A stretch of DNA of 64,000 nucleotides, taken from positions 1 to 64,000 of the forward strand of contig NZ_BJLP01000019.1 in NCBI RefSeq assembly GCF_006538705.1. Reading direction: 5' to 3'. Source of the DNA: Cellulomonas uda. Its GTDB lineage: Bacteria; Actinomycetota; Actinomycetes; Actinomycetales; Cellulomonadaceae. A model generated the notes under the pieces. That model was not told the origin of the DNA, made no database searches, and worked only from the letters and a program-made list of their open reading frames with translations. A program made the position numbers and the translations under genes. Shown in pieces: positions 1 through 64,000 of the stretch. Numbering within the stretch: the first letter of the stretch is position 1; every line of letters starts with the position of its first letter.

Positions 1-25
1 GCGGCGGGGCCCCCCGCCCCGCCGC
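1..25. terminator. GC-rich hairpin at the left window edge
   Basis: Bases 1-9 (GCGGCGGGG) are the exact reverse complement of bases 17-25, with a 7-nt C-rich loop. There is no T-tract. In sugar ABC operons a hairpin between the binding-protein gene and the ATPase gene often limits read-through, so this may separate an off-window binding protein from the ATPase gene starting at 136. That role is inference. Confidence 0.45.
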
Positions 26-135
26 ACGGCGCGTCGTCGCAAGGAGTGCACCACCCCGCGGCCCGGCCGCTCGGCACGGTGCACGGCACCACGTCGCCGC
101 CCTCGGCGGCCCCTCAGCAGGACGGATGACCAACG

Positions 136-1677
136 ATGTCCCTCACGTCCGACTCCGCCCCCGTCGTGCAGATGCGTGGGATCACCATCGAGTTCCCCGG
201 TGTGCGGGCCCTCGACGGTGTCGACCTCACGCTCCGGCCGGGTGAGGTCCACGCACTCATGGGTGAGAACGGTGCGGGCAAGTCGACCATGATCAAGGCG
301 CTCACGGGCGTCTACCAGGTCGACGCCGGCGAGATCCGCGTCGCGGGCGAGCCGCACCGCTTCCACTCGACCGCCGAGGCGCAGGCCGCCGGCATCAGCA
401 CGGTGTACCAGGAGGTCAACCTCTGCGGGAACCTCTCGGTCGCCGAGAACGTGATGCTCGGGCACGAGGTCCGCGTCGGACCGTTCATCAACTGGTCCGC
501 GACGCGGCGCAAGGCCAAGGAGTACCTCGCGCGCCTCAACCTCGACATCGACCCGCTGTCGCAGCTGAGCTCGCACTCGATCGCGGTGCAGCAGCTGTGC
601 TCGATCGCACGTGCGATGGTCGTCGACGCGAAGGTGCTGATCCTCGACGAGCCGACCTCGAGCCTCGACAAGGCGGAGGTCGCGGAGCTGTTCACGGTCG
701 TGCGCCAGCTGCGGGACAGCGGCGTGGCCATCTTGTTCGTCTCGCACTTCCTCGAGCAGATCTACGAGATCAGCGACCGGATGACGATCCTGCGCAACGG
801 GCGGTTCGTGGGGGAGTACCTCACCGCTGAGCTGCCGCGCATCGATCTCATCTCGAAGATGCTGGGCCGTGCGAGCGACGAGCTCGCGGCGATCGAGGCG
901 GGTGCGCAGCGCGTCGCGCACGACGACGAGCGCGGCACGCCCCTGCTGAGCGCGGTGCGGCTGGGCCGCTCGGGCTCGGTCGAGCCGGTGGACCTCGAGG
1001 TCTACGAGGGCGAGATCGTCGGCTTCGCGGGTCTGCTGGGCTCGGGCCGCACCGAGCTCGCGCGCCTGCTGTACGGCGCGGACAAGCCCGACGCGGGCGA
1101 TCTGACGGTGTTCGGCGAGCAGGTGCGCTCGGCCGCGCCGCTGTCCTCGCTCAAGAACGGTGTGGCGTACTCGACCGAGGACCGCAAGAAGGAGGGGATC
1201 ATCGGGGACCTCACGGTCCGCGAGAACATCGCCCTCGCGATCCAGGCGAACCGCGGCATCTGGCGGCGGATCCCCGCCAAGGAGCTCGACGACGTCGTCG
1301 ACCACTACATGACGGCCCTGAACATCCAGCCGCCGAACCCGAACATGCTCATCAAGAACCTGTCGGGCGGCAACCAGCAGAAGGTGCTGCTGGCGCGCTG
1401 GCTCGCGACGTCGCCGAAGCTGATCATCCTCGACGAGCCGACGCGCGGCATCGACATCGGCGCGAAGGCCGAGATCCAGCGCCTCGTCGTCGAGCTCGCG
1501 TCGCAGGGCATGGGCGTCGTGTTCATCTCCTCCGAGCTGGAGGAGGTGCTGCGCCTGTCGCACCGCCTCGTCGTGCTGCGCGACCGCGAGAAGGTCGGCG
1601 AGCTCGTCAACGGCCCCGACGTGACTTCGTCCACGGTCCTCGAAACCATCGCAGCGAGCGGGAGTGACGCAGCATGA
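136..1677 (+). CDS. ytfR: Sugar ABC transporter ATP-binding protein (YtfR/MglA type, two ATPase domains)
   Basis: This 513-residue protein is the tandem-NBD ATPase of a CUT2-type sugar importer and acts on the inner face of the membrane. Domain 1 has Walker A GENGAGKST near residues 43-51 and Walker B LDEPTSSLD near 170. Its signature is degenerate (LSSHSIAVQQ), as is normal in this family. Domain 2 has the usual altered P-loop GLLGSGRTE, then LSGGNQQK near 410 and LDEPTRGID near 432. It overlaps the permease gene by ATGA and sits in a three-gene operon. The permeases most resemble YtfT and YjfF, so the substrate is probably galactofuranose or a related galactoside, which the alpha-galactosidase downstream supports. 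The substrate-binding protein is not in the window. Ribose or xylose import is the main alternative. Confidence 0.9.
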   Translation: MSLTSDSAPVVQMRGITIEFPGVRALDGVDLTLRPGEVHALMGENGAGKSTMIKALTGVYQVDAGEIRVAGEPHRFHSTAEAQAAGISTVYQEVNLCGNLSVAENVMLGHEVRVGPFINWSATRRKAKEYLARLNLDIDPLSQLSSHSIAVQQLCSIARAMVVDAKVLILDEPTSSLDKAEVAELFTVVRQLRDSGVAILFVSHFLEQIYEISDRMTILRNGRFVGEYLTAELPRIDLISKMLGRASDELAAIEAGAQRVAHDDERGTPLLSAVRLGRSGSVEPVDLEVYEGEIVGFAGLLGSGRTELARLLYGADKPDAGDLTVFGEQVRSAAPLSSLKNGVAYSTEDRKKEGIIGDLTVRENIALAIQANRGIWRRIPAKELDDVVDHYMTALNIQPPNPNMLIKNLSGGNQQKVLLARWLATSPKLIILDEPTRGIDIGAKAEIQRLVVELASQGMGVVFISSELEEVLRLSHRLVVLRDREKVGELVNGPDVTSSTVLETIAASGSDAA

Positions 1678-2759
1678 TGACCGGAACCGTCCAGACCTCG
1701 GGGCTCGCGTGGCTCACGCGGGTCACGCGGCACCACCTGTTCTGGCCCGTGCTCGCGCTCGTCGCGCTGTGGGTCGCGTGCGGGATCGTGAGCCCCGGCT
1801 TCCTCGATATCAAGGTCGTCGACGGGCACCTGTTCGGCCAGCTCGTCGACATCACGCGCAACTCGGTGACGTTCCTGCTGCTCGCGCTGGGCATGTGCCT
1901 CGTGATCGCGACCGGCGGCATCGACCTGTCGGTCGGCGCGGTGATGGCGATCTCGCTGTCGGTGGCCCTGACGTACATCGACAGCTCGGGCAACGGCGAG
2001 AACGCGACGGTCGCGCTGTCGGCGATCGCGATCGCGCTCGCGGTCGCGGCGGTCGTCGGGGCGTTCAACGGGTTCCTCGTCGCCGGGTTGGGCATCCAAC
2101 CGTTCATCGCGACGATGATCATCCTCGTCGCGGGCCGCGGTATCGCGCTCGCGTTCACGAGCGGGCAGATCACGACGACGCACTCGGCTCCGTTCAAGTC
2201 GATCGGGTCCGGCTTCGTGCTGGGCATCCCGACGCCCGTGGTGATCGGGGCGGTCGTGTTCGCGGTCGTCGCGGTCGTCGTGCGGCGCACGGCGCTCGGC
2301 ATGCTGCTGGAGTCCATCGGCATCAACCGCACCGCGAGCCACATGGCGGGCGTGCGGTCGCGCAACATCACGTGGCTCGTGTACGTGATCTGCGGCGTCC
2401 TGGCCGGCCTCGCCGGCCTGGTCTACGGCGCGCCGACGATGGCGGCCGACGCGAACAACATCGGCCAGCTCATGGAGCTCAACGCGATCATGGCGGTCGT
2501 CATCGGCGGCACCAAGCTCGACGGCGGCAAGTTCTCGCTCGCGGGCACGATCGTCGGTGCGCTCATCCTGACGACGCTCGACCGTGCGGTGATCATCTTC
2601 CACCTGCCGTCGGAGTCGAAGGACCTGTTCAAGGCGATCGTGGTCATCGCGATCTGCATCGCCGGCTCCGAGCGTCTGCGTGAGCTGTCGGGCCTGCGGC
2701 GTGTGCCGCGTCTTCCGGGTGGCCCGACGGCGGCCAAGAAGGTGGAGGTGGCGGCGTGA
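1674..2759 (+). CDS. ytfT: Sugar ABC transporter permease (YtfT-like)
   Basis: This 361-residue polytopic membrane protein belongs to the BPD_transp_2 (RbsC/YtfT) permease family. The hallmark LVIATGGIDLSVGAVMAIS lies around residues 75-95 and GIQPFIATMIILVAGRG follows, both typical of CUT2 permeases. A second conserved block, MELNAIMAVVIGGTKLDGGK, lies near residue 265. The start ATG overlaps the ATPase stop (ATGA) and the 3' end overlaps the next permease (GTGA), so the three genes are translationally coupled. It presumably forms a heterodimeric channel with the YjfF-like protein. The C-terminus has a short basic tail. The family assignment is firm; the exact sugar is inferred. Confidence 0.88.
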   Translation: MMTGTVQTSGLAWLTRVTRHHLFWPVLALVALWVACGIVSPGFLDIKVVDGHLFGQLVDITRNSVTFLLLALGMCLVIATGGIDLSVGAVMAISLSVALTYIDSSGNGENATVALSAIAIALAVAAVVGAFNGFLVAGLGIQPFIATMIILVAGRGIALAFTSGQITTTHSAPFKSIGSGFVLGIPTPVVIGAVVFAVVAVVVRRTALGMLLESIGINRTASHMAGVRSRNITWLVYVICGVLAGLAGLVYGAPTMAADANNIGQLMELNAIMAVVIGGTKLDGGKFSLAGTIVGALILTTLDRAVIIFHLPSESKDLFKAIVVIAICIAGSERLRELSGLRRVPRLPGGPTAAKKVEVAA

Positions 2760-3808
2760 CCGCGCAGACGGTGTCGGAGAAGCTGCCGACGAAGAAGAGG
2801 CCGGCCGGCGCGCCGGACGCGCGCTGGAAGCGACTGCTGGACCGCCGGTACCTGCCGACGGCGGGCACGGTGGCGACGCTGCTGCTGCTCCTCGTGGTGG
2901 GCCAGCTGCGCTACAGCACCGACGACCGCAGCTTCATCAGCATGCGGCTGTTCTCCAACCTGTTCATCGACAACTCGTACCTGCTGGTGCTGGCGATCGG
3001 CATGACGTTCGTCATCATCTCCGGCGGCATCGACCTGTCGGTGGGTGGCGTGGTGGCACTCGTCGGCCTGGTGGTGGCGAAGCTGCTGCTCAACGGGGTA
3101 CCGCTGCCGGTGGTGCTCGTGGTGGGCGTGCTCGTCGGGACGGCGATCGGCTCGCTGATCGGCGTGATGGTCCAGTACTTCCGCATCCAACCGTTCATCG
3201 CGTCGCTCGCAGGTCTGTTCCTGGCCCGCGGGCTGGCGAACATGATCGGGACCACGTCGATCGGCATCAAGGACCCGGGCTTCGAGAAGCTGGCGTCCTG
3301 GAAGATCAAGTTCGGTGAGCGTCCCGACATCTGGTACGTCAACCTGTCGATGATCATCGCGGCCGTGGTGCTGCTGGCCGCCGTGTACCTGCTGCACTAC
3401 ACGCGGTTCGGCCGCACGGTGTACGGGCTGGGCGCGGGCGACGGCGGGCAGGCGGCGGGCCTGATGGGTCTGCGGCCGGGCGCGACGAAGATGTGGGTCT
3501 ACGTCGTGTCGGGCACCTGCGCCGGCATCGGCGGCATCCTGTTCGCCTTCTACACGAAGTCCGGCTACAACCTGTCGGGCGTCGGCATGGAGCTCGACGC
3601 GATCGCGTCGGTCGTCATCGGTGGCGCGCTGCTCACCGGTGGCGTCGGCTACGTGCTCGGCACGTTCGCGGGCGTGACGCTGTACGGCCTGATCCTGGTG
3701 GTCTGCAACCGCGAGGGCCTCGAGCCCTGGTGGAACCGCATCCTCATCGGCGCGATCCTGCTCGGCTTCGTGCTGCTGCAGCGCGTCCTCGTCGCGAGAC
3801 GGAACTAG
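2756..3808 (+). CDS. yjfF: Sugar ABC transporter permease (YjfF-like)
   Basis: This 350-residue permease is the second channel subunit of the importer. It has a short cytoplasmic N-terminus (about 45 residues, Lys/Arg-rich) and then about nine hydrophobic segments. GMTFVIISGGIDLSVGG and RIQPFIASLAGLFLARG are the family hallmarks, and MELDAIASVVIGGALLTGG near residue 280 matches E. coli YjfF closely as I remember it. The start is a GTG overlapping the previous stop (GTGA). A 15-bp hairpin directly follows the stop codon, so this is the last gene of the transporter transcript. Two different adjacent permease genes are characteristic of the ytfT-yjfF arrangement rather than ribose systems, which use one permease. 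Confidence 0.87.
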   Translation: MTAQTVSEKLPTKKRPAGAPDARWKRLLDRRYLPTAGTVATLLLLLVVGQLRYSTDDRSFISMRLFSNLFIDNSYLLVLAIGMTFVIISGGIDLSVGGVVALVGLVVAKLLLNGVPLPVVLVVGVLVGTAIGSLIGVMVQYFRIQPFIASLAGLFLARGLANMIGTTSIGIKDPGFEKLASWKIKFGERPDIWYVNLSMIIAAVVLLAAVYLLHYTRFGRTVYGLGAGDGGQAAGLMGLRPGATKMWVYVVSGTCAGIGGILFAFYTKSGYNLSGVGMELDAIASVVIGGALLTGGVGYVLGTFAGVTLYGLILVVCNREGLEPWWNRILIGAILLGFVLLQRVLVARRN

Positions 3809-3814
3809 GGGACA

Positions 3815-3850
3815 CGACGGGCGCGGGACGACGTGGTCCCGCGCCCGTCG
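3815..3850 (+). terminator. Strong intrinsic-type hairpin after the sugar transporter operon
   Basis: Bases 3815-3829 and 3836-3850 form a perfect 15-bp stem with a 6-nt loop, starting 7 nt after the yjfF-like stop. There is no U-tract, which is common for hairpin terminators in high-GC actinobacteria. Confidence 0.8.
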
Positions 3851-3935
3851 CGCCCGCCCGCACGGTACGGCTGAGCGCACGGCGCAGCCGTCACCGTCGG
3901 GGAGAGAACGAACCCTCGCGCTCGCGACGACGCCC

Positions 3936-4463
3936 GTGAAGTACGGCCGCCCCGTCGCCGTGACCGTGAAGGTCACGTCCACCCAGGGCACCCCGACCGG
4001 CAAGGTGCGCGTCCTCGAGGGCTCGAGGAACCTCGGGACGACGACCCTCTCGGGTGGCGCCGCGTCGTTCCGGCTGCGCGGGCTCGCGGTGGGCACGCAC
4101 ACGCTCACGGTCGTGTACGACGGCAACGCCACGCACGCGACGTCGCAGGCCACCGTGACCGTCAAGGTCATGCGGACCACGTCGCGCACCAAGGTCTCGA
4201 CGCCGTCCGTGACGGTGGGCACGGCGCCGCGTGCCACGGTCACCGTCATCTCGAACGTCACGGTCACCGGCAAGGCGACCGTGACCGTCAGGAAGGGGAC
4301 CACGGTCGTCGCGAAGGTCACCGGCACGCTGCGCAGCGGCGTCGTCACGGTGACCCTGCCGAAGCTCGCCAGGGGCACCTACGCGGTGTCGGCGACCTAC
4401 GGCGGGTCGACGACCATCACCGGGTCGACCGGAGGCACGACGCTCGTCGTGAACCCGCGCTGA
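3936..4463 (+). CDS. Ig-like domain repeat protein, probably a truncated remnant
   Basis: The 175-residue product consists of two bacterial Ig-like repeats (Big_3_5-like). Repeat 1 runs to about residue 80 and contains PTGKVRVLEGSRNLGT and LAVGTHTLTVVYDGN. Repeat 2 runs from about 85 to 172 and contains ATVTVRKGT and LARGTYAVSATYGGS. There is no signal peptide, membrane segment or catalytic domain. Such repeats normally form the C-terminal stalk of large secreted actinobacterial enzymes. The same frame stays open and Ig-like upstream of the GTG (the codons just before it read LALATTPVK), so the annotated start is probably not a true start and the fragment looks like the 3' end of a deleted secreted protein. 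It has no convincing ribosome-binding site. It lies between two strong hairpins and may not be expressed. Confidence 0.55.
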   Translation: MKYGRPVAVTVKVTSTQGTPTGKVRVLEGSRNLGTTTLSGGAASFRLRGLAVGTHTLTVVYDGNATHATSQATVTVKVMRTTSRTKVSTPSVTVGTAPRATVTVISNVTVTGKATVTVRKGTTVVAKVTGTLRSGVVTVTLPKLARGTYAVSATYGGSTTITGSTGGTTLVVNPR

Positions 4464-4468
4464 CCCGC

Positions 4469-4518
4469 CCGACGGGCCGCGTCCACCCCTCCGCACAGGG
4501 GCGGACGCGGCCCGTCGG
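4469..4518 (+). terminator. Long hairpin after the Ig-like fragment
   Basis: Bases 4469-4484 and 4503-4518 form a perfect 16-bp stem. An inner 5-bp stem (CCCCT at 4486-4490 with AGGGG at 4497-4501) extends it. It begins just after the stop codon of the Ig-like fragment. Its survival supports the idea that the fragment is the true 3' end of an older gene. Confidence 0.8.
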
Positions 4519-4557
4519 TGTACCGGCGCGGCGCGACGCGGGCACGGGGTCGGTTGG

Positions 4558-6738
4558 TTGGATGGGCGCATGCTCGTGCACCTGCGCGCGGCGGGCGTGA
4601 GCCTGCTGCTGACCGCGACCGACGACCGCCTGCCGCACGTCCTGCACTGGGGGCGGGACCTGGGCGACGGCCTGGACGCCGACGCCGCGGCCGAGCTCGT
4701 GCGTGCGTGGGCGCCGCCGCGTGCGGGCGCGCAGGTCGACGAGCCGGTGCCGGTGCCGGTGCTGCCGGGCCAGGCCGAGGCGTGGCTCGGGACGCCCGGC
4801 GTCGCGGGGCACCGGGACGGGCTCGCGTGGTCGCCGTCGTTCGTCGTGCGCTCGTCGTCCCTCGACGTGGCGCAGGCCGGGGGGACCGTCCGGGTGCAGG
4901 CGGCCGACGAGGACGCGGGGCTGGACCTCGAGCTCGTCGTCGAGCTCACGCCGCAGGGCGTGGTGCGCACGCGCGCGACGCTCACCAACGCGGGCGCGGG
5001 CACGTACACGCTGGACGCGCTGCAGCCCGCGCTGCCGGTCCCCGCGCACGCCGCCGAGATCGTCGACCTCGCGGGCCGGTGGGGCAAGGAGCGCACGCCC
5101 CAGCGGCACACGTTCACGGTCGGCACGCACGTGCGCGAGGGCCGGCGCGGGCGCACGGGCGCGGACGCGACGCTCGTGCTCGTCGCGGCCGAGCCCGGCA
5201 CGGACTTCCGGCGCGGCGAGGCGTGGGGCGTGCACGTCGCGTGGTCCGGCAACCACCGCACGCAGGCCGAGCTGATGCCCGACGGCACGCGCCTGCTCGG
5301 CGGCGGCGAGCTGCTCCTGCCGGGCGAGGTGCGGCTCGCGCCCGGGCAGGCCTACACCTCCCCGTGGCTGTACGGCACGTACGGCGACGGGCTCGACGCG
5401 CTCGCGGGCCGGTTCCACGCGCTGCTGCGGGCCCGCCCGCACCACCCGCGCACGCCGCGACCCGTGACCCTCAACGTGTGGGAGGCCGTGTACTTCGACC
5501 ACTCGCTGCCGCGGCTGCGCGAGCTCGCGGACCTCGCGGCGTCGGTCGGCGTCGAGCGGTTCGTCGTGGACGACGGCTGGTTCCGCGGCCGTCGGGACGA
5601 CACGGCGGGCCTGGGGGACTGGTACGTCGACGAGGACGTGTGGCCCGACGGCCTGCGGGCGCTCGCGGAGCACGTGCACGGCCTCGGCATGCAGCTCGGG
5701 CTGTGGTTCGAGCCGGAGATGGTCAACCCCGACTCCGACCTCGCGCGGGCGCACCCCGAGTGGGTCCTGCAGGTGCCGGGCCGTACCCCGCCGCTCGTGC
5801 GCCACCAGCAGGTGCTCGACGTCGCACGGCCGCAGGTCGCGGCGTACCTGCGCGAGCGCGTCGTGAGCCTGGTGCGCGAGCTCGGTCTCGACTACGTGAA
5901 GTGGGACCACAACCGTGACCTCGTCGAGGCGGGCGGGGCGAGCGGCGCCGCGGGCGTGCACGCCCAGACCGCCGCGGTGTACGCGCTGCTCGACGCGATC
6001 CGCGCCGACTGCCCGGGGCTCGAGATCGAGTCGTGCTCGTCGGGCGGCGCACGCGTCGACCTGGGGATCCTCGAGCGCGCGGACCGCGTGTGGGCGTCGG
6101 ACTGCATCGACGCGCGCGAGCGGCACGAGATCCAGCGGTGGACCGCGCAGCTCCTGCCGCCCGAGCTCGTCGGGTCGCACGTCGGTGCGGCCCGGGCGCA
6201 CACCACCGGTCGGGTGCTCGCCCTGTCGTTCCGCGCGTCCACCGCGCTGCTCGGCTCGTTCGGCATCGAGTGGGACCTCGCGGCCGCGTCCGACGACGAG
6301 CGCGCGGAGCTCGCCGCGTGGGTCGCGCTGTACCGGTCCGAGCGTGCCCTGCTGCACACGGGCGTCGTCGTGCGGGACGAGGTGCCGTCCGCAGGGCTGT
6401 GGGTGCACGGCGTGGTCGCCCCCGACCGCGCGCGGGCGTTGTACGCGCTCGTCCAGCGCGAACGGCCCGCGACGTGGCCGCCCGGGCGCGTCCGGCTGCC
6501 GGGCCTCGACCCGGACGCGCTGTACGAGGTCGCGCCGCACGGCCCGTACGCGCCGCACAGCACGTGGGACCGCCCGGCCTGGTGGTCGGCACCTGTCCGG
6601 CTGACGGGCCACGTGCTCGCGACGGTGGGCGTCGCGGCGCCCGCGGTCGAGGTCGACCACGCGGTCCTGCTCACCACCACGCGCGTCGCGGGGGCGGGGC
6701 AGTCAGCTGGTCGACACCCCGTTGTGCCGGCCAGCTGA
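4558..6738 (+). CDS. Alpha-galactosidase, glycoside hydrolase family 36
   Basis: The 726-residue cytoplasmic enzyme hydrolyses terminal alpha-galactosides such as melibiose and raffinose-type sugars. The N-terminal half (about 1-300) is the GH36 beta-sandwich and the (beta/alpha)8 barrel follows. GH36 hallmarks visible are WFEPEMVNPDSDL, the nucleophile motif KWDHNRD (Asp450) and the acid/base region SDCIDARERHEIQ (Asp515), preceded by ESCSSGGARVD. There is no signal peptide, so the substrate must be imported, which fits the adjacent sugar ABC operon. The reading frame opens with TTG at 4558; an in-frame ATG at 4570 (LVHLRAAG) is an alternative start and neither has a strong Shine-Dalgarno sequence. 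The last codons lie inside a hairpin. The length is normal for GH36. Confidence 0.93.
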   Translation: MDGRMLVHLRAAGVSLLLTATDDRLPHVLHWGRDLGDGLDADAAAELVRAWAPPRAGAQVDEPVPVPVLPGQAEAWLGTPGVAGHRDGLAWSPSFVVRSSSLDVAQAGGTVRVQAADEDAGLDLELVVELTPQGVVRTRATLTNAGAGTYTLDALQPALPVPAHAAEIVDLAGRWGKERTPQRHTFTVGTHVREGRRGRTGADATLVLVAAEPGTDFRRGEAWGVHVAWSGNHRTQAELMPDGTRLLGGGELLLPGEVRLAPGQAYTSPWLYGTYGDGLDALAGRFHALLRARPHHPRTPRPVTLNVWEAVYFDHSLPRLRELADLAASVGVERFVVDDGWFRGRRDDTAGLGDWYVDEDVWPDGLRALAEHVHGLGMQLGLWFEPEMVNPDSDLARAHPEWVLQVPGRTPPLVRHQQVLDVARPQVAAYLRERVVSLVRELGLDYVKWDHNRDLVEAGGASGAAGVHAQTAAVYALLDAIRADCPGLEIESCSSGGARVDLGILERADRVWASDCIDARERHEIQRWTAQLLPPELVGSHVGAARAHTTGRVLALSFRASTALLGSFGIEWDLAAASDDERAELAAWVALYRSERALLHTGVVVRDEVPSAGLWVHGVVAPDRARALYALVQRERPATWPPGRVRLPGLDPDALYEVAPHGPYAPHSTWDRPAWWSAPVRLTGHVLATVGVAAPAVEVDHAVLLTTTRVAGAGQSAGRHPVVPAS

Positions 6739-6739
6739 C
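6702..6739. terminator. Bidirectional hairpin between convergent alpha-galactosidase and PPK2 genes
   Basis: GTCAGCTGG at 6702-6710 pairs with CCAGCTGAC at 6731-6739, and inner pairs extend the stem to 6717/6724 with one wobble and one mismatch. The stem contains the alpha-galactosidase stop codon and ends 13 nt before the PPK2 stop codon, so it can serve both converging transcripts. Confidence 0.65.
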
Positions 6740-6752
6740 ATCGGTGCGCGCG

Positions 6753-7628
6753 TCAGCGGGTGGCTTCCAGACGCGCGAGCTCGGTGGCCACGTCGAACGA
6801 CGGCTGCGGCCAGGTCAGGTCGAGGTCGAGCAGCGCACGCAGCAGCAGCGCGCTCACGGCCAGGCGGGCGTACCACTTGTGGTCCGCGGGCACCAGGTAC
6901 CAGGGCGCCACGTCGTACGACGAGCGTGCGAGCACCTCGTCGTACGCGGCCTCGTACGCGGGGCGCTGCAGGCGCACGTCCACGTCGTGCGGCGCGTACT
7001 TCCAGTGCTTGTCGGGGCGCTCGAGCCGCTCGAGCAGGCGCGTGTACTGCTCGTCGCGCGAGACCCACAGGACGGCCTTGACGACCGTCGTGCCGTTCGC
7101 GACGAGGTCACGCTCGAACGCCTCGATCTCGGCGAACCGCCGGTCGAGCTCGGCGGCGTCCGCCGTGCCCGACGCGTGCGGGACGAGGATGTCCTCGTAG
7201 TGCGAACGGTCGAACAGGCCGATGCGCCCGGCGGGCGGGAGCGCGTTGCGGATGCGCCACAGGAAGTGGTGCTCGAGCTCCTCGGGCGTCGGGCGGCCGA
7301 AGCCGCGCAGCGCGACGCCCTGCGGGTCGACCAGGCCGAGCACGTGCCGCGCGATGCCGCCCTTGCCGGCCGTGTCGAGCCCCTGGAGCACGACGAGCAC
7401 GGAGCGCGTGCCCCCGGTGCGGCCCTCCGCGAACAGCCGCTCCTGCAGGTCGGACATCCGCCCGCCGATGGCCTCGAGGGTCGAGCGGCCCTCCTTCTTG
7501 CCGCGCGTGTACCCGGGCGTGGAGGCGGGGTCGAGCTCCGTGACGGACCGCCCCGGGACGGCGCGCAGGGCCTCGGCCACGTGGTCGAGCCGCTCGCGCA
7601 CCTCGTCGTCCGACGGCCGCTTGGCCAC
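6753..7628 (-). CDS. ppk2: Polyphosphate kinase 2 family protein (polyphosphate:nucleotide phosphotransferase)
   Basis: This 291-residue cytoplasmic enzyme transfers phosphate between polyphosphate and nucleotides. The P-loop GLDTAGKGG lies at residues 83-91 and the Walker B/lid block FDRSHYED at 139-146, both diagnostic of PPK2. A further conserved block, HWKYAPHDVDVR, lies near residue 215. Nucleoside mono- or diphosphate specificity (class I to III) cannot be read with certainty from sequence alone. The start is the GTG at 7628, preceded by a GAGAGG-like ribosome-binding site. The same frame runs open far upstream, but that stretch lies antisense to trkA. A TAGCAT box at 7685-7690 on this strand is a plausible promoter. 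Confidence 0.9.
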   Translation of the reverse strand: MAKRPSDDEVRERLDHVAEALRAVPGRSVTELDPASTPGYTRGKKEGRSTLEAIGGRMSDLQERLFAEGRTGGTRSVLVVLQGLDTAGKGGIARHVLGLVDPQGVALRGFGRPTPEELEHHFLWRIRNALPPAGRIGLFDRSHYEDILVPHASGTADAAELDRRFAEIEAFERDLVANGTTVVKAVLWVSRDEQYTRLLERLERPDKHWKYAPHDVDVRLQRPAYEAAYDEVLARSSYDVAPWYLVPADHKWYARLAVSALLLRALLDLDLTWPQPSFDVATELARLEATR

Positions 7629-7661
7629 GGGGACCGCCTCTCTCGTCGGCGAGCGATGGGA

Positions 7662-7679
7662 CGCGGGGCGTGCCCCGCG
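7662..7679 (-). terminator. Perfect palindromic hairpin between trkA and ppk2
   Basis: CGCGGGGC at 7662-7669 and GCCCCGCG at 7672-7679 form a near-continuous inverted repeat. It lies 42 nt past the trkA stop and within the presumed ppk2 leader, so it may terminate trkHA transcripts or modulate ppk2. Confidence 0.4.
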
Positions 7680-7684
7680 CTCGG

Positions 7685-7690
7685 ATGCTA
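7685..7690 (-). promoter_or_regulatory. Candidate -10 box for ppk2
   Basis: TAGCAT on the minus strand, about 57 nt upstream of the ppk2 GTG, matches the actinobacterial SigA -10 consensus TAnnnT. No clear -35 was recognised. Confidence 0.35.
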
Positions 7691-7720
7691 TCGGCGCACG
7701 GCGTGCCGCGCGAGACCTCG

Positions 7721-8416
7721 TCAGGGGCGGGCGGCGAACCGCTCGAGGAGGTCGGCGTGACCCGAGACGATGATGATGTCGTTCTGCGAGATGCGGGTCT
7801 CGGGGGTCGCGTAGACGAACTCGGTGCCGGGCGACTTCACGCCGACCACCGTGACCCCGTACCGCTCGCGGATCTTCGACTGCGCGAGCGTGAAACCCTG
7901 CGTCTCCTTCGGCGGGCGCATCTTGACGACCGTGAAGCCGTCCTCGACCTCGATGTAGTCGAGCAGCTTGCCCGAGACGAGGTGCGCGACGCGCGAGCCC
8001 GCGTCCGCCTCGGGCAGCACCACGTGGTGCGCGCCGATGCGCTGCAGGATGCGCGCGTGCTCGTTGGAGACCGCCTTCGCCCAGATCTGGGGGATGCCGA
8101 TGTCGACGAGGTTGCCCGTGATGAGCACCGACGCCTCGAGGTAGGACCCGACGCCGACGACCGCGACCGGGAAGTCCCTTGCGCCGAGCTGCTCGAGCGC
8201 CTCGGGGTTGGCCGCGTCGGCCTCGACGAGCGCGATGCGCCCCGCCCACTGGGCCACGAGCTCGGGGCTGCGCTCGACCGCGAGCACGTCCTGCCCGAGC
8301 CGGTCCAGCGTCGCCGCGATCGCGGACCCGAACCGGCCCAGCCCGATGACGAGCACACCCGAGTCCTTCTTGGGCGTGCGCGGGGCGCCCTGCGTGCCTG
8401 CGCGTGCGTCGCGCAT
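7721..8416 (-). CDS. trkA: TrkA-type potassium uptake regulator (RCK domains)
   Basis: The 231-residue cytoplasmic regulatory subunit of a Trk/Ktr potassium transporter gates the partner channel in response to bound nucleotide. An RCK_N Rossmann fold starts with VLVIGLGRFGSA (GxGxxG at about residues 25-30) and has an acidic end of beta-2 (AVERS near 47-51). The RCK_C domain follows from about residue 145 (GFTLAQSKIRERYGVTVVGV). A single RCK pair of this size resembles KtrA/CglK more than the tandem E. coli TrkA. The ATG at 8416 lies 4 nt after the trkH stop, so the two genes form one operon. The N-terminal ~20 residues are a variable tail. Confidence 0.92.
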   Translation of the reverse strand: MRDARAGTQGAPRTPKKDSGVLVIGLGRFGSAIAATLDRLGQDVLAVERSPELVAQWAGRIALVEADAANPEALEQLGARDFPVAVVGVGSYLEASVLITGNLVDIGIPQIWAKAVSNEHARILQRIGAHHVVLPEADAGSRVAHLVSGKLLDYIEVEDGFTVVKMRPPKETQGFTLAQSKIRERYGVTVVGVKSPGTEFVYATPETRISQNDIIIVSGHADLLERFAARP

Positions 8417-8420
8417 GGTC

Positions 8421-9797
8421 TCAGCCAATGATCGGCCTCTCTTCCGGCAGCCGGATGACCCGACGACGGTTGCGCAGCGCGAGCGCGGCCGCAAGCGTCA
8501 TGGTGCCGGTCCGGCCGATGAACATCAGGACGGTGAGCACGTACTTGGCGGCGTCGGGCAGGCCCGGCGTGATGCCGGTCGACAGCCCGCACGTCGCGAA
8601 CGCGGAGATGACCTCGAACAGCACGACGTCGAGGCGCAGCCCCGTCATCGCGAGCAGCAGCAGCGAGGCGATGAGCACGAACGTCGCGGAGATGAGCGAG
8701 ACCGCGATCGCGACCTGGAGCGCGTCGCGCGGGATGCGCCGGCCGTACGCCTCGACGTCCCGGTCGCCGCGGGCCTCCGCGACGATCGCGAGCAGCATGA
8801 CCGCGAGCGTCGTCACCTTGATACCGCCGGCGGTCGACGCCGAGCCGCCACCGACGAACATGAGTGCGTCCATGAGCAGCCAGGTCGACTCGTGCATCTG
8901 GCCCACGTCGACAGTGGAGAAGCCCGCCGAGCGGGGCATGACGCCCGCGAACAGGGACGCGAGCGCGGTGCCCGACGCGTCGATGGGTGCGAACGTGCTC
9001 GGGTTCGTCCACTCGAACGCGGCGACGAGCACGGAGCCCGCGACGACGAGCGCGAGGCTCGTCGTGATCGTCAGCTTGGCGTGCAGGCTCCACCGCCGCG
9101 GCTCGCGCAGGTGCCTGGCGACGTTGAGGATCACGGGGAAGCCGAGCGACCCGATGAACACGCCGACGATGATCGGCAGCAGCACCCACCAGTCGGAGAT
9201 GAACGGCGCGAGCCCCTCGGGCGTCGGCACGAACCCGGCGTTGTTGAACGACGAGACGCCGTAGAAGATCGCGTGCCACGCGGCCGTGCCCCACGACTCG
9301 TCGTACATGTGGAAGCGGGGGAGCAGGACGAGCGCGATCGCGACCTCGAGGGTCGTCGAGGTCACGATGACGGTGCGCACGAGCGAGCCGACCTCGCCGA
9401 GCCGCGTGAACTTGGTCTCCGACGAGACGAGCAGGCGCTGCGTGAGGCCGATGCGCCGCGAGACCGCCATGCCCAGCAGCGACGCGAGCGTCATCACGCC
9501 CAGGCCGCCGATCTTGATCGCGACGAGGATGACGACGAGCCCCCACGTCGACCAGTACTCGCCGGTCGGGACCACGACGAGCCCGGTGACGGTGCTCGCG
9601 GACGTCGCGGTGAACAGGGCGTCGACGAACGGGGCGCGGTGCCCGGACGCGGTCGCCCACGGCGCGGACAGCAGCACCGTGACGAGCGCGATCACCGCGG
9701 CGAACACGCCGAGCGCGAGGCGGGCGGGCGACTGGCGCGCGGACCGGTCGACGAGCTCACGCGCGCGCCACGCGACGCCGGGGCCGCTGCGCGCCAT
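8421..9797 (-). CDS. trkH: TrkH-type potassium transporter membrane subunit
   Basis: This 458-residue protein is the pore-forming partner of TrkA and imports K+ (possibly K+/Na+). It has many membrane segments arranged as repeated M1-P-M2 units. Selectivity-filter-like turns are visible (SASTVTGLVVV, SSFNNAGFVPT and CGLSTGITPG), and the first repeats fit the TrkH/KtrB family. The start is the ATG at 9797, chosen because GGGAGGTGGG lies directly upstream. In-frame codons above it have no hydrophobic or conserved content. It is translated just ahead of trkA and faces the divergent acuC gene across a 175-bp intergenic region. Confidence 0.92.
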   Translation of the reverse strand: MARSGPGVAWRARELVDRSARQSPARLALGVFAAVIALVTVLLSAPWATASGHRAPFVDALFTATSASTVTGLVVVPTGEYWSTWGLVVILVAIKIGGLGVMTLASLLGMAVSRRIGLTQRLLVSSETKFTRLGEVGSLVRTVIVTSTTLEVAIALVLLPRFHMYDESWGTAAWHAIFYGVSSFNNAGFVPTPEGLAPFISDWWVLLPIIVGVFIGSLGFPVILNVARHLREPRRWSLHAKLTITTSLALVVAGSVLVAAFEWTNPSTFAPIDASGTALASLFAGVMPRSAGFSTVDVGQMHESTWLLMDALMFVGGGSASTAGGIKVTTLAVMLLAIVAEARGDRDVEAYGRRIPRDALQVAIAVSLISATFVLIASLLLLAMTGLRLDVVLFEVISAFATCGLSTGITPGLPDAAKYVLTVLMFIGRTGTMTLAAALALRNRRRVIRLPEERPIIG

Positions 9798-9972
9798 CCC
9801 ACCTCCCGAGCTCGTCCCGACCAGCGTGCATCGCACACTCTGGCACGTCGCGCGCCCGTGGGCCGCGCGCGGTCCGCGACGCGCCCGCGCTCGTCCGGCC
9901 CGCCGCCACGCGCCGCCGCGCGACGCGCCACGGGGGTTCGACACCGCGCCGGTTCGGTGTTTGGGTGTGGTC

Positions 9973-11148
9973 ATGACGCCGCGGCCGCGCGTGGAGTGGG
10001 CGCCCGAGATGCTCCGCTACGACTTCGGCACGGGGCACCCGATGTCGCCCGCACGGCTCGCCCTGACGATCGACCTGGCGGGCGAGCTCGGCCTGCTCGA
10101 GCACGTCGACGTCGTCGCCGCGCAGGTCGCGCCCGACGAGCTGCTGACCACGGTGCACGAGGCCGCGTACGTCGCGGCGGTGCGGCGCGCGGCCGACGAG
10201 GGCGTGCGCGACGAGGCCCGCGGGCTGGGCACGCGCGACGACCCGATCTTCCCGGGCATGCACGAGGCGTCCGCGCGCGCGGTGCAGGGCACCCACGACG
10301 GGGCGCTCGCGGTGTGGCGCGGCGAGACCGACCACGCGGTGAACATCGCGGGCGGCCTGCACCACGCGATGCCGGGCGCCGCGTCGGGGTTCTGCGTCTA
10401 CAACGACGCGGCGGTCGCGATCCGTGCGCTGCTCGACGCGGGCGCGGAGCGAGTGGCGTACGTCGACGTCGACGCGCACCACGGCGACGGCGTGCAGGCG
10501 GTGTTCTGGGACGACCCGCGCGTCCTGACGGTCTCGGTGCACGAGTCGGGCCGGACGCTGTTCCCGGGCTCGGGCCACGCGTACGAGACGGGCGGGCAGC
10601 ACGCCGAGGGCTCGGTGGTGAACCTCCCGCTGCCGGCGGGCACGTCGGACGCGGGCTGGCTGCGCGCGATCGACGCGGTCGTCCCCCCGGTCCTGCACGC
10701 GTTCGGCCCCGACGTGCTGGTCACGCAGCACGGGTGCGACACGCACCGCATGGACCCGCTGAGCAACCTGCGGGTGACGGTGGACGCGCAGCGGCTCGTG
10801 GCGCAGCGGCTGCACGACCTCGCGCACGAGGTGGCGCACGGCCGGTGGGTCGCGCTGGGCGGCGGCGGGTACGCCGTGGTGGACGTCGTGCCGCGCGCGT
10901 GGGCGCACCTGCTCGCCGTCGCTGCGCACCGGCCGGTCGACCCGGACCAGGTGGTCCCGCAGGCGTGGCGCGACCGGGTCGCGCGGGACTTCGGGCGCGA
11001 GGGGCCGGTGTCGATGTCCGACGGCGCGGTGCCGGCGTTCCGCACCTGGGAGTCGGGCTTCGACCCGGCCGACGAGGTCGACCGGGCGATCCGGGCGACC
11101 CGCGCCGAGGCGTTCCCGCTGCTGGGTCTGGACGTCCACCACGAGTGA
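9973..11148 (+). CDS. acuC: Acetoin utilization protein AcuC (class I histone-deacetylase-like)
   Basis: The 391-residue zinc-dependent deacylase is of the HDAC/AcuC superfamily. AcuC in Bacillus deacetylates and activates acetyl-CoA synthetase. Visible family features are the N-terminal RYDFGTGHPMSP, the GGLHHAMPG block near residue 125, the metal/catalytic block YVDVDAHHGDGVQ near residues 163-175, QHGCDTH, and GGGGYAV near 296-302. There is no signal peptide, so it acts in the cytoplasm. No acuA or acs gene is adjacent, so its target here is unknown. The ATG at 9973 is used; a GTG two codons earlier (9967) is possible and neither has a strong ribosome-binding site. Confidence 0.9.
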   Translation: MTPRPRVEWAPEMLRYDFGTGHPMSPARLALTIDLAGELGLLEHVDVVAAQVAPDELLTTVHEAAYVAAVRRAADEGVRDEARGLGTRDDPIFPGMHEASARAVQGTHDGALAVWRGETDHAVNIAGGLHHAMPGAASGFCVYNDAAVAIRALLDAGAERVAYVDVDAHHGDGVQAVFWDDPRVLTVSVHESGRTLFPGSGHAYETGGQHAEGSVVNLPLPAGTSDAGWLRAIDAVVPPVLHAFGPDVLVTQHGCDTHRMDPLSNLRVTVDAQRLVAQRLHDLAHEVAHGRWVALGGGGYAVVDVVPRAWAHLLAVAAHRPVDPDQVVPQAWRDRVARDFGREGPVSMSDGAVPAFRTWESGFDPADEVDRAIRATRAEAFPLLGLDVHHE

Positions 11149-11263
11149 CCGGCCTGCCGCGCGCGTCGTCGGCGCTCGTGCGGGTCAGACGCCCGGGTGG
11201 GAGGGATCCGGGCAGACCGGTCGTCACACCCGTCACCCCTTTCACTCGTGTCCCAGGCGCCAC

Positions 11264-11269
11264 TAGGGT
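11264..11269 (+). promoter_or_regulatory. -10 box upstream of the excisionase-type HTH gene
   Basis: TAGGGT, 92 nt before the ATG at 11362, gives a candidate transcript with an untranslated leader that ends in an AGGAGG site (11343-11348). Confidence 0.4.
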
Positions 11270-11361
11270 TGGGCCAGCCCGTCGACGACGGGTCACAGGG
11301 CCGGCGCGTGAGCACCGGGGGACGGGTGCCGCAGGGCGCCCCAGGAGGACGATCCGCACCG

Positions 11362-11586
11362 ATGAGCGACCAGCCGGGCCGCGTGCGCTACCTGACCGTC
11401 GTGGAGGTCGCGGACGTCATGCGCGTCTCCAAGATGACGGTCTACCGTCTGCTCCACTCCGGCGAGCTGCCGGGCGTGCGCGTGGGCCGCTCGTTCCGCG
11501 TCCCGCAGGACGCGCTCGACGCCTACCTGCGCTCGTCGATGTCGAGCGTGACCCCCGAGCAGGACACCGAGCGCCGCTCCTCCTGA
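11362..11586 (+). CDS. Excisionase-family helix-turn-helix DNA-binding protein
   Basis: This 74-residue protein is almost entirely one HTH_17/MerR-like winged helix: YLTVVEVADVMRVSKMTVYR (about residues 10-29), followed by a short wing and DALDAYLRS. Such proteins are widespread in actinobacteria directly upstream of the tiny bS22 gene; M. tuberculosis Rv0500A/Rv0500B is the comparable pair. BldC of Streptomyces has a related fold. The ATG at 11362 is chosen because conservation begins just after it and AGGAGG lies 13 nt upstream, slightly far. It is not a phage excisionase, because no integrase or attachment site is nearby. Its regulatory targets cannot be read from the sequence. Confidence 0.85.
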   Translation: MSDQPGRVRYLTVVEVADVMRVSKMTVYRLLHSGELPGVRVGRSFRVPQDALDAYLRSSMSSVTPEQDTERRSS

Positions 11587-11628
11587 CGTCCTGTCCGACG
11601 CACGTCGCGGGCACCGGCCGTCATCGCG

Positions 11629-11634
11629 TAAGGT
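11629..11634 (+). promoter_or_regulatory. Candidate -10 box for the bS22 gene
   Basis: TAAGGT, 130 nt upstream of the 32-codon bS22 gene and beyond the preceding stop codon, suggests an independent promoter with a long leader. Confidence 0.35.
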
Positions 11635-11764
11635 AGGCCCTCGGACTTTCCTTGTGCGGGCGGCAGTGCGCGAGCACGGCCGTGAGCCCTGACCGGGCGA
11701 CCGCGCGTCGAACGACCAGCACTGGTCCGCTGCCGCGGGCCCCACCGGAAGCGAGAGTGGACCC

Positions 11765-11863
11765 ATGGGCTCCGTCATCAAGAAGCGCCGCAAGCGGATG
11801 GCCAAGAAGAAGCACCGCAAGCTGCTGCGCAAGACGCGTCACCAGCGTCGCAACAAGAAGTGA
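11765..11863 (+). CDS. Small ribosomal subunit protein bS22 (AURKAIP1/COX24 domain)
   Basis: This 32-residue, extremely basic protein begins [19 protein letters not shown] and ends RRNKK; about 60 % of its residues are Lys, Arg or His. It matches the AURKAIP1/COX24-type peptide found in actinobacteria, which mycobacterial ribosome structures showed to be an intrinsic 30S protein (bS22). It is too short for most gene finders. Support comes from the purely coding-like Lys/Arg codon pattern, the upstream excisionase-type gene as in M. tuberculosis, and a terminator hairpin 26 nt after the stop codon. The ribosome-binding region is weak (GAGAGTGG). Constitutive high expression is expected. Confidence 0.93.
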
Positions 11864-11888
11864 CCACCCGCTGCCCCGGCAGCGCGTG

Positions 11889-11922
11889 AGCGAGGGCTCG
11901 GCCGTCCGGCCGGGCCCTCGCT
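11889..11922 (+). terminator. Hairpin terminator after the bS22 gene
   Basis: AGCGAGGGC (11889-11897) pairs with GCCCTCGCT (11914-11922), and an inner TCGGCC/GGCCGG stem extends it. It is followed by CTGTCTGTCC, a weak T-containing tract. Confidence 0.75.
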
Positions 11923-11959
11923 GTCTGTCCCGGCGCCTCGGACGCCCGAGCAGGGTGTC

Positions 11960-12490
11960 TCAGAGCGCGCGCTCGAGGACGAAGTCGTCCTCGATGCGGG
12001 ACCCCACACGGAAGTGCTTGGTGCCGACCCGCAGGAAGCCGTGGCGCTCGTAGAACCGCTGCGCGCGCGCGTTGAGCTGGTTCACGCCCAGCCAGCACCC
12101 GAGCGCGTGGCGGCCGCGCGCGTCGGCGAGGGTCGCGGTCATCAGCGCGTCGGCCACGCCCCGCCCGTGGCGGTCGGGGTGCACGTAGCACTTGGACAGC
12201 TCGGCGGTCGGCCACAGCGACAGCGCGGAGCGCACGTCGGAGTCCGCGGGCATGCCGGCGACCAGCATCGTGTAGCCCTCGAGCGTGCCCGCCTCGTCGT
12301 GCGCGACGAGCACCGTGCGCCTGCCGTCCGCGAGGTAGCCCTCGAACGCGGTGTGCGACAGCACGGTCTCGACGAACGCCCGCTGGTCCTCGGGCGTCGA
12401 CCCCGGGGGGCAGGCGAGCGGGAACGTCACGGCTGCCAGGTCGGCGAGAGCGGCGAGGTCGTCGAGCCGCGCGCGGCGAACGGTTGTCAC
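11960..12490 (-). CDS. GNAT family N-acetyltransferase
   Basis: The 176-residue protein has the GNAT fold. An N-terminal VRRARLDDLAALADLA is followed by the acetyl-CoA-binding block YVHPDRHGRGVADALM (about residues 100-116) and the C-terminal LGVNQLNARAQRFYERHGF. The substrate (small molecule, antibiotic, or protein N-terminus/lysine) cannot be assigned. The start is the GTG at 12490. It has no Shine-Dalgarno sequence, but TAGGGT sits 6 nt upstream, so the mRNA is probably leaderless. It converges on the bS22 terminator. Confidence 0.88.
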   Translation of the reverse strand: MTTVRRARLDDLAALADLAAVTFPLACPPGSTPEDQRAFVETVLSHTAFEGYLADGRRTVLVAHDEAGTLEGYTMLVAGMPADSDVRSALSLWPTAELSKCYVHPDRHGRGVADALMTATLADARGRHALGCWLGVNQLNARAQRFYERHGFLRVGTKHFRVGSRIEDDFVLERAL

Positions 12491-12496
12491 GGAGGA

Positions 12497-12502
12497 ACCC
12501 TA
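12497..12502 (-). promoter_or_regulatory. Leaderless promoter -10 box of the GNAT gene
   Basis: TAGGGT on the minus strand, exactly 6 nt before the GTG start. Transcription would begin at or next to the first base of the start codon. Confidence 0.6.
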
Positions 12503-12624
12503 GGACGCTCGCGGGGTGCCTCCGGGGCCCGGGAAGGGCGCTGGCACCCAGGCCGGGCCACGTCGTGACGTCCGGCGCGTGTTCGTCCGACCTGCGCCCC
12601 GCCGGGACCGCGCGGAACGGCTCC

Positions 12625-13443
12625 TCAGCCTCCGGCGTGTCGCGTCAGCCCGCGCCGGGCGGCCCGCGCCGAGACGGCGGTCGCCCACACCGCGCCCGCC
12701 ACGGTGGCGGCGCGGACCCCGCGCGTGAGCGAGCGCCGTGCGGGCCGGAAGTCGCGCACCGGCCATCCCTGCCGTGCCGCGTGCCGCCGCAGGCGACGGT
12801 CCGGGTTGATCGCGCACGGGCGCCCGACCGCGGACAGCAGCGGCAGGTCGTTCGTCGAGTCCCCGTACGCGGCGCAGCGCGCCAGGTCGATCCCGGTGCG
12901 CTCCGCGAGCGCCCGCACCGCGCGCGCCTTCGCCTCGCCGTGCAGCAGGTCGCCGACGAGCCGGCCCGTGTAGAAGCCGTCGACCTCCTCGGCGACCGTC
13001 CCGAGCGCCCCCGTCGTCCCCAGCCGGCGCGCGAGCAGGCCCGCGATCTCCATCGGCGACGCGGTGACGAACCAGACCTCGTCGCCGGCCGCGACGTGCG
13101 CGTCGATCAGCGCGCGCGTGCCGGGGTACAGGCGCAGGTGCAGCACCTGGTCGTACACGTCCTCCGCGATCGCGGTGACCTCCGCGACGGAGTGCCCGCG
13201 CATGATCGCGAGCGCCTCGCCGCGCAGCCGGTCGATCTGCCGGCGGTCCTCACCGACGAGCCGGTAGCGCAGCTGGTGGCCCGTGAACCGCAGCAGGTCC
13301 CACGGCCGGAAGAACCCTCGTCGGTACAGCCCGACGGCCAGGTGGAACGCGCTCGCGCCGCGCACCACGGTGTTGTCGACGTCGAAGAACGCGGCCGTGC
13401 GCCCGGCGCCCACCGCGGCACGGTCGTGCGTCGGCTCCGGCAT
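12625..13443 (-). CDS. HAD-IB family phosphatase (SerB-like)
   Basis: This 272-residue haloacid-dehalogenase-type phosphohydrolase shows all four HAD motifs: DVDNT (Asp21/Asp23) as nucleophile and acid/base, T128 in FVTAS, Lys172 in GEAKARAV, and GDSTND at 194-199. The HAD-IB subgroup includes phosphoserine phosphatase SerB and several actinobacterial proteins of unproven substrate; M. tuberculosis serB1 (Rv0505c) occupies a similar neighbourhood. The C-terminal ~40 residues are Arg/Ala-rich with a weakly hydrophobic stretch and are not part of the HAD core. The ATG at 13443 is preceded by TACAGT at 6 nt with no ribosome-binding site, indicating a leaderless message, divergent from the glutaredoxin gene. 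Confidence 0.88.
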   Translation of the reverse strand: MPEPTHDRAAVGAGRTAAFFDVDNTVVRGASAFHLAVGLYRRGFFRPWDLLRFTGHQLRYRLVGEDRRQIDRLRGEALAIMRGHSVAEVTAIAEDVYDQVLHLRLYPGTRALIDAHVAAGDEVWFVTASPMEIAGLLARRLGTTGALGTVAEEVDGFYTGRLVGDLLHGEAKARAVRALAERTGIDLARCAAYGDSTNDLPLLSAVGRPCAINPDRRLRRHAARQGWPVRDFRPARRSLTRGVRAATVAGAVWATAVSARAARRGLTRHAGG

Positions 13444-13449
13444 CCGGTC

Positions 13450-13455
13450 ACTGTA
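13450..13455 (-). promoter_or_regulatory. Leaderless promoter -10 box of the HAD phosphatase gene
   Basis: TACAGT on the minus strand with a 6-nt gap to the ATG at 13443. It is paired with the divergent TAGGGT box of the glutaredoxin gene 66 bp away. Confidence 0.6.
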
Positions 13456-13521
13456 ACCAGCCCCGAGCGGCCCGCGCCGGGTCGGTGGTCCGAGGCGCCC
13501 GCACGCGGGTCCCGCGCGCAC

Positions 13522-13527
13522 TAGGGT
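13522..13527 (+). promoter_or_regulatory. Leaderless promoter -10 box of the glutaredoxin-rex operon
   Basis: TAGGGT, 7 nt before the GTG at 13535, with no Shine-Dalgarno sequence. It would drive both the glutaredoxin-like gene and rex. Confidence 0.6.
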
Positions 13528-13534
13528 CGGGCTC

Positions 13535-13807
13535 GTGCACGACGACGAGCCGACGACCACCGCACGCGTGGTCCTGTTCTCCCGCGCGGGGTGCCACCTG
13601 TGCGACGACGCGCGCGCGGTCGTCGCCGCCGAGGCGTCCCTCGCGGGCACCGCGTGGCGCGAGGTCGACGTGGACCGCGACGACGAGCCGGGGCGTGACC
13701 TGTCGCAGTACGGCGACCTGGTGCCGGTGGTGGAGGTCGACGGCGTGCGGCAGGGGTACTGGCGCATCGAGCCGGCGCGGCTGCGGCGCGCGCTGGCCGC
13801 CCGCTGA
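13535..13807 (+). CDS. Glutaredoxin family protein (DUF836)
   Basis: This 90-residue thioredoxin-fold protein carries a CxxC redox centre, AGCHLCDDAR (Cys20, Cys23). The EVDVDRDDEPGRDLSQYGDLVPVV block holds the cis-Pro region typical of DUF836/glutaredoxin-like proteins. It is probably a cytoplasmic thiol-disulfide or thiol-transfer protein; the partner is unknown. The stop is only 10 nt before the rex start, so it shares a transcript with the redox repressor. M. tuberculosis Rv0508 is the likely positional counterpart. Confidence 0.88.
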   Translation: MHDDEPTTTARVVLFSRAGCHLCDDARAVVAAEASLAGTAWREVDVDRDDEPGRDLSQYGDLVPVVEVDGVRQGYWRIEPARLRRALAAR

Positions 13808-13817
13808 GGGCACGGGC

Positions 13818-14459
13818 GTGCGCACGACGCCGGACCGCGGGGAGCCGCCGGACGCGACCGTCGCCCGCCTGCCCGGGTACCTGCACGCGCTGGAGTCCGT
13901 GCGCGGCTCGCGGGTCGTGACGTCCGAGGAGCTCGCGGCGGCCGCGGGTGTCTCGCCGGCGCAGCTGCGCAAGGACCTGTCGTTCCTCGGCTCGTACGGT
14001 CGCCGGGGCGTGGGGTACGACGTCGCGCACCTCGAGCGGCAGCTCGGCGAGGTGCTGGGCGTGCAGACACGGCGCGCCGTGGTCATCGTCGGGATCGGCT
14101 ACCTGGGGCACGCGCTGGCCAGCTACGGCGGGTTCGCCGAGCGCGGGTTCGAGGTGGCGGCGCTCGTCGACGCCGATCCGCAGGTCGTCGGGACGACCGT
14201 CGCGGGGCTCGTCGTCGAGCCCGCCGACGCGATCGGCCGCGTGGTGGGGCGTACGTCGGCGTCGGTCGGGGTGATCGCCGTCCCGGCGCCGCACGCGCAG
14301 CCCGTGTGCGACGCGCTCGTCGGTGCGGGGGTGACGGCGCTGCTGACGTTCGCGCCGCGCGCGCTGCACGTGCCCGAGCACGTGACCGTGCGGCAGGTGG
14401 ACGTGGCGAGCGAGCTGCAGATCCTCGCGTTCCACGACGCGCGTCGTCGCGCGCGCTGA
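13818..14459 (+). CDS. rex: Redox-sensing transcriptional repressor Rex
   Basis: This 213-residue homodimeric repressor releases DNA when NADH binds. The N-terminal winged helix (about 15-75) contains VTSEELAAAAGVSPAQLRKD and the characteristic SFLGSYGRRGVGYDV. The Rossmann domain begins AVVIVGIGYLGHAL (GxGxxG, about 90-97). The C-terminus ends ELQILAFHDARRR. The GTG at 13818 gives the usual Rex length. Rex in Streptomyces controls nuo, cyd and its own hem-linked operon. Here hemA does not follow: a terminator and a convergent yceI gene come next. A candidate Rex operator lies before menJ-nuo at 33931-33946. Confidence 0.93.
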   Translation: MRTTPDRGEPPDATVARLPGYLHALESVRGSRVVTSEELAAAAGVSPAQLRKDLSFLGSYGRRGVGYDVAHLERQLGEVLGVQTRRAVVIVGIGYLGHALASYGGFAERGFEVAALVDADPQVVGTTVAGLVVEPADAIGRVVGRTSASVGVIAVPAPHAQPVCDALVGAGVTALLTFAPRALHVPEHVTVRQVDVASELQILAFHDARRRAR

Positions 14460-14493
14460 CGCCGCACGCGCTGACGCCGGACGCGCTGCCGCA
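14452..14493 (+). repeat. 15-bp tandem repeat spanning the rex stop codon
   Basis: Two nearly identical 15-bp units (CGCGCTGACGCCGCA and CGCGCTGACGCCGGA) and a third partial unit start within the last rex codons. The first unit contains the actual stop codon TGA, and the duplicated copy carries a second TGA. Confidence 0.7.
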
Positions 14494-14509
14494 CGTCCCG
14501 GGGCAGACG

Positions 14510-14548
14510 CCGCGGGCGGGCCCGGCGTGGTGCCGGACCCGCCCGCGG
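14510..14548. terminator. Bidirectional hairpin between rex and yceI
   Basis: CCGCGGGCGGG (14510-14520) pairs with CCCGCCCGCGG (14538-14548). An inner CCGGC/GCCGG stem is separated from it by one mismatch. It lies between two converging genes. Confidence 0.75.
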
Positions 14549-14611
14549 GTCACGCGGCGGCGTCAGGGGGTGCGCTGCCGCGGTGGTCGGGCGCCGCTGG
14601 GGCGCCCGGGC

Positions 14612-15175
14612 TCAGGCCTGCTTGATGGCCGAGACGTCGAGCGTGATGGTGACCTTGTCGGAGACGAGCACGCCGCCGGCCTCGAGCGCGGCGTTCCAGG
14701 TCAGGCCGAACTCCTTGCGGGAGATCGTCACCGAGGACTCGAACCCGGCGCGCGTGTTGCCGAACGGGTCGACCGCGACACCGTTGAACTCGGTGGCGAG
14801 CTCGACCGGGCGGGTCTCGCCGTGGATCGTCAGGTCACCGGCGATGACGTACGCGTCGCCCTCGGCACGGATCGCGGTCGAGGTGAACGACCACTCGCCG
14901 AACGCCTCCACGTCGAAGAAGTCGCCGCTCTTGAGGTGGCCGTCGCGGTTCGCGTCGCCCGTTGAGACGGTCGACGGGTCGAGCGTCGCGGTGACGGAGG
15001 TCGAGGCGAGGTCCTCGCCGACCGTGATGGTGCCGCCGGTGACGGCGACCGTGCCGCGGACCTTGGAGATGCCCGCGTGGCGGACGCTGAACGCCGCCTC
15101 GGTGTGCGAGGCGTCGATGGCCCAGGTGCCCGTGGTGAGGCCGGCGGGGAGGGCGGTGGTGGTCGTGGCGCTCAT
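14612..15175 (-). CDS. YceI family protein
   Basis: This 187-residue lipocalin-like protein belongs to the YceI family, which binds polyisoprenoids or amphiphiles. The motif TWAIDASHTEAAFSVRH near residues 17-33 opens the family domain; GTVAVTGGTITV, DGHLKSGDFFDV and GDLTIHGETRPV follow in the usual order. No signal peptide is evident, so it is likely cytoplasmic, unlike E. coli YceI. The ATG at 15175 has AGGGAGA 9 nt upstream. It is divergent from a MarR regulator across a 274-bp region with palindromic, AT-richer elements, and that MarR protein is the obvious candidate regulator. Confidence 0.92.
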   Translation of the reverse strand: MSATTTTALPAGLTTGTWAIDASHTEAAFSVRHAGISKVRGTVAVTGGTITVGEDLASTSVTATLDPSTVSTGDANRDGHLKSGDFFDVEAFGEWSFTSTAIRAEGDAYVIAGDLTIHGETRPVELATEFNGVAVDPFGNTRAGFESSVTISRKEFGLTWNAALEAGGVLVSDKVTITLDVSAIKQA

Positions 15176-15231
15176 GGTGGTTCTCCCTGAGAGGTCGGTG
15201 GTGCCGGATGGTCCGGGCAGTCGGTCGAGTC

Positions 15232-15258
15232 GTTGAACTCTCAACTGCTGCTAGTTCA
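15232..15258. promoter_or_regulatory. Candidate MarR operator between yceI and the MarR gene
   Basis: GTTGA-ACTC-TCAAC (15232-15245) is a perfect palindrome. TTGAAC (15233-15238) and GTTCAA (15253-15258) form a second, wider inverted repeat. The surrounding ~45 bp is clearly AT-richer than the rest of the window. Position between divergent genes and dyad symmetry fit a MarR-type site. Confidence 0.55.
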
Positions 15259-15267
15259 AAGTTGTAC

Positions 15268-15273
15268 TACAGT
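15268..15273 (+). promoter_or_regulatory. Candidate -10 box of the MarR gene
   Basis: TACAGT lies 10 bp downstream of the palindromic operator region, so a bound repressor would cover the -35 region of this promoter. Confidence 0.4.
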
Positions 15274-15372
15274 GGGAGGCGGAGCGCAAGACCCCACCGG
15301 GGACTCGTCGCGCACCCGGTCGGCTGGGACACTCGTCCGGCGAGCCGCCGGGCACCCGACGACGCAGCCCCT

Positions 15373-15414
15373 GACGCACGCACGCACGACGCGCGCACGC
15401 CCGACGCACGCACA
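15373..15414 (+). repeat. ACGC/CACG simple-sequence tract in the MarR leader
   Basis: A run of short ACGCACGC-type repeats (period about 4 nt, interrupted) fills the untranslated region upstream of the MarR ribosome-binding site. Confidence 0.6.
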
Positions 15415-15449
15415 CCGCCGAGCACGGCGCCGCACGAGAGGTGAGACAC

Positions 15450-15968
15450 GTGGCCACCACCACACCGACGACGTCCGCACCCGCGGCCCCCAGCGCCGAC
15501 GAGGTGCGGTGGCTGACCGCCGAGGAGCAGCTGAGCTGGCGCGCGTACCGCAACGGCGTCGCGATGCTCAACGACACCCTCGCGCACGAGCTCGAGGCCG
15601 AGACCGGCCTGTCGATCCACGAGTACGAGGTGCTCGTGCGCCTGTCCGAGGCCCCCGAGCGCACCATGCGCATGTCCGAGATCGCGACCGGGCTCGCGCA
15701 CTCGCGCAGCCGCCTCACGCACACCATCCGGCGCATGGAGGAGCAGGGCCTCGTCGAGCGGCACCAGTGCCTGCACGACGCGCGCGGTGTGAACTGCACG
15801 ATGACCGAGCAGGGGTGGCAGCGCCTCGTCGCCGCCGCACCCAGCCACGTGCGGTCGGTGCGCGCGCACCTCGTCGACGTCCTCACCCCCGAGCAGTTCC
15901 GCGCGCTGGGCGAGGCGATGGACGCCGTCGCCGAGCACCTGTCCGGTGGCGCGTCTCACCCCGGCTGA
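15450..15968 (+). CDS. MarR family transcriptional regulator
   Basis: This 172-residue winged-helix regulator probably works as a dimer. The DNA-binding domain (about 55-122) contains IHEYEVLVRLSEAP, MRMSEIATGLAHSRSRLTHT (recognition helix) and RMEEQGLVER, followed by the wing DARGVNCTMTEQG. The GTG at 15450 is preferred over the one at 15441 because AGAGGTGAG (15437-15445) is well placed as its ribosome-binding site. Its location next to the divergent yceI gene, with dyad elements between them, suggests it represses yceI and itself. A ligand cannot be named. Confidence 0.9.
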   Translation: MATTTPTTSAPAAPSADEVRWLTAEEQLSWRAYRNGVAMLNDTLAHELEAETGLSIHEYEVLVRLSEAPERTMRMSEIATGLAHSRSRLTHTIRRMEEQGLVERHQCLHDARGVNCTMTEQGWQRLVAAAPSHVRSVRAHLVDVLTPEQFRALGEAMDAVAEHLSGGASHPG

Positions 15969-16017
15969 CCCCCGGCCCGGCCCCGAGCACACGGCTGCGT
16001 GAGGGACACTGGCTCCC

Positions 16018-16776
16018 ATGGTCGCGACCACCGTCCACCTGATGCGCCACGGTGAGGTGCACAACCCCGACGGCGTGCTCTACGGACGTCTGCCCGGGTA
16101 CCGCCTGTCCGAGCGCGGGCGCGCGATGGCGCGCCTCGTCGCCGCGCACCTGTCCGGCCGCCGGTACGAGGGCGAGTGGCTCAGCGAGCTGGGGCACGAG
16201 GACGCCGCCGCCGACGCCGTGGTCGCGAGCAGCGCCCTCGCGCAGGCCGCGGGCGCCGCGCCCCTGGCCGGGACGCGCCGGGACGTCGTCGCCGTGATCG
16301 CCTCGCCGCTCGAGCGCGCGCAGGAGACCGCCGCGCCCATCGCGGCGGCGTTCGGCGTCGAGGTCGGCACCGACCCCCGGCTCATCGAGGCCGACAACCA
16401 CTTCCAGGGCAGGACGTTCGGCGTGGGCGACGGCTCGCTGCGGCACCCCGAGCACTGGCCGTACCTGCGCAACCCGTTCCGGCCGTCCTGGGGCGAGCCG
16501 TACCGCGAGCAGGTCGACCGCATGCTCGCGGCCGTCGACTCTGCGCGCGAGCTCGCCCGCGGGCACGAGGTCGTGCTCGTCTCGCACCAGCTCCCCGTGT
16601 GGGTCACGCGGCTCGCGCTCGAGAAGCGTCGGCTGTGGCACGACCCGCGCCGCCGCCAGTGCTCGCTCGCGTCGCTCACGAGCCTGTCCTTCGAGGACGA
16701 CACGCTCGTGGCCCTCACCTACACCGAGCCCGCCGCCGCGCTGCTGCCCGGCGCCGCGACCGTGGCAGGTGCGTGA
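16018..16776 (+). CDS. Histidine phosphatase (phosphoglycerate mutase-like) family protein
   Basis: This 252-residue protein carries the branch-1 histidine phosphatase motif LMRHGE with the phospho-accepting His11. Further family elements are RLSERGRAMARLVAAHL, ASPLERAQETAAPIAAAFG (second Arg), a central Glu region and VVLVSHQLPVW (second catalytic His). It is more likely a broad phosphatase than glycolytic mutase. A 30-residue insertion after RRYEGEWLSEL is unusual. It directly precedes the cytochrome c maturation genes, as does Rv0525 in M. tuberculosis. GACACT lies 7 nt before the ATG, suggesting a leaderless start with a weaker -10 box. Confidence 0.88.
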   Translation: MVATTVHLMRHGEVHNPDGVLYGRLPGYRLSERGRAMARLVAAHLSGRRYEGEWLSELGHEDAAADAVVASSALAQAAGAAPLAGTRRDVVAVIASPLERAQETAAPIAAAFGVEVGTDPRLIEADNHFQGRTFGVGDGSLRHPEHWPYLRNPFRPSWGEPYREQVDRMLAAVDSARELARGHEVVLVSHQLPVWVTRLALEKRRLWHDPRRRQCSLASLTSLSFEDDTLVALTYTEPAAALLPGAATVAGA

Positions 16777-16777
16777 C

Positions 16778-17398
16778 GTGACGCCGCTCGCCGGGGCCCG
16801 GGCGGCCCGCCGCGCCCCGCGCGCGCTGGTCGCCGCCGCGCTCACCGTGCTCGTCGGGGTGCTCGCCGCGTGCGGCCCCGCGCAGGAGCAGTCCACCGAC
16901 ACCACCGACGACGGCTACGTCTCGGGCGACGGCTCGACGAAGACGTGGGCGCCCGGCGACCGCCAGGGCCCCGTCGAGCTCGCGGGCACGGACTACGAGG
17001 GCACCGCGCAGGACGTCGCCTCCTGGCGCGGCGACGTCGTCGTGCTCAACACCTGGTACGCCGCCTGCCCGCCGTGCCGGGCCGAGGCCCCCGACCTCGT
17101 CGCGTTCGCGAACGAGTACGCCGAGCAGGGCGTGCGCGTCCTGGGGCTGAACTCGACCGACGAGGCCGGTGCCGCGCAGGCGTTCCAGCGCACGTTCGAC
17201 GTGCCGTACCCGAGCCTCGAGGACACCAGCGGGCAGGGCGTGCTCGCGCTGCAGGGCGTCGTGCCGCTCAACGCCGTCCCGACGACCGTCGTGCTGGACC
17301 GCGAGGGCAAGGTCGCCGCGCGCGTCGTCGGGCTGCTCGACGCCTCGACGCTGCGCACCGTCGTCGACGACCTCCTCGCCGAGCCGGTGCCGTCGTGA
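16778..17398 (+). CDS. resA: TlpA/ResA-like thiol-disulfide oxidoreductase lipoprotein
   Basis: The product (206 residues from the GTG at 16778) is an extracytoplasmic thioredoxin-fold lipoprotein that reduces apocytochrome c thiols before haem attachment. An Arg-rich N-terminus and hydrophobic stretch end in the lipobox LAAC (Cys32). The redox centre is WYAACPPC (Cys97/Cys100), and VVPLNAVPTTVVLDREG holds the cis-Pro. A GTG at 16769 is an alternative start, but GGCAGGTG is better placed for 16778. The gene overlaps the phosphatase gene only if the earlier start is used, and it overlaps ccdA by GTGA. It is the first of four System II genes. Confidence 0.9.
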   Translation: MTPLAGARAARRAPRALVAAALTVLVGVLAACGPAQEQSTDTTDDGYVSGDGSTKTWAPGDRQGPVELAGTDYEGTAQDVASWRGDVVVLNTWYAACPPCRAEAPDLVAFANEYAEQGVRVLGLNSTDEAGAAQAFQRTFDVPYPSLEDTSGQGVLALQGVVPLNAVPTTVVLDREGKVAARVVGLLDASTLRTVVDDLLAEPVPS

Positions 17399-18312
17399 CG
17401 CCGGGCGCGCTGTCCACGCTCGCGGGGTCGACGCAGGTGCTCGCCGCGGGCGGGTCGTTCGGGCAGACCGCCGCGAGCGGGTCGCTCCTGCTGGCCGTGC
17501 CGGTCGCGGTCGTCGCGGGCGTCGTCGCGTTCGCGTCGCCGTGCGTGCTCCCGCTCGTGCCCGGCTACCTCGCCTACCTGGGCGGCATGACGGGCGCGAC
17601 GAGCACGCGGCTCGGCGCCGGTGCGCCGACCGGGCCGGCCGGGTCCGCCGTGGCCGGTGGCGTCGTGCGCGGGGTCGCGCCCGGGCAGCCGGTCGTCGGC
17701 GCCGACCAGGACGCGCCGCGGCGCCACCCGGCCCGCGCGCGCGTGCTCGCCGGGGTCGGGCTGTTCGTCGCCGGGTTCTCGCTCGTGTTCGTCGTGTTCG
17801 GCGTGCTCGCCGGGACGCTCGGCTCGGCGCTCGTGCAGTGGTCCGACGTGCTCTCGCGCGTGCTCGGGGTCGTCGTCGTGCTCATGGGCCTGGCGTTCTG
17901 CGGCCTCGTGCCGTTCCTGCAGTACGAGAAGCGCCTGCACCTGGCGCCGCGCGCCGGGCTGTGGGGTGCGCCGCTGCTGGGCGTGACGTTCGGGCTCGGG
18001 TGGACGCCGTGCATCGGCCCGACGCTCGCCGCGATCTACAGCCTGTCGCTCGACCAGGCGTCCGCCGGGCGCGGAGCGCTGCTCGCGGTCGCGTTCTGCG
18101 TGGGCCTCGGGCTGCCGTTCCTGCTGGTCGCGCTCGGCGTCGAGCGCTCCGCGCGTGCGCTGTCCTTCCTGCGCCGGCACCGCCTCGCGATCATGCGGGT
18201 CGGCGGCGGCCTGCTCGTCGTGCTCGGTCTCGCGCTCGTCACCGGTGTGTGGGACACGTGGGCGCAGTGGCTGCAGGGCGTGTTCACCGACGACTTCGTG
18301 CCGGTGGTGTGA
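17395..18312 (+). CDS. ccdA: Cytochrome c biogenesis protein CcdA
   Basis: This 305-residue membrane protein carries electrons from cytoplasmic thioredoxin to ResA. About six hydrophobic segments are visible. The two family cysteines are in FASPCVLPLVPGY (Cys50) and LGWTPCIGP (Cys206). Between the first two membrane segments there is a long hydrophilic Gly/Ala/Pro-rich loop (about residues 65-115), larger than in typical CcdA. Its GTG overlaps the resA stop, and the resB start follows 2 nt after its own stop, giving tight coupling. Confidence 0.92.
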   Translation: MTPGALSTLAGSTQVLAAGGSFGQTAASGSLLLAVPVAVVAGVVAFASPCVLPLVPGYLAYLGGMTGATSTRLGAGAPTGPAGSAVAGGVVRGVAPGQPVVGADQDAPRRHPARARVLAGVGLFVAGFSLVFVVFGVLAGTLGSALVQWSDVLSRVLGVVVVLMGLAFCGLVPFLQYEKRLHLAPRAGLWGAPLLGVTFGLGWTPCIGPTLAAIYSLSLDQASAGRGALLAVAFCVGLGLPFLLVALGVERSARALSFLRRHRLAIMRVGGGLLVVLGLALVTGVWDTWAQWLQGVFTDDFVPVV

Positions 18313-18313
18313 C

Positions 18314-20122
18314 GTGGCGACCTACCGCCCCGAGGGCCTCGAGGACACGTTCGCGACGAGCGCCGCCGCACCGGGCGCCGACGGTTCGTCGGACGCACCC
18401 GCCGCCCCGCCCCGGCTCCCGCGCCTGGGCCCCACCGGGTGGGCCCGCTGGGCCTGGCGGCAGCTCACGAGCATGCGCGTCGCGCTGCTGCTGCTCATGC
18501 TGCTGGCCGTGGCCGCCGTCCCCGGCACGATCTTCCCGCAGCGCGCGCAGGACGTCTCCGAGGTCGCGCAGTACATCGACGACCACCCGTCCACCGGGCC
18601 GTGGCTCGACCGGTTCGGGTTCTTCGACGTGTACTCCTCCGTCTGGTTCTCCGCGATCTACCTCATGCTGTTCATCTCGCTCGTCGGGTGCATCCTGCCG
18701 CGCACCCGCGCCCACCTGGGCGCGCTGCGCGGCCGCCCGCCGCGCACGCCACGGCGCCTCACCCGGTTCCCCGCGCAGGCGCGCGCCGAGGTCGCGGGCA
18801 CGCCGCAGGACGTCGCACGCCGCGCGGCGAGCGCGATGCGCCGCGGCCCCCGGTGGGCGCCGTTCGTGCGGTCCTACCGCGTCGACGTGCACGACGAGGG
18901 CGGCGGCGCCTGGTCCGCCGCGGGGGAGCGCGGGTACCTGCGCGAGACCGGCAACCTCGTCTTCCACCTCGCGCTCGTCGGGCTGCTCGTGTCCGTCGCG
19001 GCCGGTCAGATGCTGCACTACCGCGGTCAGGCGATCGTCGTGCAGGGCCGGGGCATGGCGAACTCCGTCAAGGAGTACGACACGTTCGAGAAGGGCACGG
19101 CGTTCAGCGAGGACAGCCTCGAACCGTTCACGCTGCGCCTCGACGACTTCACCGCGCGGTTCGACGACGAGACGCTCGAGCCGCGCGACTTCGCCGCGTA
19201 CGTCACGGTGACCGACCCCGACGGGACCCCGAGCGCCGAGACCATCAAGGTCAACCACCCGCTCGAGCGGGACGGCGCCAAGATCTACCTGCAGGGCAAC
19301 GGCTACGCACCCGAGCTCACCGTGCGGGACGCGGCCGGCGAGGTCGCGTTCTCCGGCGCGGTGCCGTTCCTGCCGCAGGACGAGGTCTACACCTCGCGCG
19401 GCGTCGTGAAGGTGCCGGACGTCTCCGGCGACCAGGCGCAGGTCGGCCTCGTCGGCTACCTGCTGCCCACCGCGGTGGAGATCACCGACGGGCTCTACCA
19501 GTCGGTCGACCCGCAGCCCGACGCGCCGCTGCTCGTGCTCTCGGTGTGGTCCGGCAACCTGGGCCTCGACACCGGCGTGCCGCAGAACGTGTACCAGCTC
19601 GACGAGTCGCGCATGGAGCAGGCGGTCGACGCCGACGGCAAGGCCGTGACGATCTACCTGCGTCCCGGCGAGAGCGTCGAGCTGCCCGACGGGCTCGGGA
19701 GCGTCTCGTTCGACTCGCTGACCCGGTACGTCGCGCTCGACCTGCGCCACGACCCCGCGCTGACGTGGGTGCTCGTGTTCGCGCTCGCCGCGTTCGCGGG
19801 GCTCGCGGCCTCGCTGTTCGCCCCGCGGCGCCGGCTCTGGGTGCGCGCGGTGCCCGGCACGCGGCCGGGATCTACAGTGGTGAGCGCCGCGGGCCTCGCG
19901 CGCGGCGACGACGTCGGCCTCCAGCCCGAGCTCGATCGCGTGCTCGCGGACGCGCTGACCACGTTCGACCCGGTCACGGTCGAGCACACGACGGCACCGG
20001 GCACGACGACGGTGCGCACGACGACAGCGGACACACGGGTCCCGCCGACGACCTCGGCGGACCAGACGCAGCCGGACACCCCGGACGCGCCGAGGGACGG
20101 GAGAGACCATGCAGGTCGGTGA
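18314..20122 (+). CDS. resB: Cytochrome c biogenesis protein ResB
   Basis: This 602-residue System II haem-handling membrane protein has an N-terminal Ala/Pro-rich cytoplasmic region of ~50 residues. Membrane segments lie near 55-75 (SMRVALLLLMLLAVAAVPG) and 115-135, with a third near 215, then a large extracytoplasmic domain (about 235-480) and a final membrane helix near 480-500. FPQRAQD after the first helix is a common ResB feature. The last ~90 residues are a Thr/Pro/Asp-rich tail that is probably disordered and overlaps ccsB by 14 nt. ResB and CcsB together form the cytochrome c synthetase. Confidence 0.92.
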   Translation: MATYRPEGLEDTFATSAAAPGADGSSDAPAAPPRLPRLGPTGWARWAWRQLTSMRVALLLLMLLAVAAVPGTIFPQRAQDVSEVAQYIDDHPSTGPWLDRFGFFDVYSSVWFSAIYLMLFISLVGCILPRTRAHLGALRGRPPRTPRRLTRFPAQARAEVAGTPQDVARRAASAMRRGPRWAPFVRSYRVDVHDEGGGAWSAAGERGYLRETGNLVFHLALVGLLVSVAAGQMLHYRGQAIVVQGRGMANSVKEYDTFEKGTAFSEDSLEPFTLRLDDFTARFDDETLEPRDFAAYVTVTDPDGTPSAETIKVNHPLERDGAKIYLQGNGYAPELTVRDAAGEVAFSGAVPFLPQDEVYTSRGVVKVPDVSGDQAQVGLVGYLLPTAVEITDGLYQSVDPQPDAPLLVLSVWSGNLGLDTGVPQNVYQLDESRMEQAVDADGKAVTIYLRPGESVELPDGLGSVSFDSLTRYVALDLRHDPALTWVLVFALAAFAGLAASLFAPRRRLWVRAVPGTRPGSTVVSAAGLARGDDVGLQPELDRVLADALTTFDPVTVEHTTAPGTTTVRTTTADTRVPPTTSADQTQPDTPDAPRDGRDHAGR

Positions 20123-21176
20123 CCTGAGCACGCTTCTGGTGTGGGCCGCGGCGACCGCGTTCCTGATCGCGCTCGTCGCCTACACCGTCGACCTCGCGCG
20201 CCTCGCGGACAACGCGCAGCGCCTCGACGTGCCCGAGGAGGCGAAGGCCGAGGCGCGCGTCGAGGCGCTCGCGGGCGCGGGCGTGCGCGGCGGCACCGCG
20301 ACCCTCTCGCGCGGGCCCGACTCCGCGATCGCGGGCGCCACGGTGGACGCGGCGCCGGGACGTTCGCCGCGCGCCGAGGGCATCGCGCGCTCGACCACCT
20401 ACCTCGGCATCGTGCTGCTGTTCGCCGCGATCGTCCTGCGCGGCGTCGCCGCGGGCCGCTGGCCCACGGCCAACATGTACGAGTTCACGCTCGTCGGCGT
20501 CTTCGTCGCGACCACGGTGCTCGCGGTGGTGCAGCGCCGGCGCGTCATCGCGTTCCTCGGCGTCGTCGTCATGGGCATCGCGGTGACCGCGCTCGTCGTC
20601 GCGATCGAGAGCTTCTTCGTGCGCGCCGACGCGGTGCGCCCCGCGCTGCAGAACTACTGGCTGGTGCTGCACGTCGGCGTCGCGATCATCGCGACCGGCA
20701 TCTTCACCGTGGCGTTCGCCGCCGCCGTCCTCCAGGTCATGCGCTACGGCCGCGAGACCGACCGCACGCACCTGGGCCACCGGTGGTCGCGCGCCGACGG
20801 CCTGCGTCAGGCGTTCTCCGGCCTCGCCGTCACCGGCCCGCGCTTCCGCTGGCTCGAGCAGGTCCCCGACTCGCGGCGCCTCGAGGCCCTGTCCTTCCGT
20901 CTCAACGCCATCGCGTTCGTGCTGTGGACCCTGACGCTCATCGGCGGCGCGGTGTGGGCCGAGGACGCGTGGGGCCGGTACTGGAACTGGGACCCCAAGG
21001 AGGTCGGCACCTTCATCGGGTGGGTCGTGTACGCCGCCTACCTGCACGCGCGCACGACGCGCGGCTGGAGCGGCCGCAAGGCGGCCTACTTCGTCTTCGC
21101 CGGCTACGCGTGCGTGATCGCCAACTTCACGGTCGTCAACCTGGCGATCAAGGGCCTGCACTCCTACGCCTTCTAA
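20109..21176 (+). CDS. ccsB: Cytochrome c biogenesis protein CcsB/ResC
   Basis: The 355-residue membrane partner of ResB attaches haem to apocytochrome c. It has about eight membrane segments, with a ~60-residue hydrophilic loop after the first helix. The tryptophan-rich haem-handling motif reads WAEDAWGRYWNWDPKE near residues 281-297, with conserved His residues in the flanking helices (VLHVGVAI near residue 185). Its ATG lies inside the resB 3' end with GGGAGAG upstream. A 12-bp-stem hairpin downstream ends the resA-ccdA-resB-ccsB operon. Confidence 0.93.
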   Translation: MQVGDLSTLLVWAAATAFLIALVAYTVDLARLADNAQRLDVPEEAKAEARVEALAGAGVRGGTATLSRGPDSAIAGATVDAAPGRSPRAEGIARSTTYLGIVLLFAAIVLRGVAAGRWPTANMYEFTLVGVFVATTVLAVVQRRRVIAFLGVVVMGIAVTALVVAIESFFVRADAVRPALQNYWLVLHVGVAIIATGIFTVAFAAAVLQVMRYGRETDRTHLGHRWSRADGLRQAFSGLAVTGPRFRWLEQVPDSRRLEALSFRLNAIAFVLWTLTLIGGAVWAEDAWGRYWNWDPKEVGTFIGWVVYAAYLHARTTRGWSGRKAAYFVFAGYACVIANFTVVNLAIKGLHSYAF

Positions 21177-21213
21177 CCGGGGAGCGCGCGTCCGCGCCTC
21201 CGGTCGCGGGTTC

Positions 21214-21251
21214 GTCGCCAGGTCGTGCAGTCGTCCGCGCGACCTGGCGAC
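21214..21251 (+). terminator. Hairpin after the cytochrome c maturation operon
   Basis: GTCGCCAGGTCG (21214-21225) and CGACCTGGCGAC (21240-21251) form a perfect 12-bp stem with a 14-nt loop, 37 nt after the ccsB stop. Confidence 0.65.
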
Positions 21252-21310
21252 AGACGCGCGACCTCGCGTCGGACCCACGCCCTTGGACTCCCCTCAGCCG
21301 GGCGGCCCGG

Positions 21311-21357
21311 CGGTGGGGTCCGGTGATGGGGTCCGGTGGTGGGGTCAGACGGTGGGG
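21311..21357 (+). repeat. G-rich GGTGGGGTC-type direct repeats
   Basis: Four GGGG runs recur in the pattern GGTGGGGTCC, GGTGATGGGGTCC, GGTGGTGGGGTC and GGTGGGG. The spacing would allow a G-quadruplex on the plus strand. The tract overlaps the 3' end of the minus-strand PLDc_N gene. Confidence 0.55.
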
Positions 21358-21686
21358 CCGGGCTGGTCGTGGGGCTCGTCGTCGGGCTTGCGGGCCTCGC
21401 GGCGGCGGCGCTCCTGCTCCAGACGCCACAGGAACTCCGGGTCGTCGTCCGGGGCGACGGGCGCTCCGGGAGCCGGGGCCGTCTGCGTGCGGTAGGGGGT
21501 GCGCTGGCCGCGCTTCGTGCGGCTGACCGCGAGCCAGACCACGCCGCCGATCACCGGGAACAGCACCACGAGCAGCACCCACAGCGCGGGGTGGACGCCC
21601 AGGCGCTCGTCCTCGTCGCTGCGCACGATGTCGATCACGCAGTAGACGACGAATCCGATGAGCAGCAGCGTCCCGAGGTAGCGCAC
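21345..21686 (-). CDS. PLDc_N domain membrane protein
   Basis: The 113-residue protein has two membrane segments (about 5-20, and 33-52 with WVLLVVLFPVIGGVVWLAV), the second followed by a basic SRTKRGQR. This is the PLDc_N arrangement found at the N-terminus of cardiolipin synthases, here without a catalytic domain. The C-terminal half is hydrophilic, with a charged predicted helix (LWRLEQERRRREARK). Function is unknown. The GTG at 21686 has TAGCCT 6 nt upstream and no ribosome-binding site, so it is probably leaderless, and it is divergent from the DUF4229 gene. Confidence 0.8.
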   Translation of the reverse strand: MRYLGTLLLIGFVVYCVIDIVRSDEDERLGVHPALWVLLVVLFPVIGGVVWLAVSRTKRGQRTPYRTQTAPAPGAPVAPDDDPEFLWRLEQERRRREARKPDDEPHDQPGPTV

Positions 21687-21692
21687 GCCCCC

Positions 21693-21698
21693 AGGCTA
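21693..21698 (-). promoter_or_regulatory. Leaderless promoter -10 box of the PLDc_N gene
   Basis: TAGCCT on the minus strand, 6 nt before the GTG at 21686. Confidence 0.55.
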
Positions 21699-21761
21699 GT
21701 CGGTGGCGCGTGCCACAGGTGCGGGCGCGACCCCGAGGGTGGGCGGGGACCCCGCGCCGCC

Positions 21762-21767
21762 TACGCT
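21762..21767 (+). promoter_or_regulatory. Leaderless promoter -10 box of the DUF4229 gene
   Basis: TACGCT, 6 nt before the GTG at 21774; the same hexamer and spacing as at menC. Confidence 0.6.
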
Positions 21768-21773
21768 GGGACC

Positions 21774-22091
21774 GTGCCCGTCCTCGTCTACACGCTCCTG
21801 CGCCTGGTCCTGTTCGCCCTCGTGACCGTCCTGCTGTGGGCGGTCGGCATGCGCTCGTGGCTCGCGCCGCTCGCGGGGCTGCTGGTCGCGTGGGGGTTGT
21901 CGTACGTGCTGCTGGCGAAGCAGGGCCGCGCGGCCGCGGAGTGGGTCGAGCGGCGTGCCGCGCAGCGGGGGGAGCGGCGGCCCACGGCGGCCGACGAGGA
22001 CGCGCGGCTGGAGGACGCGGCCGACGAGGCCGCGCGGGCCACCCCGGCCGACGAGGCCGCGCGGGCGGACCGCCCGGCCGACGAGGCCTGA
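21774..22091 (+). CDS. DUF4229-type small membrane protein
   Basis: This 105-residue protein has two hydrophobic helices (about 4-22 and 26-45, LAPLAGLLVAWGLSYVLLA) and then a charged Ala/Glu/Asp/Arg-rich tail with repeated ADEAAR-like units. This matches the actinobacterial DUF4229 family, often encoded beside menA. Function is unknown. The GTG at 21774 follows TACGCT by 6 nt. The stop lies 12 nt from the convergent menA stop. Confidence 0.78.
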   Translation: MPVLVYTLLRLVLFALVTVLLWAVGMRSWLAPLAGLLVAWGLSYVLLAKQGRAAAEWVERRAAQRGERRPTAADEDARLEDAADEAARATPADEAARADRPADEA

Positions 22092-22103
22092 CGCCCCCGC
22101 TCG

Positions 22104-22973
22104 TCAGACGGCGAGCCCCACGCCCAGCAGCACGCCGAACGCGAGCTCGAGCATGCCCGTGCCGGCGAGCACGGGCACGAGCGCGCGGCCGCGCGCGCCG
22201 AGGAGCACGACGCCAGCGAGCAGACCGGCGGGGAACAGCAGGATCGAGACGATCAGCGCCCACGGCGAGGCGAACGCGCACACGATGCCGAGCAGCACGG
22301 GCACGACGACGAGCGCGGCGTACGCCCGGCGCGCGCGGCGGTCGCCGAGCCGCACGGCGAGCGTGCGCTTGCCCGAGACCGCGTCCGTCGGGATGTCGCG
22401 GACGTTGTTGACCATGAGCAGCGCGCACGCGAGCAGCCCGACGGCCACCGCGCCGACCCACGCCACCCAGGACAGCCGCCCGGCCTGCGTGTAGGTGGTG
22501 CCGAGCACGGCGACCAGGCCGAAGAACACGAACACGCCGACCTCGCCGAGCCCGCGGTACCCGTACGGGTTGCGCCCGCCGGTGTAGCCCCACGCGGCGA
22601 GGATCGACACGGCACCGACGCCGACCAGCCACCAGGCGCCGGCCGCGACGGCGAGCCACAGGCCGAGGGCCGCGGCGACGCCGAACGCCGTGAACGCCGC
22701 GTTGCGCACGGCCGAGGGCCGCGCCGCGCCGGACGCGGTGAGCCGCATGGGTCCCACGCGCTCGAGGTCGGTGCCGCGCACGCCGTCGGAGTAGTCGTTG
22801 GCGTAGTTCACGCCCACCTGCAGCGCGAGCGCGACACCGAGCGCGAGCGCGGCGCGCCCCAGGTGCGACGCGTCGAGCTGCGCGGCCGCACCGGTGCCGA
22901 CCAGCACGGGGGCCGCGGCGGCGGGCAGCGTGCGGGGCCGCGCGCCGGCGACCCATTCCTGCGGTGTGGTCAC
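22104..22973 (-). CDS. menA: 1,4-dihydroxy-2-naphthoate polyprenyltransferase MenA
   Basis: This 289-residue membrane prenyltransferase of the UbiA superfamily joins DHNA to the polyprenyl chain to give demethylmenaquinone. The first aspartate-rich motif NYANDYSDGVRGTD lies near residues 57-70, and the second, DIPTDAVSGKRTLAVRLGD, near residue 195. About eight hydrophobic segments follow the UbiA pattern. The GTG start overlaps the menE stop (GTGA), so menE-menA is one operon. The probable prenyl donor synthase is encoded at 52167. Confidence 0.94.
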   Translation of the reverse strand: MTTPQEWVAGARPRTLPAAAAPVLVGTGAAAQLDASHLGRAALALGVALALQVGVNYANDYSDGVRGTDLERVGPMRLTASGAARPSAVRNAAFTAFGVAAALGLWLAVAAGAWWLVGVGAVSILAAWGYTGGRNPYGYRGLGEVGVFVFFGLVAVLGTTYTQAGRLSWVAWVGAVAVGLLACALLMVNNVRDIPTDAVSGKRTLAVRLGDRRARRAYAALVVVPVLLGIVCAFASPWALIVSILLFPAGLLAGVVLLGARGRALVPVLAGTGMLELAFGVLLGVGLAV

Positions 22974-24166
22974 GCGGTGCTCCCTGAGGTGGTGGTCGGT
23001 CCCGCGTGCGGTGCGGGCGAGGAGACGTGGTCGACGACGAGCGCGGCGGCGGCCCGGCGGTCGGGCTTGCCCGGGCCGCGAAGCGGCAGCGCGCCGACCA
23101 CGACGAGGTGCTGCGGGGCGTGCGCGGGCCCGAGCGCGGCGGTGACGTGCGCGCGCAGGTCGGCGAGGGTCGGTGGTGCGGCCGGGTCCGTGGGGACGAC
23201 GAGCGCGCCGACGGCCTGCCCCCACGTCTCGTCGGGCACGCCGACGACGAGCGCCTCGGCGACCCCCGGTGCCGCGGCGAGCGCCGCCTCGACCGCCGCG
23301 GGCGCGACGTTCACGCCGCCCGTGACGACGACGTCGTCGGCCCGGCCCAGGACGCTCAGCACGCCGTCGTCGAGCCGGCCTAGGTCGTTCGTGCGCAGCC
23401 AGCGCGAGCCGTCGAGCGTCACGAACGGGTCCAGGTCGGGGCGGCCGAGGTAGCCCGCGGTGAGCACGTCCCCGCCCAGCAGGACCCGCCCGGAGGCGTC
23501 GAGCCGGACGCGCACCCCGTCGAGCGGTACGCCGTCGTAGACGCAGCCGCCGCACGTCTCGGTCATGCCGTACGTGGTGACGACGCGCACCCCCGCGGCG
23601 CGGGCGCGCTCCAGCAGGGGGGCCGGCGCTGCGGCGCCGCCGAGCAGGACCGCGTCGAGCGTGCGCGCGGCGTCGGTCGCCGCCTCGTCGTCGAGGACCC
23701 GGACGAGCTGCGTGGGGACCAGCGAGGTGTACGTCGGCGTGCCGGCGGGGGTGCCGGTGCGCAGGTCGGCGACCGCGGCCGCGAACCGCGTGGCGGTGAA
23801 CGGCGTGCCGAGCGCGACGACGGGCCGCGTGCCGGCGAGCACCGAGCGCACGAGCACCTGCAGCCCCGCGACGTGCTCGACGGGCAGCACCAGCAGCCAC
23901 CGACCCGGACCGGCGAGGCGCCGCTCGGTCGCGCGGCCCGAGGCGCGCAGGGCCGAGGCCGTCAGGAGCGCGGTGCGCGGCTCACCGGTCGAGCCGGACG
24001 TCGCCACGGCGAGCGCCACGTCGTCGTCGACCGCGACGGCCGCGGCGTGGTCCCACCCGGTCGCGGTCGCCACGCGCACGGCGGGTCCCGCGCCGTCGAG
24101 CGCGGGACCCAGCGCGTCGAGCAGGTCCTCGGCGCGCGGCGGGACGTCACGCAGCGGCCGGCTCAC
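22970..24166 (-). CDS. menE: o-Succinylbenzoate-CoA ligase MenE
   Basis: This 398-residue acyl-CoA synthetase (ANL superfamily) adenylates o-succinylbenzoate and forms its CoA ester. The P-loop-like TSGSTGEP lies at residues 57-64, TYGMTETCGG near 203, the ATP-contact region SRWLRTNDLGRLDDG near 263, and the C-terminal lysine motif GPGKPDRRA near 375. It is shorter than Bacillus MenE (~480) because the N-terminal subdomain is reduced, as in other actinobacterial MenE. The GTG at 24166 has no ribosome-binding site, but TACTCT lies 6 nt upstream. Confidence 0.92.
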   Translation of the reverse strand: MSRPLRDVPPRAEDLLDALGPALDGAGPAVRVATATGWDHAAAVAVDDDVALAVATSGSTGEPRTALLTASALRASGRATERRLAGPGRWLLVLPVEHVAGLQVLVRSVLAGTRPVVALGTPFTATRFAAAVADLRTGTPAGTPTYTSLVPTQLVRVLDDEAATDAARTLDAVLLGGAAAPAPLLERARAAGVRVVTTYGMTETCGGCVYDGVPLDGVRVRLDASGRVLLGGDVLTAGYLGRPDLDPFVTLDGSRWLRTNDLGRLDDGVLSVLGRADDVVVTGGVNVAPAAVEAALAAAPGVAEALVVGVPDETWGQAVGALVVPTDPAAPPTLADLRAHVTAALGPAHAPQHLVVVGALPLRGPGKPDRRAAAALVVDHVSSPAPHAGPTTTSGSTA

Positions 24167-24172
24167 GGTCCC

Positions 24173-24178
24173 AGAGTA
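24173..24178 (-). promoter_or_regulatory. Leaderless promoter -10 box of menE-menA
   Basis: TACTCT on the minus strand, 6 nt before the menE GTG. Confidence 0.6.
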
Positions 24179-24260
24179 GGTCGCCACGCGCGCGCGGATG
24201 CACGCCGCGCGCGCGGTCCGTGGCACCCTGGACCCGCTACGACCCCAGGGGAGAGACCAC

Positions 24261-25340
24261 ATGACGTCCACGTCCCACCGTCGCGCGCGCACCCGGGTGC
24301 TCGGCCTGCTCGGCGCGTTTGCGCTCACGCTCACGGCGGCGTGCAGCTCGACGACGCCCGAGACGCCCGAACCGGTGACGGCGGCCCCCGTGATCACCCC
24401 GGACAAGCAGCCCGTGCCGACGCCCTCGCTGCCCGCGACGTGGCCGCTGACGGGCCTGCCGGCCGGTGGCGACCTGGTCGAGCGCCCGTCCCTGGCCGTC
24501 AAGGTCGAGAACACGTCCGCGGCGCGCCCGCAGTCCGGCCTCGAGCAGGCCGACGTGGTGTGGGAGACGATCGTCGAGTTCCAGGTCTCGCGGTTCATCG
24601 CCGTGTACCACTCGCAGGTCCCCGAGACGGTCGGCCCGATCCGCTCGGTGCGTCCCATGGACCCGCTGGTCCTCGCGCCGACGAAGGGCCTGCTCGCGTT
24701 CTCCGGCGGGCAGGGCGGCATCGTCTCGCTCGCCCGGCAGTCCGGGCTGCAGATCCTGTCGAACGACGAGGGCGTCGACGGCATGTACCGCTCGAGCGAC
24801 CGCGCCGCCCCGCACAACGTGTACGGCGACATGAAGACCCTGTGGGGTCAGGCGGACGCGTCCCACTCGGCGTCCCCGGGCGAGCAGTTCCTGTTCGCCC
24901 GGACCGCCGACGAGGCCGCGGCCGTCACGGGCGGTACGCCCGCCTCGACGCTGTCGTTCCGGCTGTCGAGCGCGTCGAACCCGTCGTGGGCGTGGGACGA
25001 CGCGACGGGCACCTGGCTGCGCTCGGAGGGCTCGTCGCCCGCCACGGCGCGCAGCGGCACGCGGCTGTCCGCGGTGAACGTCGTGTCGGTCGTCGCGAAC
25101 CACCCGAACACGGCCTTCCCGGCCCAGGGCGGCGCGCGCGTGCCCACCTACGACCTGGTCGGCCAGGGCGAGGGCACCCTCGCCACGGGCGGCAAGACCG
25201 TCGCGGTGACGTGGAAGAAGGAGGCGCAGGACGCGCCCTTGCGGCTGTTCCTCGCCGACGGCTCGGACGCCCTGCTCGCCCCCGGGAACACCTGGGTCGA
25301 GCTCGTCCCGCTGGGCTCGGGGTCGCTCACGACGAGCTGA
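24261..25340 (+). CDS. DUF3048 domain-containing lipoprotein
   Basis: This 359-residue exported protein starts with a basic N-terminus, a hydrophobic helix and the lipobox LTAAC. A Thr/Pro-rich linker (about 30-60) leads into a DUF3048 domain: WPLTGLPAG, VKVENTSAARPQSGLEQADVVWE, GPIRSVRPMDPL, SRNVYGD-like APHNVYGD and a C-terminal WKKEAQDAPLRLF. The family, which includes Bacillus YerB, has no established reaction. The ATG at 24261 has GGGGAGAG 6-13 nt upstream and hence a normal leader, unlike its divergent neighbour menE. A strong hairpin follows. Confidence 0.87.
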   Translation: MTSTSHRRARTRVLGLLGAFALTLTAACSSTTPETPEPVTAAPVITPDKQPVPTPSLPATWPLTGLPAGGDLVERPSLAVKVENTSAARPQSGLEQADVVWETIVEFQVSRFIAVYHSQVPETVGPIRSVRPMDPLVLAPTKGLLAFSGGQGGIVSLARQSGLQILSNDEGVDGMYRSSDRAAPHNVYGDMKTLWGQADASHSASPGEQFLFARTADEAAAVTGGTPASTLSFRLSSASNPSWAWDDATGTWLRSEGSSPATARSGTRLSAVNVVSVVANHPNTAFPAQGGARVPTYDLVGQGEGTLATGGKTVAVTWKKEAQDAPLRLFLADGSDALLAPGNTWVELVPLGSGSLTTS

Positions 25341-25355
25341 ACGTCCACCCTGCGG

Positions 25356-25392
25356 CGGCCGGGCCGTCCACCCGCGGGTGGAGGCCCGGCCG
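25356..25392 (+). terminator. Hairpin after the DUF3048 lipoprotein gene
   Basis: CGGCCGGGCC (25356-25365) pairs with GGCCCGGCCG (25383-25392) and TCCACCC with GGGTGGA inside, separated by one bulged G. It lies 15 nt after the stop codon. Confidence 0.8.
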
Positions 25393-25483
25393 TCGTGCAC
25401 CCGCCCCGGGACGGTCCGCGCCGCGGGCAGGACGAGCCCGGCGGCCGATGCCCGCACCGACCTGCGCGGACGAGGCTGGTCGC

Positions 25484-25639
25484 ATGACCACAGAACCTCT
25501 CACCGAGCCCGTCGAGCACGACATCGCGGCCGTGGGTGCCGTCGTCACCGCGGGGGTCGTCCTGCTCGCGTTCGTCGTCGGCGCCGCGTTCGTCGTCGCG
25601 CAGCTCGTCGACCTCGTGTCCTGGTTCGCCGTCGACTGA
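25484..25639 (+). CDS. Small single-span membrane protein
   Basis: The 51-residue frame encodes an acidic N-terminus (MTTEPLTEPVEHD) and then one long hydrophobic helix (GAVVTAGVVLLAFVVGAAFV) with a short acidic end. GAGG lies 7 nt before the ATG. It begins after the lipoprotein terminator and stops just before the menB 3' end, so it would need its own promoter, which is not obvious. No family was recognised. Codon usage and the clean helix favour a real gene, but a chance frame is possible. Confidence 0.5.
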   Translation: MTTEPLTEPVEHDIAAVGAVVTAGVVLLAFVVGAAFVVAQLVDLVSWFAVD

Positions 25640-25642
25640 CGA

Positions 25643-25680
25643 CGCACCGGGACCGAGCGCACCGGGACCGAGCGCACCGG
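25643..25680 (+). repeat. 15-bp tandem repeat between the small membrane gene and menB
   Basis: The unit CGCACCGGGACCGAG occurs twice exactly and a third time partially, filling the gap between two converging genes. Confidence 0.75.
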
Positions 25681-25691
25681 CCGCGGCGCGC

Positions 25692-26660
25692 TCAGTACGC
25701 GTACGGGAAGCCCGACCAGTCGGGGTCGCGGCGCTGCAGGAACGCGTCCCGGCCCTCGACCGCCTCGTCGGTCATGTACGCCAGGCGTGTCGCCTCGCCC
25801 GCGAACACCTGCTGGCCCGCGAGGCCGTCGTCGGCCAGGTTGAACGCGAACTTCAGCATCCGGATCGCCTGCGGCGACTTGGTCGCGACGATCCGCGCGT
25901 ACTCCAGGCCCGCGTCCTCGAGCTCGTCGTGCGGCACGACGTCGTTGACCGCGCCCCACGCGCACGCCTGCTCGGCCGAGTACTCGCGGGCCAGGAAGAA
26001 GATCTCCCGCGCGCGCTTCTGCCCGACCTGCCGCGCGAGCAGCGCCGAGCCGTACCCGCCGTCGAACGAGCCGACGTTCGCGTCGGTCTGCATGAACCGC
26101 GCGTGCTCGCGGGACGCGATCGTCAGGTCCGCGACGACGTGCAGCGAGTGCCCGCCGCCCGCGGCCCAGCCGTTGACGAGGGCGACGACGACCTTCGGCA
26201 TGGTCCGCATGAGCCGCTGCACCTCGAGGATGTGCAGCCGCCCCGCCCGTGCCGGGTCGATCGCGTCGGCCGTCTCGCCCTGCGCGTACCGGTAGCCGTC
26301 CCGCCCGCGGATCCGCTGGTCGCCGCCCGAGCAGAACGACCACACGCCGTCCTTCGGGCTCGGGCCGTTGCCCGTGAGCAGGACCGTGCCCACGTCGGAG
26401 GTCATGCGTGCGTGGTCGAGCACGCGGTACAGCTCGTCGACGGTGTGCGGGCGGAACGCGTTGCGCACCTCGGGTCGGTGGAACGCGACGCGCACGACGG
26501 GCAGGTCCCGCACGACCGTGCCGTCGGCCGCGCGCTCGACGCCGCGGTGGTACGTGAGGTCGGTGAGGGCGGTGCCGTGCTCGAACCCGTCGACCGTGCG
26601 CCAGCGCGCGGGGTCGAACGTGTCGGAGACGCGGGCGGGCAGCTCGTCGTGCGCAGTCAC
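25692..26660 (-). CDS. menB: 1,4-dihydroxy-2-naphthoyl-CoA synthase MenB
   Basis: This 322-residue crotonase-fold enzyme cyclises o-succinylbenzoyl-CoA to DHNA-CoA. Visible MenB blocks are AFHRPEVRNAFRPHTVDEL (CoA site), CSGGDQRIRG (oxyanion region), GWAAGGGHSLHVVADLTIAS, and the GSFDGGYGSALLARQVGQ loop holding the catalytic Asp. The C-terminus ends RRDPDWSGFPYAY, the typical MenB tail. The GTG at 26660 is preceded by TAGGGT at 6 nt without a ribosome-binding site. It is divergent from menC, with both -10 boxes inside a 62-bp gap. Confidence 0.95.
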   Translation of the reverse strand: MTAHDELPARVSDTFDPARWRTVDGFEHGTALTDLTYHRGVERAADGTVVRDLPVVRVAFHRPEVRNAFRPHTVDELYRVLDHARMTSDVGTVLLTGNGPSPKDGVWSFCSGGDQRIRGRDGYRYAQGETADAIDPARAGRLHILEVQRLMRTMPKVVVALVNGWAAGGGHSLHVVADLTIASREHARFMQTDANVGSFDGGYGSALLARQVGQKRAREIFFLAREYSAEQACAWGAVNDVVPHDELEDAGLEYARIVATKSPQAIRMLKFAFNLADDGLAGQQVFAGEATRLAYMTDEAVEGRDAFLQRRDPDWSGFPYAY

Positions 26661-26666
26661 GGCCTC

Positions 26667-26672
26667 ACCCTA
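26667..26672 (-). promoter_or_regulatory. Leaderless promoter -10 box of menB
   Basis: TAGGGT on the minus strand, 6 nt from the menB GTG. The menC -10 box is 38 bp away, so the two -35 regions must overlap. Confidence 0.6.
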
Positions 26673-26710
26673 CGAGCCTCGCGCGCGGCGGGGCCGCAGG
26701 GCAGCGCACG

Positions 26711-26716
26711 TACGCT
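26711..26716 (+). promoter_or_regulatory. Leaderless promoter -10 box of menC-menD
   Basis: TACGCT, 6 nt before the menC GTG at 26723. Confidence 0.62.
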
Positions 26717-26722
26717 GGTCCG

Positions 26723-27694
26723 GTGCTCGCCCCGGACGTCGTCGTGTGGTCGCTGCCGATGCGCACGCGCTTCCGCGGTCTGACGTCCCGGGACGGCGTG
26801 CTCGTGCGGGGCGACGCGGGGTGGGCGGAGTTCTCGCCGTTCTGGGACTACGACGACGAGGAGTCCGCGGGCTGGTGGCGCGCGGCGCACGAAGCGGCCG
26901 AGCTCGGCTGGCCCGCGCCCGTGCGCGACCGTGTGCCGGTCAACGTGACGGTGCCCGCGGTGGACGCCGCGACGGCGCACCGGATCGTGACCGGCTCCGG
27001 CGGCTGCCGCACCGCGAAGGTCAAGGTGGCCGAGCGGGGGCAGGACGTGTCCGACGAGATCGCGCGCCTCGAGGCCGTCCGGGACGCGATCGGCCCGGGC
27101 GGGGCGATCCGGGTCGACGCGAACGCGGGCTGGGACGTCGACGAGGCCGTGGCGCGCCTGGCCGTGCTCGACCGCGCCGCCGGCGGGCTCGAGTACGCCG
27201 AGCAGCCCGTGCCCGGCGTCGCGGACCTCGCCGCGCTGCGACGGCGCACGCACGTGCCGATCGCCGCGGACGAGTCGATCCGCCGTGCCGCCGACCCGTA
27301 CGCGGTCGCGCGTGCGCACGCGGCGGACGTGGTGGTGCTGAAGGTGCAGCCGCTCGGCGGGGTGCGCGCGTGCCTCGACCTCGCGGAGCGCATCGGGCTG
27401 CCCGTGGTGGTCTCCTCGGCGCTCGAGTCGTCCGTGGGGCTCGCTGCCGGGGTGGCGCTCGCGGCCGCGCTGCCCGAGCTGCCGTACGCGTGCGGGCTCG
27501 CGACCGCACAGCTGCTCACCGCGGACCTCGTCGCGCAGCCGCTGCTGCCCGTGGACGGTGCGCTGCCCGTCCGCCGCACGCAGCCCGACCCCGCGCTCGT
27601 CGCCGCCGCGTCCGCCGACGAGGCCCTGACCGCGCGCTGGCGCACGCGCACGGCCGCGGTCCGCGCCGCCGCCGCCCGCGCGGACCGGGCATGA
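26723..27694 (+). CDS. menC: o-Succinylbenzoate synthase MenC
   Basis: This 323-residue enolase-superfamily enzyme dehydrates SHCHC to o-succinylbenzoate. The catalytic Lys motif TAKVKVAE lies near residue 97, metal ligands are in RVDANAGWD, LEYAEQPV and AADESIRR, and the second catalytic Lys is in VVLKVQPLGG near residue 205. Streptomyces and mycobacterial MenC are similar in length. It overlaps menD by ATGA. The GTG start follows a TACGCT box by 6 nt, so it is probably leaderless. Confidence 0.93.
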   Translation: MLAPDVVVWSLPMRTRFRGLTSRDGVLVRGDAGWAEFSPFWDYDDEESAGWWRAAHEAAELGWPAPVRDRVPVNVTVPAVDAATAHRIVTGSGGCRTAKVKVAERGQDVSDEIARLEAVRDAIGPGGAIRVDANAGWDVDEAVARLAVLDRAAGGLEYAEQPVPGVADLAALRRRTHVPIAADESIRRAADPYAVARAHAADVVVLKVQPLGGVRACLDLAERIGLPVVVSSALESSVGLAAGVALAAALPELPYACGLATAQLLTADLVAQPLLPVDGALPVRRTQPDPALVAAASADEALTARWRTRTAAVRAAAARADRA

Positions 27695-29613
27695 TGTCCG
27701 GCGTGACGACGGCTGTCCCGGACCCCGCAGGCCACGCGACCGGCGCCGCGACGGGTCCCGGCGCCGGTGCGCCCGCCGTGGTGTCCGCGCGCGTGCTGGT
27801 GCAGGCGCTCGCGCGGCTGGGTGTCGAGGACGTCGTGCTCGCCCCGGGGTCCCGCAGCGCGCCGCTCGCGTACGCGCTCGCGGACGCCGCGCTGGGCGAC
27901 GACGAGCGCCCCGAGCACGCGCCGGCCCTGCGGCTGCACGTGCGCATCGACGAGCGCGACGCGGGCTTCCTCGCGCTCGGGCTGGCGAAGGCGTCCGCGC
28001 ACACGGGCGGCTCCGGCGCCGCCCGCCCGGTCGCGGTCGTCACCACGTCCGGCACGGCGGTGGCGAACCTGCACCCCGCGGTCCTCGAGGCGCACCACAG
28101 CGGCATCCCGCTCGTCGTGCTCACGGCGGACCGTCCGCACGAGCTGCGGGGGACCGGCGCCAACCAGACCACCGACCAGCCGGGCATCTTCGGCAGCGCG
28201 GTCCGCCTGCTCGTCGACGTGCCCGCACCCGTCGGCCTGCCGCACGAGGCGCGCGACGTGCGGCACACCGCGGCGCGCGCCGTGGCGGCCGCGACCGGCG
28301 CGCGCACCGCAGACCCCGGCCCCGTGCACCTCAACCTCGCGTTCCGCGAGCCGCTCGTCCCGGGCGACGAGCCGTGGCCCGCGCCCGGCACGGCGGGCCT
28401 CACGCACGTGCAGTCCCGCCCCGGCCCGAGCGTCCCGACCGCGACCGGCGCCGTCCCCGCGGTCGTCGCGGCCGCGCAGCGCGTCGCCGACGACGACCGC
28501 CCCGCACGACGAGCACCCGGCCGACTCGGCGGCGTGCCCACGGTCGTCGTCGCGGGCGACGGTGCGGGACCCGCGGCGCGGCGCATCGCCGAGGCCAACG
28601 CGTGGCCTCTGCTCGCCGAGCCGTCGTCGGGTGCGCGCGGCGGCCCGTGCGCCGTGAGCGCCTACCGCCTGCTGCTCGCGCAGCCCGAGCTCGGCGGACG
28701 CGTCCGTCGCGTCGTCGTGCTCGGCCGGCCCACGCTGTCGCGGCCGGTGCTCCGGCTCCTCGCGCGCGACGACGTCGAGGTCGTCGTGCTCGCCCCTCGC
28801 GGCGCCGACTGGTACGACGCCCCGCGTGCCGCCGACCAGGTGCTGCTCGAGACGTCCGCGCGCATGCGGCAGGGGCGCATGCCCGGGCCCGCGGGCTGGC
28901 TCGAGGCGTGGCTCGTGGCCGACACCGCCGCGCGCGCCGCGGTCGACGCCGTGCTCGACGACGGGCCCGAGGCCGTGCGGGGCCGCCGCTCGCGCACCGG
29001 TGCCCGCATCACCGGCCCGGTGCTCGCGCGCGCGGTCGCCGCCGCGAGCACGCCGCAGGACGTCCTCGTCGCCGGGTCGTCGAACCCGGTGCGTGACCTC
29101 GACCTCGTCGCGCGCTGGGACGACCCGCCGCTCGTGCTCGCCAACCGTGGGCTCGCCGGCATCGACGGCACGGTCGCGACCGCGACGGGCGTCGCGCTCG
29201 CGCTCCCGCGGCGGCGCGTGCGCGCGCTCGTCGGGGACCTCACGTTCCTGCACGACGTCGGTGGGCTGCTGCGCGGCCCCGCCGAGCCGGCCGTGGACCT
29301 GCAGGTCGTCGTCGCGAACGACGACGGCGGGTCGATCTTCGCGACCCTCGAGCACGGCGAGCCGCACCGTGCCGCGGTGTTCGAGCGCGTGTTCGGCACG
29401 CCGCACGGCGCCGACCTCGCCGCGCTGTGCGCCGGGTACGGCGTGCGGCACTCGCGCGTCGTCGAGGTCGACGGGCTGCTGCCCGCGCTCGCCGCGCCCG
29501 GGCGCGGCGTGAGCGTCGTCGAGGTGCGCGTCGACCGCGCCGGGCGGCGCGCGCAGTCGGCGCTGCTCGCGCAGGAGGTCGCCGCCGCCGCCGCGCGCGT
29601 CCTGCGCGCCTGA
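27691..29613 (+). CDS. menD: SEPHCHC synthase MenD
   Basis: The 640-residue thiamine-diphosphate enzyme condenses isochorismate with 2-oxoglutarate. The N-terminal Pyr domain begins after a ~28-residue Ala/Gly-rich leader and shows VVLAPGSRSAPL and RIDERDAGFLALG (ThDP-activating Glu region), then TTSGTAVANLHPAVLEA and GTGANQTTDQPGIFG. The C-terminal PP domain has ANRGLAGIDGTVATATG and VVVANDDGGSIFATLEHGE (Mg/ThDP site). It is longer than the E. coli enzyme (556), mainly through the leader and an insertion near residues 245-290. It is coupled to menC by an ATGA overlap. Confidence 0.95.
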   Translation: MMSGVTTAVPDPAGHATGAATGPGAGAPAVVSARVLVQALARLGVEDVVLAPGSRSAPLAYALADAALGDDERPEHAPALRLHVRIDERDAGFLALGLAKASAHTGGSGAARPVAVVTTSGTAVANLHPAVLEAHHSGIPLVVLTADRPHELRGTGANQTTDQPGIFGSAVRLLVDVPAPVGLPHEARDVRHTAARAVAAATGARTADPGPVHLNLAFREPLVPGDEPWPAPGTAGLTHVQSRPGPSVPTATGAVPAVVAAAQRVADDDRPARRAPGRLGGVPTVVVAGDGAGPAARRIAEANAWPLLAEPSSGARGGPCAVSAYRLLLAQPELGGRVRRVVVLGRPTLSRPVLRLLARDDVEVVVLAPRGADWYDAPRAADQVLLETSARMRQGRMPGPAGWLEAWLVADTAARAAVDAVLDDGPEAVRGRRSRTGARITGPVLARAVAAASTPQDVLVAGSSNPVRDLDLVARWDDPPLVLANRGLAGIDGTVATATGVALALPRRRVRALVGDLTFLHDVGGLLRGPAEPAVDLQVVVANDDGGSIFATLEHGEPHRAAVFERVFGTPHGADLAALCAGYGVRHSRVVEVDGLLPALAAPGRGVSVVEVRVDRAGRRAQSALLAQEVAAAAARVLRA

Positions 29614-29702
29614 CGAACTCCCAGCGAACTCTCAGGTCCGACGAAGGCTGCGCCCAGCACGAGGGCGTGTCATGGAGTCCGACCCGAGGAGGAGCTCACA
29701 CC

Positions 29703-31343
29703 ATGACCACCCCCACCCCTGAGAACCACCCGCAGGCGGAGCCGACCCAGCCCCTGCCGCCGGTGCCGGCCCCACCGACGACCCCGCCGACGACCCCGAC
29801 GACGACCCCGCCGACGACCCCGCCGACGACCGCGACGGCGCAGCTGCCGCAGGCTTCGGCCCCGCAGGCGCCGGCCCCGCAGCAGCCGGGCGCGCCCGTC
29901 GGACCGCAGGCGGGCCAGCCGTACGCGCCGGCCGCGCCGGACGCCGGTCAGCCGGCCGCCGGTCAGCCGGCCGCCGCCGGGCCGTGGACGCCGGCCGAGC
30001 AGCCGCCGGCGGACCCCGCGCGCCGCGAGCGCCGGGGCCGCGTCTGGATCCCCGTCACGTCCGCCGCCGCCGCCGCGCTCGTCGCGGCCGTGGCGACGCT
30101 GGGCGTCACGGGCGCGCTCGACGACACGGCCACCCCGGCCGCGTCGAACGGCACCAGCTCGTTCGCCGAGCTCGGCCACTCGTCCACCGACACCGTCCCG
30201 GTCGCCGGCTCGTCCGACGACGCCCCGGACTGGGCCGCCGTCGCGGCGGCCGTGCAGCCGTCGGTCATCGCGATCGAGACGACGACGTCGGGCGGCACCG
30301 CGCTCGGCTCGGGCGTCGTCATCGACGACGAGGGTCACATCGTCACCAACAACCACGTGGTGGCGGGCGCGCAGGGCGGCGAGGTGCAGGTGACGCTCAC
30401 CGACGGGCGCATCTTCACCGCCAAGGTCGTCGGCACCGACCCGACGACGGACCTCGCCGTCGTCAAGCTCGTCGACCCGCCGAGCGACCTGGAGCCCGCC
30501 GCGCTCGGCGACTCGTCGCAGGTGCGCGTGGGCGCGGCCGTCATGGCGGTCGGCAACCCCCTCGGCCTGCAGAACACCGTGACCACCGGCATCGTCTCCG
30601 CGGTCGACCGGCCCGTCTCCACGCAGAGCGAGGACGGCTCGCAGGCCACCGTCACCAACGCGATCCAGGTCGACGCGTCGGTCAACCCCGGCAACTCCGG
30701 GGGCCCGCTGTTCGACGCGCAGGGCCGCGTCATCGGCATCAACTCGTCAATCGCGACCACGTCGCAGCAGTCCGGGTCGATCGGTCTGGGCTTCGCGATC
30801 CCGGTCAACCTCGTCAAGACCATCGCCGGTCAGCTCGTCGAGTCGGGCACGGCCCGGCACGCGTTCCTCGGCGTGGGGCTGGACGACGGCACCGCGACGG
30901 TCGACGGCGTGACGCGCGCCGGTGCCGTCGTCAAGCAGGTCAACGAGGGCTCGCCCGCCGCGAAGGCCGGCCTGCAGGTCGGCGACGTGGTCGTCGGCAT
31001 CGACGGCAAGGCCGTGGGCGGCGCGGAGTCGCTGACCGCGTACGTGCGCTCGTACGCGTCGGGCTCGTCGGTGACGCTGACGGTCGTGCGGGACGGCAAG
31101 GCGAGCGACGTCGACGTCACGCTGGCGACGCGCGAGGACACCACGGCCGGCGGCCAGCAGGGTGGCGACCAGCAGGGCGGTGACCAGCAGGGCGGCGACC
31201 AGCAGGGCGACCAGCAGGGCGGCCAGCAGGGCGGGCCGGGCTTCGGCGGCCAGGACGGCTCGCAGCTGCCCGACCTGCAGAACATGACCCCTGACGAGCT
31301 GTGGCAGTGGCTCCAGGAGAACGGGGTGGGTCAGGGCCGCTGA
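29703..31343 (+). CDS. HtrA/DegP-like trypsin-type serine protease with PDZ domain
   Basis: This 546-residue protease is membrane-anchored. Residues 1-112 are a cytoplasmic Pro/Thr/Gln/Ala-rich region with TPPTT repeats, followed by one membrane helix (about 113-138) and an extracytoplasmic trypsin-like domain. The triad is His218 (TNNHVV), Asp250 (TTDLAVV) and Ser332 (GNSGGPL). One PDZ domain lies at about 385-475 ([20 protein letters not shown]). The C-terminus has QQGGD repeats (about 481-505) and an acidic end. The role is probably cell-envelope protein quality control. The ATG has AGGAGGAG 8-15 nt upstream. It separates menD from menF. Confidence 0.92.
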
Positions 31344-31384
31344 CCCCCCTGCGGACGCCCGGTCGGACGACCCCTGGTCCGGCC

Positions 31385-31480
31385 GGGCTTCCGCACGTCC
31401 GGGCTTGCGCACGTCCAGGCTTGCGCACGTCCAGGCTTCCGCAGGACCGGGGTTCGGCGCATCCCGCCGTCCGCGCGTCC
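31385..31480 (+). repeat. Six-copy 16-bp imperfect tandem repeat
   Basis: Units start at 31385, 31401, 31417, 31433, 31449 and 31465. Copies 1-3 are nearly identical (GGGCTTGCGCACGTCC type) and copies 4-6 are increasingly diverged, all ending in CC. The array fills the gap between the convergent htrA and menF genes. Confidence 0.8.
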
Positions 31481-31489
31481 GGCCGCGCG

Positions 31490-32881
31490 TCAGTCGGACG
31501 CGAGCGCCGTCCGCATCGGGACGAGCTTCGCCTCGGACTCGGCGAGCTCGGCCGCCGGGTCGGACGCGGCGACGATCCCGCACCCCGCGAACAGCCGCAC
31601 GCGCGTCGGGTCGTCGGCCGACGTCTGCGCGGAGCGCAGCGCGATGCCCCACTCGCCGTCGCCGTCGGCGCCGAACCAGCCGACCGGCCCGGCGTACCGG
31701 GCGCGGTCCATGCCCTCGATGCGGCGGATGAGCGCCGCCGCGGCGCGCGTCGGCGTGCCGCACACGGCCGCGGTCGGGTGCAGCGCGGCGGCGAGCGCGA
31801 GCGACGAGGGGTGGGCCGGTGTGCCCACGACGCCCTCGGACGCGTCGGTCAGGACGCCGGTGACGTCCGAGGCCAGGTGCAGCACGTTGGGCAGGCGCAG
31901 GACGAACGGCACGTCGGGCACGTTCGTCGACGAGCAGAACGGCTCGAGCGCGTGCGCGACGGACCGCACCGCGTACTCGTGCTCCTCGAGGTCCTTGGAG
32001 GAGTGCGCGAGGATCGCGGCGCGTGCGAGGTCCGCGGCGTCGTCGCCCGTGCGCCGGATGGTGCCCGCGAGCACGCGCGACGTCACCAGGCCCTTCTCGG
32101 AGCGCACCAGCAGCTCCGGGGTCGCACCGATCGTGCCGTCGACGCTGAACGTCCAGCAGGACGGGTACCGGTCCGCGAGCCGGCCCAGCGCCCACCGCAC
32201 GTCGAGCGGGCGCTGCGTGCGGGCGACGACGTCGCGCGCGAGGACGACCTTGTCGACCTCGTCGGCGTGCACGGCGGCGATGCCCGCGGCGACGACGTCG
32301 CGCCAGCCGTGGGCGGTCACGGCGCCGTCGGCGTACGTGACGCGGCCGGGGGAGGCGGGCGGGACGCGGTCGCCCGCGAGCTCGTCCAGGTCCGGCACGG
32401 GCCCCAGTGCGGGGCCGGTGGACATGGTGGTGAGCCACGTGCGGCCGCCGCGCCGCCCGACGACCACGCGGGGCACGACGACGACGCCCCCGGCCGCGGA
32501 CTCGTCGTCGAACGCGAACGAGCCGAACGCGACGGGACCCGAGCCGGGCAGGCGCACCTCGTCGCGCACGACGGCGTGCGCGAGCACGTCGTGCCACGCC
32601 CGCTCCGCGTCCGCGAACCGGTCGGCCCCGGCGACCTCGAAGCGCAGCACCTCGCCCCAGGCGACCAGCCCGTCGCCGCGGCGCACCCACGCGAGCGGCG
32701 GTGCGCCCTGCGCGCGCTGCGCGCCGGGCGCCGGGAGCAGGTCCAGCAGGTCCGCGGGGTCCGGCAGGTGCTCACCCGACGGGTCGGCGACCGCGCCGGG
32801 CGCGAGCGCGTCCAGGGGGACGGTGCGGACGACGAGGGGGTGCGGGAGTCGCTCCGCGGGTGCGGAGGCAGTCGTGCTCAT
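31490..32881 (-). CDS. menF: Isochorismate synthase MenF
   Basis: This 463-residue chorismate-utilising enzyme makes isochorismate for menaquinone. The N-terminal region is variable. The conserved domain shows [16 protein letters not shown] (catalytic base Lys region), [52 protein letters not shown] (Mg-binding Glu), [20 protein letters not shown] and [20 protein letters not shown]. No lyase features of salicylate synthase or glutamine-amidotransferase partner are nearby, so menaquinone use is most likely. The ATG at 32881 is preceded by TACCCT 8 nt upstream and lacks a ribosome-binding site. Confidence 0.92.
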
Positions 32882-32889
32882 CGCGTCCC

Positions 32890-32895
32890 AGGGTA
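32890..32895 (-). promoter_or_regulatory. -10 box of menF (near-leaderless)
   Basis: TACCCT on the minus strand, 8 nt before the menF ATG; the 5' leader would be one or two nucleotides at most. Confidence 0.5.
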
Positions 32896-32986
32896 TGCCC
32901 GCGCCCGCGTCGCGCTCGTCGTGGCCCCCGGCCCGTGGCCTGGTCCGTTCGTCACACCGTGGTCGGTGCCGGGGTCCGCGGGCTGG

Positions 32987-32992
32987 CACGAT
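32987..32992 (+). promoter_or_regulatory. Leaderless -10 box of menG
   Basis: CACGAT, 6 nt before the menG ATG at 32999; a weaker match to TAnnnT in the same geometry as the other men genes. Confidence 0.45.
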
Positions 32993-32998
32993 GGGGGC

Positions 32999-33694
32999 AT
33001 GGCGCGAGCGAACCTGGACAAGAGGCCCGACGAGGTCGCGGCGATGTTCGACTCCGTGGCGCAGCGCTACGACCTCACGAACGACGTCCTGTCGATGGGG
33101 CAGGACCGCCAGTGGCGGCGCGCGACGCTCACCGCGCTCGCGGCGCAGCCGGGGGAGCGGGTGCTCGACCTCGCGGCGGGCACGGGCACGTCGTCGGAGC
33201 CGCTCGCGGACTCGGGCGTGCTCGTCGTCCCGTGCGACCTGTCCGAGGGCATGCTCGGCGTCGGCAAGCGCCGCCGCCCGGACCTGCCGTTCGTCGCGGG
33301 GGACGCGCTGCACCTGCCGTTCGCGGACGCGTCGTTCGACGCCGTGACGATCTCGTTCGGCCTGCGCAACGTGCCCGACGTGCCGGCCGCGCTCGCGGAG
33401 ATGCTCCGCGTCACGCGCCCGGGCGGGCGGCTCGTGGTGTGCGAGTTCTCGACGCCGACGTTCGCGCCGTTCCGCGCGGTGTACACGGGCTACCTCACGC
33501 GCGCGCTGCCGCGCGTCGCGCAGGCCGTCACGCGCGACTCGGAGGCGTACACGTACCTCGCGGAGTCGATCCGCGACTGGCCGGACCAGCGCGAGCTCGG
33601 GCGCACGGTCAAGCGCGCGGGGTGGGACCAGGTGGCGTTCCGGAACCTGTCGGGCGGCATCGTCGCGCTGCACCGCGGGACCCGGCCGGCCTGA
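32999..33694 (+). CDS. menG: Demethylmenaquinone methyltransferase MenG (UbiE family)
   Basis: The 231-residue SAM-dependent enzyme performs the last methylation of menaquinone. Family signatures include [20 protein letters not shown], the SAM motif [12 protein letters not shown] near residues 55-66, [40 protein letters not shown] and the ending [12 protein letters not shown] with GGIVALHRG. The ATG at 32999 follows a CACGAT box by 6 nt with no ribosome-binding site. It is divergent from menF and upstream of the menJ-nuo transcript. Confidence 0.94.
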
Positions 33695-33873
33695 CCCGTG
33701 CCGCGGGGCACCTGGTCCGTGGACGGTCGGCCCGGGCGACCGACTGGCGGTCACGCGTCGTCCGTCAGGCGGACGCCGCGCCGTCGCTCCCGCGTCCGAC
33801 GAGCGGCGACGGGCGCGCGAACCGGCTGTTCGCGGGGCGTTCTTCACCCGGTCACCCGGCACCCGTGCGAGGT

Positions 33874-33892
33874 GAGGTAAGCCTTCGCAGAC
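33874..33892 (+). promoter_or_regulatory. Iron-box-like half site (DtxR/IdeR) upstream of menJ-nuo
   Basis: TGAGGTAAGCCT (33874-33885) matches 10 of the first 12 positions of the consensus TTAGGTTAGSCTAACCTAA; the second half is poor. It lies about 20-38 bp upstream of the candidate -10 box, overlapping the expected -35 zone. Treat it as tentative. Confidence 0.25.
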
Positions 33893-33911
33893 ACCCTCCC
33901 GGACGCGTGAC

Positions 33912-33917
33912 TAGACT
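33912..33917 (+). promoter_or_regulatory. -10 box of the menJ-nuo operon
   Basis: TAGACT fits TAnnnT. The expected start point is about 33924, leaving a ~36-nt leader that contains the Rex-like operator and a GAGG ribosome-binding site. Confidence 0.5.
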
Positions 33918-33930
33918 CCCCCGAGTCGCA

Positions 33931-33946
33931 CGTGAACAACGTCACA
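33931..33946. promoter_or_regulatory. Candidate Rex operator in the menJ-nuo leader
   Basis: CGTGAACAACGTCACA compares with the Streptomyces Rex consensus TGTGAACGCGTTCACA: both outer half-sites (GTGAAC and TCACA) are kept, with mismatches mainly in the centre. It lies just downstream of the -10 box, a position that would block transcription. Rex is encoded in this window, and nuo is a known Rex target in Streptomyces. Confidence 0.5.
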
Positions 33947-33959
33947 AGTGAGGTCGCTC

Positions 33960-35252
33960 GTGGTGGTCGCAACCGATGACGCGGACGTCATCGTCGTGGG
34001 CGCGGGTCCTGCCGGGGCCGCGACCGCGTACCACTGCGCCCTCGCGGGGCTCGACGTCCTGCTGCTCGAGAAGGCGTCCTTCCCGCGGGACAAGGTGTGC
34101 GGCGACGGCCTGACGCCGCGTGCGGTCGCCGAGCTGGTCCGCATGGCCGTGCCGATCCGCGAGCAGGACGGCTGGATCCGCAACAAGGGCCTGCGCGTCA
34201 TCGGCGGCGGGCACCGGCTCGAGCTGGCGTGGCCCGAGATCTCGTCCTACCCGTCCTTCGGCCTGGCGCGGGCCCGCACGAGCCTGGACCAGATCCTGGC
34301 CGAGCACGCGCGTGCCGCGGGCGCCAAGCTGCACGAGCTCACCAACGTCACGGGCGCGGTGCGCGACGAGCGCACGGGCCGGGTCGTCGGCGTGACCGCA
34401 CGGCCGGTGGACGCCGACGGCAGGCGGGCCGGCGACGAGGTCACGTACCGCGCCCGCGTGGTCGTCGCGGCCGACGGCGTCAGCGCGCGGCTCGCGACCG
34501 GCGTGGGCCGCACCAAGCGTGACGACCGCCCGATGGGCGTGGCCGTGCGCACCTACTTCCGCACCCCCCGGCACGACGACGCCTGGATGGAGTCGCACCT
34601 CGAGCTGTGGGACGGCGAGCCGGGCCGCTCGAACCTCATGCCGGGCTACGGCTGGATCTTCGCCCTCGGCGACGGCACCGCCAACGTCGGCCTGGGCTCG
34701 GTGAGCTCGACGGCCGCGGCGACCAAGGTCGACTACAAGTCCCTGTTCGCGGCGTGGATGGCCAACGCGCCCGCCGAGTGGGAGTTCACGCCCGAGAACC
34801 AGCTCGCGCCCGTGCGCGGCGCGGCGCTCCCGATGGGCTTCAACCGGGGGCCGCTGTACGCGGACGGTCTGCTGCTCGCGGGGGACGCGGCCGGCATGGT
34901 CAGCCCGTTCAACGGCGAGGGCATCGCCTACGGCCTGCAGGCGGGACGGGTCGCGGCCGACGCGATCGCGCAGGGCCTCGCGCGGGGCACCGTCGCGGGC
35001 CGCGAGCGCGCCCTGGCCACCTACCAGCGCCGCATGAAGGACGACCTGGGCGGGTACTACACGCTCGGGCGGGTCTTCGTGCGCCTCATCGAGCACCCCG
35101 AGGTCATGCGCATCTGCACGCGCTACGGCCTGCCGCGGCCCCTGCTCATGAAGTTCGTGCTCAAGCTCCTGTCCGACTGCTACGAGCCGCACGGCGGTGA
35201 CGTGGTGGACCGGACGATCGCCGCCCTGGCCCGGATCGCCCCGGCGGCCTGA
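33960..35252 (+). CDS. menJ: Geranylgeranyl reductase family flavoprotein (MenJ-like menaquinone reductase)
   Basis: This 430-residue FAD enzyme has the GxGxxG motif VIVVGAGPAGAATAYH near the N-terminus, LEKASFPRDKVCGDGLTPRAV (GGR family), VVVAADGVSARLA and a second FAD block LLLAGDAAGMVSPFNGEGIAYG. In M. tuberculosis the homologous MenJ (Rv0561c) saturates one isoprene unit of menaquinone and lies next to menG, as here. The GTG at 33960 is preferred because GTGAGG lies 6 nt upstream as ribosome-binding site; GTG at 33948 is possible. It is followed by nuoA after 43 nt, so it probably leads the nuo transcript. Confidence 0.87.
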   Translation: MVVATDDADVIVVGAGPAGAATAYHCALAGLDVLLLEKASFPRDKVCGDGLTPRAVAELVRMAVPIREQDGWIRNKGLRVIGGGHRLELAWPEISSYPSFGLARARTSLDQILAEHARAAGAKLHELTNVTGAVRDERTGRVVGVTARPVDADGRRAGDEVTYRARVVVAADGVSARLATGVGRTKRDDRPMGVAVRTYFRTPRHDDAWMESHLELWDGEPGRSNLMPGYGWIFALGDGTANVGLGSVSSTAAATKVDYKSLFAAWMANAPAEWEFTPENQLAPVRGAALPMGFNRGPLYADGLLLAGDAAGMVSPFNGEGIAYGLQAGRVAADAIAQGLARGTVAGRERALATYQRRMKDDLGGYYTLGRVFVRLIEHPEVMRICTRYGLPRPLLMKFVLKLLSDCYEPHGGDVVDRTIAALARIAPAA

Positions 35253-35295
35253 CCGACATGACCAGCAGCACCTCAGCGCCGAGGAAGGACGCCTG

Positions 35296-35658
35296 ATGAC
35301 CAACCCGTACGTGCCGCTCCTGTGGCTCATGGGCATCGCCGCCGTCCTCGCCCTGGGCGGGGTCGGCGCCAGCGCGATCATCGGTCCCAAGCGGTACAAC
35401 CGCGCCAAGCTCGAGGCGTACGAGTGCGGCATCCAGCCCACCCCGCACGCCGTGGGCGGCGGCCGCTTCCCGATCAAGTACTACCTGGTCGCGATGACGT
35501 TCATCGTGTTCGACGTCGAGGTCGTGTTCCTCTACCCGTGGGCCGTGAGCTTCGTGGAGCTCGCGCTGTACGGGCTCGTCGCGATGCTCGCGTTCCTGGT
35601 GCTCATCACGGTGCCGTTCGTCTACGAGTGGCGGCGCGGGGGCTTCGAGTGGGACTGA
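35296..35658 (+). CDS. nuoA: NADH-quinone oxidoreductase subunit A
   Basis: This 120-residue membrane subunit of complex I has three hydrophobic helices. The loop between helices 1 and 2 carries the conserved LEAYECGIQPTPHAVGGGRFPIKYYLVA (quinone-site loop; read as two adjoining blocks) and is followed by FIVFDVEVVFLYPWA. GAGGAAGGA lies upstream of the ATG at 35296. It is the first of the 14 nuo genes in canonical order, 43 nt after menJ. Confidence 0.96.
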   Translation: MTNPYVPLLWLMGIAAVLALGGVGASAIIGPKRYNRAKLEAYECGIQPTPHAVGGGRFPIKYYLVAMTFIVFDVEVVFLYPWAVSFVELALYGLVAMLAFLVLITVPFVYEWRRGGFEWD

Positions 35659-35745
35659 ACCGGCTGGACGTAGGACGAAGGTCACGGGCCGCCCGGTCAG
35701 GGGCGGCGACGATCACGACGAGCACGACGACGAGGAGGTCCTGAC

Positions 35746-36297
35746 ATGGGGATCGAGGAGGCACCTTCCGGGTTCCTGCTGACGACGATCGAGGACCTCG
35801 TCGGCTACTTCCGCAAGGGGTCGCTGTGGCCCGTCACGTTCGGTCTCGCGTGCTGCGCGATCGAGATGATGGCCGCGGGTGCCCCGCGCTACGACCTGTC
35901 GCGGTTCGGCATGGAGGTGTTCCGGGCGTCGCCGCGCCAGGCGGACCTCATGATCGTCGCGGGCCGGGTGAGCCAGAAGATGGCGCCCGTCGTGCGGCAG
36001 GTCTACGACCAGATGTCCGAGCCGAAGTGGGTGCTGTCGATGGGCGTGTGCGCCTCGTCGGGCGGCATGTTCAACAACTACGCGATCGTGCAGGGCGTCG
36101 ACCACGTCGTGCCCGTGGACATCTACCTGCCCGGCTGCCCGCCGCGGCCGGAGATGCTCATCAACGCGATCCTCACGCTGCACGACCAGATCCAGAACGA
36201 GCCGCTCGGCGTGAACCGCAAGGAGGCCGCCGCGGCGGCCGAGGCGGCGGCGCTCGCGGCCACGCCCACCTCGCACATGACGGGGCTGCTGCGATGA
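35746..36297 (+). CDS. nuoB: NADH-quinone oxidoreductase subunit B
   Basis: This 183-residue peripheral subunit holds the terminal [4Fe-4S] cluster N2 that passes electrons to menaquinone. Ligands are the adjacent Cys36-Cys37 (GLACCAIE), Cys102 (GVCASSGG) and Cys131 (PGCPPRPE). The last ~30 residues are Ala-rich. A GAGGAGG site precedes the ATG. An 87-nt gap from nuoA is the largest between early nuo genes. Its stop overlaps the nuoC start (ATGA). Confidence 0.97.
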
Positions 36298-37109
36298 GCG
36301 ACGAGCCGAAGAAGGACGAGCTGAAGAAGGACGCGGCCGAGGCGGTCAAGCCCGGCGACGGCACGACCGAGGCGCAGCGCACGTCCGAGGCGGCGCTCGA
36401 GGCGGGCTCGCAGCACGTGCCCGCGACGTCCGGCGCGGCGCGCACGCCGCTCGACGTCGTCGACGTGCGCCACGGGCTGTTCGGCGCGCACGGGCCGGGG
36501 GACACCTCGGGCTTCGGCGGGCTCGTGACGACCGTGCTCCTGCCGGGGCCGAGCGAGCGTCCGTACGGCGGGTGGTTCGACGAGGTGGTCGACATCCTCG
36601 CCGAGCTGCTCGACGCGTCGGGGACCGGCTTCGCGAACGCGGTCGAGTCGGTCGTCGTGGACCGCGGCGAGCTGACGATCAACGTGGCGCGCGACCACCT
36701 CGTCGAGGTGTGCCGGCACCTGCGCGACGACCAGGACCTGCGCTTCGAGCTCGGCCTGGGTGTCTCGGGCGTGCACTACCCGCACGACACGGGCCGCGAG
36801 CTGCACGCCGTCTTCCACCTCACGTCGGTGACGCACTCGCGCCGCCTGCGCCTCGAGGTCGCGGTGAGCGACGCCGACCCCCACATGCCGTCGACGACGG
36901 GCGTCTACCCGGGCCACGACTGGCACGAGCGCGAGACGTTCGACTTCTTCGGGATCATCTTCGACGGCCACCCGGGCCTCGCCCGCATCGAGATGCCCGA
37001 CGACTGGCCGGGCCACCCCCAGCGCAAGGACTACCCGCTGGGCGGCATCCCGGTCGAGTACAAGGGCGCGACCGTCCCGCCCGCGGACCAGCGGAGGTCC
37101 TACAGCTGA
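36294..37109 (+). CDS. nuoC: NADH-quinone oxidoreductase subunit C
   Basis: This 271-residue 30-kDa-type peripheral subunit is separate from NuoD, unlike the fused NuoCD of E. coli. The first ~50 residues are a charged Lys/Glu/Ala-rich extension not found in shorter homologues. The conserved domain follows and ends with [37 protein letters not shown] and PVEYKG. It is coupled on both sides: ATGA with nuoB and a one-base TGATG junction with nuoD. Confidence 0.95.
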
Positions 37110-38470
37110 TGAGCACCACACGCCCCGCCCCCCACGCCCCGCGCGCCACGTCGGGCATCGTCGACGACGAGACCACCGGCATCCCCTCGTTCGAGGCGTC
37201 CGGCGGCGACTGGTCGGACATCGCCGAGGAGGCCGCCCGCCTCGGCGAGGAGCGCATCGTCGTCAACATGGGCCCGCAGCACCCGTCCACGCACGGCGTG
37301 CTGCGGCTCATGCTCGAGATCGACGGCGAGACCGTCACCGAGGCGCGCGCCGGCATCGGATACCTGCACACAGGTATCGAGAAGAACATGGAGTTCCGCA
37401 CCTGGACCCAGGGCGTGACGTTCTGCACGCGCATGGACTACGTGGCCCCCCTGTTCCAGGAGGCCGCGTACTGCCTCGCGGTGGAGAAGCTGCTGGGCGT
37501 CACGGACGACGTGCCCGAGCGCGCGAGCGTCATCCGCGTGCTGATGATGGAGCTCAACCGCATCACGAGCCACCTCGTGTGCCTCGCGACCGGCGGCAAC
37601 GAGCTCGGCGCGACGACGATCATGACGGTCGGCTTCACCGCGCGCGAGGAGCTCCTCAAGATCTTCGAGCTGATCTCCGGCCTGCGCATGAACCACGCGT
37701 ACATCCGCCCGGGCGGCGTCGCGCAGGACGTGCCGGCGGGCGGCGTCGAGGCGACGCGCGAGGCGCTGAAGAACGTCGAGCACTACCTGCGCCAGCTCGA
37801 GGACCTCATGCTGGCCAACCCGATCCTGCACCTGCGGCTCAAGGACGTCGGCGTCCTCAACCTCGCGGGCTGCATGGCCCTCGGGATCACGGGCCCGATG
37901 CTGCGCTCGGCCGGCCTGCCGTACGACGTGCGCAAGGCCGCGCCGTACAGCGGGTACGAGACGTACGAGTTCGACGTCCCGACCGTGACGAGCGAGGACG
38001 CCTGGGGACGCGTCGAGGTCCGCCTCGAGGAGATCTACCAGTCGATCAAGATCGCGCGGCAGGCCCTCGACCGGCTCGAGAAGAACCCCGGGCCGGTGAT
38101 GGTCGCGGACAAGAAGATCGCGTGGCCCGCACAGCTCGCGATCGGCTCGGACGGCATGGGCAACTCGCTCGCGCACATCAAGGAGATCATGGGCACCTCG
38201 ATGGAGGCCCTGATCCACCACTTCAAGCTGGTGACCGAGGGCTTCCGCGTGCCGGCCGGCCAGGTGTGGCAGACGGTCGAGCACCCGCGCGGCGAGCTCG
38301 GCGTGCACCTCGTCTCGGACGGCGGGACGCGCCCGTACCGCGCGCACTTCCGCGACCCGAGCTTCAACAACCTGCAGGCGACGTCGATCGTGTGCGAGGG
38401 TGGCCAGGTGGCCGACGTCGTCGTCGCCGTCGCGTCGATCGACCCGGTGCTCGGAGGGGTGGACCGCTGA
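37109..38470 (+). CDS. nuoD: NADH-quinone oxidoreductase subunit D
   Basis: This 453-residue 49-kDa-type subunit helps form the quinone pocket. Key blocks are [17 protein letters not shown] (conserved His residues), [42 protein letters not shown]-like [18 protein letters not shown], and the ending [20 protein letters not shown]...GGVDR. The N-terminal ~45 residues are a variable extension. Its ATG uses the A of the nuoC stop, and its stop overlaps the nuoE start in the same way. Confidence 0.97.
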
Positions 38471-39369
38471 TGTCCGTCGAGGAGCTGGTCCCGCGCGAGC
38501 CCGGCCGGGTGCACGCCGCGTCGTACGACGACGTGACGCTCGCCCGGCTCGAGGCCGACGCCACCGTGATCAAGGCGCGCTACCCGCAGGAGCGCTCGGC
38601 GCTGCTGCCGCTGCTGCACCTCGTGCAGTCGCAGGACGGCTACGTCAGCCCGCGGGGCATCGCGTTCTGCGCGCAGACGCTCGGGCTGACCACGGCCGAG
38701 GTGTCCGCGGTCGCGACGTTCTACACGCAGTACAAGCGCCACCCCAACGGCGACTACACCGTGGGCGTGTGCACCAACACGCTGTGCGCCGTCATGGGCG
38801 GCGACGCGATCTACGAGCACCTGTGCGACCACCTCGGCATCGGGCACGACGAGACCACCGAGGACGGCAAGGTCACGCTCGAGCGCGTCGAGTGCAACGC
38901 CGCGTGCGACTACGCGCCGGTCGTGATGGTGAACTGGGAGTTCTTCGACAACCAGACCCCCGAGTCGGCGGCAGCGGTCGTCGACGCGCTGCGCGCGGGG
39001 GAGCCGGTCGCGCCGACGCGCGGCGCGGACCAGGTCGTCACGTTCAAGGAGATGTCGCGCGTGCTCGCGGGCTTCCCCGACGGCCGCGCCGACGAGGGTG
39101 TCGGGGCCGGTGAGGCGACGCTGCGCGGCACCGTGCTCGCGCACGAGCAGGGTTGGACCGCCCCGCCGCTGCCCGGCCAGGACGAGCCTCGTCGCACGAG
39201 CGCGCGGACGACGACGCGCGCCCGGACGGGGACCGCCCGCGCCGCCGCGTCCGAGCCCCGCACGGGCGACGAGCAGTCGAGCGCGGAGCGCCCGGTGACG
39301 GGCGAGCGCGACGCGTCGTCGCAGCAGCAGGAGACCAAGCAGGCCTCGTCCGACGCGAAGGAGGACTGA
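38470..39369 (+). CDS. nuoE: NADH-quinone oxidoreductase subunit E
   Basis: This 299-residue thioredoxin-like subunit has the [2Fe-2S] cluster N1a ligands Cys101, Cys106 (VCTNTLC) and Cys142, Cys146 (ECNAACDYAP). The conserved domain ends near residue 190. The remaining ~110 residues are a low-complexity Thr/Arg/Ala/Ser/Gln-rich tail (ARTTTRARTGTARAAA), much longer than in E. coli NuoE (166). That tail could be disordered and lineage-specific. Confidence 0.95.
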   Translation: MSVEELVPREPGRVHAASYDDVTLARLEADATVIKARYPQERSALLPLLHLVQSQDGYVSPRGIAFCAQTLGLTTAEVSAVATFYTQYKRHPNGDYTVGVCTNTLCAVMGGDAIYEHLCDHLGIGHDETTEDGKVTLERVECNAACDYAPVVMVNWEFFDNQTPESAAAVVDALRAGEPVAPTRGADQVVTFKEMSRVLAGFPDGRADEGVGAGEATLRGTVLAHEQGWTAPPLPGQDEPRRTSARTTTRARTGTARAAASEPRTGDEQSSAERPVTGERDASSQQQETKQASSDAKED

Positions 39370-39372
39370 GCG

Positions 39373-40713
39373 ATGGCGACGACCCTCGCACCGGTGCTCA
39401 CCGACCACTGGGACGCCGAGCGCTCCTGGAGCCTGGCGACGTACGAGGCCAACGGCGGCTACCGCGGCCTGCGGCGCGCGCTGGGCATGCCGGCGGCCGA
39501 CGTGGTCACCGCGGTCAAGGACTCGGGCCTGCGCGGCCGCGGTGGCGCGGGCTTCCCGACGGGCATGAAGTGGGGCTTCCTGCCCGCGCCCGACGGCGGG
39601 CCGCGCTACCTCGTCGTGAACGCGGACGAGTCCGAGCCGGGGACCTGCAAGGACATCCCGCTCATGATGGCGAGCCCGCAGCACCTCATCGAGGGCGTCG
39701 CCATCACGTCCTACGCGATCGGCTGCCACCACGCGTTCATCTACGTACGCGGCGAGGTCGTGCACGTGTACCGCCGCCTGCTGCGCGCGGTCGAGGAGGC
39801 CTACGCGAAGGGCTACCTCGGGAAGAACGTCCTGGGCTCGGGCTTCGACCTCGAGGTCACGGTGCACGCAGGCGCCGGGGCGTACATCTGCGGTGAGGAG
39901 ACCGCGCTGCTCGACTCGCTCGAGGGCCTGCGCGGCCAGCCGCGCCTCAAGCCCCCGTTCCCCGCGGTCGCGGGCCTGTACGCGCGCCCGACGGTGGTCA
40001 ACAACGTCGAGTCGATCGCGTCGGTGCCCGGGATCCTGGTCGGCGGTGCCGACTGGTTCAAGCAGATGGGCACCGAGCGGTCGACCGGGCACGGCCTGTT
40101 CTCGCTGTCGGGCCACGTCACGCGGCCCGGCCAGTACGAGGCACCGCTGGGCATCACGCTGCGTGAGCTGCTCGAGATGGCGGGCGGCGTCCGCGAGGGC
40201 CACGAGCTGAAGTTCTGGACCCCGGGCGGCTCGTCCACCCCGATCTTCACGGCCGAGCACCTCGACGTCCCGCTCGACTACGAGTCGGTGGGCGCCGCGG
40301 GCTCGATGCTCGGCACGCGCGCGCTGCAGATCTTCGACGAGACCACCTCGGTGGTCCGTGCGGTCACGCGGTGGACCGAGTTCTACAAGCACGAGTCGTG
40401 CGGCAAGTGCACGCCGTGCCGCGAGGGCACGTTCTGGCTCGCGCAGGTCATGCAGCGCCTCGAGCGCGGTCAGGGCACGCCCGCCGACATCGAGCTGCTG
40501 CTCGACCTGTGCGACAACATCCTGGGTCGCGCGTTCTGCGCGCTCGGCGACGGTGCGACGAGCCCCGTGACGAGCGCCATCCAGTACTTCCGGGACGAGT
40601 TCGAGGCCGGGTGCCACACGCCCGCGGACGTCCTGTTCCCGCCCGAGCGCAGCGCGCTGTTCGACTACACGCCTCGCCGTCGCGGCGCGGCACTCGCGGG
40701 GGTGCACGCATGA
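39373..40713 (+). CDS. nuoF: NADH-quinone oxidoreductase subunit F
   Basis: This 446-residue flavoprotein is the NADH entry point of complex I. The NADH/FMN region shows [18 protein letters not shown] and [16 protein letters not shown], then [19 protein letters not shown]. The [4Fe-4S] N3 ligands are Cys343, Cys346, Cys349 ([12 protein letters not shown]) and Cys389 (GRAFCALGD). The start lies 3 nt after the nuoE stop, and its stop overlaps nuoG (ATGA). Confidence 0.97.
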
Positions 40714-43301
40714 CGATCACCTCGGACCGCTCGCAGACGGGGTCGCCGCTCGTCCCGGCCGCCCCGCCCGTCGCCACGCCCGTGCCGGCGGACACGGTCA
40801 CGTTCAGCATCGACGGCGTCGAGACGACCGTGCCCAAGGGCACGCTCGTCATCCGGGCCGCCGAGCAGCTCGGCGTGCAGATCCCGCGGTTCTGCGACCA
40901 CCCGCTGCTCGCACCCGCCGGTGCGTGCCGCCAGTGCCTCGTCGAGGTCTGGGCACCCGGCCGCGACGGCAACCTCGCCAAGATGCCCAAGCCCCAGGCC
41001 TCGTGCACGCTCGAGGCCACGCCGGGCATGCAGGTCAAGACGCAGCACACGTCGCCCGAGGCGGACAAGGCGCAGCACGGCGTCATGGAGCTGCTGCTCA
41101 TCAACCACCCGCTCGACTGCCCGGTGTGCGACAAGGGCGGCGAGTGCCCGCTGCAGAACCAGGCGATGAGCAACGGCCGCGCCACGTCGCGGTTCGTCGA
41201 CGTCAAGCGCACGTTCCCCAAGCCCATCGCGATCTCGACGCAGGTGCTGCTCGACCGCGAGCGGTGCATCCTGTGCCAGCGCTGCACGCGGTTCTCCGAG
41301 GAGATCGCCGGCGACGTCTGGATCGACCTGCAGAAGCGCGGTGCGCAGCAGCAGATCGGCACGTTCGACGTCGAGGTCCTCGGCTTCGCGGGCGACGTGC
41401 CCGTCGGCGCGTCGACGCTCGACACGAGCGGGCAGCCGTTCGCGTCGTACTTCTCGGGCAACACCGTGCAGATCTGCCCCGTGGGCGCCCTCACGTCGGC
41501 CGCCTACCGGTTCCGCGCACGCCCGTTCGACCTGGTCTCCACGCCCGGGGTGTCCGAGCACGACTCGCAGGGCTCCGCGATCCGCGTCGACCACCGCCGC
41601 GGCGTCGTCATGCGTCGCCTCGCGGGCGAGGACCCGGCGGTCAACCAGGAGTGGATCACCGACAAGGACCGCTTCGCGTTCCGCTGGCAGTCCTCGCCGG
41701 ACCGCATCACCACCCCGCTGGTGCGCGACCGCAACCCCGACGGCACGCGCGGCGAGCTGCGCCCCGCGAGCTGGGTCGAGGCCTACGGGGCCGCGGCCGC
41801 GGGCCTGCGCGACGCGCTCGCCGCGGGCGGCGTGGGCGTGCTGCCCGGCGGCCGGGTCACGCTCGAGGACGCGTACGCGTACGCCAAGTTCGCGCGCGTC
41901 GTGCTCGGCACCAACGACGTCGACCACCGGGCGCGCCCGCACTCCGACGAGGAGGCCGCGTTCCTCGGCCACCACGTCGCGGGCCGCACGCTGGACGTGA
42001 CGTTCGCGGACGTGACGTCCGCGCCGACCGTGCTGCTCGTCGGCCTCGAGGCCGAGGAGGAGGGCGGCATCCTGTTCCTGCGGCTGCGCGACGCGGTCGT
42101 CAAGCGCGGCACGGCCGTGCTCTCGGTGGCCGCGCTCGCGAGCCGCGGGCTGGAGCGCCTGTCCGGCACGCTCGTGCCGGCCGCGCCCGGCACCGAGGCC
42201 GAGGTGATCGAGGGCATCGACGCCGGCTCCGACGAGCCGGTGCTCGCGCGCGCCGCCGAGGCGCTCGCCGCACCCGGTGCCGTGGTGCTCGTCGGTGAGC
42301 GCGCGGCCTCGTCGACCGGTGCGCTCTCCGCGGTGCTGCGGCTCGCGGCCCGCACGGGGGCGCGCGTGGCGTGGGTGCCGCGTCGCGCCGGTGAGCGCGG
42401 TGCGGTCGAGGCAGGCACGCTGCCGACGCTGCTGCCGGGCGGTCGCCCGGTCGCGGACGCGGCCGCGCGCGTCGACATCGCCGCGGTGTGGGGCGCCGAG
42501 CACCTCCCCGAGGCTCCCGGCCGCAGCGTCACGCAGATCGTCGCCGCCGCGCGCGACGGCTCGCTCGCCGGGCTCGTCGTCGGCGGCGTGGACCCGGCGG
42601 ACCTGCCGGACCCGGCGCTCGCGCGCGACGCTCTCGAGAAGGCCCGCTTCGTGCTCTCGCTCGAGGTGCGCCCGTCGGGTGTCACGGAGCGCGCGGACGT
42701 GGTGCTGCCCGTCGCGCCTCCGGTCGAGAAGCCGGGCACGTTCGTCACGTGGGAGGGCCGACCGCGGCCGTTCCCGCAGGCGCTCGTGTCCCACGCGCTG
42801 AGCGACCACCGCGTCCTGCACGGTCTCGCCGCGGAGCTCGGGGTCGACCTCGGGCTCGGCTCGGTGAGCGACGTGCACGCGGAGCTCGACCAGCTCGGCG
42901 GGTGGGACGGGACGCGGCTCGACGCGCCCGACGTCCGGCCCGGCGAGCCGCCCGCCGTGCCCGCGGGCCACGCGGTCCTCGCGACGTGGCACCAGCTGCT
43001 CGACGCGGGCCGGCTGCAGGACGGCGAGCCGCACCTGGCCGGCACGGCCAAGCGACCCGTCGCGCGCGTCTCGGCAGCGACCGCGGCGTCGGTCGGCGTG
43101 GCCGACGGCGCGCCGCTCGCGGTGAGCACCGACGCCGGGACCGTGACGCTGCCGGCGCAGGTCAGCGACGTGCCGGACTTCGTCGTCTGGCTGCCGACGA
43201 ACGCGCCCGGCTCGGCCGTGCGCGACACGCTGCACGCCGTCGGCGGTGACCTGGTGCGGCTCGCGCCCGGCACCGCCGTCACGCAGGACGAGGAGGTCTG
43301 A
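40710..43301 (+). CDS. nuoG: NADH-quinone oxidoreductase subunit G
   Basis: This 863-residue Fe-S subunit has an N-terminal ferredoxin domain with a [2Fe-2S] site (Cys62, Cys73, Cys76, Cys99). A His/Cys cluster site reads [17 protein letters not shown], and a [4Fe-4S] site [16 protein letters not shown] follows. Next comes a molybdopterin-oxidoreductase-like domain with no evident cofactor role. The C-terminal third ends with a formate-dehydrogenase-like fold. It starts within the nuoF stop and ends 1 nt before the nuoH GTG. Confidence 0.96.
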
Positions 43302-43302
43302 C

Positions 43303-44649
43303 GTGCACACGATCCTGCTCGCCGAGCCCGTCGCGCCGGTCACGGCCGACTTCTCGAACGACACGTGGTGGATCTGGCTCATCAAGGCCGTCGCGATCCT
43401 CGTGTTCCTGCTCACGAGCGTGCTGTTCGCGATCTGGTTCGAGCGCAAGGTCGTCGCGCGCATGCAGGTGCGCCCCGGCCCCAACGTGCACGGGCCGTTC
43501 GGCCTGCTGCAGTCGCTCGCCGACGCCATGAAGCTCCTGTTCAAGGAGGACATGACCGTCAAGGCGGCCGACAAGGTCGTGTACATCGTCGCGCCGCTCA
43601 TCGCGGTGTTCTGCTCGCTGCTGACGTTCGCGGTGATCCCGCTCGGGCCGACCGTGAGCATGTTCGGCGTCGAGACGCCGCTGCAGCTCACCGACTTCCC
43701 GGTCGCCGTGCTGTACATCCTCGCGTGCGCGTCGGTCGGCGTGTACGGCATCGTCCTCGGCGGCTGGTCGTCGAACTCGACGTACCCGCTGCTCGGTGGT
43801 GTGCGCTCCACCGCCCAGGTGATCTCCTACGAGCTCGCGATGGGCCTGTCGCTGGTCAGCGTGTTCGTGCTCGCCGGGTCGATGTCGACGTCGCAGATCG
43901 TGTCCTCGCAGACGCAGCTGTGGTGGTTCCTGCCGCTGCTGCCCGCGTTCGTGATCTACGTGATCTCGATGGTCGGCGAGACCAACCGTCTGCCGTTCGA
44001 CCTCCCCGAGGCCGAGGGTGAGCTGGTCTCCGGCTACATGACCGAGTACTCGTCGATGAAGTTCGCGTGGTTCTTCCTCGCGGAGTACATCAACATGCTC
44101 AACGTCTCCGCGGTCGCGACGACGCTGTTCCTCGGCGGCTGGCGCGCACCGTTCATCCCGGCCGACCACTTCCTGCAGCAGGGCTGGTGGCCCGTGCTGT
44201 GGTTCCTGGCGAAGCTGTGGGCGCTCATGTTCTTCTTCGTCTGGGTGCGCGGCTCGGTGCTGCGGTTCCGGTACGACCAGTTCATGAAGCTCGGCTGGAA
44301 GGTGCTGATCCCCGCCGCGCTCGCGTGGCTCGTCCTCGTCGCCGTCGTGCAGGGGCTGCGCCAGTTCCCCGAGTTCGCGGACCTCGAGCTGCGGACCATC
44401 CTGTTCGTCATCGCGGGCATCGTGGCGGTCGGCGTGGTGATCTCGCTGTTCGTCCCCGAGAAGAAGCGCCCGGAGCCGGCGACGCCGCCGCGCGTCCTCG
44501 ACGCGTTCGCCGACGGCTACCCCGTCCCGCCCCTGCCCGGTCAGGTGCTCCCGCCGTCGCCGCGCCGGGCGCGCGTGCCCGCGGGTGCCCCGGGCGAGCC
44601 CGACGAGCCCGATGCGCAGACCGACACGAAGGAGGTGCACGGTGGCTGA
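43303..44649 (+). CDS. nuoH: NADH-quinone oxidoreductase subunit H
   Basis: This 448-residue membrane subunit contacts the quinone channel. It has about eight helices, with conserved loops [15 protein letters not shown] (helix 1-2), [21 protein letters not shown] (quinone site; two joined blocks) and [20 protein letters not shown]. The ~65-residue C-terminal Pro-rich tail is hydrophilic and longer than in E. coli (325 residues in total). A GAGGAGG site lies upstream of the GTG. Confidence 0.96.
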
Positions 44650-45454
44650 GCCGCGCAAGAAGCCGCCCGCCCCGCGCCCGCAGCAGGCCGGTGCGCCCGC
44701 CGGGGGCAAGGCCGTCGCCCGCAAGCCCGCCTCGGAGGTGGGAGCGCCCGCGGCACCGCAGTACGAGTCGCTCATCCCGCAGTCGTCGGGCCTGCGCGCG
44801 CTGCTCGCCCCCGTCGGCGGGTTCGGCGTGACGCTGTCGAACATGTTCCGCAAGACCGTCACCGAGCAGTACCCGCGCGAGACGGTCCCGACGAAGCCGC
44901 GCTACCACGGCCGTCACCAGCTCAACCGCTACGCCGACGGCCTGGAGAAGTGCATCGGCTGCGAGCTGTGCGCGTGGGCGTGCCCCGCGGACGCGATCTA
45001 CGTCGAGGCCGGGGACAACACCCCCGACGAGCAGTACTCGCCCGGGGAGCGCTACGGCCGCGTCTACCAGATCAACTACCTGCGCTGCATCTTCTGCGGG
45101 CTGTGCATCGAGGCGTGCCCCACGCGCGCGCTGACGATGACGAACGACTACGAGCTCGCGGGGCCGACGCGCGCCGGGATGATCTACGAGAAGCAGGACC
45201 TCCTCGCGCCGCTGCGTGACGGCATGCTCGCGGCGCCGCACCCCATGGCCGAGGGCACGACCGACACCGACTACTACCGCGGCGAGGTCACCGGGGCCAC
45301 GCAGGAGCAGCAGGACTGGGTCCGCGAGCAGCGGCCCGACGACCCGACGCTGCCCGAGGGACCGGGGCTCACCCCGGCCGAGCAGGTCGGGCCGACCGCA
45401 GCGGCCATGGCCGCGAACGTCGCCGCCGCGCACCGCCAGGGCGGTGCCCGATGA
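44642..45454 (+). CDS. nuoI: NADH-quinone oxidoreductase subunit I
   Basis: This 270-residue ferredoxin-type subunit binds two [4Fe-4S] clusters (N6a and N6b) in [12 protein letters not shown] (Cys104, 107, 110, 114) and [12 protein letters not shown] (Cys149, 152, 155, 159). The N-terminal ~40 residues are a Lys/Pro/Ala-rich extension and there is a ~60-residue C-terminal tail. The GTG at 44642 overlaps nuoH by 8 nt and has AGGAGGTG immediately upstream. Confidence 0.96.
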
Positions 45455-46449
45455 GCGCAGCGCTCTCGGCGGCCGCGCTGGCCGCCGACCTCACCTCGAG
45501 CCTGCCCGCCGTCGGGGCGCTGCCCCGCGCGGTCGACTCGGCCGGGGACCCGTCGACCGCCGAGGCCGTCTTGTTCTGGGTGCTCGCGCCCGTCATGGTC
45601 CTCGCGTCGCTCGGGCTGCTCTTCGCGCGCAAGGCCGTGCACGCCGCGCTGTCGGTCATCCTCGTGATGATCTGCCTCGCGTTCATGTACGTCACGCAGG
45701 GTGCGGTCTTCCTCGGCGTCGTCCAGGTGGTCGTCTACACCGGCGCGATCATGATGCTGTTCCTGTTCGTCCTCATGCTCGTCGGCGTGAGCACCGCGGA
45801 CTCGCTCGTCGAGACCATCCGCGGGCAGCGCTGGATCGGCTGGGTGGCAGGGCTCGGGCTGCTGGTCGTGCTCGCGGGCGTGATCGGGACCGCCGCGTAC
45901 CCCGAGCCCACCGGGCTGGGGAGCGCCAACGAGGCGTCCAACCCCGTGGGCATCGCGCACCTGATCTTCGGCAGGTACGTGTTCGCGATGGAGGTGGTCG
46001 GCGCACTGCTCGTGACCGCCGCGCTCGGCGCCCTCGTCTACACGCACCGCCGCCGGCTCACCCCGCGCCTCGGCCAGCGTGAGCGCGCCGAGGCGCGCGT
46101 GCGCGACGGGCAGCACCTGGCGCCGCTGCCCGCGCCGGGCGTGTACGCCAAGCACAACGCCATGGACGTGCCCGCGCTCGACCCGTACGGGCAGCCGATC
46201 GAGAGCTCGGTGCCGCGCGTGCTGCGCGTGCGCGGCCAGGAGGCCGACGCCGCCGAGTACGCCGCGCGGATCGACCGCGTGCTCGCGGGCAAGGCGGCGG
46301 TCGACCGCGGCACGAGCGCGTCCGACGAGCAGGGCACCACCGCGCCGCCGCACGCCGAGCCGCAGTCGGCGCCGATCGGCGAGCCGCGCATCGCGGACGC
46401 GGTCGCGGGCGTGGACGCCGGCGCACCGGACTCGGAGGAGGGCAAGTGA
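45451..46449 (+). CDS. nuoJ: NADH-quinone oxidoreductase subunit J
   Basis: This 332-residue membrane subunit has five hydrophobic helices in its first ~210 residues, including [21 protein letters not shown] with the conserved VYTGAIM block. Residues ~215-332 are a hydrophilic Ala/Arg/Glu-rich C-terminal tail absent from E. coli NuoJ (184). It overlaps nuoI (ATGA) and nuoK (GTGA). Confidence 0.94.
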
Positions 46450-46745
46450 CGCTCACCCACTACCTCGTGCTGTCGGGGATCCTGTTCTCGATCGGTGCGG
46501 CCGCCGTGCTGCTGCGCCGCAACGCGATCATCGCGTTCATGGGCGTCGAGCTCATGCTCAACGCCACCAACCTCTGCCTCGTGACGTTCTCGCGCATGCA
46601 CGGCGAGCTCACGGGCCAGGTGCTCGCGTTCTTCGTGATGGTCGTGGCCGCCGCCGAGGTCGTCGTCGGGCTCGCGATCATCGTGGCGATCTTCCGTACC
46701 CGTCGGTCGGCCTCGATCGACGACGTCAACCTGCTGAAGAGCTGA
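46446..46745 (+). CDS. nuoK: NADH-quinone oxidoreductase subunit K
   Basis: This 99-residue membrane subunit has three helices and the conserved proton-path glutamates in [13 protein letters not shown] and [18 protein letters not shown]. Length matches the family. The GTG start overlaps the nuoJ stop. Confidence 0.97.
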
Positions 46746-46755
46746 GGGGACGGCT

Positions 46756-48744
46756 GTGCACTCTCTTGCCCTCGCGGCGACCCTGCCCGCGGTGTCCCCG
46801 GTGGTGAACCCGGCCGGGGCGACCGCCTCCGGCGGTGTCTGGTCGTTCGCCTGGCTGGTGGTCGCCCTGCCGCTCGCCTCCGCGGCCGTGCTGCTGCTCC
46901 TCGGCCGGCGTGCCGACCGGTGGGGGCACTGGCTCGGCGTGCTCGCCTCCACCGGCGCGTTCGTCGTCGGCCTGCTCGCGATGCTCGAGGTCCTCGGGCA
47001 GGCCGCGTCCTCGCGGGTGTGGGACCTGCGGCTCGGGACGTGGATCGACGCGGGTGCGCTGCACCTCGACGCGGGGCTGCGGTTCGACCCGCTGTCGCTC
47101 ACGTTCGTGCTGCTCGTGACGTTCGTCGGCACGCTCATCCACGTCTACTCCGTGGCGTACATGGAGCACGACACCGACCGTCGCCGGTTCTTCGCGTACC
47201 TGAACCTGTTCGTCGCCGCGATGCTCCTGCTCGTGCTCGCCGACTCGTTCGTGCTGCTGTTCGTCGGCTGGGAAGGCGTCGGTCTGGCGTCCTACCTGCT
47301 CATCGGGTTCTGGAACCACAACACGCCGTACGCGGTGGCCGCCAAGAAGGCGTTCGTCGCGAACCGTGTCGGTGACGTGGGCCTGCTCGTCGCGATGGGC
47401 CTGATGTTCGCGCACTTCGGCGCGCTCGACTTCGGGACCGTCCTCGCCGACCCGGCGGCGCACGCGAGCGAGGGGACGCTCACCGCCATCGGCCTCATGC
47501 TGCTGCTCGCGGCGTGCGGCAAGTCGGCGCAGTTCCCGCTGCAGTCCTGGCTGGGTGACGCGATGGCCGGCCCGACCCCCGTCTCGGCGCTCATCCACGC
47601 CGCGACGATGGTCACCGCGGGCGTGTACCTGATCGTGCGCTCGGGTGCGATCTTCGAGGCCGCGCCGAGCGCGCAGCTCGTCGTCGTGGTCGTCGGCGCG
47701 ATCACGCTGCTGTTCGGGGCGATCGTCGGCTGCGCCAAGGACGACATCAAGAAGGCCCTCGCGGCGTCGACGATGTCGCAGATCGGCTACATGGTGCTCG
47801 CGGCCGGCCTCGGCCCCGTCGGCTACGCGTTCGCGATCTTCCACCTGGTGACGCACGGGTTCTTCAAGGCCGGGATGTTCCTCGGTGCCGGGTCCGTCAT
47901 GCACGGCATGGACGACCAGGTGGACATGCGCCGCTTCGGCGGCCTGGCCCGCTACATGAAGGTCACCTGGATCACGTTCATGATGGGCTGGCTCGCGATC
48001 CTCGGGATCCCGCCGTTCTCCGGCTTCTTCTCCAAGGACAAGATCATCGAGGCCGCGTTCATCCCCACCGACGGCGCGCAGTGGCGCGCGTGGGTGTTCG
48101 GGACCGTGGCGCTCGTCGGCGCCGGCATCACGGCGTTCTACATGTCGCGCCTGTTCTTCATGACGTTCGAGGGCGAGCGCCGCTGGACCACCCGCAAGGA
48201 CGGCTCCGAGCAGCACCCGCACGAGTCCCCGGCCCTCATGACGTGGCCGATGATCGTCCTCGCGGTCGGCTCGGTCGGCCTCGGCCTGTTCCTCGCGCTC
48301 GGCAACCGGTTCACCGGCTGGCTCGAGCCCGTCACGGGGCACGTCGAGCACGAGGAGCCCGTCCTGCCCGCGGGTGTGCTCATCGCCCTCACGCTCACCG
48401 TGGTCGTCGTCGGCCTCGTGCTGGCGTGGCGCCGGTACGCGACCGCGACCGTGCCCGTCGTCCCGCCGCTCGGCACCGCGCTCACGCGCGCCGCGCGCGT
48501 CGACCTCTACCAGGACGCCGTCAACGACGCCGTGCTGGTCGAGCCCGGGCAGCACCTGACGCGCTCGCTGGTCTACGCCGACCACGCGGTCGTCGACGGC
48601 GGGGTCAAGGGGGTCACGCACGCGACCGTCGGTCTGGGCGCGCTGCTGCGCCGCCTGCAGACCGGATACGTCCGCACGTACGCCGCGACGATGCTCGGAG
48701 GCCTCGTGGTCCTCCTCGTCGTCGTGCTGGCCGTCCAGAGCTGA
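46756..48744 (+). CDS. nuoL: NADH-quinone oxidoreductase subunit L
   Basis: This 662-residue antiporter-like proton-pumping subunit has about 16 helices. [20 protein letters not shown] (conserved Glu), [26 protein letters not shown] (Lys/His path), [22 protein letters not shown] and [15 protein letters not shown] are diagnostic. The long C-terminal amphipathic helix and final anchor helix are present. The GTG lies 10 nt after the nuoK stop with GAGGGGA as ribosome-binding site. Confidence 0.96.
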
Positions 48745-48752
48745 GGAGAGCG

Positions 48753-50291
48753 ATGTCGCCCGACTTCCCCTGGCTGACCACGCTGATCGCGTGGCCGGTC
48801 CTCGGTGCGCTGGTGCTGTGGTTCGCGCCGAGGGCGCTGCGCCCCCGGGCGCGCGTCGTGGCGCTCGGTGTCGCGCTCGTCGAGCTCGTCCTGCTCGGCC
48901 TCGCGCTCACCGCGTTCGACACCGCCGACGCCGGCACCGTCCAGCTCACCGAGACGCACCGGTGGATCCCCGCGATCGGCGCGTCCTACGCGGTCGGGGT
49001 CGACGGCGTGGGCCTCGCGCTCATCGCGATGTCCGTGCTGCTCGTCCCGCTCGTCGTCCTCGCGGCGTGGCGCGAGCAGGGCTCGGGCACCACGACGAGC
49101 GACGCGCTGCGCCACTACCTCGCGCTCGCGCTCGTGCTCGAGGCGTTCATCGTCGCGGTGTTCGCCGCACGTGACGTCTTCCTGTTCTACGTGCTGTTCG
49201 AGGCCATGCTCATCCCCGTGTACTTCATGATCGGCGGGTACGGGGGAGCCGAGCGCCGGTACGCGGCCGTGAAGTTCCTGCTCTACTCGCTCGCGGGCGG
49301 CCTGATCATGCTCGTCGGCGTCATTGCGCTGTACCTGCAGGGCCCGCGCGGCGAGGACGGCTTCCTCACCGAGAAGCTCACCGGGCTCGACCTGCCGACC
49401 GGCACCGAGCGGTGGCTGTTCGTCGCGTTCTTCATCGCGTTCGCGATCAAGGCGCCCATGTTCCCCGTGCACACGTGGCTGCCCGACGCCGCCGAGCAGG
49501 CACCCGCCGGCACGTCGACCCTGCTGGTCGGCGTGCTCGACAAGGTCGGCACGTTCGGCATGCTCACGCTCTGCCTGCCGCTGTTCCCGCAGGCGTCGCG
49601 GTGGGCCGCGCCTGTCGTCATCGTGCTCGCCGTCGTGTCGATCCTCTACGGCGCGCTGCTCGCGATCGGCCAGAAGGACCTCATGCGGCTCATCGCGTAC
49701 ACGTCCGTGTCGCACTTCGGGTTCATCGTGCTCGGCATCTTCGCCTTCACGTCGACGTCGGTCGCGGGCTCGTCGTTCTACATGGTCAACCACGGGCTCT
49801 CGACCGGTGCGCTGTTCCTGATCGCCGGCTTCCTCGTCGCGCGCCGCGGCTCGCAGCAGATCGACGCCTTCGGCGGCCTGCAGAAGGTCGTGCCCGTCCT
49901 GGCGGGCCTGTTCCTCGTCGCCGGCCTGTCCGCCCTGTCGCTGCCGGGTCTGTCGACGTTCGTGTCCGAGTTCATGGTCATCGTCGGCACGTTCGCCCGG
50001 CACCCGGCCGCCGCGGTCGTCGCGACGCTCGGCGTCGTGCTCGCCGCGATCTACGTGCTGTGGACCTACCAGCGCATCTTCACCGGGCCGCCGCGCGAGG
50101 AGGTCGCGGGCTTCCGCGACGTCACCGCGACCGAGCGGTGGGCCGTCGCGCCGCTCGTCGCCGCGATGCTCGTGCTCGGCTTCGTCCCCGGCCCCGCGCT
50201 CGACCTCGTGCGTCCGCCCGCGTCCGTGACGCTCGACGTCGTCGGCGTGCAGGACGTCCCGGCCGCTGCTCTCGAAGGGAGCGACCAGTGA
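48753..50291 (+). CDS. nuoM: NADH-quinone oxidoreductase subunit M
   Basis: This 512-residue antiporter-like subunit has about 14 helices. Conserved elements include VFLFYVLFEAMLIPVYFMIG (Glu), FAIKAPMFPVHTWLPDAAEQAPAG, DLMRLIAYTSVSHFGF and LSLPGLSTFVSEFMV. GAGGAGAG lies 2-9 nt before the ATG. It overlaps nuoN by GTGA. Confidence 0.96.
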   Translation: MSPDFPWLTTLIAWPVLGALVLWFAPRALRPRARVVALGVALVELVLLGLALTAFDTADAGTVQLTETHRWIPAIGASYAVGVDGVGLALIAMSVLLVPLVVLAAWREQGSGTTTSDALRHYLALALVLEAFIVAVFAARDVFLFYVLFEAMLIPVYFMIGGYGGAERRYAAVKFLLYSLAGGLIMLVGVIALYLQGPRGEDGFLTEKLTGLDLPTGTERWLFVAFFIAFAIKAPMFPVHTWLPDAAEQAPAGTSTLLVGVLDKVGTFGMLTLCLPLFPQASRWAAPVVIVLAVVSILYGALLAIGQKDLMRLIAYTSVSHFGFIVLGIFAFTSTSVAGSSFYMVNHGLSTGALFLIAGFLVARRGSQQIDAFGGLQKVVPVLAGLFLVAGLSALSLPGLSTFVSEFMVIVGTFARHPAAAVVATLGVVLAAIYVLWTYQRIFTGPPREEVAGFRDVTATERWAVAPLVAAMLVLGFVPGPALDLVRPPASVTLDVVGVQDVPAAALEGSDQ

Positions 50292-52069
50292 GCTTCACCG
50301 CACCGGAGATCGCCTGGGGCGCGCTCAGCCCCGTCGTGATCGTGCTCGTCGCGGGCATCGTCGGCGTGCTCGTCGAGGCGTTCGTGCCCGACCGCGCGCG
50401 GCGGGCCGCACAGCTCGTGCTCGCGTTCGGCGCGCCCGTCGGCGCGATCGTCGCGGTCGCGGCGCTGTGGGACGGCGTCTCGTCGTCCGGCGGGACGGAC
50501 GTGCTCGACGGCTCGCTGCTCGTCGACGGCCCGACGCTCGTCATCCAGGGCGTCATCGCGGTCCTCACCCTGCTCGCGCTGCTCGTCGTCGCCGACCGCA
50601 CGGCCACCGGCGAGGACGCGTTCGCACCCACCGCGGCGTCGATCCCCGGCTCGGACTACGAGGAGCTCGCACGGCGCAAGGGCCTCACGCAGACCGAGGT
50701 CTACCCGCTGCTGCTCCTCGCGACCGGCGGCATGATGATCCTGCCCGCGACCGGCGACCTGCTCACGCTGTTCGTCGCGCTCGAGGTGCTCTCGCTGCCG
50801 CTGTACCTGCTGACCGGCATGGCGCGCCGCCGCCGCCTGCTCTCGCAGGAGGCCGCGCTCAAGTACTTCCTGCTCGGTGCGTTCGCGTCCGCGCTGCTGA
50901 TCTTCGGCGTCGCGCTCGTCTACGGCTACTCGGGCACGCTGCGCTACTCGGAGATCGCCGCCGCCACGGGCACGCCCTCGGCGCTCGACCCGCTGCTGCT
51001 CGTCGGCGCCGTGCTGCTGCTCGTCGGCCTGCTGTTCAAGGTCGGCGCGGTGCCGTTCCACTCGTGGACGCCCGACGCCTACCAGGGTGCCCCGACCCCG
51101 ATCACCGGCTTCATGGCCGCGTGCACCAAGGTCGCCGCGTTCGGTGCGCTGCTGCGCGTGTACTACACGATCTTCCCCGGCCTGCAGTGGGACCTCGACG
51201 TGTTCCTGTGGACCGTCGCGATCGCCACCATGGTCGTCGGGACGGTCGTGGCGCTGGTCCAGACCGACATCAAGCGCCTGCTCGCGTACTCGTCGATCGC
51301 CCACGCGGGGTTCATCCTCACGGGCGTCGTCGCGCTCGACGAGGCGGGCATCAGCGCGGTGCTGTTCTACCTGCTGGTGTACGGCGTCGCGACGGTCGGG
51401 GCGTTCGGCGTGGTGTGGCTCGTGCGTGAGCGCACGGTCCCGCAGGCGTCGACCGACGTGGCGGCCGACGAGCTCGCGGAGGCCGGGGACGAGGACCTGC
51501 GCACCAGCGTGCTCGGCGAGGCCACGCACCTGTCGCAGTGGGCCGGGCTCGGGCGCACGCACCCCGCGCTCGCGGGCGCGTTCGCGCTGTTCCTGCTCTC
51601 CTTCGCGGGCATCCCGCTCACCGCGGGGTTCATCGGGAAGTTCGCCGTGTTCTCCGCCGCGGTCGACGGCGGCGCCTGGCCGCTCGCGCTCGTCGGCGTG
51701 CTGAGCTCGGCCGCGGCCGCGTTCTTCTACGTGCGGATCATCGTGCTGATGTACTTCACGCCCGCGCCCGGCCGCGACGACGCCGCCGTGGAGCCGTCCG
51801 ACGAGGACGCCGCACCGGTCGTCGAAAGCCGCGCGTCCGACGAGAACGCCGCACCGGGCGAGGACGTCGCGCTCGCCGGGGCCGACGGGTCGTCCGCCGT
51901 CGCGACGCTCGTGGCCGCGCCGACCGCGACGACCACGACGACGGTCGTGCCGTCCGAAGGGCTCGCCGCGGTCGCGATCGCGGTCGCCGCCGTCCTCACG
52001 GTCGTGCTCGGCGTGTTCCCGACGCCCGTGCTCGACCTCATCTCCGACGTCGCGAGGTTCCTGCCCTGA
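50288..52069 (+). CDS. nuoN: NADH-quinone oxidoreductase subunit N
   Basis: This 593-residue antiporter-like subunit, the last of the nuo operon, has LFVALEVLSLPLYLLTGMAR (conserved Glu), FKVGAVPFHSWTPDAYQGAPTP, DIKRLLAYSSIAHAGFIL and GIPLTAGFIGKFAVF. Between the last two helices is a ~65-residue acidic Ala-rich insertion (about 495-560) with a duplicated SDEDAAP/SDENAAP unit, which makes it longer than E. coli NuoN (485). No obvious terminator follows; a new leaderless promoter begins 85 nt downstream. Confidence 0.95.
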   Translation: MSFTAPEIAWGALSPVVIVLVAGIVGVLVEAFVPDRARRAAQLVLAFGAPVGAIVAVAALWDGVSSSGGTDVLDGSLLVDGPTLVIQGVIAVLTLLALLVVADRTATGEDAFAPTAASIPGSDYEELARRKGLTQTEVYPLLLLATGGMMILPATGDLLTLFVALEVLSLPLYLLTGMARRRRLLSQEAALKYFLLGAFASALLIFGVALVYGYSGTLRYSEIAAATGTPSALDPLLLVGAVLLLVGLLFKVGAVPFHSWTPDAYQGAPTPITGFMAACTKVAAFGALLRVYYTIFPGLQWDLDVFLWTVAIATMVVGTVVALVQTDIKRLLAYSSIAHAGFILTGVVALDEAGISAVLFYLLVYGVATVGAFGVVWLVRERTVPQASTDVAADELAEAGDEDLRTSVLGEATHLSQWAGLGRTHPALAGAFALFLLSFAGIPLTAGFIGKFAVFSAAVDGGAWPLALVGVLSSAAAAFFYVRIIVLMYFTPAPGRDDAAVEPSDEDAAPVVESRASDENAAPGEDVALAGADGSSAVATLVAAPTATTTTTVVPSEGLAAVAIAVAAVLTVVLGVFPTPVLDLISDVARFLP

Positions 52070-52154
52070 CCAGGCCCGGTCCGGCTCCCGAGATCACCGT
52101 CCGGTTCGTCCGTTACGCCCGGTCGGGCGTGCCGGCGCACCCTCGTGGCCGGGA

Positions 52155-52160
52155 TAGGTT
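52155..52160 (+). promoter_or_regulatory. Leaderless promoter -10 box of the polyprenyl synthase gene
   Basis: TAGGTT, 6 nt before the GTG at 52167, without a ribosome-binding site. It gives this gene an independent promoter downstream of nuoN. Confidence 0.58.
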
Positions 52161-52166
52161 CGTCTC

Positions 52167-53174
52167 GTGACTTCGACCGCGGCCATCCCGCTGGCCGACC
52201 AGGCCCTCGCCGACCGGCTCACCGCGCGCCTCGCCCTCGTCGAGGAGGCGCTGCGTGACGCGGTCGGCAACGCCGACGCCCTCGCGGACTCGGCGTCGCG
52301 CCACCTGGTCAACGCCGGCGGGAAGCGCCTGCGCCCGCTGCTGACCCTGCTCGTCGCCGAGCTGGGTGACGGGGCGCGCCGGGAGGTCATCGACGCTGCC
52401 GTCGTCGTCGAGCTCACGCACCTCGCGACGCTCTACCACGACGACGTCATGGACTCCGCACCGCTGCGCCGCGGTGCGCCGTCCGCGCACGAGGTCTGGG
52501 GCAACTCCGTCGCGATCCTCACGGGCGACCTCCTGTTCGCCCGGGCCTCCACGACCGTCGCCGGCCTCGGCCCCGAGGCGGTGCGCATCCAGGCGCGCAC
52601 GTTCGAGCGGCTGTGCCTCGGCCAGCTCCACGAGACGGTCGGCCCGCGCGAGGGTGACGACCCGGTCGCGCACTACCTGCAGGTGCTCGCCGACAAGACC
52701 GCGTCGCTGCTCGCGACGTCCGCGCGGCTCGGCGCGATGTTCGCCGGCTGCACGCCCGAGGTCGTCTCCATCGTCATGGAGTTCGGCGAGCGCATCGGCG
52801 TCGCCTTCCAGCTCGCCGACGACGTCATCGACCTCACCTCCGACGGTGCGCTGACCGGCAAGACCCCCGGGACGGACCTGCGCGAGCGTGTCCCGACGAT
52901 GCCCGTGCTCCTGCTGCGGGCCCGCTGCGCGGGTCCCGCCGCGAGCGACGAGGACCGGGCGCTGCTCGCGCGCCTCGACGGGGACCTGTCCGACGACGCC
53001 GCGCTCGACGAGGCCGTCGCGCTGCTGCGGGCCCACGCCGTCCTCGACGAGACCCGGGACCAGGCGGTCGCGCTCGCGCACGACGCCGTGCGCGTGCTCG
53101 AGCCGCTGCCGGCCGGGCCGGTCAAGGACGCGCTCGTCTCCTTCGCCGACGCACTCGTCGACCGCGCGTCCTGA
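52167..53174 (+). CDS. Polyprenyl diphosphate synthase (trans-isoprenyl)
   Basis: This 335-residue soluble class-1 prenyl synthase has the first aspartate-rich motif YHDDVMD in a RLRPLLTLL...LATLYHDD context and the second motif FQLADDVIDL. The GGKRLRPLL block carries the isopentenyl-diphosphate-binding residues. It probably makes the long all-trans chain used by MenA: M. tuberculosis grcC1 (Rv0562) sits beside menJ in the same way. Chain length cannot be read with confidence. The GTG start is probably leaderless. Confidence 0.92.
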   Translation: MTSTAAIPLADQALADRLTARLALVEEALRDAVGNADALADSASRHLVNAGGKRLRPLLTLLVAELGDGARREVIDAAVVVELTHLATLYHDDVMDSAPLRRGAPSAHEVWGNSVAILTGDLLFARASTTVAGLGPEAVRIQARTFERLCLGQLHETVGPREGDDPVAHYLQVLADKTASLLATSARLGAMFAGCTPEVVSIVMEFGERIGVAFQLADDVIDLTSDGALTGKTPGTDLRERVPTMPVLLLRARCAGPAASDEDRALLARLDGDLSDDAALDEAVALLRAHAVLDETRDQAVALAHDAVRVLEPLPAGPVKDALVSFADALVDRAS

Positions 53175-53189
53175 CGACGGGCCGTCGCA

Positions 53190-53212
53190 CCCCGCGCACC
53201 ACCCGTGCGGGG
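53190..53212 (+). terminator. Weak hairpin after the polyprenyl synthase gene
   Basis: CCCC and GCAC (53190-53199, with two bulged bases) pair with GTGC and GGGG (53205-53212), 16 nt after the stop codon. Confidence 0.35.
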
Positions 53213-53298
53213 GACACCTCGGGCCCCGCGCGTCTCGCGGTACGACCTGCACGTGCGGTGCTGTGCACGGACCGGGCGAACGCATCGGGCGCATCTGG

Positions 53299-53304
53299 CA
53301 CGAT
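53299..53304 (+). promoter_or_regulatory. Candidate -10 box upstream of the first Zn-ribbon/RDD/FHA gene
   Basis: CACGAT, 63 nt before the GTG at 53367, resembles the menG -10 box. The leader contains GAGGAGG. Confidence 0.3.
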
Positions 53305-53366
53305 GCTCGCGGCAGGCCGGGGAGCGCGCGAGCGGACCGGCCACCGCGACGAGGAGGGTGGCGAGC

Positions 53367-55187
53367 GTGAGCGGCAAGCTGTGCGGGACGTGCGGGGCTG
53401 AGCTCGAGGCGGGGGCGATGTTCTGCGCCGAGTGTGGCGCGCGCGTCCAGGCCCCGCCCGCGCCGCCGGCGCCCGGACCCGTACCCGCTGTTATACCCGC
53501 TGTTGTACCCGCTGCCGCGCCCGCTGCCGTACCCGCTGCCGACGACCCCGTCCGGACGTCGCGCGACGTGCCCCCGAGCGCGCCCGCCGCGACCGCCGCG
53601 CCGGCTCCTGCGCCCACGACGGCCGCGACCGCGTGGGGCTCGGAGCCGGTCACCGCCGCGTCGGCCGCCGCACCGCCGAGCGGCGGTGGGCGTCGCGACG
53701 CGCGTGCGGCCGGGACGTTCCCGGTCGTGCCGGGGAGCGTTGCGCCCGTCGGGCGCCGCGTCGCCGCGTACGCGATCGACCTCGCCGCGCTCTCACTGCT
53801 CGCCGGGCTGGGCGTGGTGATCTCGCTGGCCGTGGCGGGCACCCCCGAGGCGGGAGTGCGCCCGAGCGCGGCGTCGTTCCTGCCGTCCCTGCTGGGCGGG
53901 CTCGGCGGGCTCGCGCTGTGGATCTGCGAGTCGGTCACCGGCGCGACCGTCGGTGGTGCGCTGCTGGGGATCCGGACGGTGTCGGCCGAGACCGGCCGTC
54001 CCGCGGGTCTGCTGCGCATCTTCGTCCGGCAGCTCGTCGTGGGACTCGGCTACGTCGCGTGCCTCGTCGGGGAGTGGCTCGTCGTGGCGTCGGGCGTGTT
54101 CGACAAGACGCCCGCGCAGCGGGGCTGGCACGACAAGGCCGCGGGCACGATCGTGCTGCTCGCGAACGCGACGGGCGTCGCCCGGTCCGAGGACCCCGCG
54201 CAGGCGTGGGACCGGGCCGTGGCGCGCGCGGTCGGGCCCGTGCCCCCGCCGCCGCCGTCGTCTGCGCCGGCGCCTGCTCCCGCCCCTGTTCCCGCGCCGG
54301 TCGCCCCCGCACCCGTGACCCCCGCACCCGTGACCCCCGCGCCCGTGACCGCTGCGCCCGTCACCGCTGCGCCCGTGACCGCTGCGCCCGTGACCGCTGC
54401 GCCCGTCACCACCCCGCCCGTCACCGCGCCGCCTGTCGCGGCTGCGCCCCCGGCGGAGCCGGCGGCGGACGCCGCGGCGGCGGAGCCGGAGCCCGCCGCC
54501 GCGATCGGTCTCGTGCCGCTCCCGCCGGGCGTCGGGACGGGCCGGCCCACCGAGCGCCCGCCGGCCGACGGCCTCATCACGGGCCCGCCCGCCCGCACGC
54601 AGCCCACGTCCGCCGAGCCGGCCCCGCCCGCGCCCACGTCGGGCTGGTCCGACACGCTCGCCGGTGAGGTGCGGCGCACGCCGGGCGACACCCCGCCCGC
54701 GGGCCATGACCGGGTCGAGCCCGCGGCCGCGCGCGGCGAGGACACGTCGACCGCCGCGCAGCCGATCGCGCGGGCGGCGGCGGACCACCCGCGCTGGACG
54801 GAGGAGCTCGACGACATCGAGCTCACGCGCCTGCGCACGCCCGTGACCGGTCAGCCGCCCGTGCCGCCCGGCCTGCGCCTGGTGTTCGACACGGGTGAGC
54901 GCGTCGACGTGCTGGGTGAGGGCGTCGTGGGGCGCGCGCCCCAGGGCGACGTCGAGCACGTCGTGGCGATCGACGACCCGGCGCGGTCGCTGTCGAAGAC
55001 GCACCTCGCGTTCGGCCCCGCCGAGCCCGGGACGCTGTGGGTCGTGGACCGCGGCTCGACCAACGGCACGCTCGTGGTGCGTCCCGACGGGACGGCGGCG
55101 ACCCTGCCGGCGGGCACGCGCGCGAGCGTCGGCCCGGGCTGGTCGCTGCGTCTGGGCGAGCGCACGGTGCGCATCGAGGCGCGCTGA
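53367..55187 (+). CDS. Zinc-ribbon, RDD and FHA domain membrane protein (T7SS-associated)
   Basis: This 606-residue protein has three recognisable parts. Residues 4-24 form a zinc ribbon (Cys6, Cys9, Cys20, Cys23). About 125-270 is an RDD membrane domain (VGRRVAAYAIDLAALSLLAG, GATVGGALLGIRTV, QRGWHDKAAGTIVL). About 500-600 is a C-terminal FHA domain (GEGVVGRAP, SLSKTHLAF, STNGTLVV), which normally binds phosphothreonine. A long disordered linker includes nine APVTA-type pentapeptides. A shorter paralogue at 60725 has the same order. Flanking eccC, it is probably a regulatory or scaffold component of the secretion system; no function has been shown. GAGGAGG lies 9 nt before the GTG. Confidence 0.85.
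   Translation: MSGKLCGTCGAELEAGAMFCAECGARVQAPPAPPAPGPVPAVIPAVVPAAAPAAVPAADDPVRTSRDVPPSAPAATAAPAPAPTTAATAWGSEPVTAASAAAPPSGGGRRDARAAGTFPVVPGSVAPVGRRVAAYAIDLAALSLLAGLGVVISLAVAGTPEAGVRPSAASFLPSLLGGLGGLALWICESVTGATVGGALLGIRTVSAETGRPAGLLRIFVRQLVVGLGYVACLVGEWLVVASGVFDKTPAQRGWHDKAAGTIVLLANATGVARSEDPAQAWDRAVARAVGPVPPPPPSSAPAPAPAPVPAPVAPAPVTPAPVTPAPVTAAPVTAAPVTAAPVTAAPVTTPPVTAPPVAAAPPAEPAADAAAAEPEPAAAIGLVPLPPGVGTGRPTERPPADGLITGPPARTQPTSAEPAPPAPTSGWSDTLAGEVRRTPGDTPPAGHDRVEPAAARGEDTSTAAQPIARAAADHPRWTEELDDIELTRLRTPVTGQPPVPPGLRLVFDTGERVDVLGEGVVGRAPQGDVEHVVAIDDPARSLSKTHLAFGPAEPGTLWVVDRGSTNGTLVVRPDGTAATLPAGTRASVGPGWSLRLGERTVRIEAR
54309..54443 (+). repeat. 15-bp repeat array encoding APVTA/APVTP pentapeptides
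   Basis: About nine in-frame 15-nt units (GCGCCCGTGACCGCT type) encode a Pro/Val/Thr/Ala linker between the RDD and FHA domains. Near-identity of neighbouring units suggests recent slippage. Confidence 0.85.
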
Positions 55188-55188
55188 C

Positions 55189-58100
55189 TCAGGTCGTCGA
55201 CGGCGTCCAGGCGAGCTGGACCACCTGCAGGCCCGCCTCGCGCGTGACGAGCTGGGCGCGTCCGGGCACCGACGGCACGGGCCGTGCGGCGCCGACGAGC
55301 GCACCCTCGTCGGGGCTGCCCGACATGACGATCCCGGGCGCCGCGAGGTCGCGCACGGCCTGCAGGACGGGGTCGTACAGCGAGCGTGACGCGCCACCGG
55401 TGCGTCGGGTGAGCACCAGGTGCAGCCCGACGTCGCCGGCCTGTGCGAGCAGCGGGACGAGCGACGTGAGCGGGTTCCCGGACGAGGTGGCGACGAGGTC
55501 GTAGTCGTCGACGAGGACGTACACCTCGGCACCGGTCCACCAGGAGCGGGCTCGCAGCTGGTCGGGTGTGACGTCGGGGCCGGGCAGCCGCCCGCGCAGG
55601 TACGCGGCGAGGTCCGTGAGCTCGGCGGTCGCCTGCTCGTGCGTGGTCAGGTAGCTCGTGAGGTAGGTGTCGGGGATCTCGCCCAGCAGCGCGCGGCGGA
55701 AGTCCACCGCGATGATCTGGGCCTGCTGCGGCGTGTGCAGGCGCTGGATCTCGCTCGCGACGGCGCGCAGGAACGCGGACTTGCCGGCACCCGAGTCGCC
55801 GAACGCGTACAGGTGGTGCTCGTCGCGTACGTCGACGACGACGGGGGCGAGCGCTGCCTCGTCGATGCCGAGCAGGATGCCGGGCGCCTGAGGTGCGCGC
55901 GCGCGCAGCTCGTCGAGCGTGACCTGCTCGGGCAGCAGGCGCAGCTTGGGCGGAGGAGCGCCGCGCCACGACTGCGCGACGGTCTGCACGAGGTGCTGCA
56001 CGCCGGCGCCGAGCGTGTCGGGCGACCCGTCGCCGTCGATGCGGGGCAGCGCGGTGAGCACGTGGTGCTTGGACGCGACGAGCCCGCGGCCGGGCCGCTC
56101 GCGCGGGACGGACGCCGCGACCTTGCGGTCGAGCTCGGAGTCCGTCGGGTCGCCGAGACGCAGCTCGAGCCTCGTGCCGAACAGGTCCTTGATCTGGGTG
56201 CGGAAGTCCATCCAGCGGCTCGCGGACGCGAGCACGTGGATGCCGAACGTGAGCCCGCGCCCGGCGAGCGCCTGGAGGCGCGGCTCGAGCTCGTCGAACT
56301 CCTGGCGGATCGTGGACCAGCCGTCGACGACGACGAAGACGTCCCCGTACCCGTCGTCGACCTGGCCCGCGGCGCGCCGCTGGCGGTACGTCTCGACGGA
56401 GTCGACGCCGTGCGCCCGGAAGTACCGCTCGCGCGCGTCGACGATCCCCTCGACCTCGGCGACGATCCGCCGCACGACGTCGGGCTCGGCGCGCGTGGCG
56501 ACGCCCGCGACGTGCGGGAGCCCGACGAGCGGCGTGAACGTGCCGCCGCCGAAGTCGAGCACGTACAGCTGCACCTCCAGCGGCGTGCGGGTGAGCGCGA
56601 GACCCGTCAGGACGGACCGCAGGACCGTGCTCTTGCCGGACCGCGGGCCGCCGACGACGGCGAGGTGCCCGCCCGCACCCGCGAGCGACAGCGTGAGGTT
56701 CTCGCGCCGCTGCTCGAGCGGGCGGTCGACGATGCCGAGCGGGAACGTCAGCGCGCCGGCCTCGCGCCAGCCGCGCGAGACGAGCCCGAGCTGGGGGTCG
56801 ACCGCGAGGTCCGGCATGAGCCGGTCGAACGTCTCGGGCACGACGAGCGGCGGGAGCCACACCTGGTGCGCGGCGGGGCCCTGGCCGCGCATGAGCGAGA
56901 CCGCGATGTCGAACGTGGCGCGCTTCTCGTCGTCGTCGAGGTCCGGCTCGTCGGGCTCGTCGCGACCCGCGGCGGCGGTCAGCACCGGCGCGGCGGTGAA
57001 CGACTCGAGGCGCGCACGGCCCGTGGCGACGGGGCCCGCCCCGGCGGCCGTGCGGCGCCGCGCCTTCGGCGGACCCGAGACGTAGGACGCGCGGAACTGG
57101 ATCATCGTCGTCGGGTCGGGCTTGAGGTAGCCGACGCCGGGCACGGGCGGCAGCTCGTACGCGTCGGGCACGCCGAGCACGGCGCGCGACTCGGACGCGG
57201 AGAACGTGCGCAGGCCGATCCGGTACGACAGGTGGGACTCGAGGCCGCGCAGGCGACCCTCCTCGAGGCGCTGGCTGGACAGCAGCAGGTGCATCTGCAG
57301 CGAGCGGCCGAGGCGCCCGATCGCGACGAACAGGTCGACGAACTCGGGCTTGGCGGCGAGCAGCTCGGAGAACTCGTCGGCCACGATCAGCAGCGCGGGC
57401 AGCGGCTGCAGGTCCGGCCGGTCGGTACGACGCGCCTTCTCGTAGTCCGCGACGTTCGCGAAGTTGCCCGCGGCCCGCAGCAGCTCCTGACGGCGCACCA
57501 TCTCGCCCTGCAGCGCGTCCTGCATGCGGTCGACGAGCGTGAGCTCCTCGCCGAGGTTCGTGATGATCGCCGAGACGTGCGGCATGTCCGCCATGCCGGC
57601 GAACGTCGCGCCGCCCTTGAAGTCGACGAGGACGAAGTTGAGGTCCTCGGAGGAGTGCGTGAGCGCGAGGGCGAGCACGAGGGTGCGCAGCACCTCCGAC
57701 TTGCCGGAGCCCGTCGCGCCGATGATGAGCCCGTGCGGGCCCATGCCCTGCTGCGCGGACTCCTTGATGTCGAGCGCGACGGGCTGTCCCTGCGGGGTCA
57801 GGCCGATGGGGACGCGCAGCCGGTCACGCGCGAGCCGCGGGCGCCACGCGCGCGACAGGTCGAGGTCGCGCACGTCGCCCAGGCCGAGCAGGTCGACGAG
57901 CTCGGCGGAGACCTGGCCCTCGTCGCGCTGCGGCCCGGCGTCCACGTACAGGGGGAGCAGGCGGCGAGCCGTGGCCTCCGCCTCCGGCAGCGAGAGCCGG
58001 TCGCCCTTGAGCCGTGTGGGCTCCATCCCCAGGCGCAGCACCTCGACGGGCACGCCACCGTCGGGCAGCGCCGCGCCGAGCAGGAACCGCAGCGTGTTCG

Positions 58101-59157
58101 CGTCCTCGAGCTCCTCCCAGTGCTCGGGCAGCTCGAGCACCGTGACGCCGAGCACGCCGTCGGGCGTGACGATGCCGTTGCCCACGGGGACGTGACCGCC
58201 GTCGACGACGACGAGCAGGTGGGGCACGGGCGTCGAGCCGACCGGTGCGCGGCCGAACCGCGGCCGGTCCGCGAGCCCCTCGGGCAGCAGCCCCTCGATC
58301 TCGGCGAGCGTCGTGCCGATCATCCGGGCCGCTCCGACGGCGTCGCGCTCGCGCGTCGAGTGGGCGTGCGGCAGCCACTTCACCCAGTCCCACGCGGGCA
58401 GCGCGCGCTCGCCCGCGAGGACGGCGATCTGCAGCTGGTCGGGGGAGTGGAACGTCGCGAGCTGCGCGACGACGGCGCGGGCGAGCCCGCGGGCCTCGTC
58501 CTCGGCCCCGGCGACCTCGATGCGTGCCGCGCTGCGCACGTCGACCGACAGCGGGATGTCCTGCTGCACGCGGTGCGTGACCAGGAACCGGTGCGCGGCC
58601 GAGGCCGCCACGGGGTCGAGCTGCGCGAGCGGGGGCGTCTGCGGCGCCTCGAGCTGCAGCGCGAGCTGCTGCGCGCCCGTCCCGAGCCGCGCGCGCAGGA
58701 ACTCCGGATGCTCGGGTGTGCGCTCCCACGCCCGCGAGCGCTCCTCGGCGATCGCCGGCAGCGCGCCGGGCTCGGGTGCGAACCACTGCGCCGCGCGCCG
58801 CTGCGCCCGGGCAGCCTGGCGCACCGTGCGGCGCAGGTCCGCCAGGTACGCGAGGTACTCGCGCCGCGCCCCGACGACCTGCGCCTGGTGCTGCGCGCGC
58901 TGGCGCCACCCGTTGACCGCGACGAAGCCCAGCGACGCGACCAGGAACATGCCGCCCGCGATCATGCCCTTGCCGCCCGGCTGCGACATCGAGATGAAGA
59001 CGATCGAGCCCACCGAGCCGAGCATCGGCACGAGGTTCGAGAGCACACCGCTGACGCCGTCGGACGGCTGGATCTCCGGAGGTGGCTGCATGACGACCTG
59101 ACCCGTGGGGACGGGCGGTGGGCCGGCCTGGACGCCACGGTCGGCGGTGATCGACAT
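55189..59157 (-). CDS. eccC: Type VII secretion protein EccC (three FtsK/SpoIIIE ATPase domains)
   Basis: The 1322-residue motor ATPase drives type VII secretion. Two N-terminal membrane helices (about 38-80) precede three FtsK/SpoIIIE-type domains. Walker A motifs are GATGSGKS (near 478), GGPRSGKS (near 835) and GDSGAGKS (near 1119); Walker B-like strands are LLIVADEFSEL, VFVVVDGWSTI and VYVLVDDYDLV. It is a single polypeptide, as in ESX-3/-5, rather than split into EccCa and EccCb. The ATG at 59157 is chosen because GAGGAGAG lies just upstream. The upstream in-frame extension has no conserved content. It is transcribed divergently from eccD, and its stop is 1 nt from the convergent RDD/FHA gene. 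Confidence 0.94.
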   Translation of the reverse strand: MSITADRGVQAGPPPVPTGQVVMQPPPEIQPSDGVSGVLSNLVPMLGSVGSIVFISMSQPGGKGMIAGGMFLVASLGFVAVNGWRQRAQHQAQVVGARREYLAYLADLRRTVRQAARAQRRAAQWFAPEPGALPAIAEERSRAWERTPEHPEFLRARLGTGAQQLALQLEAPQTPPLAQLDPVAASAAHRFLVTHRVQQDIPLSVDVRSAARIEVAGAEDEARGLARAVVAQLATFHSPDQLQIAVLAGERALPAWDWVKWLPHAHSTRERDAVGAARMIGTTLAEIEGLLPEGLADRPRFGRAPVGSTPVPHLLVVVDGGHVPVGNGIVTPDGVLGVTVLELPEHWEELEDANTLRFLLGAALPDGGVPVEVLRLGMEPTRLKGDRLSLPEAEATARRLLPLYVDAGPQRDEGQVSAELVDLLGLGDVRDLDLSRAWRPRLARDRLRVPIGLTPQGQPVALDIKESAQQGMGPHGLIIGATGSGKSEVLRTLVLALALTHSSEDLNFVLVDFKGGATFAGMADMPHVSAIITNLGEELTLVDRMQDALQGEMVRRQELLRAAGNFANVADYEKARRTDRPDLQPLPALLIVADEFSELLAAKPEFVDLFVAIGRLGRSLQMHLLLSSQRLEEGRLRGLESHLSYRIGLRTFSASESRAVLGVPDAYELPPVPGVGYLKPDPTTMIQFRASYVSGPPKARRRTAAGAGPVATGRARLESFTAAPVLTAAAGRDEPDEPDLDDDEKRATFDIAVSLMRGQGPAAHQVWLPPLVVPETFDRLMPDLAVDPQLGLVSRGWREAGALTFPLGIVDRPLEQRRENLTLSLAGAGGHLAVVGGPRSGKSTVLRSVLTGLALTRTPLEVQLYVLDFGGGTFTPLVGLPHVAGVATRAEPDVVRRIVAEVEGIVDARERYFRAHGVDSVETYRQRRAAGQVDDGYGDVFVVVDGWSTIRQEFDELEPRLQALAGRGLTFGIHVLASASRWMDFRTQIKDLFGTRLELRLGDPTDSELDRKVAASVPRERPGRGLVASKHHVLTALPRIDGDGSPDTLGAGVQHLVQTVAQSWRGAPPPKLRLLPEQVTLDELRARAPQAPGILLGIDEAALAPVVVDVRDEHHLYAFGDSGAGKSAFLRAVASEIQRLHTPQQAQIIAVDFRRALLGEIPDTYLTSYLTTHEQATAELTDLAAYLRGRLPGPDVTPDQLRARSWWTGAEVYVLVDDYDLVATSSGNPLTSLVPLLAQAGDVGLHLVLTRRTGGASRSLYDPVLQAVRDLAAPGIVMSGSPDEGALVGAARPVPSVPGRAQLVTREAGLQVVQLAWTPSTT

Positions 59158-59244
59158 CGCTCTCCTCGCTGCCCGGAGCGTGCGCCGGGGTCGAGCATGC
59201 ACGGGACCACGCAACGGTACCCGCACCGGGGCGATCCGGACCCG

Positions 59245-59250
59245 TAGCAT
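59245..59250 (+). promoter_or_regulatory. Candidate -10 box of eccD in the eccC/eccD divergent region
   Basis: TAGCAT fits TAnnnT and lies 74 nt upstream of the eccD GTG. The 167-bp region between the divergent starts must hold promoters for both arms of the secretion locus. Confidence 0.4.
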
Positions 59251-59324
59251 GTGGGCGGCCACCCGACCGCCGTCGCAGGTGGCGGGCCCGCACGCGCAGG
59301 ACGGACACGGACGAGGAGGTGGTC

Positions 59325-60728
59325 GTGGCGGCACCCGGCTCGGCCACCGACGCCCGCCCGCAGTCGCACGTGCGGCTCGTCGTCGCCGTGGGCGCCGAGC
59401 AGCGCCATGTCGCGCTGCGCCGTGACGTCGTGCTCGGTGACGCGCTGCGCGCCGCGCTCGTCCCGATCGACGACCCCGCGACCCTCGTCCTCGACTCCGC
59501 CGGGCAGCGGCTCGACGTGCGCGCCGCGGTCGGCCGGCAGGTCGCCGACGGTGGCGCGCTGCACGTCGTGCGCCCCGCGCCCCGGCCGCGTCGCCACCGG
59601 CCGGTCGACCCGGAGCTGCTCGCCCGCCGCCCCCGCCCGCAGGCCGGTCTGCTCGCGCTCGCGGGCGCGATCGGTGCGGTCCTGCTGCTCACCGCGATGC
59701 TCGGCCCCGCCCCGGACCTGCCCGCGTCGGCCTCGACCGGCGTCGCCCTCGCGCTGGCGCTCGTCGCGCTGGCCGTCGCCACGGCGGGGCGCACCGGACG
59801 GGGGACCGCGCCCGTGGCGTCCGTCGCCGCGACCCTCGCCGCACCCACGCTCGCCGCCGCCGCCGGCGCGTGGACCGTCCTGCCCGACGACGCACCGGCG
59901 CGACGGCTCGCCGTCGTGGTCGCGCTGGCGTGCGCGACCACCGTGGGCGGCGTCCGCACCGTCGTCACCCGGCGCCTGCGCGACGGCGAGGACGTCGCGG
60001 TCGTCGTGCTCGGCGGGCTGACCGTCGCCGCCGCTGCCCAGTCCGCGACCCTCCTGCTCGACCTGCCGGTGCAGGCCGGGGCCGCGCTGCTGGTCGGCCT
60101 CGCACCGCTCGTGCTGCGCATCGCGCCGCGCCTCGCGCTCGCGATCCCCGACGAGCAGCTCGTCGACGTCTCGCAGGTCGCGCGCACCGCCGAGTCCGTG
60201 CGCGCCCCGCGGCCGCGCGCGCTCGGCCGCGTGAGCCAGAGGCTCGTCGCCCGCACCGTCGAGGGGGCCGAGCGGCGCGTCATCACCGCCACCGCCCTCG
60301 CGTGCGTCGTCGCCGTCGTGCTGCTGCCCGGCGTCGTCGCGGCGGCGCAGCGCGCGGACGGTCTCGCGGCCGTGCAGCGCTGGGGTGCGTACACGCTCGT
60401 CGCGTGCGTCCTGCTCGCGTTCGTGCTCGTCCCGCGCAGCTCGCGCGACACGGCCGGGCGGTGGCTGCCCCGGCTCGCGGCCGGGGCGCTGCTCGTCGAG
60501 ACCGCGCTCGCGGTGCCGCTCGCGTGGCGGATCCCCGTCGCCGTGGGCGCGCTCGCGCTCTGTGCGGTCGTGGCGGTGGTCGGGACCGCGCTCGCGCGCG
60601 GCTGGCGGTCCGTGGTCGCGTCGCGGCTGGCGGACATGATGGAGGGGCTCGCGGTGGCCGTGGCGCTGCCGGCGGCGGTCGTCGCGTCCGGGCTCGTCGA
60701 GGTGCTGCGGAGGACGGTGGGCTCATGA
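59325..60728 (+). CDS. eccD: Type VII secretion integral membrane protein EccD
   Basis: This 467-residue protein has an N-terminal ubiquitin-like domain (about 10-85, VRLVVAVGAEQRHVALRRDV and LVLDSAGQRLDVRAAVG) followed by eleven hydrophobic helices. That is the EccD architecture, which forms the membrane channel barrel of ESX systems. The GTG at 59325 follows AGGAGG by 5 nt; GTG at 59319 overlaps that site and is less likely. The stop overlaps the next gene (ATGA), so eccD and the second Zn-ribbon/RDD/FHA gene are co-translated. Confidence 0.88.
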   Translation: MAAPGSATDARPQSHVRLVVAVGAEQRHVALRRDVVLGDALRAALVPIDDPATLVLDSAGQRLDVRAAVGRQVADGGALHVVRPAPRPRRHRPVDPELLARRPRPQAGLLALAGAIGAVLLLTAMLGPAPDLPASASTGVALALALVALAVATAGRTGRGTAPVASVAATLAAPTLAAAAGAWTVLPDDAPARRLAVVVALACATTVGGVRTVVTRRLRDGEDVAVVVLGGLTVAAAAQSATLLLDLPVQAGAALLVGLAPLVLRIAPRLALAIPDEQLVDVSQVARTAESVRAPRPRALGRVSQRLVARTVEGAERRVITATALACVVAVVLLPGVVAAAQRADGLAAVQRWGAYTLVACVLLAFVLVPRSSRDTAGRWLPRLAAGALLVETALAVPLAWRIPVAVGALALCAVVAVVGTALARGWRSVVASRLADMMEGLAVAVALPAAVVASGLVEVLRRTVGS

Positions 60729-61996
60729 GCGAGCAGACCTGCGCGTCGTGCGGACGCGCGTTGCGGGAGGGCGCCCGGTTCTGCACGGGGTGCGGTGCGC
60801 CCGCGGCACCCATGATCGTCGTCGAGGCGCAGCCGCCGGTGACGCGGCGACGCTCGTCGGGCCGCGCGCGGGGGGCGGCGCGCACGTCACACCCGCCCGT
60901 GGCGACGCCGGCCGCGGCCGGTCCCCGCGTCGTCGGCGCCCCCGCCCTCGCGGACGGCCTCGGGGCCGCGTTCGACGGTGTCCGGACCGTCGGCGTCGGG
61001 GCGCGTCTCGGCGCGTTCGCGATCGACACGCTCGTGGTCCTCGGCGTCGCGGGCGCCGTGCTCGGCGCGACGCAGCGGCCCGTGCTCGCGGCTCTCGTCG
61101 CGCTCGAGCTCGCCGTCGGGCTCGTCGTCTGGGAGGCCCGGACCGGGCGGACCGTGGGGAACCTCGTGCTCGGCCTGCGCGCGGCGCGCGTCGAGACGCC
61201 GTACGCGCCCGGCCTCGGCCGTGCGGTGCGCCGGGCCCTCGTCGTCGGGGCCGGGCACCTCGTCGGCGGGGTCGGGCAGTGGGTCGTCGTCGGGTCCGTC
61301 GCGGGGGACCGCTCCGCGCTGCGGCAGGGCTGGCACGACCGCGCGGGCCGCGCGGTGGTCGTCGACGTCCGCGGACCGCGCGCCGGCGGCGCGGGGGTCG
61401 GGGCACCCGCCACGCCCGGCCTCGTCACCGTCGGCTCGGCAGCGCCCGTCTCCCGCCCGGCACCCGGTGCGCCGACAGCCGTGCCGACCGGTGTGCCCAC
61501 CGATGCGCCGACGGGCGTGGCGGCCGGCGCGCCGGCCGGTGTGCCGCCGACCGCCTCGGCGCCCGGCCCGGTGCCCGCCGCCGGTCCGCGTGCGACCCAC
61601 GGTGGCGCGCACCCCGTGGTGCCCCACCCGTCGGCACCCCCGACGGCGCCTGTGCGGCCGCGCACGTTCGTGCTGACGCTCGACACGGGCGAGGCGATGA
61701 GCGTGAGCGGCCCGGGCGTCATCGGCCGCGCGCCGCGCCCGCGGGACGGCGAGCGGTGCGACCACGTGGTCACGGTCGACGACCCGCAGCGGTCCCTGTC
61801 GCGCACGCACGCGCGGTTCGGCATCGACGCGCGGGGGTTCTGGGTCGCGGACGCAGGGTCCGGCAACGGCACCGTCGTCGTGCTGCCCTCCGGGCAGTCG
61901 GTGGTCGTCGCACCGGAGCGGCCGACCCCCGTCCCGAGCGGCTCCACGGTGCGCATCGGCGACCGGACCGTGCTGGTGGAGCAGCTCCCGGGCTGA
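60725..61996 (+). CDS. Zinc-ribbon, RDD and FHA domain membrane protein, second paralogue
   Basis: This 423-residue protein repeats the architecture of the one at 53367. The zinc ribbon has identical cysteine spacing (Cys6, Cys9, Cys20, Cys23). The RDD domain lies at about 95-220 (VGARLGAFAIDTLVVLG, RTVGNLVLGLRAARV, RQGWHDRAGRAVVV). A Pro/Ala/Gly linker follows, then a C-terminal FHA domain at about 315-420 (GPGVIGRAPRP, SLSRTHARFG, GSGNGTVVV). It is translationally coupled to eccD, which ties it to the secretion system. The duplication around eccC/eccD suggests the two may form a heteromer or act at different steps; this is inference. Confidence 0.86.
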   Translation: MSEQTCASCGRALREGARFCTGCGAPAAPMIVVEAQPPVTRRRSSGRARGAARTSHPPVATPAAAGPRVVGAPALADGLGAAFDGVRTVGVGARLGAFAIDTLVVLGVAGAVLGATQRPVLAALVALELAVGLVVWEARTGRTVGNLVLGLRAARVETPYAPGLGRAVRRALVVGAGHLVGGVGQWVVVGSVAGDRSALRQGWHDRAGRAVVVDVRGPRAGGAGVGAPATPGLVTVGSAAPVSRPAPGAPTAVPTGVPTDAPTGVAAGAPAGVPPTASAPGPVPAAGPRATHGGAHPVVPHPSAPPTAPVRPRTFVLTLDTGEAMSVSGPGVIGRAPRPRDGERCDHVVTVDDPQRSLSRTHARFGIDARGFWVADAGSGNGTVVVLPSGQSVVVAPERPTPVPSGSTVRIGDRTVLVEQLPG

Positions 61997-62005
61997 CCGA
62001 CGACG

Positions 62006-62036
62006 ACGGCCCCCGCACCGGTGGTGCAGGGGCCGT
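62006..62036. terminator. Bidirectional hairpin between the second RDD/FHA gene and the PPE-like gene
   Basis: ACGGCCCC (62006-62013) pairs with GGGGCCGT (62029-62036), and GCACC with GGTGC inside, around a GGT loop and one C/A mismatch. It lies between converging genes. Confidence 0.75.
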
Positions 62037-62050
62037 CCGTCAGCGGTTCG

Positions 62051-63427
62051 TCACCAGGTCTCGTCGTCCGCGGGGGCGTCGACGGTCACGTTCGGTGCGT
62101 CCTCGCGCGAGCCGCGCGCGAGTCCCGCGGCGCGCGCGGTCGTCGTCGGCTCGTCCTCGTCGAGCTCGGGTGCCACGTAGCCCAGCGAGCCCGCGCGACG
62201 CTTGCGCTTCGAGCTCCCGGCGGCTCCGCCGCCACCCGCTGCGCCGACCATGCCGCCCGCCGACCCGCCGCGACCGCCCGCGCCTGCGGCGCCGAGCGCG
62301 CCGCGGCCCGCGGCGCCCGCTCCGGCAGGGCCACCGCCCAGGACGGCCGCTCCGCCGGCTCCGCCCGGCGCACCGCCGAGCGCACCACCCAGGGCACCTG
62401 GGAGTGCGCCACCGCCGAGCCGCGCCGCACCCATCGCGCCGAGCGCGGTCCCGCCGACCACGGCGCCACCGGCGAGGGCACCGCCGGCCAGCCCGCCGGA
62501 GCCCGGACCGCCGATCGACCCGCCGCCCGCTCCAGGGCCGGTGGTCGAGCCGTCGCCGCCGGCGAACCCGCCACCGAGGACCGGCGACCCGACGCCAGGC
62601 CGGGAGGGCGTCCCGGTGCCGGGCAGGTCGTCGCCGTGCGTGTCGCCGGGGTCGCCGATGACGGGGCCGGGCGTGACCGGGCCGGGGTCGACAGGGGGCG
62701 GGGGCTGCCGGGGCGGCCACTCCGTCTGAGGCGGCTCGTACGGGGGCTCGTACGGCGGCACGGGCGGCAGGACCGGGGGCTGCTCGCCGGGGTCGCCGGG
62801 CACGGGCCCGACGACCCCGAACCGCGGCGGGCGCTCGGGGGCCGGGCCGGGGCTCGACGACGGCGGGTCGTACGGCGTCCGTGGCGTCCTCGGGCCCCCG
62901 GGGTCGGTGGGCCCGGGGCTCGTCGGGTCCTCGCGGTCCTGGTCCGCGAGGCCCCGGACCTGGTCCGTGAGGTCGTGGAGGCGTGAGTTCACCGTTGCCA
63001 GAGCGGCCTCTGCCTCGCGCTCGCGCTCCAGGGCGCGGGCGTTCTCGATGTAGGGGATGCCGGTCGAGGCACCGTTCGCCTCGAGCTCGCGGCGCTCGGC
63101 GTAGGTGAGCCGCCCGAGCGGCAGGGCCCGGTACTCGCGCTGTGCGGTCTCGACCGTGCTCGCCGCCTCTTTGACGACGGTCGCGATCGCCGCCAACGCG
63201 TCGACCTTCGCGAGCATCGACCTGGCGGTCTCGGCGATGCTCGCCTGCGCGGCGTCCCCGGACATGCCGTCGAGCCCGAGGTCGCTCGCCAGACGGCGCA
63301 GCTCGGTGCTGATCTCCTGCAGCGGCTCACCGAGCGCCTCGAGCCTCTCGGCGTCGGCGATCGCCGCGTCCGGGTTCGCGTCGAGCGCCCTCTGGAGCTC
63401 GGCGGAAGACTTCTCGGCCATCGTCAC
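62051..63427 (-). CDS. Putative T7SS substrate: helical N-domain with Pro/Gly-rich C-region (PPE/EspB-like)
   Basis: The 458-residue product has an N-terminal helical domain (about 1-150) rich in Ala, Glu and Leu. It contains LGLDGMSGDAAQASIAETAR, resembling the WXG/PPE-type turn but with Met in place of Trp, and a second helical pair around YAERRELEANGA. Residues ~165-260 are Pro-rich, ~265-400 are Gly/Ala-rich with GGALPGAL-like runs, then comes a basic SSKRKRR and an acidic end (LDEDEPTT, closing DDETW). No signal peptide or membrane helix is present. It overlaps the mycosin gene by GTGA. This layout (ESX-type helical head plus a long disordered Gly-rich tail) resembles EspB and PPE proteins; secretion is inferred. 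Confidence 0.7.
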   Translation of the reverse strand: MTMAEKSSAELQRALDANPDAAIADAERLEALGEPLQEISTELRRLASDLGLDGMSGDAAQASIAETARSMLAKVDALAAIATVVKEAASTVETAQREYRALPLGRLTYAERRELEANGASTGIPYIENARALEREREAEAALATVNSRLHDLTDQVRGLADQDREDPTSPGPTDPGGPRTPRTPYDPPSSSPGPAPERPPRFGVVGPVPGDPGEQPPVLPPVPPYEPPYEPPQTEWPPRQPPPPVDPGPVTPGPVIGDPGDTHGDDLPGTGTPSRPGVGSPVLGGGFAGGDGSTTGPGAGGGSIGGPGSGGLAGGALAGGAVVGGTALGAMGAARLGGGALPGALGGALGGAPGGAGGAAVLGGGPAGAGAAGRGALGAAGAGGRGGSAGGMVGAAGGGGAAGSSKRKRRAGSLGYVAPELDEDEPTTTARAAGLARGSREDAPNVTVDAPADDETW

Positions 63428-64000
63428 TTGCCCCCTTCAGTTGGGTCCGAGCCGTACGCCTGAGTGGCACCTCCGGTGCCCGGCCGGCTGACGCCGGTCG
63501 CGGTCGCGCCACGCCGGCGGAAGACGAGCACCGCGACAGCGGCGACGCCCACGGCCAGGAGTCCGCCACCGGCCGCGAGGAGCGCGGGTGCGGTCGAACC
63601 CGCGTCGTGGGCGACTGGCGTGGCGGGTGCAGGCGTCGCGGTCGCGTCTGCGGTGGGCGACGGCAGCGGGGTGGTTGCGCCCGCGCTGGGTGTCTCACGC
63701 CGCGGGGAGTCACGCAGCGTCGGGTCGTCCAGGAGCGAGAGGTCCTGCACCTGTTCATAGGTGGGGATGCTGTCGGGGTCGTGGTCGAGCAGAGGGTTCT
63801 CGTCCGGGTAGGTGGTCGGATCGTGCTCGAGCATGTGCCGGACGTTGACGACGCCGTACCCGGTGAGCGGGTCGTGGTAGAGCTCGTGGTCCTCGCCGTC
63901 GGTGTTGCGGATGAGGGTCTGGATGATCTGGTTGCCGGTCGCCTCGGGGTAAGCGGACCAGACCAGTGCGAGCGCCCCCGCGGTGAACGCGGTCGCGGCC
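63424..64000 (-). CDS. mycP: Mycosin-like S8 subtilase, 3' end only (type VII secretion protease)
   Basis: The 3' part of a gene that starts beyond the right edge; about 192 codons are visible. The first visible residues, AATAFTAGALALVWSAYP, are the helix that follows the catalytic Ser of subtilases, and LTGYGVVNV closes the protease domain. A ~75-residue Thr/Pro-rich linker, a C-terminal membrane helix (LLAAGGGLLAVGVAAVAVLV) and a short basic tail follow. That anchor is typical of membrane mycosins (MycP), and eccC/eccD nearby supports the role. The catalytic Asp, His and Ser lie outside the window and could not be checked. It precedes the PPE-like gene in one operon. Confidence 0.82.
   Translation of the reverse strand, partial: AATAFTAGALALVWSAYPEATGNQIIQTLIRNTDGEDHELYHDPLTGYGVVNVRHMLEHDPTTYPDENPLLDHDPDSIPTYEQVQDLSLLDDPTLRDSPRRETPSAGATTPLPSPTADATATPAPATPVAHDAGSTAPALLAAGGGLLAVGVAAVAVLVFRRRGATATGVSRPGTGGATQAYGSDPTEGGK

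Follow-up and report, generated by a model that had tools for sequence, protein, structure and literature searches.

Do the two proteins of one architecture that flank a type VII secretion system (T7SS) locus in Cellulomonas uda serve this system as a pair, or is only one of them likely to be its component? The locus lies at positions 53367-64000 of the window, i.e., of the whole 64,000-nucleotide stretch analyzed (C19:1-64000; the source genome comprises 3,563,272 bases in 103 contigs). It is a T7SSa locus with EccC, EccD and probable mycosin genes, and the sequence-only reading had described it as flanked by two proteins composed of a zinc ribbon, an RDD domain, a linker and an FHA domain. 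Searches with Pfam, NCBIfam and our own FHA profile confirmed this description; the two proteins are referred to below as RF1 and RF2.

The locus is preceded by nuo genes and, 3' of them, by a polyprenyl diphosphate synthase gene (PPS, 52167..53174, + strand; PF00348, 198 bits), the usual neighbor of RF1. RF1 (53367..55187, +; 606 aa), identified as a zinc ribbon-RDD-Pro/Ala linker-FHA protein by Pfam and the FHA profile, is followed by eccC (55189..59157, −), whose 3' end meets that of RF1. The encoded T7SSa ATPase exceeds the cut-offs of both NCBIfam models (TIGR03924, 927 bits; TIGR03925, 844 bits) and is thus of the EccCa+EccCb type; Pfam matched no FHA domain in it. In an anti-phage library EccC matches mad8 (182 bits), SspH, HerA and others, probably on account of its FtsK-type ATPase domains, and RF1, RF2 and the 458-aa protein described below have zero matches there. 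Transcribed away from eccC is eccD1 (59319..60728, +), encoding a divergent EccD, which is recognized by PF19053 (35 bits, cut-off 30) and has no match among the NCBIfam EccD models at E ≤ 0.001. After RF2 (60725..61996, +; 423 aa) come two genes of the − strand. The first (62051..63427) encodes a 458-aa protein with a Gly/Pro-rich C-terminus, for which Pfam and NCBIfam-type profile searches found no family match; its homologue stands at the corresponding place in L043, a locus from the same genus, and has a sub-cut-off match to PPE. This protein may be a substrate of the system. The second gene, that of mycosin 1 (63424..64000), is cut by the window end and complete in a longer stretch of the source genome (L006); it matches TIGR03921 with 125.8 bits (E 2e-36), under the cut-off of 278.75, and the part inside the window is slightly under the PF00082 cut-off. 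A 143-aa protein (−) is encoded directly outside the window, and contig C19 stops 1286 bases past the window end.

The rest of the system would be found on contig C74, the end of which carries EccB (PF05108, 204.5 bits), a second mycosin and a second EccD, split across two frames and hence damaged or misread. Gene order in relatives suggests that C74 continues C19. In genome G380 (L255 and L256, adjoining on one contig) NuoM, NuoN, PPS, RF1, EccC, EccD1 and RF2 are followed by mycosin, EccB, mycosin 2, PP2C, an EamA-type transporter and a pyridine-nucleotide oxidoreductase (the last two family names come from the L052 copies, and the RarD/FNR labels were given by eye). C74 likewise has mycosin 2 next to this set of PP2C, transporter and oxidoreductase genes, which fits a G380-like order across the gap. 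The contiguous locus L043 (genome G060) begins with EccC, the 458-aa homologue, mycosin, the 143-aa homologue and two WXG100 genes, the pair being above the cut-off, and goes on with EccD1, RF2, EccD2 (YukD and EccD domains above cut-off), EccB and mycosin 2. The source genome gave a single sub-cut-off WXG100 match, on contig C41, and the likely place of such genes is the gap between C19 and C74. The GC-based gene caller misses Pro/Ala-rich genes; RDD, FHA and T7SS genes were sought by all-frame profile searches, and the caller was kept for neighbors.

Each of the three RF2 domains, zinc ribbon, RDD and FHA, is above its Pfam cut-off (RDD, PF06271: 38.8 bits in RF2 and 55.4 bits in RF1, cut-off 24.1), and the zinc ribbon was not found by profile searches in several RF2 relatives. 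The coupling of this gene to eccD, proposed earlier, was borne out: the two overlap by ATGA at 60725-60728, and because of this overlap the start of RF2 is most likely 60725 and not 60728. FHA domains that bind phosphothreonine carry the signature GR, SxxH, NG. In all ten aligned RF2 proteins the G-R, S-x-T-H and N-G positions are unchanged. Compared with solved structures, RF2 gave two marginal matches (E 0.009 and 0.010), both over its C-terminal, FHA-bearing part. RF2 has about three hydrophobic segments, a point against the reading that we favor in that the FHA domain may or may not face the cytoplasm.

The profile of RF2 was searched in 396 genomes of the order, the first filter scoring only part of the candidates, four per genome (12 per genome in the other search for RDD-FHA proteins), and 30 loci were read with 1.5 kb flanks, which show direct neighbors only. 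In the 20 best of them (225 to 490 bits; 13 in genomes outside the profile) EccD stands directly upstream without exception; 13 of them have a candidate RF2 start that overlaps the stop codon of eccD, and in the other seven the start is at most 45 nt away. The next ten loci (207 to 224.5 bits) have EccD upstream in no case and, within the same flanks, a PP2C gene adjoining in nine. This split is valid for these 30 loci only, since below them some eccD-linked members (in G372, G336, G133 and G124) have scores that are lower than those of non-linked ones or are split. In L044 and L050, where eccD1, RF2 and eccC are co-directional, RF2 still follows eccD1 despite the changed gene order. RF2 is a conserved companion of EccD with an intact phosphothreonine signature. 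The RF2-EccD association appears well supported by these neighborhoods, and RF2 is, as judged from sequence, a branch, tied to EccD1, of a wider RDD-FHA family.

The association was also viewed from the side of EccC. Among 149 genomes of the order, EccC exceeded the cut-off at 39 places in 32 genomes; the DNA around all of them was covered, in some cases truncated by a contig end and in four to less than 15 kb. RDD and FHA occur in a single open reading frame at 15 of these loci; in G133 (L113) they are present at the expected position, split between two frames, only FHA is found in L126, and only RDD in L112 and L128. Seven of the 15 (L045, L120, L121, L122, L124, L125, L127) form a second, more divergent locus type, in which the RDD match is mostly weak or shortened. 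A further set, the best 80 of at least 574 confirmed EccC places, comprises the nearest relatives and not a fair sample, with 16 loci shorter than 20 kb. RDD-FHA proteins occur in seven of these 80 named loci (two from Cellulomonas, three from Microbacterium, one each from Miniimonas and Leifsonia; one of the two Cellulomonas loci is from G060, L137 and L043 belonging to one genome), Gulosibacter has FHA alone, and 72 have neither RDD nor FHA in the flanks read. Many two-eccD loci among these 80, of Nocardioides and others, are without RDD-FHA proteins, which are therefore not essential to the two-eccD type.

We favor, with moderate confidence, the following reading: the locus encodes an actinobacterial T7SSa with two EccD and no EccE, in which RF2 would be an accessory membrane subunit of the divergent EccD1 with a phosphothreonine-reading FHA domain, RF1 being positional. 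Its EccE-less part rests on several searches. EccE (PF11203) had no match in the source genome at E ≤ 0.001, and profile and Pfam searches found none at RF2-bearing loci. Among the best 80 of at least 574 places, EccE was found at none of the 23 two-eccD loci versus 27 of the 31 one-eccD loci with eccB in range, the latter figure leaning upward because the EccE profile was partly built from genomes of the one-eccD set. The one-eccD loci number 52; the 21 without eccB in range were left out of the comparison, none of them having EccE, and five of the 80 have no EccD in the DNA read. An independent check by the Pfam EccE search in 24 named genomes gave 9 of 11 versus 0 of 13 above the cut-off. 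The former set consists of Micromonospora, Actinomadura, Kitasatospora, Actinosynnema, Rhodococcoides, Amycolatopsis and Plantactinospora; its two genomes without a match above the cut-off are both Actinomadura. The latter set is drawn from around Cellulomonas, Nocardioides, Knoellia, Microbacterium and their kin, with two matches under the cut-off. Within the order of the window the rule is looser: EccE occurs in three of the 39 EccC loci, and most one-EccD loci are without it, too.

These observations bear on the best surviving rival, according to which RF2 stands in for EccE structurally: anchored in the membrane, it would stabilize the EccD pair through a cytoplasmic domain and read no phosphopeptide. 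Excerpts of PMC6986878 describe an ESX-3 protomer in which EccD is present twice, the copies differ in conformation and both are contacted by EccE, and this agrees with such a role, as do the coupling of RF2 to eccD1 and the EccE-less state of RF2-bearing loci. However, 19 of the 23 two-eccD loci among the best 80 of at least 574 places have neither EccE nor, in the flanks read, RDD-FHA, so that the loss of EccE needs no RF2 and the idea of RF2 as a required substitute is weakened; besides, invariant phosphothreonine residues would be unexpected in a purely structural domain. We hold this explanation to be unlikely. The two EccD genes themselves could, by analogy, encode the ESX-3-like asymmetry directly, and lineage alone could also explain the pattern of EccE and the two EccD. 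A more speculative extension, which we regard as doubtful and only a little more probable than the stand-in, is that two different EccD genes give an obligate heterodimer replacing the bent/extended homodimer held by EccE, so that EccE could be dispensed with. RF2 would then have joined the divergent EccD in Micrococcales-type lineages and would gate the machine by threonine phosphorylation.

Could RF2 instead be a bystander, a signaling gene that shares the operon of eccD and plays no part in secretion? Genome profile searches showed that RDD-FHA proteins are common outside T7SSa, and RF2 is missing from many two-eccD loci among the best 80 of at least 574 places, which would be natural for such a gene. 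Wide occurrence of the fused architecture apart from T7SS genes, which would speak against the linkage, was seen for the architecture in general and not for the top RF2-like loci. The retention of the place after eccD1 in each of the 20 best loci, also where the gene order differs, and the possible overlapping starts in 13 of them speak against a bystander, which we consider improbable, more so than a stand-in for EccE. L049 contains an RDD-FHA protein, a protein kinase, PP2C, a MoxR-type protein, a transglutaminase, an additional FHA protein and an EssC-like ATPase that itself bears an FHA domain, and from loci such as this the wider family is seen to be found in phospho-signaling settings. 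In a tree built from 36 pairs of RDD and FHA domains, 13 T7SS-linked rows (11 of the 12 labeled type A and two of Microbacterium) fall on one side of a branch with weak support (75/84), with L116 (family f4) and all seven divergent-type rows placed on the other, among the PP2C- and T7SSd-like RDD-FHA rows. T7SS-linked RDD-FHA proteins as a whole hence form no single clade there, a point against the favored reading. Given this split, T7SS loci may have acquired such proteins on more than one occasion, or the tree may be too weak to say.

As to RF1, its RDD (PF06271) and Zn_Ribbon_1 domains are above the Pfam cut-offs, Pfam gave no FHA match at E ≤ 0.001, and its C-terminus matches the FHA profile made from RF2 and its relatives (101 bits), with the GR/SxxH/NG motif present. 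RF1 relatives adjoin a PPS orthologue, 80% identical, in L052 (G130) and L054 (G060), with no EccC within the 20 kb read; the whole of G130 has no EccC above the cut-off (best 362.8 bits; cut-off 509.15). At eight nuo-PPS loci with RF1-type genes (L052, L054, L260, L262, L264, L266, L268, L272) no EccC, EccD or EccB was found nearby. Three of these (L052, L262, L264) have the order PPS, RF1, PP2C, transporter, oxidoreductase, and no T7SS gene was found between them. In L272, where the order is otherwise identical, RF1 and PP2C are separated by a lone mycosin-like gene (PF00082, 80 bits), possibly a relic; an MMPL gene lies between RF1 and PP2C in L054, and the order is PPS, PP2C, RF1 in L260, L266 and L268. 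The T7SS-bearing form of the site is seen in the source genome, G380, G372, G316 and G336 (two contigs), and thus T7SS-bearing and T7SS-free forms exist. The loci compared were mostly picked by RDD-FHA matches, which makes the presence of RF1-type genes in them a matter of choice, and their neighbors not. In one other family, f13, RDD-FHA is missing between PPS and EccC at five loci (L046, L047, L113, L114, L274). G287, of a different genus of the family, has its RDD-FHA gene at the opposite end, between mycosin 2 and the transporter (L257). RF1 thus belongs to a nuo-PPS-PP2C block and is probably not a T7SS component; its tie would be positional, RF1 flanking the locus because the T7SS occupies the RF1-PP2C junction.

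The notion of paralogous twins did not survive. RF1 groups with L052 and L054 (support 100/99), and forcing RF1 and RF2 together is 111 log units worse (p-AU 1.5e-80), so that the AU test rejects them as sister copies; synteny together with the tree rejects the twin-paralogue bracket. One half of that bracket stands, namely the T7SS linkage of RF2 with EccD upstream in the 20 best loci, and the other, RF1 as a part of the T7SS, is not supported, given the eight T7SS-free nuo-PPS loci. That RF1 and RF2 form a functional pair jointly serving the T7SS is highly improbable: RF1-type genes do precede EccC in G380, G372 and G316 too, but they also occur at the eight loci without EccC, EccD and EccB and in G130, which has no EccC above the cut-off, none stands between PPS and EccC in the five f13 loci, and the RF1+RF2 clade is rejected.

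Returning to RF2 as an accessory subunit of EccD1, we suppose that RF2 would be made together with EccD1 and probably bound to it, its RDD helices anchoring it beside EccD1. Tethered by the long Pro/Ala linker, the FHA domain would lie in the cytoplasm and recognize a phosphothreonine on some component or substrate of the T7SS, and Ser/Thr kinases and PP2C phosphatases could in this way tune the assembly or activity of the T7SS. RF2 would have been recruited from an RDD-FHA family whose members otherwise often stand beside PP2C, some in T7SSd/PFNA-like clusters with a kinase, RF1 being one such member. Against this reading, no kinase was found in the T7SS stretches of the source genome and of G380, with no match in L006 or L039 at E ≤ 1e-12, by a search with the single L049 kinase as query and no positive control. 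Five threonine columns are common to EccC of the RF2-bearing loci, e.g., the threonine in EKRATFDIA (15 of 15 with RF2, 4 of 23 without it), a weak lead, as the two EccC sets differ by lineage; the same scan of EccD1 gave none. If the reading is true, phosphothreonine is read in T7SSa by a protein of its own, which also seems to be the case in some other T7SS types, and EccE-less systems with two EccD are a natural test of EccE function. Gene-neighborhood readings can mislead, too: of two look-alike flanking genes, one is likely a component and the other scenery.

How does this system compare with known ones? The sequence-only reading knew of no RDD/FHA counterpart, and this held insofar as we found no description of an RF2-like protein in the main texts of the T7SS literature on RDD and FHA (mostly non-subscription journals). 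A lack of EccA and EccE would not be new by itself: excerpts of PMC4791881 and PMC11217815 present ESX-4 as having no EccA, and some of its variants as having no EccE. With ESX-4-like T7SSa, as depicted in those excerpts, the present system shares EccC, EccD, EccB, a probable mycosin, a WXG100 pair in relatives and the failure to find EccE; it differs in having two genes each for EccD and mycosin and in the coupling of RF2 to the divergent EccD. In the ESX-1/2/3/5 type EccE is part of the system, whereas it was not found here (PF11203, source genome).

Loci like L049 resemble both T7SSd and the bifidobacterial PFNA cluster, as far as excerpts of PMC11217815 and PMC8430577 describe these; RDD has zero mentions in the main texts of the two papers. 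The EssC-like ATPase of L049 scores below the EccC cut-offs, and searches of this locus yielded neither EccD nor EccB nor mycosin. T7SSd has an FHA-bearing EssC-like ATPase and a kinase at the locus, whereas EccC of the window has no FHA match and passes the EccC cut-offs, and the search with the L049 kinase gave no match in L006 or L039.

Coupling proteins of T7SSa are said in an excerpt of PMC9600267 to be without FHA domains, and the sections of PMC11217815 available report separate FHA components and kinases in other T7SS types. TseJ and TsfJ (T7SSe, T7SSf) are such separate FHA proteins at T7SS loci, TsfJ with two predicted transmembrane helices, and are set apart from RF2 by description, having an N-terminal DUF6382 instead of zinc ribbon-RDD and occurring in Bacillota (PMC11217815, in part). 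Like the FHA domains of EssC/YukB, which with EssB/YukC belong to T7SSb (PMC9600267, in part), the FHA domain of RF2 would be cytoplasmic and located at the machine. The FHA domains of EssC bind the pseudokinase EssB, and the ATPases of T7SSd and T7SSe keep the phosphothreonine site, according to excerpts of PMC11217815. The T7SSb domains are, by the same source, fused to the ATPase and without this site, whereas in the system of C. uda the FHA domain is part of a separate protein and its site is intact.

The threonine of the motif EKRATFDIA, found in the EccC ATPase of the window, is present in all 15 EccC proteins encoded at loci with RF2, the T7SS-linked RDD-FHA protein, versus 4 of the 23 from loci without it, a difference that is confounded with lineage. 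In a family lacking RF2, a membrane-type protein that differs from RF2 and has no match in Pfam is encoded directly beside EccD (L105:7157-7900; L106:13283-14146), and in two Microbacterium loci (L145, L163) the protein beside EccD has an RDD domain and matches FHA twice.

In genome G407, a mycosin-like gene (L272:7825-9144) lies between PP2C and the gene of RF1, the zinc ribbon-RDD-FHA protein; no other T7SS genes were found beside it at this site, and it may be what remains of an island that was lost. On C74, the inferred continuation of the window's contig, the genes of PP2C (L039:6619-7350) and of the second EccD (L039:9854-11473) are each split across frames, which could be due either to sequencing error or to decay.

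RDD-FHA genes also occur in clusters that include kinase and PP2C genes as well as additional FHA genes, both in L049:1-19901 and on the own-genome contig C23 (L040 and L041, where gene names were partly assigned by eye); the L049 cluster additionally contains MoxR-type genes, transglutaminase genes and an EssC-like ATPase that carries FHA. T7SSd and the PFNA cluster of bifidobacteria appear to be variants of a single system.
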